Part shown: piece after piece, positions 1 to 29,475 of the stretch
Numbering within the stretch: the stretch's first letter is position 1
Layout of the letters: the number at the start of each line of letters is the position of its first letter
From: a virus
IMG/VR virus record: IMGVR_UViG_3300030116_001053
Coordinates: 1 to 29,475 of that record
Strand: one strand, 5' to 3'
DNA length: 29,475 nt
Made by a program: the position numbers and the translations under genes
The notes under the pieces: generated by a model
The model's input: only the letters and a program-made list of their open reading frames with translations
The model's database searches: none
What the model was told of the DNA's origin: nothing

Positions 1-76
1 TCCATAGCTCCTGAAACATTGCATCGATTTCGACGACCTGTTCATTCGCATATTTTTGAGTGATTAAACGTGACAT
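1..76 (-). CDS. 5' end of an unrecognised divergent gene (partial)
   Basis: An open frame of 25 codons starts with ATG at 76-74 on the minus strand and runs off the left edge. It begins MSRLITQKYANEQVV and has no stop. A good Shine-Dalgarno sequence (AAGGAAA on the minus strand) lies about 8 bases before the ATG, which argues that this is a real gene start. The visible residues look like an ordinary soluble, helix-prone N-terminus, and no family can be named from them. It is the only minus-strand gene in the window and is transcribed away from the terminase gene. It could therefore belong to an early or regulatory module, or to host DNA if the phage is integrated. Confidence 0.6.
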   Translation of the reverse strand, partial: MSRLITQKYANEQVVEIDAMFQELW

Positions 77-100
77 AACTAATTTCCTTTTTTTAAGTTT

Positions 101-124
101 GCTTGTCTTTTTAAAAAGACAAGC
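101..124. promoter_or_regulatory. 24-bp perfect palindrome, candidate operator
   Basis: GCTTGTCTTTTT is followed directly by its exact reverse complement AAAAAGACAAGC, giving 12-bp arms with no spacer. It lies 25-48 bases upstream of the minus-strand ATG and just downstream of a candidate -10 box for that gene. A repressor operator overlapping the transcription start would be placed like this. As a hairpin it would be AT-rich at its centre. It is not followed by a clean T-run in the plus direction, so a terminator is less likely. No regulator gene is visible in the window. Confidence 0.45.
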
Positions 125-126
125 GG

Positions 127-155
127 AGTATGAGGCCTATATTTTAAAAGATCAA
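127..155 (-). promoter_or_regulatory. Candidate promoter for the minus-strand gene
   Basis: On the minus strand, TTGATC (155-150) is separated by 17 bases from CATACT (132-127). These match the sigma70 consensus at 4/6 and 4/6 with ideal spacing. Transcription would start near 120, inside the 24-bp palindrome. This is a by-eye consensus match in an AT-rich stretch, so chance matches are common. Confidence 0.3.
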
Positions 156-200
156 GCTTTTTTTTACGCATTAGCAAAAATAAATATATCCGATATCTCA

Positions 201-301
201 GGGTCAGGTCTTGAATCATCCAATGGGGTCAGGTCTTGAACAGAGCTCAGGGGTCAGGTCTTGAAATTTTTTCGGCAGGTACCCTAGGGTCAGGTCTTGA
301 A
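201..301 (+). repeat. Four direct repeats of GGGTCAGGTCTTGAA
   Basis: Exact 15-base copies start at 201, 226, 251 and 287, so start-to-start distances are 25, 25 and 36 bases. Copies 3 and 4 share a longer unit in which A/T bases and then CGGCAG follow the 15-mer (251-278 and 287-312). The array ends about 45 bases before the candidate promoter of the terminase operon. Similar GGGTCAGGTCTTG-type repeats occur, as I recall, in intergenic regions of gammaproteobacterial genomes, sometimes near REP-associated transposases. Other possible roles are terminase recognition (packaging) sites or binding sites for a regulator. Confidence 0.85.
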
Positions 302-344
302 TTTTCCGGCAGCTCTCGATCGCGACCCCGACCCCCCCTAAAAC

Positions 345-372
345 GTGACGCGCATGGCTGCGCGTGTATAAT
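345..372 (+). promoter_or_regulatory. Candidate promoter for the terminase operon
   Basis: A perfect TATAAT (367-372) has GTGACG (345-350, 4/6 to TTGACA) 16 bases upstream. An inverted repeat ACGCGC (348-353) / GCGCGT (360-365) with a 6-base loop fills the spacer, a typical place for an operator or a structure that modulates the promoter. Transcription would begin near 379, which rules out the GTG at 364 as the terminase start and supports an ATG at 442 or 457. A second TATAAT box with the same spacing occurs after the capsid gene. Confidence 0.45.
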
Positions 373-441
373 ATCGTTCCACACATACGATTCTGTGAAA
401 AAATCATTTTGAGCAGCCTAGCCCATATTCCAGAGTCCGAT

Positions 442-1872
442 ATGAAAGAGATCCTGATGTTGAAGGATCGCCTTTCTACCCTTCAAACAAAGGATGCTTG
501 CCGGGACTCCTTTATGGAGTATGTCCGGTACATATGGGACGGTTTCATTGAGGGTGAGCACCACCGCTTAATCGCTGATAAGCTCACAGAAGTGGCTCAA
601 GGAAAATGTAAACGTCTAATCGTTAACATGCCTCCCCGTCATACCAAGTCTGAATTTGCATCTGTGTACTTCCCTTCGTGGATTATGGGTCTGAAACCCG
701 ACATGAAGATCATGCAGACTACGCACACGGCTGACCTGTCTATCCGATTCGGTCGCAAGGTCCGTAATCTGATGGATACCCAGGAATACAAAAGGATGTT
801 TGATAATGTTTCTTTGGCGGCTGACTCAAAATCAGCCGGAAGATGGGAAACATCGCAAGGGGGGGAATATTTTGCGGCAGGTGTAGGTGGAGCCATCACG
901 GGGCGGGGTGCTGATTTACTGATTATTGACGATCCGCACTCAGAACAGGACGCATTATCGCTAACTGCCATGGAAGGTGCCTACGAATGGTACACATCCG
1001 GCCCCAGACAGCGTCTACAGCCTGGTGGAGCTATCGTTATAGTCATGACCCGTTGGTCTACAATCGACCTCACAGGCAAGCTCCTGAGCCGTCAGACGGA
1101 AAATCACGCAGATAACTGGGAAGTTATCGAATTACCGGCCATTTTTGAGGATTCCGGCAACGTATTGTGGCCTGAATTCTGGAAAAAGGAGGAATTGGAG
1201 TCTGTTAAAGCGTCAATTCCGGTGATGAAGTGGAATGCGCAGTACCAGCAGAACCCGACATCGGAAGAAGGGGCCATTATCAAGCGTGAATGGTGGAATA
1301 TCTGGACCAAGGACGGTCCTCCTTCTTGTCATTACATCATTCAGTCCTACGATACGGCGTTTTCCAAGAAAGAAACGGCGGATTACAGTGCAATTACCAC
1401 CTGGGGCGTATTTAGTCCGGGTGATGGCATGGCTGATGCGATTATTCTGCTGAATGCGGAGCGTGGTCGGTGGGATTTCCCTGAATTAAAAGCGGTCGCT
1501 TACGAAGCCTACCGTGAATACGACCCTGACATGGTCCTGATAGAATCTCAGGCAAGTGGTACGCCATTAACGCAGGAACTTCGCATGATGGGTATCCCTG
1601 TGGTGAACTATCGCCCCAGTCGCGGTAACGATAAGATGACCCGTGTGCATTCTGCGAGTCCCGTATTTGAGTCTGGCCTTGTCTGGGCACCCGACTATCT
1701 GTTTGCCGAAGAGGTTATTGAAGAATGTGCATCGTTTCCTTTCGGTGCGCACGATGATTATGTAGACTCTATGACGCAAGCTATACTAAGATTCAGGCAG
1801 GGTAACTTTATCACGCTACAATCTGACGAGGTTGATGAGCGTGTTGCCCGACGAAATATTTCATACTACTAA
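442..1872 (+). CDS. terL: Terminase large subunit (DNA packaging ATPase/nuclease)
   Basis: This is the motor that cuts concatemeric DNA and drives it into the prohead through the portal. Numbering from the ATG at 442 (476 aa), the N-terminal ATPase has a non-canonical Walker A, MPPRHTKSE (63-71), of the kind usual in this terminase family. The Walker B segment LLIIDD (159-164) and the coupling motif VIVMTRW follow. The C-terminal RNase H-fold nuclease shows D304 in SYDTA, E368 in LIESQ and the final HDDYVDS (437-443). The frame is open back to a GTG at 364, but that overlaps the candidate -10 box. The ATG at 457 has the better Shine-Dalgarno (AAAGAG) and is an alternative start. No small terminase subunit is recognisable in the window. 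Confidence 0.95.
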   Translation: MKEILMLKDRLSTLQTKDACRDSFMEYVRYIWDGFIEGEHHRLIADKLTEVAQGKCKRLIVNMPPRHTKSEFASVYFPSWIMGLKPDMKIMQTTHTADLSIRFGRKVRNLMDTQEYKRMFDNVSLAADSKSAGRWETSQGGEYFAAGVGGAITGRGADLLIIDDPHSEQDALSLTAMEGAYEWYTSGPRQRLQPGGAIVIVMTRWSTIDLTGKLLSRQTENHADNWEVIELPAIFEDSGNVLWPEFWKKEELESVKASIPVMKWNAQYQQNPTSEEGAIIKREWWNIWTKDGPPSCHYIIQSYDTAFSKKETADYSAITTWGVFSPGDGMADAIILLNAERGRWDFPELKAVAYEAYREYDPDMVLIESQASGTPLTQELRMMGIPVVNYRPSRGNDKMTRVHSASPVFESGLVWAPDYLFAEEVIEECASFPFGAHDDYVDSMTQAILRFRQGNFITLQSDEVDERVARRNISYY

Positions 1873-1886
1873 ATTGGAAAAAAGTT

Positions 1887-2972
1887 ATGGCCCCCAGAAA
1901 AGTTGCAACAACTGCTCAAAAAAAGTTGAGACAAAAACTTAAAAAAACACTTGAAGAGCGAAGAAAAGAACGCGCAAGAAATAAAAGAGAGGGTTCAGAG
2001 AAAGGTCAAGTTTCCGGCAAAAAAGGTGTTTCTGGACAAAAAGGTGTTTCTGGCGAAAAAGGCGTGTCGGGAAGAAAATTTAATGTTTCTAGCCAGCGTG
2101 CTTCTGGTTCATCTCGAGGACCAACTTCTGCAAAAAGAACTCCCGTAAAATCAGGTGGCACAACAGTAGTAAGAGGCGGTGCAAATAGAGGGCAGCAAAG
2201 TAAAACTCCCGTAAAAACCAACAATCAAACAAAGGTTGAAAAAGATATAACGCCAAAGCGTTCTGGCTCACCCACCAAAAGAAATGTTGCTATAGGTGGT
2301 GGTACTGCACTCCTTACTGCTGCAGGAATTCAGTCAAAAAGAAATGAAGACAAGAAAAGAAGAGAAGCAGAGGAAGCAGCTAAAAAGAAAAAAGAAGAAG
2401 CACGAAGAAAGCGTCTAAAGAAAGCTACAGAAGACGCAAAGAAAGAAAGGAAAGGTGTAATAACTGCTAGACAAGAAAAAAGGAAAAGCAACACAACTAC
2501 AACTACCAAAAATACAGGCACTGGCACTGGTACAGGTGGAGGTAAAAAACGCCGTAAGGTTTTGCCAAGGATTCGCCCATTTAAGGGTGTTCTCGCTAAA
2601 GCTTTGCTAGGTGAAGACGAAGCGTTTGGTGGTGACAAAGGTTTGATTGACTTTGTTCGACCGAAGAAAAAGGTTAAGAAAAAGAAGGCTGTTAAGAAAA
2701 ACATGGGCGGCATGATGAAGGCCAAAGGTTCCGCGAAAGGCGGCATGATGGGTGGCAAGATGCCACGGGGCATGAAGAAAGGCGGCTTTCCTGATCTGAC
2801 AGGTGACGGCAAAGTTACGCAAGCTGATGTGCTTAAAGGCCGTGGCGTTAAACCAAAGGGTATGAAGAAAGGCGGTGCTGCTAAGAAGACAAAAGGTTAT
2901 GCTAAGGGCGGTGCCGTCAAGCGTCGAGGTGTTGGTGCAGCCAAACGAGGTTTTGGTAAAGCAATGCGATAA
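1887..2972 (+). CDS. Lysine-rich disordered protein with collagen-like and EF-hand-like segments
   Basis: This 361-aa, strongly basic protein is of unknown function. It has a charged helical N-terminus (1-40), a short collagen-like Gly-X-Y run (44-64), a Ser/Thr/Lys-rich linker, a K/E/A helical stretch (150-200), a Thr/Gly run (202-219) and a glycine/methionine/lysine-rich C-terminal third. Residues 303-314 (DLTGDGKVTQAD) match a dockerin/EF-hand calcium loop, with acidic or hydroxyl ligands at positions 1, 3, 5, 9 and 12. It ends GVGAAKRGFGKAMR, almost the same as the end of the product of 3664-4236. It lies between terminase and portal genes, so a role in packaging, DNA compaction or the virion interior is a guess. 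The N-terminal two thirds is more A-rich than the C-terminal third. Confidence 0.8.
   Translation: MAPRKVATTAQKKLRQKLKKTLEERRKERARNKREGSEKGQVSGKKGVSGQKGVSGEKGVSGRKFNVSSQRASGSSRGPTSAKRTPVKSGGTTVVRGGANRGQQSKTPVKTNNQTKVEKDITPKRSGSPTKRNVAIGGGTALLTAAGIQSKRNEDKKRREAEEAAKKKKEEARRKRLKKATEDAKKERKGVITARQEKRKSNTTTTTKNTGTGTGTGGGKKRRKVLPRIRPFKGVLAKALLGEDEAFGGDKGLIDFVRPKKKVKKKKAVKKNMGGMMKAKGSAKGGMMGGKMPRGMKKGGFPDLTGDGKVTQADVLKGRGVKPKGMKKGGAAKKTKGYAKGGAVKRRGVGAAKRGFGKAMR
2010..2081 (+). repeat. Four in-frame 18-base repeats coding VSG-x-K-G/F
   Basis: Units at 2010-2027, 2028-2045, 2046-2063 and 2064-2081 encode VSGKKG, VSGQKG, VSGEKG and VSGRKF. Glycine falls on every third residue from 44 to 62, so the run reads as seven Gly-X-Y triplets. 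The units differ by several bases, mostly at third positions, so this is not a fresh duplication. Confidence 0.8.
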
Positions 2973-2987
2973 GGAGTTTGCTCGAGG

Positions 2988-3671
2988 GTGGCATACTTAC
3001 AAAGCAGTATCCCTTACTTCAAGGCATGGGTAAGGCGGGAATATACTGTCAATAACGAGCGATACCATGGTGAGTTCTTACACGCCATGGTTGTCGCCGT
3101 AACGACCATGCCCAACAGGTGTTTAAGCTTTCAGGTTATCTTTACAGGATGTGAAGCGCATGACACAGATGAACCTAACATCCATGGCGGGGCCATGTGG
3201 GCGAGGCTTCCCATCACAGCGTTAGTCGCTGATACGCCACTGGAAGAGTGGCCTGATGTGTTGCCGACTTATCTCGCGCAACCGTGGGACTGCATGTCAC
3301 ATGATCATGCGGTGTACACAATCAATCGTGCGACTCCTGCACCATGGATTGCAAAGGTTGATGGTGAGTTTTATCCTGCTAAGTATTACTTCACTGTTGA
3401 TTATACGAACAGCGAAATAGCTGATGATCCTGCGCAGCACAAGCAAAGCCATATACTGGAACTACTTGATGCAGGCGAATACACGGGTAACATAGTCGCT
3501 TTACCGAATAATAGGGTACGAGTGACACATCCTGCCTGGTTCGAAACCGGCGAAGGTGCGCCTGACTTTAAACCAAACCAGAATATCTATCACTCGAAAG
3601 AAGATGTAGGATATGTCTGGGACACTCAGCGAGTGTTCAATAACTTGTACAGCGAGGATGATGATGGCTAA
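2988..3671 (+). CDS. Conserved-looking phage protein of unknown function
   Basis: This soluble 227-aa protein begins MAYLQSSIPYFKAWVRREY. It starts with GTG at 2988, with AAGGAG at 2971-2976 as ribosome binding site. It is rich in Trp, Tyr, His and acidic residues, without membrane segments, and looks like a compact mixed fold rather than a disordered one. I recall similar proteins next to terminase and portal genes in uncultured marine phages, but know of no function. It sits between two lysine-rich disordered proteins, from which it differs completely in composition. Its 3' end overlaps the next gene by 8 bases. Confidence 0.8.
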   Translation: MAYLQSSIPYFKAWVRREYTVNNERYHGEFLHAMVVAVTTMPNRCLSFQVIFTGCEAHDTDEPNIHGGAMWARLPITALVADTPLEEWPDVLPTYLAQPWDCMSHDHAVYTINRATPAPWIAKVDGEFYPAKYYFTVDYTNSEIADDPAQHKQSHILELLDAGEYTGNIVALPNNRVRVTHPAWFETGEGAPDFKPNQNIYHSKEDVGYVWDTQRVFNNLYSEDDDG

Positions 3672-4236
3672 AAGAGTAAAAAAATTATTGAAGGAAATTC
3701 AAGAAAGCGGCCAACAAGTTTACGGCACTAGACGCACGCCTATTAGAACAGGCCTCAGAGTAGCAATTGATGCTGCTACTGGGGGTAAAGAATTAAAAAC
3801 AAATCTCGCTTTAAAAGCTGCACAAGCAGCCAAAAAAAGAGCAGCCGATTTAGCAGCTAAGAGAAAAAATAAAGATAAGCCTCCTTCTGCTGATACAAGA
3901 AGAATGCTGGAAGAAAGCACTGAAGATAAAATAAATCGAGCTAACGAAGAAGGTGTACAAGAATCTAAAACTCTTCCGAAAACTCCCAAAACTCCCAAGG
4001 CTGGCCAAAAGGCAAAAACTCCCAAGGCTAGTGGCCCTCGCATGGGATCCACTGCAAAGGCTGGTGCGGCTGCTGAAAGAGGTGCTCTAGCAGGCAGAAG
4101 AAGAAAAGGTAAAGTTACAGTCGAAGAAGTTCAAAAAAGAGCTAAAGGCGGCATGGTAAAGAAAAAAACGTCGGCTCGAAAAAAGCCCAAAGGTGTGGGC
4201 GCAGCAACCCGTGGCTACGGCAGGGCATTGAGGTAA
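3664..4236 (+). CDS. Lysine/alanine-rich basic protein with shared C-terminal tag
   Basis: A 190-aa protein whose composition resembles histone H1 tails: Lys, Ala, Arg and Pro with TPKTPKAG-type repeats in the middle. There are three consecutive ATGs (3658, 3661, 3664). The last is chosen because GAGG at 3654-3657 then has 6-base spacing; the frame is open back to 3613. It ends GVGAATRGYGRALR, matching the end of the 1887-2972 product, and both are preceded by KGG-x-V-K-rich sequence. DNA or nucleic-acid binding is plausible from charge alone, but no domain is recognised. It lies directly upstream of the portal gene. Confidence 0.8.
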   Translation: MAKRVKKLLKEIQESGQQVYGTRRTPIRTGLRVAIDAATGGKELKTNLALKAAQAAKKRAADLAAKRKNKDKPPSADTRRMLEESTEDKINRANEEGVQESKTLPKTPKTPKAGQKAKTPKASGPRMGSTAKAGAAAERGALAGRRRKGKVTVEEVQKRAKGGMVKKKTSARKKPKGVGAATRGYGRALR

Positions 4237-4252
4237 ATGGGGATAAATACAT

Positions 4253-6814
4253 ATGGCCATTGAGCGCGGCGTTGATGATATAGACATTGACGATCTAGGT
4301 ATTGAAGATAATTCAAAAGAAATCCTAGTCGATGTTGAACCTCGCATTGATGAAATGTTTGAAGAGTTTGACGACGACGATAATGAAATATTAGAAGACG
4401 GCACCATGTTGGTTGGTATGCCACCTCCCCCGATGATGGATATGGGGCAGGATTTTTATGCCAACCTCGCAGAGGTTATTGATCCTGGTGACCTAGGCCG
4501 TATTTATTCAGACTGTATGGCTGATTACCAGGACGATCGCGCTTCACGCAAAGAATGGGAACAGCAGTATCGGGAAGGTCTTGAATTCCTTGGCATGAAG
4601 TTTGAGGAAAGAACTGAACCTTTTGAGGGTGCCTCCGGTATTATTCACCCGTTACTCGCAGAGTCTGTTACGCAGTTTCAGGCTCAGGCATACAAAGAGA
4701 TGTTGCCACCTGGTGGACCTGTTAAGACACAGGTTGTGGGCATGATGACTCCAAACACTGATCTGCAGGCAGCGCGTGTTCAGGAGTTCATGAACTATCA
4801 GATCACGCAGGTCATGAAGGAATATGATCCTGAAACTGATCAGATGCTGTTCTATCTGCCTTTGTCTGGTAGTGCATTCCGTAAAGTTCATTTTGACCAG
4901 ACGCTTGATCGTCCGGTATCGCGTTTTATCCCGTCAGAAAAACTGATTGTGCCTTACGGTGCATCCAGTCTTGATAGCGCAACACGAATTACTCACCTTG
5001 TTGATATGTCTATCAATGATGTGAAGAAGATGCAGGAAGCAGGTTTCTACAAGAAATCACCTGTGTCTTACATCGATGACCCCTCCTATGGTGATGATGG
5101 TGTCGATGAAGAGATCGATGAACTGCAAGGTGTTAAACCATCAGGCGGTTCCGGCTCCGATGAATGTGAAGTACTTGAAATGCACGTTGAGTTGGATATC
5201 CCCGGTTTTGAGGATGTCAACGCGCAGGGCGAAGAGACAGGCATTAAGCTCCCATACATTGTTACGCTGTTGCCGAAACAATCAACGGTCCTGTCAATTC
5301 GCAGAAACTACAATCAACAGGATCCTATGCGCAAGCGAGTGGACTATTTTGTTCACTACAAGTTTTTGCCTGGTGTAGGCTTCTATGGTTTTGGTCTGAC
5401 CCACATGATCGGCGGTCTGTCTCGAGGCGCAACCTCTATCCTCAGACAGTTGATTGATGCAGGCACGCTATCTAATTTACCCGCTGGTTTTAAAGCCAGA
5501 GGCATTCGTATCCGTGACGACGATGTGCCTCTTCAGCCAGGTGAGTTCAGAGACATGGACGCACCTGGCGGTTCTTTACGCGAAGCATTGATGCCTCTGC
5601 CGTTCAAGGAACCCAGCGGCACACTGCTTAATCTGTTAGGTATGTTGGTTGAAGCAGGCCGACGATTTGCATCGATCGGTGATATGCAGGTTGGTGATGG
5701 TAATCAGGAAGCACCAGTAGGTACAACAGTCGCATTGCTTGAGCGCGGTAGTCGCGTAATGAGTGCGATTCATAAACGATTACATTACTCGCAGCGTATA
5801 GAGTTCAACTTACTCGCCAATCTCTTTAAAGATTATCTGCCGCAACAGTATCCGTACATGACGGCTAATGGTGATCAAAGCGTCAAGCAATCTGACTTTG
5901 ATGATCGTATTGATATTATTCCGGTCAGTGATCCCAACATCTTCTCAATGAGTCAGCGTGTCATGCTGGCACAGGAAATGTTGAAGATGGTGCAGGCCGC
6001 ACCAGAGATCCATGGTCCGATGGGTATCTACAATGCGTACAAGCGCATGTATGAGGCAATGGGTGTGCAGCAGGTCGATCAGATTCTGCCGCCTCCTCCG
6101 CCCCCGCCAGAACCGCAACCTATTGCAGCAGCACTTGAGAATGGTGGGTTTACGACCATGAAGCCTGCTGTGCCGTTCCCAGATCAGGACCATCAGGCTC
6201 ACATTGCTATTCATATGGCGTTCTACAATTCTGCAATCTGTCAGGCAAATCCGCAGATGCAGGGAATTGTTCAAGGCCATGTTTACGGACACATTGATTT
6301 GATGGCAAGACAACAAGCGCAGCAGGATCCACAGATCATGCAGATGCAACAACAGATGCAACAGATGCAACCACAGATGCCACCTCAAGGTATGCCCGGT
6401 ATGCCGCCTCAAGGTATGCCACCACAACAAAACCCGCAAATGCAGCAAATGCAACAACAGATGCAGGTTATGTTGGAAAATAAAGTCGCGCAGATTACTG
6501 CGCAGCTAGTGTCTCAGATCGCACCCGCATTTGAGATGAAGAAGCCTGATGATCCATTAGTTGAACTCAGACGCGAAGAGCTTGATATCAAAGCTGCCGA
6601 TGTTGAACGTAAAGCAGCAGAAGCAGAGAAGCGATTTGGTCTGGATCAGGAACGACTTGATACGCAACGAGAGCTTACTGAAGAGCGTATCGACACGCAG
6701 CTTGATGTTGCGAAAATGAAAGATGAAACTGCGCAAGATAGATTAGATTTGCAGCGAGAGATCCAAATGGGTAATCTCGCAGAAAAGATGTCAAAGAATT
6801 TTTTCGGAGGCTAG
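4253..6814 (+). CDS. Portal protein
   Basis: At 853 aa this is the second largest protein here and sits where a portal is expected, between terminase and scaffold. The portal is the dodecameric ring at one capsid vertex through which DNA enters and leaves. The middle region (about 380-520) has the conserved look of large podovirus portals, with GATSILRQLIDAGTLSNLPAG followed by a segment rich in RIRDDDVPLQPGEFRDM. The N-terminus (1-55) is very acidic. Near 612-618 there is a proline run, then a Met/Gln/Pro-rich low-complexity tract (694-738) and a charged predicted coiled coil (about 760-845). The long C-terminal extension may form the barrel or contact internal proteins. The start has a weak GGGGA ribosome site. 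Confidence 0.9.
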   Translation: MAIERGVDDIDIDDLGIEDNSKEILVDVEPRIDEMFEEFDDDDNEILEDGTMLVGMPPPPMMDMGQDFYANLAEVIDPGDLGRIYSDCMADYQDDRASRKEWEQQYREGLEFLGMKFEERTEPFEGASGIIHPLLAESVTQFQAQAYKEMLPPGGPVKTQVVGMMTPNTDLQAARVQEFMNYQITQVMKEYDPETDQMLFYLPLSGSAFRKVHFDQTLDRPVSRFIPSEKLIVPYGASSLDSATRITHLVDMSINDVKKMQEAGFYKKSPVSYIDDPSYGDDGVDEEIDELQGVKPSGGSGSDECEVLEMHVELDIPGFEDVNAQGEETGIKLPYIVTLLPKQSTVLSIRRNYNQQDPMRKRVDYFVHYKFLPGVGFYGFGLTHMIGGLSRGATSILRQLIDAGTLSNLPAGFKARGIRIRDDDVPLQPGEFRDMDAPGGSLREALMPLPFKEPSGTLLNLLGMLVEAGRRFASIGDMQVGDGNQEAPVGTTVALLERGSRVMSAIHKRLHYSQRIEFNLLANLFKDYLPQQYPYMTANGDQSVKQSDFDDRIDIIPVSDPNIFSMSQRVMLAQEMLKMVQAAPEIHGPMGIYNAYKRMYEAMGVQQVDQILPPPPPPPEPQPIAAALENGGFTTMKPAVPFPDQDHQAHIAIHMAFYNSAICQANPQMQGIVQGHVYGHIDLMARQQAQQDPQIMQMQQQMQQMQPQMPPQGMPGMPPQGMPPQQNPQMQQMQQQMQVMLENKVAQITAQLVSQIAPAFEMKKPDDPLVELRREELDIKAADVERKAAEAEKRFGLDQERLDTQRELTEERIDTQLDVAKMKDETAQDRLDLQREIQMGNLAEKMSKNFFGG
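6332..6466 (+). repeat. Met/Gln/Pro low-complexity repeat inside the portal gene
   Basis: Short repeated units (cagatgcaaca-like and cctcaaggtatgcc-like) encode QMQQ and PPQGMP repeats in the portal C-terminus. The unit MPPQGMPG recurs as MPPQGMPP. This explains a large open frame on the opposite strand (5945-6457), which is not a gene. Such tracts are prone to length variation by slippage. Confidence 0.75.
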
Positions 6815-6816
6815 AA

Positions 6817-6990
6817 ATGGCTAACAAAGTTCAGAAAAATAGTTTTACTGTTAAGGATCAGGGCAAGGTTAATTACTCAACGATCAAACAGGAACCCACT
6901 AACGCATCGTCTAGTCCAGGCATGGGCAAAGGTAAAGCCCGTGGTGGCGGTGCCGCGCTGCGTGGAACGAAGTTCTCAGGAGTTTATTAA
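6817..6990 (+). CDS. 57-aa basic glycine-rich protein
   Basis: A small gene starting with ATG at 6817, 7 bases after GGAGG (6806-6810) and 2 bases after the portal stop. The product begins MANKVQKNSFTVKDQGKVNY and ends with MGKGKARGGGAALRGTKFSGVY-type sequence, that is, a Gly/Lys/Arg-rich tail around GGGAALRG. The tail resembles the GVGAA-x-RG tag ending the two basic proteins upstream of the portal, though more loosely. The strong ribosome site, tight packing against both neighbours and distinct composition support a real gene. Function is unknown. I recall similar small proteins after portal genes in marine phages. Confidence 0.75.
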   Translation: MANKVQKNSFTVKDQGKVNYSTIKQEPTNASSSPGMGKGKARGGGAALRGTKFSGVY

Positions 6991-6992
6991 CA

Positions 6993-8279
6993 ATGGTTTA
7001 TGATCCTATGAGCAGGTCATTAAATTCCCAGATATCTGCTATGCCATCAACCGGCATGGGCGATCCTCGCCAAAGCGTGAGGGGTCCGGGCATGATGCCG
7101 GGCATTGCGCCAGGTGGCAGCGTAATCGATCTAGGGAGAATGAGAAGAGGATCTTTAAGTGATGCTCTTAGCAGAATGCGTGAAAGAATCTCACAAGGAA
7201 ATAGAGGAAGACCACCGGGAATGGCACCGGGAAAATACCTCCCTGGTGGGCCGGGAATACCTCCAAGAAGGTCACCCGGTGGGCCGTTTGGCCAAGGGCC
7301 AACTCGCAGAATGCCGCCTCAATTAGATCCTTCTAAAGGACGGCTAGGGATGGACAGGATCATGGATCTATTGCGCGGAACTCGTAATCCAATGGATCGA
7401 ATGTCGCCAGATCGTACTCGTGGAGGCAGACCAAATCTTAGTGGTTTAGGTTCGGGAAGAGGGACATTTAGGCCTCCACTTGGTCCAATGCAGCCTAGGC
7501 CTCAAGATATTCAACCTGAAATAAACCAACGGATCAACCGACCAAGGGGTATGCAAGAAGGTGGTGAAGTTAATCCGCTAGACGATTTATATGCCCAGAT
7601 TGGCGTAGAAGATGAAAATGCCGCTAGAGAAGTTATTGAAAAAATTCTTAGCGGTCAGTCTGCAGATCTCAGTGAAGCACAACAAGGATTGCTGGGCGGC
7701 GGTATATACCGAAGGATCGCTAACCGACTAGGTATGCGCGATCGTGCAGGTAATTTAATTACGCCGATCAGTAGCGTTGAGGTGTCAAGCGGAAATGTTG
7801 CAACACCAGATGCTCAACAAGCATTAAGAAACTTGTTGGATATGGAAAAAACAGAAAGCGGCACCGGAATAGAAACGCTTTTAAATTATTTGCAAGGTAG
7901 AAGAAGGCCTAGGGAAGTAGCAGAAGGTCAAGAACCAGAAGCTACAGGACCATTTGGGCTTGTAGACTTCGCTTCTGGTGGTCCTCAATTCCCCGGACCT
8001 GGAGGGGGATATCCTCAGTATCCTTTGTATCCACAGCCTCCGGTATTTGGTGAAGTGTCTATGCCATCTATACCGCAATCTCCATTTTTGCCTTATGCGG
8101 GTATGGCAAATCCAATGAATCCTAATATCTTCGGTGGGTATGGATATGGGTTTGGTCCTAGTATGGGTATGGCACCAATAAATTATTATGGTGGATTTCA
8201 ACCACCATCTGGAGAAAACACTGGTGAAGGCGGAGGTGAAGGGGTAAATCCAGCCGCGCTGGTTGTGACAAATACTTAA
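6993..8279 (+). CDS. Gly/Pro/Met-rich, largely disordered protein
   Basis: A 428-aa protein of unknown function, with AGGAG at 6978-6982 as ribosome site. Residues 1-190 are rich in Gly, Pro, Met and Arg with PGMAPG- and PPRRSPGG-like stretches. A short ordered, helix-prone segment follows (about 195-320), opening with MQEGGEVNPLDDLYAQIGVE. The C-terminal 110 residues are again low complexity (Pro, Gly, Tyr, with PQYPLYPQP). AGA/GGA codons are frequent here compared with the portal gene. The position between portal and scaffold suggests a head or ejected virion protein. The stop overlaps the next ATG by one base (TAATG). Confidence 0.75.
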   Translation: MVYDPMSRSLNSQISAMPSTGMGDPRQSVRGPGMMPGIAPGGSVIDLGRMRRGSLSDALSRMRERISQGNRGRPPGMAPGKYLPGGPGIPPRRSPGGPFGQGPTRRMPPQLDPSKGRLGMDRIMDLLRGTRNPMDRMSPDRTRGGRPNLSGLGSGRGTFRPPLGPMQPRPQDIQPEINQRINRPRGMQEGGEVNPLDDLYAQIGVEDENAAREVIEKILSGQSADLSEAQQGLLGGGIYRRIANRLGMRDRAGNLITPISSVEVSSGNVATPDAQQALRNLLDMEKTESGTGIETLLNYLQGRRRPREVAEGQEPEATGPFGLVDFASGGPQFPGPGGGYPQYPLYPQPPVFGEVSMPSIPQSPFLPYAGMANPMNPNIFGGYGYGFGPSMGMAPINYYGGFQPPSGENTGEGGGEGVNPAALVVTNT

Positions 8280-8476
8280 TGAGTTCCGTCAACCTTGCCA
8301 ATTATATTTTTGAAAAGATAAAACAGTTTGAAGAGGACAAAGTAAACTATATTTCAAGCGGTAATATCAAAGACATGGAGGAATACCGATTCGTCATGGG
8401 TGAATTGTCTGCACTTCGCACCCTGTACGATGAAATAAGGAAAGTGCTGCAAAATGAAGGAGACTTCGATGAGTGA
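8279..8476 (+). CDS. 65-aa helical protein of unknown function
   Basis: Starts MSSVNLANYIFEKIKQFEED. The heptad-like spacing of hydrophobic residues (Phe, Ile, Met, Leu) suggests two helices that could form a hairpin or coiled coil. It is coupled to its neighbours: TAATG with the gene before, and an 8-base overlap with the GroES-like gene after. Similar small helical proteins occur beside portal genes in other phages, but I cannot assign a role. Confidence 0.7.
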   Translation: MSSVNLANYIFEKIKQFEEDKVNYISSGNIKDMEEYRFVMGELSALRTLYDEIRKVLQNEGDFDE

Positions 8477-8909
8477 TCTGGCAACAGATACTGTCGCAAA
8501 ACCATCCTTAACAGACGCATACATACCGGAAGAAAGCAAAGTTCTGGACCCGTCTGTTTTGGATAAGACATTGATAGAACGAATGCCTAATCCATCCGGA
8601 TGGCGTTTACTTGTTTTACCTTACAAGGGCAAAGGAAAGACTGACGCAGGGATTCTGTTAACAAAACAGACTACCGATCGTGAAAGTTTAGCTACTGTCG
8701 TTGCTTATGTACTTAAAGTTGGTCCACTGGCGTACCAGGATGAAGGCAAATTTGCTGATCAGCCCTGGTGCAAGGAAGGCGATTGGGTGCTGATAGGCCG
8801 TTATGCAGGAGCTCGTTTTTCTTTAGAAGATGATGCTGAAGTTCGAATCATTAATGATGACGAAGTGATTGGCACTATCTTAGATCCCGATGACATTAAA
8901 GCTTTGTGA
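8469..8909 (+). CDS. GroES-like co-chaperonin (Cpn10 family)
   Basis: This 146-aa protein has the GroES order of motifs. GWRLLVLPYKG opens the beta-barrel. A mobile-loop region KTDAGILLTKQT carries the hydrophobic GILL tripeptide region that docks to GroEL. A VVAYVLKVGP strand, a KEGDWVLIGRYAG segment (equivalent to KVGDIVLF in GroES) and VRIINDDEVIGTIL at the end follow. It would cap host GroEL and help fold a phage protein, probably the capsid protein, as T4 gp31 does. About 35 extra N-terminal residues and a longer insert before GDWVL make it larger than bacterial GroES (about 97 aa). The start at 8469 has AAGGAG (8457-8462) 6 bases upstream; an ATG at 8454 is less likely. No groEL is present. 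Confidence 0.82.
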   Translation: MSDLATDTVAKPSLTDAYIPEESKVLDPSVLDKTLIERMPNPSGWRLLVLPYKGKGKTDAGILLTKQTTDRESLATVVAYVLKVGPLAYQDEGKFADQPWCKEGDWVLIGRYAGARFSLEDDAEVRIINDDEVIGTILDPDDIKAL

Positions 8910-8917
8910 GGTGAACC

Positions 8918-10033
8918 ATGGCAGAAGAAACATTAACTGAGGCGTTAGCCAATTTAAACGACGAGAATATTCAAAACGCAGCAGTGCCAGAGCACAAGCG
9001 GCCTGATATTGAAGATCCCCAAGAAGAGTCTACGTTTATTGATCTCAGTGACGATGATATTGCTGAAGTATCTCCTGTTACCGAAGACCAAGTTCAAGAA
9101 AACTTTGAAGATGGTTCTTTAGGTCAGGATGATGCAGATTTATCTGAAGTAGAAAAAGAAGCCAAGAAAGCGCAGAACCGTGTTAATCAGGCTATCAAAC
9201 AGGCTAAAGACTATCAGCGTCGAGAGCTGCAGGCGTTACAGTATGCCAAGCAGTTACAGGAAGAAAATAAAAAACTGTCTTCTCAAATTCAATTAGAAAG
9301 TCAACAAACTGCACAAAACAATTTAGAGCTTTCTAAAAACTACAGTAATGAATTTGAAAGTAGAGTAGATGCACAAGTAGATGCTGCGAAAGTTGCCCTT
9401 AAAACGGCATATGATTCTGGCGATCAAAATCTTATGGTCGATGCGCAGCAACAACTGGCTAGAGCAGAAGCAGAAAGAAATCAACTTTCTCAATATAAAA
9501 GAGAGCTTGCTAAATATGAGCAGGATCTTGAACAATGGCAAACTGCTCAGTCAAACATTCAGCAAGAGTTTCCGGATTATAATCCGCAACAAAACTATCA
9601 GCCTCAGACTCAAGCACAACCTCAGACTCAAGCACAACCCCAGCCTCAATATGCTCAACCTTCTCAAAAGGCAACTTCTTGGGCAGAAAGAAATGAATGG
9701 TTCGGTGTTGATCGCATTATGACCAATGCAGCGATGGCAATACACCAAGAATTAGCTGAGACTGGAATTGACTTAGAGTCTGATGAATACTATTCTCAAC
9801 TTGACAACAGATTACGCGAGGAACTACCAAACAAGTTCCAAGCGGAAAACAACGTAGGAAACAGCGGCAAACCCGTCCAGACCGTCGTTTCCGGTACGCG
9901 CACAACAGGAACTGGACGCAGTCAAAATGATCGTAGGGTTGAACTAACCCCTAGTGAACAGGCTTTAGCCAAGAAGCTGGGTGTACCGTTCAAGGAATAC
10001 GCAAAACAAAAATTGAGGTTACAGGCATCATGA
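8918..10033 (+). CDS. Putative scaffolding protein
   Basis: A 371-aa, acidic and Gln-rich protein placed before the capsid gene, where scaffolds usually lie. Residues about 1-75 are acidic and disordered. Residues about 75-210 form a long predicted coiled coil (KEAKKAQNRVNQAIKQAKDY and onward). A Gln/Pro linker with a duplicated QTQAQP unit follows (about 228-248), then a short ordered C-terminal part ending in a basic helix (VPFKEYAKQKLRLQAS). Coiled-coil proteins with a basic C-terminal helix that binds the coat protein are typical of P22-type scaffolds. The assignment rests on architecture and position only. GAGGTGA precedes the ATG. Confidence 0.7.
   Translation: MAEETLTEALANLNDENIQNAAVPEHKRPDIEDPQEESTFIDLSDDDIAEVSPVTEDQVQENFEDGSLGQDDADLSEVEKEAKKAQNRVNQAIKQAKDYQRRELQALQYAKQLQEENKKLSSQIQLESQQTAQNNLELSKNYSNEFESRVDAQVDAAKVALKTAYDSGDQNLMVDAQQQLARAEAERNQLSQYKRELAKYEQDLEQWQTAQSNIQQEFPDYNPQQNYQPQTQAQPQTQAQPQPQYAQPSQKATSWAERNEWFGVDRIMTNAAMAIHQELAETGIDLESDEYYSQLDNRLREELPNKFQAENNVGNSGKPVQTVVSGTRTTGTGRSQNDRRVELTPSEQALAKKLGVPFKEYAKQKLRLQAS
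9602..9637 (+). repeat. Perfect tandem 18-base duplication
   Basis: CCTCAGACTCAAGCACAA occurs twice back to back (9602-9619, 9620-9637), coding PQTQAQ twice in the scaffold linker. Zero mismatches between copies suggest a recent slippage event. Confidence 0.85.
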
Positions 10034-10506
10034 CAGACAAAAAAGCTGTTGGATCAAAAAGAACCCCCAGAAGTCAAGACGACAGGGGAAAGAAAACGGC
10101 TCGTCAGCCATGGAAGCCACCTCAAGCTTTAGATACACCAGAGCCACCGCCTGGTATGCGTTATCGGTGGGTAAGAACTCATATTCGTAATGAGGATGAC
10201 AAAACCAATGTCCATAAAAGATTTCAGGAAGGTTATGAGCCTGTGCATCCGTCAGAAGTTGAAGGCTATGATTTGCCGACAATCGAAGAGGGGAAGCACG
10301 CTGGAGTTGTTGGCGTTGGTGGGTTGATTCTTGCCAAGATACCGGAGGAGACAGCGGAAGAGAGAAACGCTTATTACGCGCAGCAGACAGAGAATCAAAT
10401 GACTGCTGTAGATAATAATCTTATGCGTGAAAGCGACCCTCGTATGCCGATATCTCAAGAACGCAAAAGCAAGGTGACATTTGGGGCTTCTGGAAAGAAC
10501 GATTAA
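10030..10506 (+). CDS. Conserved phage protein of unknown function in the head module
   Basis: A 158-aa protein with an ATGA overlap with the scaffold stop. The N-terminal 35 residues are basic and disordered. Then comes PPGMRYRWVRTHIRNEDDK, a central EGYEPVHPSEVEGYDLP, and a glycine-rich GKHAGVVGVGGLILAKIPEE segment that looks like a buried beta strand. The C-terminal half is a charged helix (AEERNAYYAQQTENQM). Proteins of this pattern sit between scaffold and capsid genes in marine phages, as I recall, without known function. A minor head protein or a second assembly factor is possible. Confidence 0.75.
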   Translation: MTDKKAVGSKRTPRSQDDRGKKTARQPWKPPQALDTPEPPPGMRYRWVRTHIRNEDDKTNVHKRFQEGYEPVHPSEVEGYDLPTIEEGKHAGVVGVGGLILAKIPEETAEERNAYYAQQTENQMTAVDNNLMRESDPRMPISQERKSKVTFGASGKND

Positions 10507-10534
10507 TTTGATTGTGTTTTAGGAGAACTAAAAA

Positions 10535-11143
10535 ATGGCAAATAAAGATGCGCCTTTTGGACTCCGTTATGTACGCAACCTGCAGGGTAACTACAACTCT
10601 TCAGGTCAGTCTCGTTATCGAATAACGACTGCCGATGCGACCAACACTACCAACATCTATCAGGGTGACATTGTCACTCAGAATACTGCTGGTATTGTTA
10701 CTCGAATCGCTCGAGCAGACGGCGGTAGCGCGACTAGTGACATCATTGTCGGTGTATTCAACGGATGTTTCTACACAGACCCAACCACAAGTAAGCCAAC
10801 TTGGAGCAACTACTGGCCCGGTAATGCGGCCACAGATGCGATTGCTTTCATTTATGACAGCCCTATGGATGTCTTTGAAGTGCAAGCTGACGCAGCGTTC
10901 CCTGTTGCCGACTTGTTAGGTAATTTCGATATTGTTGATAATACTGGAACTGGAAGCAGCGATAGCGGCATTTCTTATGTCGAGCTTGATGTTTCTACTG
11001 GTGCTACAACTGCGACATTGCCAATGAAAGCCCTGGATATTTCAGAAGACCCTGAAAATTCAGATGTAAGTGCAGCCAATACCAACGTGCTTGTTACCAT
11101 ACAGAACCATCTGTTTGGTCAGAAGCAAGTTGGCCTAGCGTAA
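10535..11143 (+). CDS. Putative accessory head (decoration) protein
   Basis: A 202-aa protein directly before the major capsid gene, beginning MANKDAPFGLRYVRNLQGN with AGGAGA (10521-10526) as ribosome site. The sequence is beta-rich, with many Thr, Asp and Gly, and has the motif GVFNGCFYTDPTTSKPTWSN. No signal peptide, membrane segment or coiled coil is seen. Capsid stabilising or decoration proteins often precede the capsid gene and have this composition. It could equally be another virion protein. Confidence 0.6.
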   Translation: MANKDAPFGLRYVRNLQGNYNSSGQSRYRITTADATNTTNIYQGDIVTQNTAGIVTRIARADGGSATSDIIVGVFNGCFYTDPTTSKPTWSNYWPGNAATDAIAFIYDSPMDVFEVQADAAFPVADLLGNFDIVDNTGTGSSDSGISYVELDVSTGATTATLPMKALDISEDPENSDVSAANTNVLVTIQNHLFGQKQVGLA

Positions 11144-11157
11144 GGGAGGCTGAATAG

Positions 11158-12066
11158 ATGGCAATTTCACGCGCACAACTAGCGAAAGAGCTAGAACCAG
11201 GTCTAAATGCCTTATTTGGCATGGAGTATGATCGTTATGAGAACGAACATGCTGAAATCTTTGACACTGAATCTTCAGATCGAGCATTTGAAGAAGAAGT
11301 TCTGATCGTTGGCTTTGGAAATGCTTCTGTGAAGCAGGAAGGTCAAGGCGTTCAGTTCGACAGTGCAAGCGAAGGTTTCACTGCTCGTTACACTCATGAA
11401 ACTGTAGCACTTGCATTTGCGTTGACTGAGGAGGCTGTAGAAGACAATCTTTACGACCGACTTGGTGCTCGTTATACGAAAGCATTGGCAAGAAGCATGG
11501 CCCACACTAAGCAGGTAAAAGCTGCCAACGTATTGAATAATGCGTTTAGCTCAAGCTTTACTGGTGGTGACGGTGTATCTTTGATTAACACCTCACACCC
11601 CCTTGCAAACGGTGGTAGCCTAGCTAACCGTGCTACAACAATGTCGGATCTTAATGAAACGTCATTGGAAAATGCATTAATCAGCATCTCAACTTTTGTT
11701 GATGATCGAGACATGATCTTGGCTCTGAGAGGACTCAAGCTTATTGTTCCGCCTCAACTTCAGTTTGTTGCTGATAGACTGCTTGAAACCCCAGGAAGGG
11801 TTGGTACAGCAGATAACGACATCAACGCAGTAAGGAATATGGGACTGTTGCCGGAAGGCTACTCAGTCAACCACTTCCTGACTGACACTGATGCTTGGTT
11901 TATCAAGACTGACTGTCCTGACGGCTTTAAGCACTTCGAGAGAACTCCAATCAGCACTTCAATGGAAGGTGATTTCGATACAGGTAATGTTCGCTACAAG
12001 GCTAGAGAGCGTTACTCCTTCGGATTCAGCAACCCTCGTTGTGTATTTGGATCTCAAGGAGCTTAA
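11158..12066 (+). CDS. Major capsid protein, Mu gpT-like
   Basis: A 302-aa protein forming the icosahedral shell, probably with the HK97 fold. The segment ARYTHETVALAFALTEEAVE (about 80-100), the long helix with ARYTKALARSMAHTKQVKAAN, then INTSHPLANGG and LRGLKLIVPPQLQFVADRL are the pattern I know from Mu-like major head subunit (gpT) proteins. It has a strong ribosome site (GGGAGG 11144-11149) fitting high expression, and a terminator right behind it. The preceding scaffold and GroES-like genes would help its assembly. The length is typical for capsid proteins without a maturation delta domain. Confidence 0.9.
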   Translation: MAISRAQLAKELEPGLNALFGMEYDRYENEHAEIFDTESSDRAFEEEVLIVGFGNASVKQEGQGVQFDSASEGFTARYTHETVALAFALTEEAVEDNLYDRLGARYTKALARSMAHTKQVKAANVLNNAFSSSFTGGDGVSLINTSHPLANGGSLANRATTMSDLNETSLENALISISTFVDDRDMILALRGLKLIVPPQLQFVADRLLETPGRVGTADNDINAVRNMGLLPEGYSVNHFLTDTDAWFIKTDCPDGFKHFERTPISTSMEGDFDTGNVRYKARERYSFGFSNPRCVFGSQGA

Positions 12067-12085
12067 TGTTCCATGTGAAACTATG

Positions 12086-12110
12086 AGAGTGGTCGCAAGA
12101 CCACTCTTTT
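12086..12110 (+). terminator. Intrinsic terminator after the major capsid gene
   Basis: A perfect 9-bp stem AGAGTGGTC / GACCACTCT with a GCAA tetraloop is followed by TTT. It starts 19 bases after the capsid stop. This is the clearest terminator in the window. The U-tract is short, so read-through is likely, comparable in position with the leaky terminator after the T7 capsid gene. Confidence 0.8.
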
Positions 12111-12124
12111 AGTTGTAGTATAAT
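12097..12124 (+). promoter_or_regulatory. Candidate promoter downstream of the capsid terminator
   Basis: A perfect TATAAT lies at 12119-12124. Sixteen bases upstream is AAGACC (12097-12102), only 3/6 to TTGACA, and it lies inside the terminator hairpin. A small inverted repeat ACGC-TAT-GCGT (12126-12136) follows at the expected start of transcription. The TATAAT and 16-base spacing match the candidate promoter before the terminase gene. An activator or a phage-specific factor would be needed to explain the poor -35. Confidence 0.35.
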
Positions 12125-12156
12125 GACGCTATGCGTTGGTTCTAGGAGGAACTGTT

Positions 12157-12867
12157 ATGCCTACTCATTTTCGTACTGGTGTTTCTAATCAAGTACCAGG
12201 TAACCCTTTATTTCAACTTCCGTATTTAGACCCTACTAAGTACACAACTTATTTTAATGATTTTCTTACTTATCATGCTGATGAGTGGACAATCACTACA
12301 ACCGAAGGTGGTTCAGGTAATGCATCAGAAGCACTTACAAGTGGTGCTGGCGGTTGGCTTTTAATCACTAACGATGATGCTGATGACGATTTGGACTTTC
12401 TCCAACTGAAAGGGGAAGCTTTCAAATACGTTTCAACTAAGAACATGTTCTTTAAAGCACGATTTAAGGTTAGTGACGCTACTCAATCTGATTTTGTTAT
12501 GGGCCTTGGTATTACTGATACCACTCCGCTCGATACAACAGATGGAGTCTTTTTCATAAAAGCTGATGGTGCTGCCACCATGGATTTTCTTATTGAAAAA
12601 GATAATTCTGCAACAACCAATAGTTCAGTTGCTACGATATCTGACGATACTTTTTTGACTGCATCTTTCCATTACAACCCAAATGGCGGAAGTTCCGGCG
12701 GAGGGGCTTTTGAAGTGTTTATAGATGATTCAAAAGTTGCAACTGAAACTACGTTAACAAACGCGCCTGATGACGAAGATCTTACTGTCAGTTTCGGCAT
12801 TCAAAATGGTGCCGCTGCAGCAAAAACAATGACCGTTGATTACATTTTTGCAGCAGTTGAGCGATAA
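12157..12867 (+). CDS. Putative beta-sandwich virion protein
   Basis: A 236-aa protein with an excellent ribosome site (AGGAGGA 12144-12150, 6 bases before ATG). The frame is open to a TTG at 12136, which is rejected because it precedes that site. The sequence is dominated by beta strands (FFKARFKVSDATQSDFVMGL, TMTVDYIFAAVER), like a jelly-roll or lectin-like sandwich, with acidic loops. It is the first gene after the terminator/promoter, so it may be highly expressed. A capsid fibre or decoration role is inferred from position and fold type only. Confidence 0.65.
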   Translation: MPTHFRTGVSNQVPGNPLFQLPYLDPTKYTTYFNDFLTYHADEWTITTTEGGSGNASEALTSGAGGWLLITNDDADDDLDFLQLKGEAFKYVSTKNMFFKARFKVSDATQSDFVMGLGITDTTPLDTTDGVFFIKADGAATMDFLIEKDNSATTNSSVATISDDTFLTASFHYNPNGGSSGGGAFEVFIDDSKVATETTLTNAPDDEDLTVSFGIQNGAAAAKTMTVDYIFAAVER

Positions 12868-12888
12868 TTGTAAGAGAGGTAGCTTGTT

Positions 12889-13512
12889 ATGACCCTTAAA
12901 GGTTCAGGTAGTGATGTAACATCCAGCTTTATAACGGCTGCTGCCGCAGATCCAGATGGCATTTCTACAGCCGCTAGTATTAGTGGAGCCGCCAACTTAA
13001 CCATTGGTGGCGCATTAGCTAGTGGAGGATCCGTTACTATGGATTCTCCTAGAAATGTCACCATACTTTCTGCCGGTGATGATTCCGGTATTACTTTTAC
13101 GGTTACTGGCACTGATGAGTCTAGTGCTGCTCAAACTGAAGTAATTACAGGAGCTGACTCTACCACTGCGACGGGCACTAAGTTCTTTAAAACAGTGACT
13201 CAGATAGCTACTTCTGGTTCTTCAGCGGGTAATGTTAGCGCGGGTTCCGGCACTAGTTGTTGCGGTGTTATATCAGCAGCACGTTGTCGTTTACGAGGTA
13301 TCTATGTAGTAAACGGCAGTAGTGCAGCAACCATTGTGTTTAGAGAAGGCTCTGGTACAGGGACAGTTGTTATGCAATTTGCCACTGTTGCTGGAGCAAG
13401 CACCAACTCTTACCCTGATGTGCCAGATGATGGCCTTTTGTTTAAAGATGGCGGATATGTAACTTTTACTGCAGTGACAGATTTAACTGCAATGACAACA
13501 TTCTTTTCTTAA
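12889..13512 (+). CDS. Putative virion structural protein
   Basis: A 207-aa protein, very rich in Ser, Thr, Ala and Gly and beta-rich throughout. Residues about 60-100 resemble an Ig-like strand pattern (SGITFTVTGTDESSAA). A cluster of four cysteines (SCCGVISAARC region plus flank) is unusual for an exposed virion protein. The C-terminal part IYVVNGSSAATIVFREGSGT to the end reads as a separate small beta domain. AGAGAGG lies 9 bases before the ATG. The place between capsid and adaptor genes suggests a head or neck surface protein. Confidence 0.6.
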   Translation: MTLKGSGSDVTSSFITAAAADPDGISTAASISGAANLTIGGALASGGSVTMDSPRNVTILSAGDDSGITFTVTGTDESSAAQTEVITGADSTTATGTKFFKTVTQIATSGSSAGNVSAGSGTSCCGVISAARCRLRGIYVVNGSSAATIVFREGSGTGTVVMQFATVAGASTNSYPDVPDDGLLFKDGGYVTFTAVTDLTAMTTFFS

Positions 13513-13524
13513 AGGAATTGGTAA

Positions 13525-14205
13525 ATGGCTACATCGGGATCTAGAGATTTTGAGCCAGATGTTGCGGAGTACATAGAAGAAGCATTTGAACGATGTGGTC
13601 TTGAGTTTCGCACCGGGTATGACGGGGTCACCGCAAGGCGATCCCTTAACCTGCTGTTCGCTGATTGGGCAAACCGTGGGTTAAACCAATGGACCGTTAC
13701 TAATTCAGCAACCACAGTAACGGAAGGTGACGAATACCTAGATCTGACTGCAACAACGATCGATGTGCTTGATGTTATTCTCAGAAGAACTGAGGGTAGC
13801 ACAACAACTGACATCTCGATGGAGCAGCTAAGTCGATCTGGATATTGGAATATCCCAAACAAATCAAGCAAAGCCAGGCCTACACAATGGTTCTTGGACA
13901 AGCAGGTTACACCTAGATTGTATTTTTGGCCTGCTGCTGAAAACAGCACAGATAAACTGGTTATTAATAGATTAATTCGCATTGAAGATGCGGATGCCAG
14001 TGTCAATACTCTTGATATGCCATTTAGGTTTTATCCTTGTCTTGCTGCAGGACTTGCTTATTACATTGCTTTGAAGAGAGCTCCTGACAGAGTTCAAATG
14101 TTGAAAGGATTCTACGAAGAAGAGTTTCAACGAGCAGCGGACCAAGATGAGAGTAGAGCTTCTTTGAAGATTGCCCCAGGCATTTCTTCTACCAGGAGGT
14201 CATAA
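13525..14205 (+). CDS. Putative head-tail adaptor / neck protein
   Basis: A 226-aa protein with AAAGGAA 8 bases before the ATG. The N-terminal helical part has ARRSLNLLFADWANRGLNQW, a pattern like the helical bundle of podovirus gp4/tail tubular A-type adaptors. The middle is beta-rich (YLDLTATTIDVLDVILRR), followed by RPTQWFLDKQVTPRLYFWP. A helical end includes PCLAAGLAYYIALKRAPDR and an amphipathic FYEEEFQRAADQDESR. Such proteins bind below the portal and connect it to the tail tube. The family call is by pattern, so the exact type is uncertain. Confidence 0.65.
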   Translation: MATSGSRDFEPDVAEYIEEAFERCGLEFRTGYDGVTARRSLNLLFADWANRGLNQWTVTNSATTVTEGDEYLDLTATTIDVLDVILRRTEGSTTTDISMEQLSRSGYWNIPNKSSKARPTQWFLDKQVTPRLYFWPAAENSTDKLVINRLIRIEDADASVNTLDMPFRFYPCLAAGLAYYIALKRAPDRVQMLKGFYEEEFQRAADQDESRASLKIAPGISSTRRS

Positions 14206-14543
14206 TGGCTTATGCATCTGGCAAGCATTCAGTTGCCATATGTGACAGGTGTGGCTTCAAGTACAAATACACTAAACTAAAAAAAGAATGGACTGGATTT
14301 AGAGTCTGTTCTGAGTGTTATGAGCCTAAACATCCGCAACTCGAACCGCCTAGAAATCTTGCTGACCCTGAAGCTTTAAGAGATCCTAGGCCATCTTTGG
14401 CTGCTGCATCTATTGCAGGAGCTGGTGTAGTCCGGACAATTAACCCTAACCAGATGATAACGGTAACAGGTGACTCGATAGGTTCAGCTTTTGATGGGCT
14501 GAAAGCTACAACGAGCGTGGGAACCGTAACGGTGACAGTATGA
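14205..14543 (+). CDS. Small zinc-ribbon-like phage protein
   Basis: A 112-aa protein whose N-terminal half has two CxxC pairs (C13, C16, C35, C38) with a basic beta region between them, as in a zinc ribbon. It is followed by EPKHPQLEPPRN, then a Pro/Arg stretch and a beta-rich, Thr/Val-rich tail (VTVTV end). I recall marine phage relatives with the same EPKHPQLEP motif, some lacking the cysteines. Start and stop overlap both neighbours (TAATG, ATGA), so it is translationally coupled to the two adaptor genes and probably belongs to the neck or tail. Confidence 0.75.
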   Translation: MAYASGKHSVAICDRCGFKYKYTKLKKEWTGFRVCSECYEPKHPQLEPPRNLADPEALRDPRPSLAAASIAGAGVVRTINPNQMITVTGDSIGSAFDGLKATTSVGTVTVTV

Positions 14544-15181
14544 GTTTTACCTATGCGCAGTTAAAAACAGCAGTTCAAGATTACTGTGAAACAGCAGAAA
14601 CAACCTTTGTTTCTACGTTGCCTACGTTTATCAAAGAGGCAGAAGAAAGAATACTTAAAAACGTAGAAATGCCTGTCTTCAGAAAAAATATGACAGGACA
14701 AGTTGGGTCTGGAAATACTTATCTTAAACTTGGTGATGATTTTCTTGCACCTTATAGTTTGGCTGTAATTGCAAGTGACGTATATTCATATCTGCTGTAT
14801 AAGCATGTGTCTTTTATTAGAGACTATACGCCGAATGCATCAACAACAGGTCAACCCAAGTATTACGCTTTGTTTGATGATGACACATTTATTCTTGCAC
14901 CCACGCCAGATCAAACATACACCGTTGAACTTCATTACAAGTACAGACCTGCTTCACTGACAGCAGGATCTGATGGCGGAACAACCTGGATTTCTGATAA
15001 CGCACCTGATGCATTGTTGTATGGGACTTTAGTAGAGGCAGCGACTTTTCTCAAAGTTCCTGAAGAAGTTGCTTTGTACCAACAACGATTCGATATGGCT
15101 TTAAAATCATTAGCAAATCTGGGTGATGGCTATGGCCGAAGAGATGAATACAGAGGCGACATTGCAAGAGGAATGGCCTAA
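14540..15181 (+). CDS. Head-tail adaptor, SU10 adaptor-like
   Basis: A 213-aa protein. The N-terminal helices include FVSTLPTFIKEAEERILKNV. A beta part contains TGQPKYYALFDDDTFILAPT and YTVELHYKYRPASL. The C-terminal helices include TTWISDNAPDALLYGTLVEA and a last helix with YQQRFDMALKSL. This order matches what I know of the phage SU10 adaptor family, which joins portal to tail nozzle in short-tailed phages. The gene overlaps its neighbour by ATGA. Together with the 13525-14205 product it supports a short-tailed virion. Confidence 0.72.
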   Translation: MSFTYAQLKTAVQDYCETAETTFVSTLPTFIKEAEERILKNVEMPVFRKNMTGQVGSGNTYLKLGDDFLAPYSLAVIASDVYSYLLYKHVSFIRDYTPNASTTGQPKYYALFDDDTFILAPTPDQTYTVELHYKYRPASLTAGSDGGTTWISDNAPDALLYGTLVEAATFLKVPEEVALYQQRFDMALKSLANLGDGYGRRDEYRGDIARGMA

Positions 15182-15183
15182 CT

Positions 15184-15474
15184 ATGTTTGATATAGAAAT
15201 CAACATGTCTCCTGGTGAGGTTAATGTTCAAACTACCCAGGAGCGTGGGCATAACACGCAAGAATTATCAGCTAATGCAGTAAATAAAATTATTAGCATT
15301 GCTGATACAGCGGATCCTGTTATCAGGCAACAGGCTCAAGCATTCAAGGAACGTATGTTCTATGTTATTTTTCACACTTTAAACCAGGCTGTAGAAAGTG
15401 ACAGAACAACGCTCTATAACCAGTTAAAAAAACAAGGTCATGATGATATGGCTGAAATATTGAGGAAACTGTAA
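15184..15474 (+). CDS. Conserved small helical protein of unknown function
   Basis: A 96-aa protein with a short disordered N-terminus (MSPGEVNVQTTQERGHNTQE). Three predicted helices follow: SANAVNKIISIADTADPVIR, QAQAFKERMFYVIFHTLNQA and YNQLKKQGHDDMAEILRKL. The ERGH...ADPVIRQQAQAFKE and DRTTLYNQLKKQGH pattern recurs in marine phage genomes in my memory, always in the tail/neck region, without known function. AGAGGAA is 10 bases before the start; the stop overlaps the next ATG (TAATG). Confidence 0.75.
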   Translation: MFDIEINMSPGEVNVQTTQERGHNTQELSANAVNKIISIADTADPVIRQQAQAFKERMFYVIFHTLNQAVESDRTTLYNQLKKQGHDDMAEILRKL

Positions 15475-15902
15475 TGGCTATTACTCAAGCAATGTGTACG
15501 TCTTTTAAAACAGAATTACTGACGGGAACGCATAATTTTACTAACAGCAGTGGTAACACATTTAAGTTGGCTTTATACACCAGCAGTGCTTCTTTAGGAG
15601 CAGGAACTACGGCTTACACCACTAGTAACGAAGTTTCTGGGACTGGGTATTCTGCTGGAGGATCAGCGTTAACTAATGTTACACCGTCAGCAGATGGCAC
15701 TACCGCCATAACAGACTTTGCTGACTTAACCTTTTCTAGCTCCACAATCACAGCTAGAGGCGCGTTGATTTACAATGACTCTGTTTCTGATAAAGCCGTA
15801 TTGGTTCTTGATTTCGGTGCCGATAAAGCTTCTTCTTCTGGAGACTTTACAATTCAGTTTCCAGCAGCGGCTGCTGCTACAGCGATAATTAGGATCGCCT
15901 AG
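15474..15902 (+). CDS. Putative tail or virion surface protein
   Basis: A 142-aa beta-rich protein starting MAITQAMCTSFKTELLTG. The segments FKLALYTSSASLGAGTTAYT and SNEVSGTGYSAGG are a pattern seen in virion proteins of marine myo- and podoviruses near the fibre genes. The C-terminus is Ala-rich (FPAAAAATAIIRIA). It is coupled to both neighbours by one-base overlaps. A role in the baseplate or fibre attachment is inferred from place only. Confidence 0.65.
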   Translation: MAITQAMCTSFKTELLTGTHNFTNSSGNTFKLALYTSSASLGAGTTAYTTSNEVSGTGYSAGGSALTNVTPSADGTTAITDFADLTFSSSTITARGALIYNDSVSDKAVLVLDFGADKASSSGDFTIQFPAAAAATAIIRIA

Positions 15903-16249
15903 TGGCCGATGTAACCATATTTTTTGAGGGTTATAACAGCATAACCCAAACCTACAATTCTGGTGGTTATAGCCAGGATGTTGCGTTTACAGGACTTTCT
16001 AGTGGTCTTGGCAGCGTTACTGTTGTGTTGCCTGGGGATGTTCCTGTCACAGGTGTTGAGGGAACTTCTGCTGTAGGATCTGTCACCGTTGACATAGGTA
16101 CTGCCGTTGGAATAGAAGTAACTGGCGTAGCAGCAACAGGTTCTGCTGGGGTGATTAATATATGGGGTCCGATTGACCCGTCACAAACACCTAATTGGAT
16201 TCCTGTATCAACAGGGCAAACACCAAACTGGACAGAAATAGCGGCATAA
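15902..16249 (+). CDS. Small virion protein with QTPNW repeat
   Basis: A 115-aa protein that starts with GTG overlapping the upstream TAG by one base (TAGTG). The N-terminal 85 residues are Val/Gly/Thr-rich beta sequence with GVEGTSAVGSVTVD and GVAATGSAGVI as a loose internal repeat. The end carries PSQTPNWIPVSTGQTPNW, two copies of QTPNW separated by six residues. This type of ending occurs in small phage tail-associated proteins. The alternative start codon is supported by the coupling and by the lack of any other start nearby. Confidence 0.65.
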   Translation: MADVTIFFEGYNSITQTYNSGGYSQDVAFTGLSSGLGSVTVVLPGDVPVTGVEGTSAVGSVTVDIGTAVGIEVTGVAATGSAGVINIWGPIDPSQTPNWIPVSTGQTPNWTEIAA

Positions 16250-16252
16250 ATT

Positions 16253-17899
16253 ATGGCAGCAACATATGTAAATAATTTAAGAGTAGCAGAGCCAGCAGAC
16301 GGCGACACAAACTGGGGTAACACTACTAATACTTCGTTAGAACTTATTGGTGAAGCACTTGGTGTTGGTACAGAAGCAATTACGACCAATGCGGATACAC
16401 ATACCTCAACAGTTGCGGATGGCTCTTCTGATCAAGCAAGAGCTTTTCATTTAAAGTACACAGGTACTTTAGATTCTAACTGCACGGTAACGATTGGCCC
16501 GAATACAATGAAGCGGGTTCAAATCATAGAGAATGCAACTACTGGAGGCTATTCTCTTATTATCAGCCAAGGCAGTGGCGATAACGTCACCATATTGGCA
16601 GGTACTAAAAAGATTGTTTACCTCGACGGTGCTGGATCTGGTGCAGCAGTAGTAGATGTTACGTCTGCTTCTTTTGGCTCTCAGGCTTTTTATGTCCCAT
16701 CTGGAAGCACAGGTAACAGGCCAACGGGTGTTGCTGGAGCTTTTCGTTATAACTCTACATCCGGTGAATTTGAAGGTTATGCAGGTGGTTCTTGGGGAAG
16801 TATTGGGGGAGGCACAGCTAGTACCGCTGTTAATGAATATTCTGGAAACGGTAGCACAACTGCGTTTACTTTATCTTCAGACCCTGGCACAGAAAATAAC
16901 ACACAAGTTTATATAGATGGGGTGTACCAGGAGAAAGGTACATATTCAGTCTCAGGAACTACTCTGACATTTAGCACTGCTCCTCCTAATGGAACTAGTG
17001 TTGAAGTTTTAGTTAACTCTGTTAGTGACACAGGCACTCCCAGTGACGGCACTGTAACAACTGACAAACTAGCCGATGATGCTGTAACAAGCGCAAAGCT
17101 GGCTCATACCTTAGATGTAGTTACAAGCTTAGGAGTAGGCGGCGGTTCTACAAATGGCGTAAGTATTTCGCAGGGTGCAATAGCCATTAAAAATGGTGGC
17201 GCACAATCATATATTGATTTCTATTGTGAGTCTTCAAACGCCCACTACGCTAGAATTTTAGCCCCTGCACATGCTTCTTTTGCAGGGAACATTACCCTTA
17301 CTTTACCTGCAACAACTGATACCCTAGTTGGTAAAACAACGACTGACACTCTGACCAACAAGACGTTGACATCACCTAAGATTAATGAGGATGTCGCAGT
17401 AACATCAACGGCAACTGAAATAAACTTGCTAGATGGTGTTACGGCTACCACAACAGAGCTTAATTATTTAGACATTACTACTTTAGGAACCACAGAAGCA
17501 TCTAAGGCTGTAACGGCTGATGCTAATGGTGTGGTTAAGTTTGACAACGCGATTACAGAAGAAGCTACATCGTTAACCTCAGGAACAACAGTCGCACTAG
17601 ATGTAAGAGATGGCTCTGTCTTTGAAATCACACTAGCGCACGATATTGGAACTTTTAACTGGTCAAACCATGCTAGTTCAGGCTATGTGTCATCCTTTAT
17701 TCTGAAAGTGGTGCAGGATGGTACAGGCAGCAGAACTATTGCTTGGCCTGACAACACCAACAGCGTCACAGTACGATGGGCAGGAAACACAGCCCCCACG
17801 CTATCGACAGGTGCTGCTGATATTGATGTATTTGTTTTCTTCACCGCAGACGGTGGGACCAACTATTACGGATTTACTGCTGGACAGGACATGCTGTAA
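16253..17899 (+). CDS. Tail fibre protein
   Basis: A 548-aa modular fibre. The N-terminal module (1-135) starts MAATYVNNLRVAEPADGD and ends KIVYLDGAGSGAAVVD; it is paralogous to the N-terminus of the 23920-24657 product and probably the virion-anchoring part. The middle has the spacer GVAGAFRYNSTSGEFEGYAG and a YIDGVYQEKGTYSVSGTTLT unit common in marine phage fibres. A TELN-type repeat (from about 387) then leads into a C-terminal module (about 402-548) ending NYYGFTAGQDML, paralogous to the end of the 19321-20139 product. It has no enzymatic motif. It is the first gene of the fibre island. Confidence 0.85.
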   Translation: MAATYVNNLRVAEPADGDTNWGNTTNTSLELIGEALGVGTEAITTNADTHTSTVADGSSDQARAFHLKYTGTLDSNCTVTIGPNTMKRVQIIENATTGGYSLIISQGSGDNVTILAGTKKIVYLDGAGSGAAVVDVTSASFGSQAFYVPSGSTGNRPTGVAGAFRYNSTSGEFEGYAGGSWGSIGGGTASTAVNEYSGNGSTTAFTLSSDPGTENNTQVYIDGVYQEKGTYSVSGTTLTFSTAPPNGTSVEVLVNSVSDTGTPSDGTVTTDKLADDAVTSAKLAHTLDVVTSLGVGGGSTNGVSISQGAIAIKNGGAQSYIDFYCESSNAHYARILAPAHASFAGNITLTLPATTDTLVGKTTTDTLTNKTLTSPKINEDVAVTSTATEINLLDGVTATTTELNYLDITTLGTTEASKAVTADANGVVKFDNAITEEATSLTSGTTVALDVRDGSVFEITLAHDIGTFNWSNHASSGYVSSFILKVVQDGTGSRTIAWPDNTNSVTVRWAGNTAPTLSTGAADIDVFVFFTADGGTNYYGFTAGQDML

Positions 17900-18840
17900 T
17901 GAGCGTTGCTGCTACTAAAATATTGATGGGCGCTGGCGGGACTGGCCCTCCTTCTGAGTTTTCTATAAGCCCTAATTTTGACAGTAAAAGCAGTTGGGAT
18001 TTATCAACGGACGGTGCTTTAAATATTGGTGCTCATGGTCAATACACTATTCAGCCAACGGCTGGAGACATTACGGTTGATATTGAAATGTGGGGTGGTG
18101 GTGGAGCTGCTGGGTGGATTTACAGCAGCAGCACTGGAACCTCAACAAACATATCATCAGGGGGTGCTGGAGGATTTGCAACAGGTCGTTTAGTTTTAAA
18201 AGATGGCGTTGATTATGTTCTTCAAATTGGTGAGGGTGGTGACGCTTTATCTGGTACAGCTGGAAGTGGTAGCAGAGCAAATGCTGACTATCGAGCCGGA
18301 GGTGTTCAGTCAAACTATGGCGCACAAGGAGGAGGTTACTCAGGTATTTTTAAAACCACTACGGTCAACCAATCCAATGCCAAGTTAATTGCTGGGGGCG
18401 GCGGTGGTGGTGGAGACTCAGCCTATAGCGGAACAGGCGGTGCGGGTGGCGGCACAGATGGTCAAGGCAACGGTGGCGGTGCTCAAGGCGGCGGTGGTGG
18501 CTCACAAAGTGCGGGAGGTTCTGGAAGCTACAATGGTGCAGAAGCAGGATCTGCTTTAACCGGAGGTGGTGGGCAAGATACTTTCGCCTCATCCGTTTCC
18601 TCTAATGCTGGCGGCGGTGGTTATTACGGAGGTGGCGGTGCTAACGTAGCTGGAGGAGGAGGTGGCTCTGGTTACTTTGATTCTTCAGATTCAGACCTAA
18701 CTAACGAAACTCTTACTGCAGGATCAGGAGCAACTCCTGGTAATTCAGGCGGCTCTAATCGTGGTGGTTCTGGCGATGGTGGGACTACCGCTGCACAATC
18801 AGGTGACGACGGACGAATATATATAGCTTTGGTGACTTAA
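17899..18840 (+). CDS. Glycine-rich adhesin / distal fibre protein
   Basis: A 313-aa protein with a short N-terminus (1-60), a beta strand DITVDIEMWGGGGAAGW, and then long glycine runs (GGGGGGG, GGGGSGYF and others) through about residue 305, ending GRIYIALVT. This is the known layout of phage glycine-rich domains, where polyglycine II helices pack to display receptor-binding loops, as in the gp38-type adhesins. The gene follows the fibre gene with a TAATG overlap, so the two products may act together. The same kind of domain ends the 958-aa fibre. Confidence 0.75.
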   Translation: MSVAATKILMGAGGTGPPSEFSISPNFDSKSSWDLSTDGALNIGAHGQYTIQPTAGDITVDIEMWGGGGAAGWIYSSSTGTSTNISSGGAGGFATGRLVLKDGVDYVLQIGEGGDALSGTAGSGSRANADYRAGGVQSNYGAQGGGYSGIFKTTTVNQSNAKLIAGGGGGGGDSAYSGTGGAGGGTDGQGNGGGAQGGGGGSQSAGGSGSYNGAEAGSALTGGGGQDTFASSVSSNAGGGGYYGGGGANVAGGGGGSGYFDSSDSDLTNETLTAGSGATPGNSGGSNRGGSGDGGTTAAQSGDDGRIYIALVT

Positions 18841-19272
18841 ATGTATGCAAAAATTGATGGTTCTACGATAGTAAAATATCCCTACACCTTTAGGGATTTA
18901 CAAAAAGATCATTCAAATGTTTCTTTTCCTAAAACATTAAATGCAACAGTCAAAGCTGCTTACAATGTTGCTGATGTTAATGAGAATGCAAAACCAGACC
19001 ATGATCCATTAACTGAGGAAGTTGTTGAAACTGCAATGACTGTGGTAGACGGTGTGGCTCAAAGAAATTTTGCAAAACGAGATTTAAGCAGTAGCGTGAA
19101 GGCAGAAAACATAAGGCGAGTCAGAACAGATTATTTAAAAAATACTGATTATTTAGCATTGTCAGACGTAGTTATGTCAGATGAGTGGAAGACTTATCGA
19201 CAAGAACTAAGGGACATTCCAGAGCAAGCTGGCTTTCCTGATAACGTATCATGGCCTACGGCTCCTAGCTAA
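18841..19272 (+). CDS. Phage tail assembly chaperone-like protein (copy 1)
   Basis: A 143-aa protein whose C-terminal half has the pattern of the phage tail assembly chaperone family: RRVRTDYLKNTDYLALSD, then EWKTYRQELRDIPEQAGFPD and WP near the end. These small proteins are encoded after fibre genes and are thought to assist fibre assembly or to be small fibre-associated proteins. It follows the glycine-rich adhesin with no gap. A paralogue with the same WKTYRQ-x-LRD core lies at 23403-23897; the two genes share an exact 14-mer, TGGAAGACTTATCG, at this core. Confidence 0.75.
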   Translation: MYAKIDGSTIVKYPYTFRDLQKDHSNVSFPKTLNATVKAAYNVADVNENAKPDHDPLTEEVVETAMTVVDGVAQRNFAKRDLSSSVKAENIRRVRTDYLKNTDYLALSDVVMSDEWKTYRQELRDIPEQAGFPDNVSWPTAPS

Positions 19273-19320
19273 TGAAAATAAATGAATCTACATCTGTACA
19301 GCAGATTTGAGGATAAATAA

Positions 19321-20139
19321 ATGGCACTAACAAAAGTATCGAGTGGATTAGTTAACGCTGACTTAGCAATTAGCGGAGGAACCATTGATAACTCTGTTAT
19401 AGGTGGATCAACAGCGGCGGCTGGGTCGTTTACAACTATATCTGCGGCAGGTGCTGTTACTGTAGGTGTTGACGATACCGGATATGACGTAAAGTTTTTT
19501 GGTGCTACATCAGGAGCGTATTTACTCTGGGATGAAAGCGCAGACAAACTATTAACGGCTGGTGGAGCAGTTGTCGATATCGTCAAAGACAAATTATTAA
19601 TTGGTGGCACGGCTGTCACAACAACTGCCGCAGAGTTAAATATTTTAGACGGCGTAACAGCCACATCGACAGAACTAAACCTACTAGACGGTGTAACATC
19701 TACGACAACAGAACTTAACTACTTAGATATAACAACGCTGGGAACGACAGAGGCTTCAAAAGCTGTTACCGCAGATGCTAACGGTGTAGTCAAGTTTGAT
19801 AACGGTGTTCAGCAAGAATCTACAGCCTTAACTTCTGGCACTTCCGTAACGCTTGATTTAAATGCTGGAACAGTTTTTACCATTACGTTAGCCCATAATA
19901 TAGGTACATTTACCTGGAGTAATCCTGCTTCGTCTGGTTATGCGTCAGTTTTCTCTCTAAAAGTTACTCAAGATGGTACAGGAGGTAGAACTATCTCCTG
20001 GCCTGCTTCTGTTGATTGGGCTTCTGGAACAGCTCCCACGTTATCTAGTGGGGCAAATGATGTTGATGTTTTCGTATTCTTTACAGTTGATGGCGGCACA
20101 ACATACTACGGATTTACATCGGGTCAGGATCTTAGTTAA
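19321..20139 (+). CDS. Tail fibre protein (second paralogue)
   Basis: A 272-aa protein with GAGG (19309-19312) as ribosome site. The N-terminus MALTKVSSGLVNADLAISGG differs from the other fibres. Three 13-residue TELN-LLDGVT repeats occupy residues 102-140. From about 131 to the end it is paralogous to the C-terminus of the 16253-17899 fibre, sharing TTLGTTEASKAVTADANG and the ending YYGFTSGQDLS. The shorter N-terminus suggests that it attaches differently, perhaps to another fibre. It is coupled to the large fibre gene by TAATG. Confidence 0.8.
   Translation: MALTKVSSGLVNADLAISGGTIDNSVIGGSTAAAGSFTTISAAGAVTVGVDDTGYDVKFFGATSGAYLLWDESADKLLTAGGAVVDIVKDKLLIGGTAVTTTAAELNILDGVTATSTELNLLDGVTSTTTELNYLDITTLGTTEASKAVTADANGVVKFDNGVQQESTALTSGTSVTLDLNAGTVFTITLAHNIGTFTWSNPASSGYASVFSLKVTQDGTGGRTISWPASVDWASGTAPTLSSGANDVDVFVFFTVDGGTTYYGFTSGQDLS
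19624..19740 (+). repeat. Three 39-base in-frame repeats in a fibre gene
   Basis: Codons 102-114, 115-127 and 128-140 encode TAAELNILDGVTA, TSTELNLLDGVTS and TTTELNYLDITTL. The repeat is known from many phage fibre proteins and probably forms one rung each of a trimeric fibre shaft. Two units of the same kind occur in the first fibre gene near 17411. Confidence 0.75.
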
Positions 20140-23015
20140 TGGCTTCAGAGTTATTACAACTTCTTAGTGCTTCTGGTGGTGTTGAGGAAGAAACTGATGT
20201 TGATTTTAATGAAGTTATTACATTGTTACATTTTGATGGTTCAAGTGGTGCTACAAATAATACGTTTTTAGATAGCTCAAGTAACGCAGGAACGGTAACT
20301 ACTAGCGGTTCTCCAATCCAAGGAACCTTTAGCCCTTTTAGCGCAGAAGTAGGCAAGTGGTCTTACAGTTTCCCCGGTAATACCGCTGGGTATTTATCCA
20401 ACACCAATGGGATGACCGCTATAGGTAATGGTGATTTTACTATTGAATTTTGGGCAAGGCGACTTAGTAACGTCAATGGTGGATTTTTCCAGTACACAGC
20501 ATCTCCGCTAGATGTTAAAAGCGGCGCGTTAGGGCTGGGGGTTTATAACGATGAGTACTATTTATATTACGGCACATCAGGTGCGCTTGCTGGTAGAGCA
20601 GTTACTAGTTCTAACATTCCAACTGATAGGTCATGGTTTCATGTAGCGTATGTTCGGTCAAGCGGAACTATTACCATTTACACTGATGGCACGGCGGTAA
20701 CTACCCAAGCATCGACAACAAATTATACCGACATTAGTTTTACGCTGGGCGGCTACTACAGCAATTCTTTTTTATTTGGTGGAGAGATTAGCAATTTCAG
20801 AGTTGTCAAAGGTACCGCCGTTTATACAAGCAATTTTACACCGTCAACAACACCATTAACGGCAATCAGTGGCACGATTCTGTTAACGGCTCAATCAAAC
20901 AGGTTTGTTGATACAGTAGAAGATGGAGCCTTGACAGTTCAAGGACTTTCTACTTTATCTCCTAGTGTGTTACCTTCTTCACCCTTTGCGTTTGTTGCTG
21001 CGTATGATGAAACAACTGATGGAGGGTCTGCGTATTTTAATTCGGCCTACACCAGTCTTGCAGCAAGTTCTGATTTTAACATTCTAGATGACGGAACCTT
21101 TACAGTTGATTTTTGGTCTTATGTTTATAATTACAACGCATCCTATGCAGACCATGTTGGTGTATTCAATGGCGTTAGTTCGGGCTGGTTAATCTACCAA
21201 AACGGTGCAAATTTAGATGTTTATGTTAATGGCTCTGCTGTAATTTCTACGACTCGCCCTCCTTATAGAGTTTGGAACCATATTGCATTAACACGAGATG
21301 GTACAACATTACGTCTGTTTATTAATGGTGCGTTAGAAGGATCAAGCACTGCAAGTTTAGGTAGCGATCAAAGCCAGCCTTTACGAGTAGGAGGAGACAC
21401 AGGAGGTGGAAGAAACGGTCTTGACGGATATATAAGTAACTTTCGGTTAGTTAAAGGGACTGCCGTTTATACTAGTGCTTTTACTCCTCCAACAGCTCCT
21501 GTAACAGCAATTACAAATACTGAAGCATTATTAAACTTTACCAATGCTGCTATTTTTGACCAAGCACGAAAAACAAATATATCGACAGTAAATAACGCCC
21601 AACTAGACACTAGTGTTAAAAAGTTTGGTACAGCAAGCGTAGAGTTTGATGGCACAGATGATTACTTAAAAGGGCCACAAGGACCGCTTATTTCTCCTCG
21701 AAATGGATCATGGACATACGAGTGTTTTATATACCCTAAAACAATTGTAGATTCTGGCGGCTATGGAACTGTTTTTGACACAAGAACTAATAATCCGGGT
21801 GATGATGGAGTCGCTCTTTTTTATAAAGATAATGGAGGACTTGAAGTTTACGGTTATGGAAGCGGAGGAGCCTATATAACAACTTCAACAGGTGTTGTAA
21901 CACTGGATCAATGGCAGCATGTAGCTTTGGTTCAGGACATCGAAGCTACTAATGCCCCAATTACTCTTTATGTCAACGGCACGTCAGTCGGATCACAAAC
22001 AAGCAGCACTTGGTCTACTCGTAGTTCTGGAAGATTAGTAATAGGCGCACAGCAAGCGTTTGCGAGTGAGTTTACAGGATTTATAGACGAATTTAGAGTT
22101 ACAACTAAAGCACGTTATACAACTGACTTTGTTCCTCCTGCTAAAGCCTTCCCTAATGCTGGAAAACCACTAGCTAGTGGAACTATAGCCGTAACCTACG
22201 TCATCATTTCAGGCGGTGGGGGAGGTGGAAAGCAGGGCGGTTCAATAGGAATGTATGGAGCCGGAGGGGGTGGTGCTGGCGGTGTAGTCACAGGTACAGC
22301 TAATATATCATCGGGTACGTCAGTTACTGTTACGGTAGGTGCAGGTGGCGCAGGAATTACTGGCAATGTGAACCAAACAGGTAATAATGGAACAGCATCA
22401 TCTATTGCGACCATTAACACAACTTCTGTCGGTGGAGGTGGAGGCGCAAAAGGCGCGGGTAGTAGTTCTGATGGTAATGACGGTGGCTCTGGTGGAGGTG
22501 CAAGTGTAACTGGTACGCCCGGATCAGGCACATCAGGTCAAGGCAATGATGGCGGCGATGGTACGTCTTCCTCTCCGTATGGTGGTGGAGGTGGTGGAGG
22601 TGCTGGCTCTGTAGGTGGAGATGCTGATGGTACACGGGCTGGGGCTGGTGGATCAGGAACAAGTGCATATTCAGCATGGGCAACTGCTACTTCTACAGGT
22701 GCTTCTGGACTTTACGCTGGCGGTGGAGGCGGTTCAGGATATCAAACCGCTGGAACACAGGGTTTAGCTGGTTCAGGTGGGGGCGGTCAGGGTGGATCTG
22801 ATGCTGATGTAGCCGCTGCTGGTACAGCAAATACTGGTGGTGGCGGAGGTGGTGGCGGTGGCCGTGCAGGGACATACCCGTCAGCAGCAGGGGGTTCAGG
22901 CATTGTCATGATACGGTACGCAGGAAGTCAGGCCGCTACTGGTGGGTCAGTAGTTACGACTGACGGTTTTACATATCATACGTTTATTACAAGCGGAACT
23001 TTTACTAATAATTAA
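20139..23015 (+). CDS. Large tail fibre with three LamG-like domains and a polyglycine end
   Basis: At 958 aa this is the largest protein in the window. After a short N-terminus it has three concanavalin/LamG-like units at about 25-255, 285-460 and 465-675. Each has the hallmarks FTIEFWARR or WTYECFIYP, WFHVAYVRSSGTITIYTDG or WQHVALVQD, and a closing FRVVKGTAVYT-type strand. Residues about 683-958 form a glycine-rich domain (ISGGGGGGKQGG onward) that ends GGSGIVMIRYAG and YHTFITSGTF, a common end in marine phage fibres. LamG folds often bind glycans, so this is the best candidate for receptor recognition. It starts with a TAATG overlap. Confidence 0.85.
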   Translation: MASELLQLLSASGGVEEETDVDFNEVITLLHFDGSSGATNNTFLDSSSNAGTVTTSGSPIQGTFSPFSAEVGKWSYSFPGNTAGYLSNTNGMTAIGNGDFTIEFWARRLSNVNGGFFQYTASPLDVKSGALGLGVYNDEYYLYYGTSGALAGRAVTSSNIPTDRSWFHVAYVRSSGTITIYTDGTAVTTQASTTNYTDISFTLGGYYSNSFLFGGEISNFRVVKGTAVYTSNFTPSTTPLTAISGTILLTAQSNRFVDTVEDGALTVQGLSTLSPSVLPSSPFAFVAAYDETTDGGSAYFNSAYTSLAASSDFNILDDGTFTVDFWSYVYNYNASYADHVGVFNGVSSGWLIYQNGANLDVYVNGSAVISTTRPPYRVWNHIALTRDGTTLRLFINGALEGSSTASLGSDQSQPLRVGGDTGGGRNGLDGYISNFRLVKGTAVYTSAFTPPTAPVTAITNTEALLNFTNAAIFDQARKTNISTVNNAQLDTSVKKFGTASVEFDGTDDYLKGPQGPLISPRNGSWTYECFIYPKTIVDSGGYGTVFDTRTNNPGDDGVALFYKDNGGLEVYGYGSGGAYITTSTGVVTLDQWQHVALVQDIEATNAPITLYVNGTSVGSQTSSTWSTRSSGRLVIGAQQAFASEFTGFIDEFRVTTKARYTTDFVPPAKAFPNAGKPLASGTIAVTYVIISGGGGGGKQGGSIGMYGAGGGGAGGVVTGTANISSGTSVTVTVGAGGAGITGNVNQTGNNGTASSIATINTTSVGGGGGAKGAGSSSDGNDGGSGGGASVTGTPGSGTSGQGNDGGDGTSSSPYGGGGGGGAGSVGGDADGTRAGAGGSGTSAYSAWATATSTGASGLYAGGGGGSGYQTAGTQGLAGSGGGGQGGSDADVAAAGTANTGGGGGGGGGRAGTYPSAAGGSGIVMIRYAGSQAATGGSVVTTDGFTYHTFITSGTFTNN

Positions 23016-23018
23016 ATT

Positions 23019-23384
23019 ATGAGTCATTTTGCGAAAGTTGAGGATGGGATTGTTACTGCGGTTATTGTTGCAGAACAAGACTTTATTGATAAACATTGTG
23101 AAGGTATGTGGGTTCAAACCTCGTATAATACACGGGGTGGCATCCATTATGGACAAGATGGCAAACCTGACGGTGGTACGGCATTAAGAAAAAACTATGC
23201 TGGAATAGGTTACATTTATGACGATTCAAAAGACGTTTTTTATGATCAGAAACCATACCCTAGCTGGATTTTGAATGAGGATACTTGTATTTGGGAACCA
23301 CCAAAAGCAATGCCTGACGACGATAAGTTATATGCGTGGGATGAGGATACAACTTCTTGGGTTGTCTGGGAAAGAACAGGATAA
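23019..23384 (+). CDS. Conserved marine-phage virion protein of unknown role
   Basis: A 121-aa protein starting MSHFAKVEDGIVTAVIVAEQ with the conserved core WVQTSYNTRGGIHYGQDGKP and NYAGIGYIYD. It ends with a Trp-rich repeat-like tail (WEPPK, YAWDEDTTSWVVWE). I know this pattern well from tail-fibre regions of marine phages, including cyanophages, but no function is established. It is soluble, without signal or membrane segment. No clear ribosome site precedes the ATG, which lies 3 bases after the fibre stop, so translation may depend on coupling. Confidence 0.8.
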   Translation: MSHFAKVEDGIVTAVIVAEQDFIDKHCEGMWVQTSYNTRGGIHYGQDGKPDGGTALRKNYAGIGYIYDDSKDVFYDQKPYPSWILNEDTCIWEPPKAMPDDDKLYAWDEDTTSWVVWERTG

Positions 23385-23402
23385 AAGCAACAGGAAAAGA
23401 TT

Positions 23403-23897
23403 ATGCAAGTAGCGAAGATTAGTTCAGATAATAAAATAGATCAGATTGGTGAATTGAAAGTTTTGTTCCCCAATACTAGTTTTCCAGCAAACGGGCCAAA
23501 CTCAGACTGGTATACTGAAAATAATGTCATGTCTGTTACTGTTGGACTATCTTTTGATCCCGCTGAGAAAAAACAAGAACAGGTAGACCCTTACATAAGC
23601 GATGGTGTGGTGTACACGGTCAAATTAGTTGACCTAACAGATGACGAAAAAACTGCTTATACCAACGCTCAGAATGCAACTATCGCTGCTAATCAACGGG
23701 CTAGTAGAGATGCCTTGTTAGCTGAAACAGATTGGATGGTAATAAAGGCCGCAGAAACAGGTGTAGCCCTAGCTAATGATTGGAAGACTTATCGCCAGGC
23801 GCTAAGAGATTTACCTAGTCATTCTAATTGGCCTAATCTTAAATCTCCGGGGCCAGATGGTAGCGGTGATAACGATTGGCCTGTAAAGCCTAGTTAA
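23403..23897 (+). CDS. Phage tail assembly chaperone-like protein (copy 2)
   Basis: A 164-aa protein. The C-terminal half has RDALLAETDWMVIKAAETG, then DWKTYRQALRDLPSHSNWP and a final WPVKPS, the tail assembly chaperone family pattern. The N-terminal half is a small beta part (VAKISSDNKIDQIGELKVLF). It is paralogous to the 18841-19272 product in its C-terminal half only; the N-termini do not match by eye. AGGAAAAG precedes the ATG. It separates the large fibre and its neighbour from the third fibre paralogue. Confidence 0.8.
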   Translation: MQVAKISSDNKIDQIGELKVLFPNTSFPANGPNSDWYTENNVMSVTVGLSFDPAEKKQEQVDPYISDGVVYTVKLVDLTDDEKTAYTNAQNATIAANQRASRDALLAETDWMVIKAAETGVALANDWKTYRQALRDLPSHSNWPNLKSPGPDGSGDNDWPVKPS

Positions 23898-23919
23898 TGT
23901 TTAAGCCAGGAGCAAAGTA

Positions 23920-24657
23920 ATGGCAACTTATGACAACGATTTACGTCTTAAAGAAATAACAACTGGTCAGGAATCAGGCACCTGGGGCACAAGCACCAAT
24001 ACGAATCTTAGTTTAATTGCTGAAGCGTTAGGCTATGGTACAGAAGCAGTATTTGATTCTGATGCAAATAAGACTACCACAGTTGCTGATGCCGCAACTG
24101 ATCCAGCAAGATCTATGTATTACAAGGTGACCAGCAGCGCAACATTAAGCGCAACTAGAGAATTAACAATTGCCCCTAACTCTATATCTAGAGTTATGTG
24201 GATTGAAAATGCTACTACGGGATCTCAAACCATTACGATTAAGCAAGGTTCGGGAGCAACGGTTGACATAAACACTGGCAAAACAAAGATTGTTTATCTA
24301 GATGGTGCAGGCAGTAGCGCAGCAGTGGTTGATGCACTGAGTCTTGTCGATACATCAGGTTCAATTGGATTAGATTCAACTGTTAGAACATCTGCTTTTA
24401 CGGCGGTTAAAAACAACAGTTACATGATTGACACAAGTTCTGGCACTTTTGATATTACATTGCCAGCTTCTCCTGCTGTAGGAGATAAAGTCGGCTTTAT
24501 GGATGTGGAAAGTAACTTTGACGTTAACGCAGCAACTTTGTTGAGGAATAGCTCTAAATTATTTAACGCAGCATCAGATGGTACGATTGACATTAAAGGC
24601 TATGCAGGTGTCCTAGTGTATACAGGATCAACGTATGGCTGGATGCCAATGTTCTAA
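23920..24657 (+). CDS. Tail fibre protein (third paralogue, short)
   Basis: A 245-aa protein with CAGGAG before the ATG. Residues 1-138 (MATYDNDLRLKEITTGQESG to KIVYLDGAGSSAAVVD) are paralogous to residues 1-135 of the 16253-17899 fibre. The rest is a different short C-terminal domain with YMIDTSSGTFDITLPASPAV and an end with YTGSTYGWMPMF. It looks like the same anchor module joined to a different tip. It could be a second fibre type or a stub that competes for the same attachment site. Confidence 0.8.
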   Translation: MATYDNDLRLKEITTGQESGTWGTSTNTNLSLIAEALGYGTEAVFDSDANKTTTVADAATDPARSMYYKVTSSATLSATRELTIAPNSISRVMWIENATTGSQTITIKQGSGATVDINTGKTKIVYLDGAGSSAAVVDALSLVDTSGSIGLDSTVRTSAFTAVKNNSYMIDTSSGTFDITLPASPAVGDKVGFMDVESNFDVNAATLLRNSSKLFNAASDGTIDIKGYAGVLVYTGSTYGWMPMF

Positions 24658-24669
24658 GGAGAAATAATT

Positions 24670-25065
24670 ATGGCAGCACTTTCAAGTTTAGTGGCAGGAG
24701 CACCAGCAGTGCAGGTTGGCCATTTCACCACAAACCCCTCAACAGGAACCCAGGCGATTACAGGCATTGGATTTAAACCAAAATGGATAATGGTTGTAGG
24801 TGCTCAAGATACAGCAGCTAGTGCATTAGAGTGCATTTGTGGGTATTACGATGGCACAACTTATTTTACTCACGGCCATACAATCAATAATGCCGCTACC
24901 AGTGTAATTTATCAAAGCACAAATGCCGCTGCTCTTTATCAAGTTTATGATGTTTCTGCAAATAATAATGTTGGAACAGTATCTTCTTTTGATGCAGATG
25001 GTTTTACGATTAATAAAACCTCTGCTAGCAATGAATTAAAAGTTTTTTACATAGTAGGTCGATAA
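24670..25065 (+). CDS. Putative fibre-tip or small virion protein
   Basis: A 131-aa beta-rich protein with AAGGAG (24656-24661) 8 bases before the ATG, one of the best ribosome sites in the fibre island. The core HFTTNPSTGTQAITGIGFKP followed by KWIMVVGAQDT resembles the stand-alone or C-terminal domains found at phage fibre tips. The end has FDADGFTINKTSASNELKVF. It is the last gene before the lysis cassette. Confidence 0.65.
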   Translation: MAALSSLVAGAPAVQVGHFTTNPSTGTQAITGIGFKPKWIMVVGAQDTAASALECICGYYDGTTYFTHGHTINNAATSVIYQSTNAAALYQVYDVSANNNVGTVSSFDADGFTINKTSASNELKVFYIVGR

Positions 25066-25067
25066 GA

Positions 25068-25250
25068 TTGGATAAGCTCGAGTCTCATGAAAAAGAGTGC
25101 GCGTTACGTTTCAAGGCGATAGAAGAACGCCTAGAGCGTGGCAGTGCGCGTATGGATCGTATGGAGGCTCGAATGAATAGTTTGTTTATGGTGACAGTTG
25201 GAGTTTACCCGTTTATTTTAGCATCTGTGTTTCTAGCGCGGTATCTGTGA
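25068..25250 (+). CDS. Small tail-anchored membrane protein, XhlA-like architecture
   Basis: A 60-aa protein beginning with TTG two bases after the upstream stop. The N-terminal 40 residues are a charged amphipathic helix (MDKLESHEKECALRFKAIEE). The C-terminal 20 form one hydrophobic helix with FMVTVGVYPFILASVF. No in-frame ATG precedes the conserved-looking HEKECALR segment, so TTG is the probable start; a nearby ATG (25088) is out of frame. A cytoplasmic coil plus one C-terminal membrane helix is the layout of XhlA-type lysis proteins. It opens the lysis cassette. Family membership is not proven. Confidence 0.65.
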   Translation: MDKLESHEKECALRFKAIEERLERGSARMDRMEARMNSLFMVTVGVYPFILASVFLARYL

Positions 25251-25256
25251 AGACCC

Positions 25257-25718
25257 ATGTTAGAAGTCGCAGCAGTTCTGTCGGCCCTGAAGGCTCTGAA
25301 CGAAGGATTAGCTACCCTCAAGGAAACAGCGGGGCATGGTAAAAGTTTACAAGGGCTGGTTGGTAAATGGGGAGAGGCAACCGAAAAATATAACGATGTA
25401 GAAAGAGCCAAAGCTGGCAAAATGAGCTACAAAGAAGCTCTGGCTATGGAAAGTGCCAAGCGCCAGCTAGAGAACTTTGACAGGCAGTTCAAGGACATAT
25501 GCCTGATTCAAGGTCAAGGAGATCTTTATAATAGTGTTAAAGCTAGGATGCAAGAGTCTCGCATAGCCCACGAAAAAGAAGTTGCAAGGATTAGAAGAAG
25601 AAGGAAAGAGATCAAAGGATACATACAACTTGGTGGCACAATCGCATTCGCATGGGTGTTTTTTATGTGTTGTGTTTGGGCAGTAGTGTGGGTATTGGAG
25701 AACAGCCCCGTTGAATGA
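25257..25718 (+). CDS. Helical protein with C-terminal membrane anchor
   Basis: A 153-aa protein. Residues 1-30 are a hydrophobic/amphipathic helix. Residues about 40-118 are charged and coiled-coil prone. A very basic RIRRRR (111-116) precedes a single transmembrane helix (about 123-146), so by the positive-inside rule the bulk is cytoplasmic. I recall similar proteins before lysozyme genes in marine phages, without assigned function. A lysis regulator or holin partner is possible. The ribosome site is weak; the end overlaps the next gene by ATGA. Confidence 0.7.
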   Translation: MLEVAAVLSALKALNEGLATLKETAGHGKSLQGLVGKWGEATEKYNDVERAKAGKMSYKEALAMESAKRQLENFDRQFKDICLIQGQGDLYNSVKARMQESRIAHEKEVARIRRRRKEIKGYIQLGGTIAFAWVFFMCCVWAVVWVLENSPVE

Positions 25719-25933
25719 TTATAGCCTTCTTATTAGTGGTAATAGTCAGCGGAGAAACTGTTTCTGATAACAGAATGTTGTTTGAAAGCATTTACAGATG
25801 TAATGAGTTTGCCATTGCTATTGAAGAAGGACGAGGTAGTTCAGAGAATATAAAAAGATATAGAATGCAAAATGACATTAGCGCGTACTGTATCCCTAGA
25901 ATGGTGCCAAAAGGAACGGAGTTATTTGAATGA
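25715..25933 (+). CDS. Small exported protein with two cysteines
   Basis: A 72-aa protein with a hydrophobic N-terminus (MIIAFLLVVIVSG) that is either a signal peptide or a membrane anchor. A short charged periplasmic part follows with C29 and C59, which could form a disulfide. It has ATGA overlaps at both ends, with the neighbouring membrane protein and the lipoprotein gene. The pairing of an anchored small protein with an overlapping lipoprotein gene recalls Rz/Rz1 spanins, but the expected coiled coil is not evident. Confidence 0.7.
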   Translation: MIIAFLLVVIVSGETVSDNRMLFESIYRCNEFAIAIEEGRGSSENIKRYRMQNDISAYCIPRMVPKGTELFE

Positions 25934-26121
25934 AAGTAATAGTTTTTATAGCGTTTTTATTTGTATCTAGTTGTTCTTCGATACCGACCTGTGGAACTAA
26001 ATCTGTCAAAATACAAATACCTTCTACAGTTCCTTTTTTTGCAGAACCTTTTGTCATTGAACGATCTAATGATCATGTTGACTGTGCGTTAGATCCCGAT
26101 GAAAGGAATACAAATGATTAG
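25930..26121 (+). CDS. Small lipoprotein, possible outer-membrane spanin subunit
   Basis: A 63-aa protein with a lipoprotein signal: MKVIVFIAFLFVSSC, lipobox VSSC with lipidated C15. The mature part is 49 residues with prolines (IPTCGTKSVKIQIPSTVPFF) and two more cysteines (C21 and C52). Size and location in a lysis region fit an o-spanin, which joins the outer membrane to an inner-membrane partner in Gram-negative lysis. A Gram-negative host is therefore likely. It overlaps the previous gene by 4 bases and the lipase gene by 8. Confidence 0.7.
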   Translation: MKVIVFIAFLFVSSCSSIPTCGTKSVKIQIPSTVPFFAEPFVIERSNDHVDCALDPDERNTND

Positions 26122-26689
26122 TCACCAAGACCTCAGTCATTATTGCGCTGAAAGCTATCGAGAGTCGGACTTTGAAGAAGCTAATATCGAAGTCATTGTC
26201 AGGGAGAATGTATTTGCTTTTCGCGGAACAGATGAACCCAAAGACGCGCTCCGTGATTTGAGAATCCTGCCATTGTGGACACGTGAACTCGGCTGGTGTC
26301 CGGCAGGCTTTCTTAAAGCAAGTCGGCGGCTGGTCAACAAGGTCACCAGTGTTTGTTTAGAGCGAGACATAGACCATAAAAAGATTGAGTTGACAGGCCA
26401 TAGCTTGGGTGGAGCAGTTGCTCTAATCGTTGGTGCTCTGATGACCAGGGATGAGATACCACCGTTACAAATCGTAACATTTGGCGCACCCAGATGTGGA
26501 CGATTAAAGATATTAGACGGGGTTCCAGTGACGCAATACAGACACGGCAAGGATATTGTGCCGTTGGTTCCCCCTCTAATGCGAAGACACACTAAGCTGT
26601 TAGAGTTTGGCAAGCCCGGTAAAAGCCTGATCAAAGATCACTATATGCTTAACTATGTAAAGATGAATAAATCACCGGATCATTACTAA
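26114..26689 (+). CDS. Class 3 lipase-like alpha/beta hydrolase
   Basis: A 191-aa hydrolase. The nucleophile elbow is GHSLGG (95-100, S97); the likely acid is D147 in HGKDIVP and the histidine H176 in KDHY. FAFRGTD (34-40) is the strand and turn typical of class 3 lipases, and ALRDLR and GWCPAGFLKAS follow as in that family. Predicted action is ester hydrolysis of a lipid or lipid-like substrate. It has no signal peptide, so it would stay in the cytoplasm until a holin opens the membrane. The start at 26114 is set by AAGGA 6 bases upstream. It is embedded between a lipoprotein and a holin candidate. The protein is shorter than most secreted lipases and has no visible lid. Confidence 0.85.
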   Translation: MISHQDLSHYCAESYRESDFEEANIEVIVRENVFAFRGTDEPKDALRDLRILPLWTRELGWCPAGFLKASRRLVNKVTSVCLERDIDHKKIELTGHSLGGAVALIVGALMTRDEIPPLQIVTFGAPRCGRLKILDGVPVTQYRHGKDIVPLVPPLMRRHTKLLEFGKPGKSLIKDHYMLNYVKMNKSPDHY

Positions 26690-27018
26690 TGAATCCTAAA
26701 AAACTAGAACCAGAAAGCAGCTACGCTAGATATGACACTGACGGTGACGGTGTGGTGACTGATGATGAGTTGGAGATAAGCGCAAGACTTCAGGAGCTTG
26801 AGATGCTCCATGAAAAGAGTACGGCTCAAAGGAATATGGTTTGGTTCGCCTTATTTGGAATGCTCCTGTACCCGTCTGGCGTAGCTATCTGCTCTTTTTT
26901 AAACATGGACGATGCCGCCGTTCTGCTAAGTGATATGGCAAATATGTATTTTCTGGCGACTGGAGGTGTTGTCAGTGTGTTCTTTGGAAGTCAGGTATTT
27001 GCAGGTAAGAACAAATGA
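26689..27018 (+). CDS. EF-hand protein with two membrane helices, holin candidate
   Basis: A 109-aa protein. Residues 16-27 (DTDGDGVVTDDE) are a textbook EF-hand calcium loop with ligands at D16, D18, D20, V22 (backbone), T24 and E27. A charged helix follows (28-48), then two hydrophobic helices (about 50-70 and 84-104) and a basic end (AGKNK). Two helices plus a soluble N-terminal part, next to a signal-less lysozyme, suit a class II-like holin. The same layout recurs in marine phages as I recall. It has TAATG and ATGA overlaps with the genes on either side. Confidence 0.78.
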   Translation: MNPKKLEPESSYARYDTDGDGVVTDDELEISARLQELEMLHEKSTAQRNMVWFALFGMLLYPSGVAICSFLNMDDAAVLLSDMANMYFLATGGVVSVFFGSQVFAGKNK

Positions 27019-27083
27019 TGGATCTGGCAGTAGGAATGCTACTAGGTTTTTGTATTGGTTACATAGTTGCGAGGTATAGATGA
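27015..27083 (+). CDS. 22-residue single-helix membrane peptide
   Basis: A tiny frame, ATG at 27015 to TGA at 27083, coding MMDLAVGMLLGFCIG and ending VARYR. It has ATGA overlaps on both sides (27015-27018 and 27080-27083) and fills the gap between the holin candidate and the lysozyme exactly. AGGTAAG lies about 6-8 bases upstream. The peptide is one glycine-containing hydrophobic helix with a basic C-terminus, as for a membrane-inserted microprotein or holin regulator. A second ATG (27018) would give 21 residues. Gene prediction programs normally skip frames this short. Confidence 0.6.
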   Translation: MMDLAVGMLLGFCIGYIVARYR

Positions 27084-27571
27084 GCGTTGATGTAACACAA
27101 GTATATGAAGAGATAGCTGCTGACGAAGGAAAGGTATTACATAAGTATCTTTGCTCAGAGTCGCATCCAACCATAGGGATTGGCCATAAGGTTTTAAACA
27201 CTGACGCAGAAGCTAATCTGCCAATCCATGGTGTTTACGATGATGTGCCTGAAGAAGAATGTATTACGGAAGAACGATGTTATGAGCTCTTTCAAAATGA
27301 CATACAATTAGCGATCGATGGATGTAAAAGCTTGTACCATAACTGGGAAGAAATCCCACAAGAAATGCGTCACATCTTGGTTAATATGTGTTTTCAATTA
27401 GGCCGGACTGGACTTAGCCGGTTCAAGAATATGAATGCAGGTGTTGCTCAGGAAGCCTGGGGTATTGTCTCTTTAGAAATGATGGACTCTCGATGGGCGC
27501 AACAAACACCGGAAAGAGCTACACGTTTACGCGATCGTGTTCTAGTAATGATGAATGACTTAGAAGGTTAA
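27080..27571 (+). CDS. T4-type lysozyme endolysin (glycoside hydrolase 24)
   Basis: A 163-aa muramidase that cleaves the peptidoglycan glycan chain at lysis. The catalytic pattern is E16 (ADEGK), then 8 residues, C25, then 5 residues, T31 (PTIGIGH). The usual aspartate at the second position is cysteine, a natural variant of the E-D/C-T triad. The length matches T4 lysozyme (164 aa), and the C-terminal half has LVNMCFQLGRTGLSRFKNM and SRWAQQTPERATRLRDRV, as in the family. It has no signal sequence, so it needs a holin. The ribosome site GAGG (27071-27074) overlaps the micro-ORF. Confidence 0.93.
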   Translation: MSVDVTQVYEEIAADEGKVLHKYLCSESHPTIGIGHKVLNTDAEANLPIHGVYDDVPEEECITEERCYELFQNDIQLAIDGCKSLYHNWEEIPQEMRHILVNMCFQLGRTGLSRFKNMNAGVAQEAWGIVSLEMMDSRWAQQTPERATRLRDRVLVMMNDLEG

Positions 27572-27572
27572 T

Positions 27573-29435
27573 ATGCCATTACAACCTTTAGATTTTAGAC
27601 CAGGGATTAACAAAGAAAGCACAAGCTATACTGCTGAAGGCGGTTGGTTTGATGGCAATCTTGTTCGATTTCGCAAAGGGTTTGCTGAAAAGATAGGCGG
27701 TTGGCAAAAATATGTGTCACCTTCATACGAAGGAACTGGCAGAAAATTACATAATTGGGTCAATCTTGCTGGTACAAAATTGCTTGGATTAGGAACTAGG
27801 CTAAAGTTATATATTCAAGAGGGCAATAGTTACAGTGACATTACGCCAATCAGATTAACTACTGGTGCAGGTGACGTTACGTTTGCTGCTACTAATGGGT
27901 CTTCAACAATCACAGTAACTGATGCTTCACATGGAGCAGTCGCAGATGATTTTGTTACATTCTCTGGGGCAGCAACATTAGGCGGTCTTATTACCGCTGA
28001 TGTTTTAAACCAAGAGTATCAGATCGCAACAGTGCCAACTACTAACACTTATACTATTACCGCTAAAGACACTTCTGGTTCTACAGTTACCGCAAATTCT
28101 AGTGATTCAGGCAATGGGGGCGGATCCACAGTAGGTGCTTATCAAATCAATGTTGGTCTTGATGTCTTCGTTGATGGTACAGGTTGGGGTGTAAACGCTT
28201 GGGGTGACAGCACTTGGGGATCAACTAGTTCCTTGGTTGCTACTAATCAATTACGTTTGTGGTCCATGGATAACTTTGGTGAAGATCTGATTGCCAATCC
28301 TCGAGCAGGCAGTATTTATTATTGGGATAACAGCACAGGCATTTCAACTAGAGCAATACCATTAACATCTTTATCAGGCGCAAACATGGTTCCTACTAAA
28401 GGACTTCAAGTGATTGTGTCTGACGTAGATCGCCATGTCTTGGTGTTAGGCGCAGACCCTATTGAAAACGGTGCAAGAAGTGGCAGCATTGATCCTCTCC
28501 TTATCGCTTTCTCTGACCAGGAGAACGCAGCAGAATGGGAGCCTCGATCAACAAACACGGCTGGTTCGTTACGATGTTCTGCTGGTTCAGAAATTATAGG
28601 TGGCATCAGGGCTAGACAGGAGACATTAATCTGGACTGATGTCGCTTTGTACAGCTTACAGTTTATCGGAACGCCTTTAACTTTTGGCCTTAATCTTGTG
28701 AACGAAGGTGTCACCCTTATCGGGCCAAACTGTGCGGTCAATACACCGGCTGGCATATTCTGGATGGATCGAAAAGGTTTCTATCGTTATGCGGGTACAG
28801 TGCAAAGTGTGCCATGCACAGTACAATCTTATGTTTATGATGACTTTAATCAATCACAGTCTTATCAGTTCTTTGGGTATGTTAATAAAGAGTTTGATGA
28901 GGTTGGCTGGTTTTATTGCTCTTCCGGCTCAGACTCTATTGATCGTTATGTTACTTATAACTATGAAGAAAACAGTTGGGCAATTGGACAGTTATCCAGA
29001 ACTGCCTGGGTTGATGAAGGTATTTTCGCAAACCCAATAGCAGCGGGTAAGAGTAGCAGCACACCATACTTGTATAGCCATGAAATCGGTAACGATGACG
29101 ATGGTTCTGCCATGACATCTGTGTATATCCAATCAGGCGATTTTGATTTAGGTGATGGCGAAGATTTTCAGTTTATTAAACGCATGATTCCAGACGTTAA
29201 ATTTACTGGATCGGGCGGTAGCGGTCAGGCCATCAGCGCAGTCTTAAAAGTTAGAAACTATCCTGGTGATTCATTTACTACAGATCAGACTACATCGTTT
29301 ACAGGTAGCACAACAAAGATAGATATGAGGGCCAGAGGCAGGCAAGCCGCTTTGCGGTTTGAGGCTGAAGATTCTGGCGTTGGCTTTAGATTAGGTCGAA
29401 ACAGGCTAGATATGCAGCCTAATGGTAAGCGTTAA
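27573..29435 (+). CDS. Putative tail nozzle/hub protein, P22 gp10-like
   Basis: A 620-aa virion protein beginning MPLQPLDFRPGINKESTSYT. The segment AEGGWFDGNLVRFRKGFAEK followed by IGGW is a pattern I know from large tail proteins of short-tailed phages related to P22 gp10 (tail stabilisation). Residues about 95-190 contain an Ig-like Thr/Val-rich insert (FAATNGSSTITVTDASHGAV). The rest is a repetitive beta sequence suggestive of a propeller (LRLWSMDNFGEDLIANPRAG onward). GAAGG precedes the ATG. Being separated from the other neck genes by fibres and lysis genes is unusual. The gp10 relation is by pattern and should be tested. Confidence 0.7.
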   Translation: MPLQPLDFRPGINKESTSYTAEGGWFDGNLVRFRKGFAEKIGGWQKYVSPSYEGTGRKLHNWVNLAGTKLLGLGTRLKLYIQEGNSYSDITPIRLTTGAGDVTFAATNGSSTITVTDASHGAVADDFVTFSGAATLGGLITADVLNQEYQIATVPTTNTYTITAKDTSGSTVTANSSDSGNGGGSTVGAYQINVGLDVFVDGTGWGVNAWGDSTWGSTSSLVATNQLRLWSMDNFGEDLIANPRAGSIYYWDNSTGISTRAIPLTSLSGANMVPTKGLQVIVSDVDRHVLVLGADPIENGARSGSIDPLLIAFSDQENAAEWEPRSTNTAGSLRCSAGSEIIGGIRARQETLIWTDVALYSLQFIGTPLTFGLNLVNEGVTLIGPNCAVNTPAGIFWMDRKGFYRYAGTVQSVPCTVQSYVYDDFNQSQSYQFFGYVNKEFDEVGWFYCSSGSDSIDRYVTYNYEENSWAIGQLSRTAWVDEGIFANPIAAGKSSSTPYLYSHEIGNDDDGSAMTSVYIQSGDFDLGDGEDFQFIKRMIPDVKFTGSGGSGQAISAVLKVRNYPGDSFTTDQTTSFTGSTTKIDMRARGRQAALRFEAEDSGVGFRLGRNRLDMQPNGKR

Positions 29436-29475
29436 TGGCCAAGATTCTTCAAACTAATTTACCAATTGCTCAAGA
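29435..29475 (+). CDS. 5' end of the next late gene (partial)
   Basis: ATG at 29435 overlaps the tail gene stop by one base (TAATG) and codes MAKILQTNLPIAQ before the window ends. Strand, spacing and coupling support a real gene of the same operon. Thirteen residues are too few for a family call. Confidence 0.65.
   Translation, partial: MAKILQTNLPIAQ

Follow-up and report, generated by a model that had tools for sequence, protein, structure and literature searches.

The eight genes g1 to g8, all read in the same direction between positions 25068 and 27571 of the window (the whole 29,475-nt stretch of the IMG/VR record IMGVR_UViG_3300030116_001053), very probably form the late lysis operon of a marine tailed phage, with activities that are predicted. 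The distinctive element of this operon is a lipoprotein-lipase pair, encoded by g4 and g5. We put at a little below an even chance the proposal that the g4-g5 unit carries out the outer-membrane step of lysis or assists in it, as a Gram-negative counterpart of the mycobacteriophage LysB, and the same guarded estimate holds for participation of the lipase g5 itself in that step. The sequence-only reading had already suggested a lysis operon with a lipase. Gene company and position support this part of it well, whereas the export of g3 and the successive attack of the genes on the envelope, which it also put forward, are unsupported.

All eight open reading frames were found where that reading had placed them. 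The cassette is bordered on the 5′ side by a 131-aa protein of the tail/fibre block (24670..25065, + strand) and on the 3′ side by a virion structural protein (27573..29435, + strand; PHROG_3287). A gap of 6 nt separates g1 from g2, and the next six junctions overlap by 4, 4, 8, 1, 4, and 4 nt. The overlap packing that had been remarked upon is real (6/7 junctions), but as 10 of the 30 other junctions of the window overlap too, it is moderately special at most and was rejected as the sign of a special system. Median dN/dS values against relatives were 0.08 for g1, 0.05 for g2, 0.07 for g3, 0.26 for g4, 0.07 for g5, 0.05 for g6, 0.25 for g7 (22 codons only, with a range up to 1.1), and 0.12 for g8. 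Seven of the eight genes are under clear purifying selection, and all eight are real genes. Only the lysozyme g8 (PF00959) and the lipase g5 (PF01764) belong to assigned families. A scan for promoter-like and terminator-like sites gave fewer of the former than expected by chance and slightly more of the latter, none of them informative, and a DNA-level search of phage records gave no match.

The last gene, g8 (27080..27571, + strand), encodes a predicted T4-type lysozyme endolysin of 163 aa, which would be held in the cytosol since it has no export signal. It matches PF00959 (5.8e-9) and the endolysin family PHROG_7 (2.7e-12), and the catalytic residues E16-C25-T31 are intact. The lysozyme expected from the first inspection is therefore present, and g8 would supply the endolysin of a phage lysis cassette. 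Its relatives include tail lysozymes (PHROG_13211), and the cassette has tail/fibre genes on one side and a structural gene on the other, as might be expected if the lysozyme and the lipase were virion parts used for entry and the cassette belonged to a tail module. This is highly improbable: the 163-aa lysozyme is freestanding, small membrane proteins are found throughout the cassette, and relatives keep spanins in the same slot.

The two tail-anchored proteins that had been proposed were both recovered, each with one predicted C-terminal helix. The first, g1 (25068..25250, + strand; 60 aa, TTG start), is a putative coiled-coil protein with the motif HExECALRFKxIEERLERG. Proteins of this type occur close to the endolysin genes of unrelated phages; indeed, the g1 profile matches the protein immediately upstream of the endolysin of Shewanella phage vB_Sb_QDWS (9e-21). 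The likeness of g1 to the XhlA haemolysin family is one of shape alone, with no match to PF10779. The second, g2 (25257..25718, + strand; 153 aa), has a long cytoplasmic helical part before its single helix; it matched no known family, and no homologue was found in phage records. The description of g3 (25715..25933, + strand; 72 aa, conserved cysteines at 29 and 59) as an exported protein was not upheld, and g3 was likewise rejected as an i-spanin. In the window copy and in 13 of 14 aligned copies, the hydrophobic stretch is preceded by no K or R; it spans just 11-12 residues and forms a beta strand in the model (pLDDT about 92). Export is doubtful on both grounds, and g3 is more likely a small strand-helix-strand domain, to judge from the model, for which a fold search returned nothing significant.

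The protein g6 (26689..27018, + strand; 109 aa) has two predicted transmembrane helices and one 12-residue EF-hand-type loop, DTDGDGVVTDDE, which is complete and conserved and reaches 15.5 bits in Pfam against a cut-off of 25.4. It scores 15 bits against Phage_holin_3_6 (cut-off 28.4) and is a candidate holin or lysis regulator. The 22-aa single-helix microprotein g7 (27015..27083, + strand) had been listed as a cassette gene and is a genuine, if optional, member, kept in about 28 loci with the motif GhxxGYhhG[KR] in most copies. Since g1, g2, g3, and g6 are also present in relatives with ordinary spanins or a GTA-type holin, they are general cassette parts and not the new element.

The gene g5 (26114..26689, + strand) encodes a class-3 lipase of 191 aa without a signal peptide, as identified by its profile, its GHSLGG motif, its Ser-Asp-His triad, and its modelled fold; its activity is predicted. 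It scores 62.2 bits against PF01764 (cut-off 22), the catalytic residues S97, D147, and H176 are invariant in 22 sequences, and the model (pLDDT 88.7) has fold matches in the PDB to Rhizomucor lipase and plant phospholipases A1, so that the lipase called from the letters is confirmed at family level. The start is most likely 26114, because AAAGGA lies upstream and relatives begin with M[TI]SHQ; position 26099 was discarded on these grounds. No cutinase or other LysB-type family was among the Pfam matches of g5. A genome-collection scan for lipase hosts returned distant lipases only, at about 28-41% over the best segment, and thus assigned no host.

Overlapping g5 at its 3′ end, g4 (25930..26121, + strand) encodes a 63-aa lipoprotein with the lipobox VSSC, a serine at +2 (Ser, Gly, or Ala across the family), and the conserved motif PFxxxxFxIxRSxDHVDC. 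No second gene of the window was found to have a credible lipobox, in agreement with the earlier mention of a lipoprotein. With its predicted localisation, g4 resembles the outer-membrane lipoprotein of a two-component spanin; it has no second hydrophobic segment, as a unimolecular spanin would. An unlikely alternative is a divergent two-component spanin, with g4 as its o-spanin and g3 or another cassette protein as the inner-membrane partner, in which case the lipase would be an accessory that merely speeds lysis. Indeed, the short lipoprotein g4 is of the outer-membrane type, overlaps g3, and takes the position of Rz1, and some g4 copies weakly match the o-spanin family PHROG_812 (E about 4e-4), mostly across the signal part. 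However, the g4 of the window has no match to a spanin PHROG below 0.1, and these signal-like matches are the only trace of recognisable spanin genes, with no match to PHROG_739. An N-anchored coiled-coil i-spanin was found neither in the window nor in a 57.9-kb relative (G001): g1 and g2 are C-terminally anchored, and g3 is short, has no signal-like N-terminus, and is strand-helix-strand in the model. Moreover, g3 is also found with Rz/Rz1 and without any lipoprotein, and is absent from L041-type loci that retain g4. The 164-aa N-anchored coiled-coil protein of the latter loci (iS) was considered as the i-spanin of g4 and rejected, since it also adjoins Rz/Rz1 (L152) and is no dedicated partner. 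The 57.9-kb relative contains no credible lipoprotein gene besides g4, no PHROG_739 or PHROG_812 spanin, and no PF11351 holin.

Conservation of gene order had been set beforehand as a refuting test, which the idea withstood, and the order recurs in most of the 79 related marine viral contig loci that were gathered via the lipase. The comparison set was limited to cassettes that hold g6, g8, and one of g1-g3, of which 68 are distinct. Among these, g4 occurs with the lipase in 33, Rz/Rz1 with the lipase in six, Rz/Rz1 without it in three, and the GTA-type holin PF11351 in 18; these counts are not independent events, since slot states are clustered in clades of the lysozyme tree, where g4 plus lipase needs two changes only. 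Slot content has been exchanged among near relatives by lysozyme (L073, L098, L099, L101, L104, and L119). Cassette order and content are thus conserved, with parts swapped in a modular way. The Rz/Rz1 genes of the relatives are genuine (PHROG_739, 3e-12; PHROG_812, 2e-14) and were never found alongside g4 (0/33 cassettes), a mutual exclusion that an o-spanin role for g4 would explain. The same role is suggested by g8-g2-g3-g4 cassettes with no lipase next to them, which resemble a series of endolysin, membrane protein, g3, and o-spanin. Either g4 or Rz1 is present in 39/39 lipase cassettes; six of them hold both Rz/Rz1 and the lipase, so the lipase does not simply take the place of these genes. 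At five loci g4 has no adjacent lipase; in four of these records no lipase was found, but they are fragments. One phage contig has a split operon, lipase-g6-g1′ and g8-g2-g3-g4 lying about 15 kb apart, and retains the cassette components.

The PF11351 holin is found in none of the 39 lipase cassettes and in 18 of the 29 without lipase, and in whole records in 0/8 lipase-positive and 4/4 lipase-negative ones. This pattern, along with the missing signal peptide, could mean that the lipase substitutes for the holin and, by degrading the inner membrane from its cytosolic side, sets the lysozyme free. We find this very unlikely: the exclusion is clade-clustered and was rejected as proof of an enzymatic holin, some cassettes of the Rz/Rz1 type have neither lipase nor PF11351, holin candidates are available in g6, g1, g2, and g7, and it is difficult to see how a free cytosolic lipase would control the timing. 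No outer-membrane gene was detected in the PF11351 cassettes either, so the absence of spanins is not peculiar to lipase phages.

A scan built around Burkholderia-type prophage lipases covered 56 distinct viral loci, and in 38 of them a lipoprotein gene lies immediately before the lipase, versus 0/79 chromosomal lipases and a gene background of 2-6%. A third, unrelated lipoprotein sits just before the lipase of L382. The pair is movable: in Burkholderia-type phages it closes the late region, with integrase or excisionase genes nearby, and the lipase of P-SSM2 is located away from lysis genes. A distant g4 copy also has a marginal match (E 0.089) to Cor, an exclusion lipoprotein. These observations would agree with a cargo function, such as an outer-membrane lipoprotein that excludes superinfecting phages or the remodelling of host lipids during infection. 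Such a function is quite improbable for the marine pair, which lies inside the lysis operon beside g6 and g8 with overlapping start and stop codons; the lipase still adjoins g6 where the operon is split.

For the lysis reading, we propose that the small membrane proteins, with g6 as first candidate together with g1, g2, and g7, would permeabilise the inner membrane and free g8, which would cut the wall, and that the cytosolic lipase would be released through the same opening. g4 would be lipidated and then sorted to the outer membrane, where g4 and g5, apparently occupying the slot in which relatives keep Rz/Rz1 spanins, would accomplish the outer-membrane step or contribute strongly to it. 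There g5 may hydrolyse the esters of membrane (phospho)lipids, and g4 may anchor it, activate it, or destabilise the membrane. Here we infer the timing, the identity of the holin, the substrate, the cooperation of g4 with g5, and the membrane attacked; the substrate of g5 could be other than membrane lipid. A more general proposal, tentative and on balance rather unlikely, is that some Gram-negative phages break the outer membrane spanin-free: a cytosolic class-3 lipase, set free along with the endolysin and guided or activated by a partner lipoprotein of the outer membrane, would dissolve it enzymatically. The pair would have arisen on more than one occasion, from lipoproteins unrelated to each other (marine g4, Rz1, the L382 type, and those of Burkholderia-type prophages).

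No spanin was found in 91 of 677 surveyed phages (PMC6139136), and a lipoprotein-coupled lipase in the spanin position would give a concrete, testable answer to spanin-less outer-membrane opening in one marine group. Our literature search, which took in few subscription journals, found neither a lipase reported in a Gram-negative phage lysis cassette nor a published description of a lipoprotein-lipase lysis operon. Cassettes of the lambda S-R-Rz/Rz1 type (PMC6139136) share with the marine one the clustered overlapping late genes, the endolysin, the small membrane proteins, and an outer-membrane-type lipoprotein, but the marine cassette has no recognised holin family or spanin pair and adds a class-3 lipase. 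Burkholderia phage BgManors32 and Shewanella phage vB_Sb_QDWS have a tail-anchored coiled-coil gene with the endolysin, and a holin-like gene followed by overlapping lipoprotein and lipase genes; they differ in their endolysin and lipoprotein families, in a lipase about 30% identical, and in the tail genes that separate the pair from the endolysin. Similarly, a g6 homologue lies beside an N-anchored coiled-coil protein in Roseobacter phage CRP-207, and beside a PF11351-like holin and a GH108 endolysin in CRP-810, although neither lipase nor g4 was detected in these lysis regions. Colicin lysis lipoproteins, small lipoproteins that work with phospholipase A on the outer membrane, are comparable to the role proposed for g4-g5; their phospholipase is the host's. 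Finally, in mycobacteriophage Ms6, LysB performs the third lysis step (PMC5707550). The LysA/LysB system shares with the marine cassette a lipolytic hydrolase adjoining the endolysin and a proposed third step on the outermost lipid layer, while g5 is a Lipase_3 protein (PF01764) paired with a lipoprotein, in a presumed Gram-negative host with no mycolyl ester target. If our reading is true, the LysB principle would apply to Gram-negative hosts as well, and the lipase would point to a new kind of enzyme that acts on the outer membrane.

The genes g1 to g8 (25068-27571) lie 3' of the tail/fibre block and 5' of a structural gene matching PHROG_3287, and very probably form an operon with a lysis role. 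Coordinates, overlaps and frames were re-found as the sequence-only reading had them, except that the lipase likely starts at 26114, with AAAGGA ahead; the lipases of relatives start alike. Junctions overlap in 6 of 7 cases within the cassette versus 10 of 30 in the rest of the window. Purifying selection is clear in seven genes (median dN/dS 0.05-0.26); for g7 (22 codons), where the median of 0.25 has a wide range, support comes chiefly from conservation. The terminase of this 29,475-base viral contig shares 57-60% identity with its counterparts in Pelagibacter phages HTVC023P and HTVC027P, phage 023Pt_psg01 and phage DSL-LC04; a marine tailed phage with a distant relationship to the HTVC023P type is therefore the probable source. 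The proteins encoded at 16253-17899 and 23920-24657 are alike in their N-terminal region (NLRVAEPADGDTNWGNTTNTSLELIGEALG versus DLRLKEITTGQESGTWGTSTNTNLSLIAEALG), apparently a duplicated tail/fibre module.

Among the eight genes, only g5 and g8 were assigned to families. The g5 product is a class-3 lipase (PF01764, 62 bits) with a triad, S97-D147-H176, invariant across 22 diverse aligned copies, and no signal peptide; its confident structure model (pLDDT 88.7) most resembles Rhizomucor lipase and plant phospholipases A1. The g8 product is a T4-type lysozyme (PF00959) retaining E16-C25-T31. No membrane segment was found in g8; a lysozyme of this kind requires a holin, and one is therefore needed here. 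In the mechanism we propose, g8 and g5 would be held in the cytosol at first, the inner membrane would be opened by a cassette membrane protein (g6 being the first candidate), g8 would cut the wall, and g5 would attack outer-membrane lipids with g4 as anchor or activator. That g4 and g5 act in an outer-membrane step is possible, if somewhat short of probable. It is very unlikely that the lipase is itself an enzymatic holin, and a virion role is more improbable still.

Both g1, a coiled-coil protein, and g2, of no known family, are tail-anchored, as first reported. The g1 profile matches a gene overlapping the endolysin gene in Shewanella phage vB_Sb_QDWS (9e-21). In g6 the EF-hand loop is complete and two helices are present, while g7 is a conserved helix of 20-22 aa. 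In T4-like marine phages, a g6 homologue with the EF-hand loop and two helices is flanked by baseplate-hub and tape-measure genes instead of lysis genes (L085:3402-3731, Melnitz-3; L086:3402-3734, HTVC008M), so the role of g6 may be broader than lysis. Several cassettes carry a zinc-ribbon-like small protein (CxxC...CxxC) inserted around g6/g7 (L008:4420-4566, L029:3057-3218, L069:2328-2525, L070:6923-7120). At L041:1150-1815 and similar loci lacking g2-g3, a 164-aa N-anchored coiled-coil protein, also found with Rz/Rz1 in other phages, and then a 53-aa membrane peptide (PHROG_9685) precede g1. Roseobacter phage CRP-207 gp73 (L083:3292-3873), annotated "putative lysozyme", is an N-anchored coiled-coil protein with no lysozyme domain in Pfam, and the label is probably a mis-annotation.

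The g4 lipoprotein has a lipobox, and Ser, Gly or Ala follows the lipidated Cys across aligned copies; by the E. coli Lol rule, under which these residues specify the outer membrane, g4 would be destined for that membrane. The gene g3 had been called an exported protein, which we doubt because a basic N-region is absent and the predicted model is strand-helix-strand. These features also argue against g3/g4 being a divergent spanin, a reading that we consider unlikely.

The eight-gene arrangement recurs in relatives. Most of the 79 loci found by a lipase scan of IMG/VR, nearly all 68-98% identical over the best segment, show g1-g2-g3-g4-g5-g6-(g7)-g8. Extra scans by g4, g6 and g8 gathered cassettes irrespective of the lipase, and requiring g6, g8 and one of g1-g3 gave 68 distinct cassettes. 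The slot occupied here by g4 and the lipase holds g4+lipase in 33, Rz/Rz1+lipase in 6, Rz/Rz1 alone in 3, the GTA-type holin PF11351 in 18 and none of these in 8. Matches to PHROG_739 and 812 show the Rz and Rz1 copies to be true spanins. They never occur together with g4, and every lipase cassette has g4 or Rz1; the six cassettes with both spanins and lipase run contrary to a simple replacement of spanins. Lipase and PF11351 never occur together (Fisher 3e-9, overstated because the g4+lipase state takes only two changes on the lysozyme tree). The swaps inside one lysozyme clade (L073, L098, L099, L101, L104, L119; SH-aLRT 99), where the slot holds Rz/Rz1+lipase, nothing detected, PF11351 or Rz/Rz1, are more telling than this figure.

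In one 19.9-kb record, G015 (loci L180/L476/L481), the cassette is split into two parts about 15 kb apart on one contig (L481:3202-4322 and 18555-19870): tail gene, lipase, g6 and a g1-like gene, and g8-g2-g3-g4. The same components are kept although not adjacent, as would be expected of parts that work together. No lipase was found on the short contigs of four other g8-g2-g3-g4 loci, so the split is a single example, not a rule. The 57.9-kb relative G001 (the record of L033) may be close to complete; in it, the sole credible lipoprotein gene is g4, its lipobox being detected by the g4 profile and missed by the lipobox pattern. Searches of G001 gave no N-anchored coiled-coil i-spanin candidate, no PF11351 holin and no PHROG_739 or 812 spanin, the last by a profile search that can miss divergent spanins. 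The majority of its small membrane-type proteins lie inside the cassette.

Lipoprotein-lipase pairs also occur elsewhere. The g5 lipase is about 30% identical to lipases of Burkholderia-type prophages and of phages BgManors32 and vB_Sb_QDWS. A scan centred on those lipases yielded 56 distinct viral loci, and in 38 of them the gene that stops where the lipase starts encodes a lipoprotein; for bacterial chromosomal lipases the figure is 0 of 79, and lipoproteins make up 2-6% of genes at large. The lipobox rule is a regular expression of our own making, and the loci of a group are related to one another; we therefore count the pairing as some four lipoprotein types rather than 76 events. One marine-group locus (L382) has a third lipoprotein family in place of g4. 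In the Burkholderia-type prophages the pairs, with stop and start overlapping, lie near the 3' end of the late region (L089:3456-4513, L091:3528-4657; about 38 loci in the A6 scan), and the lipoprotein tested had no PHROG match. That the pair is instead cargo, serving for example in superinfection exclusion, seems improbable.

Our literature search turned up no description of a Gram-negative phage lysis cassette that includes a lipase. The g1-g8 set qualifies as a phage lysis cassette by its endolysin and gene company, but came out negative in the spanin tests and contains no recognised holin. Although g5 has no match to the LysB family in Pfam, the closest likeness in proposed working is to mycobacteriophage Ms6 LysB, which is lipolytic and performs the third lysis step (PMC5707550).
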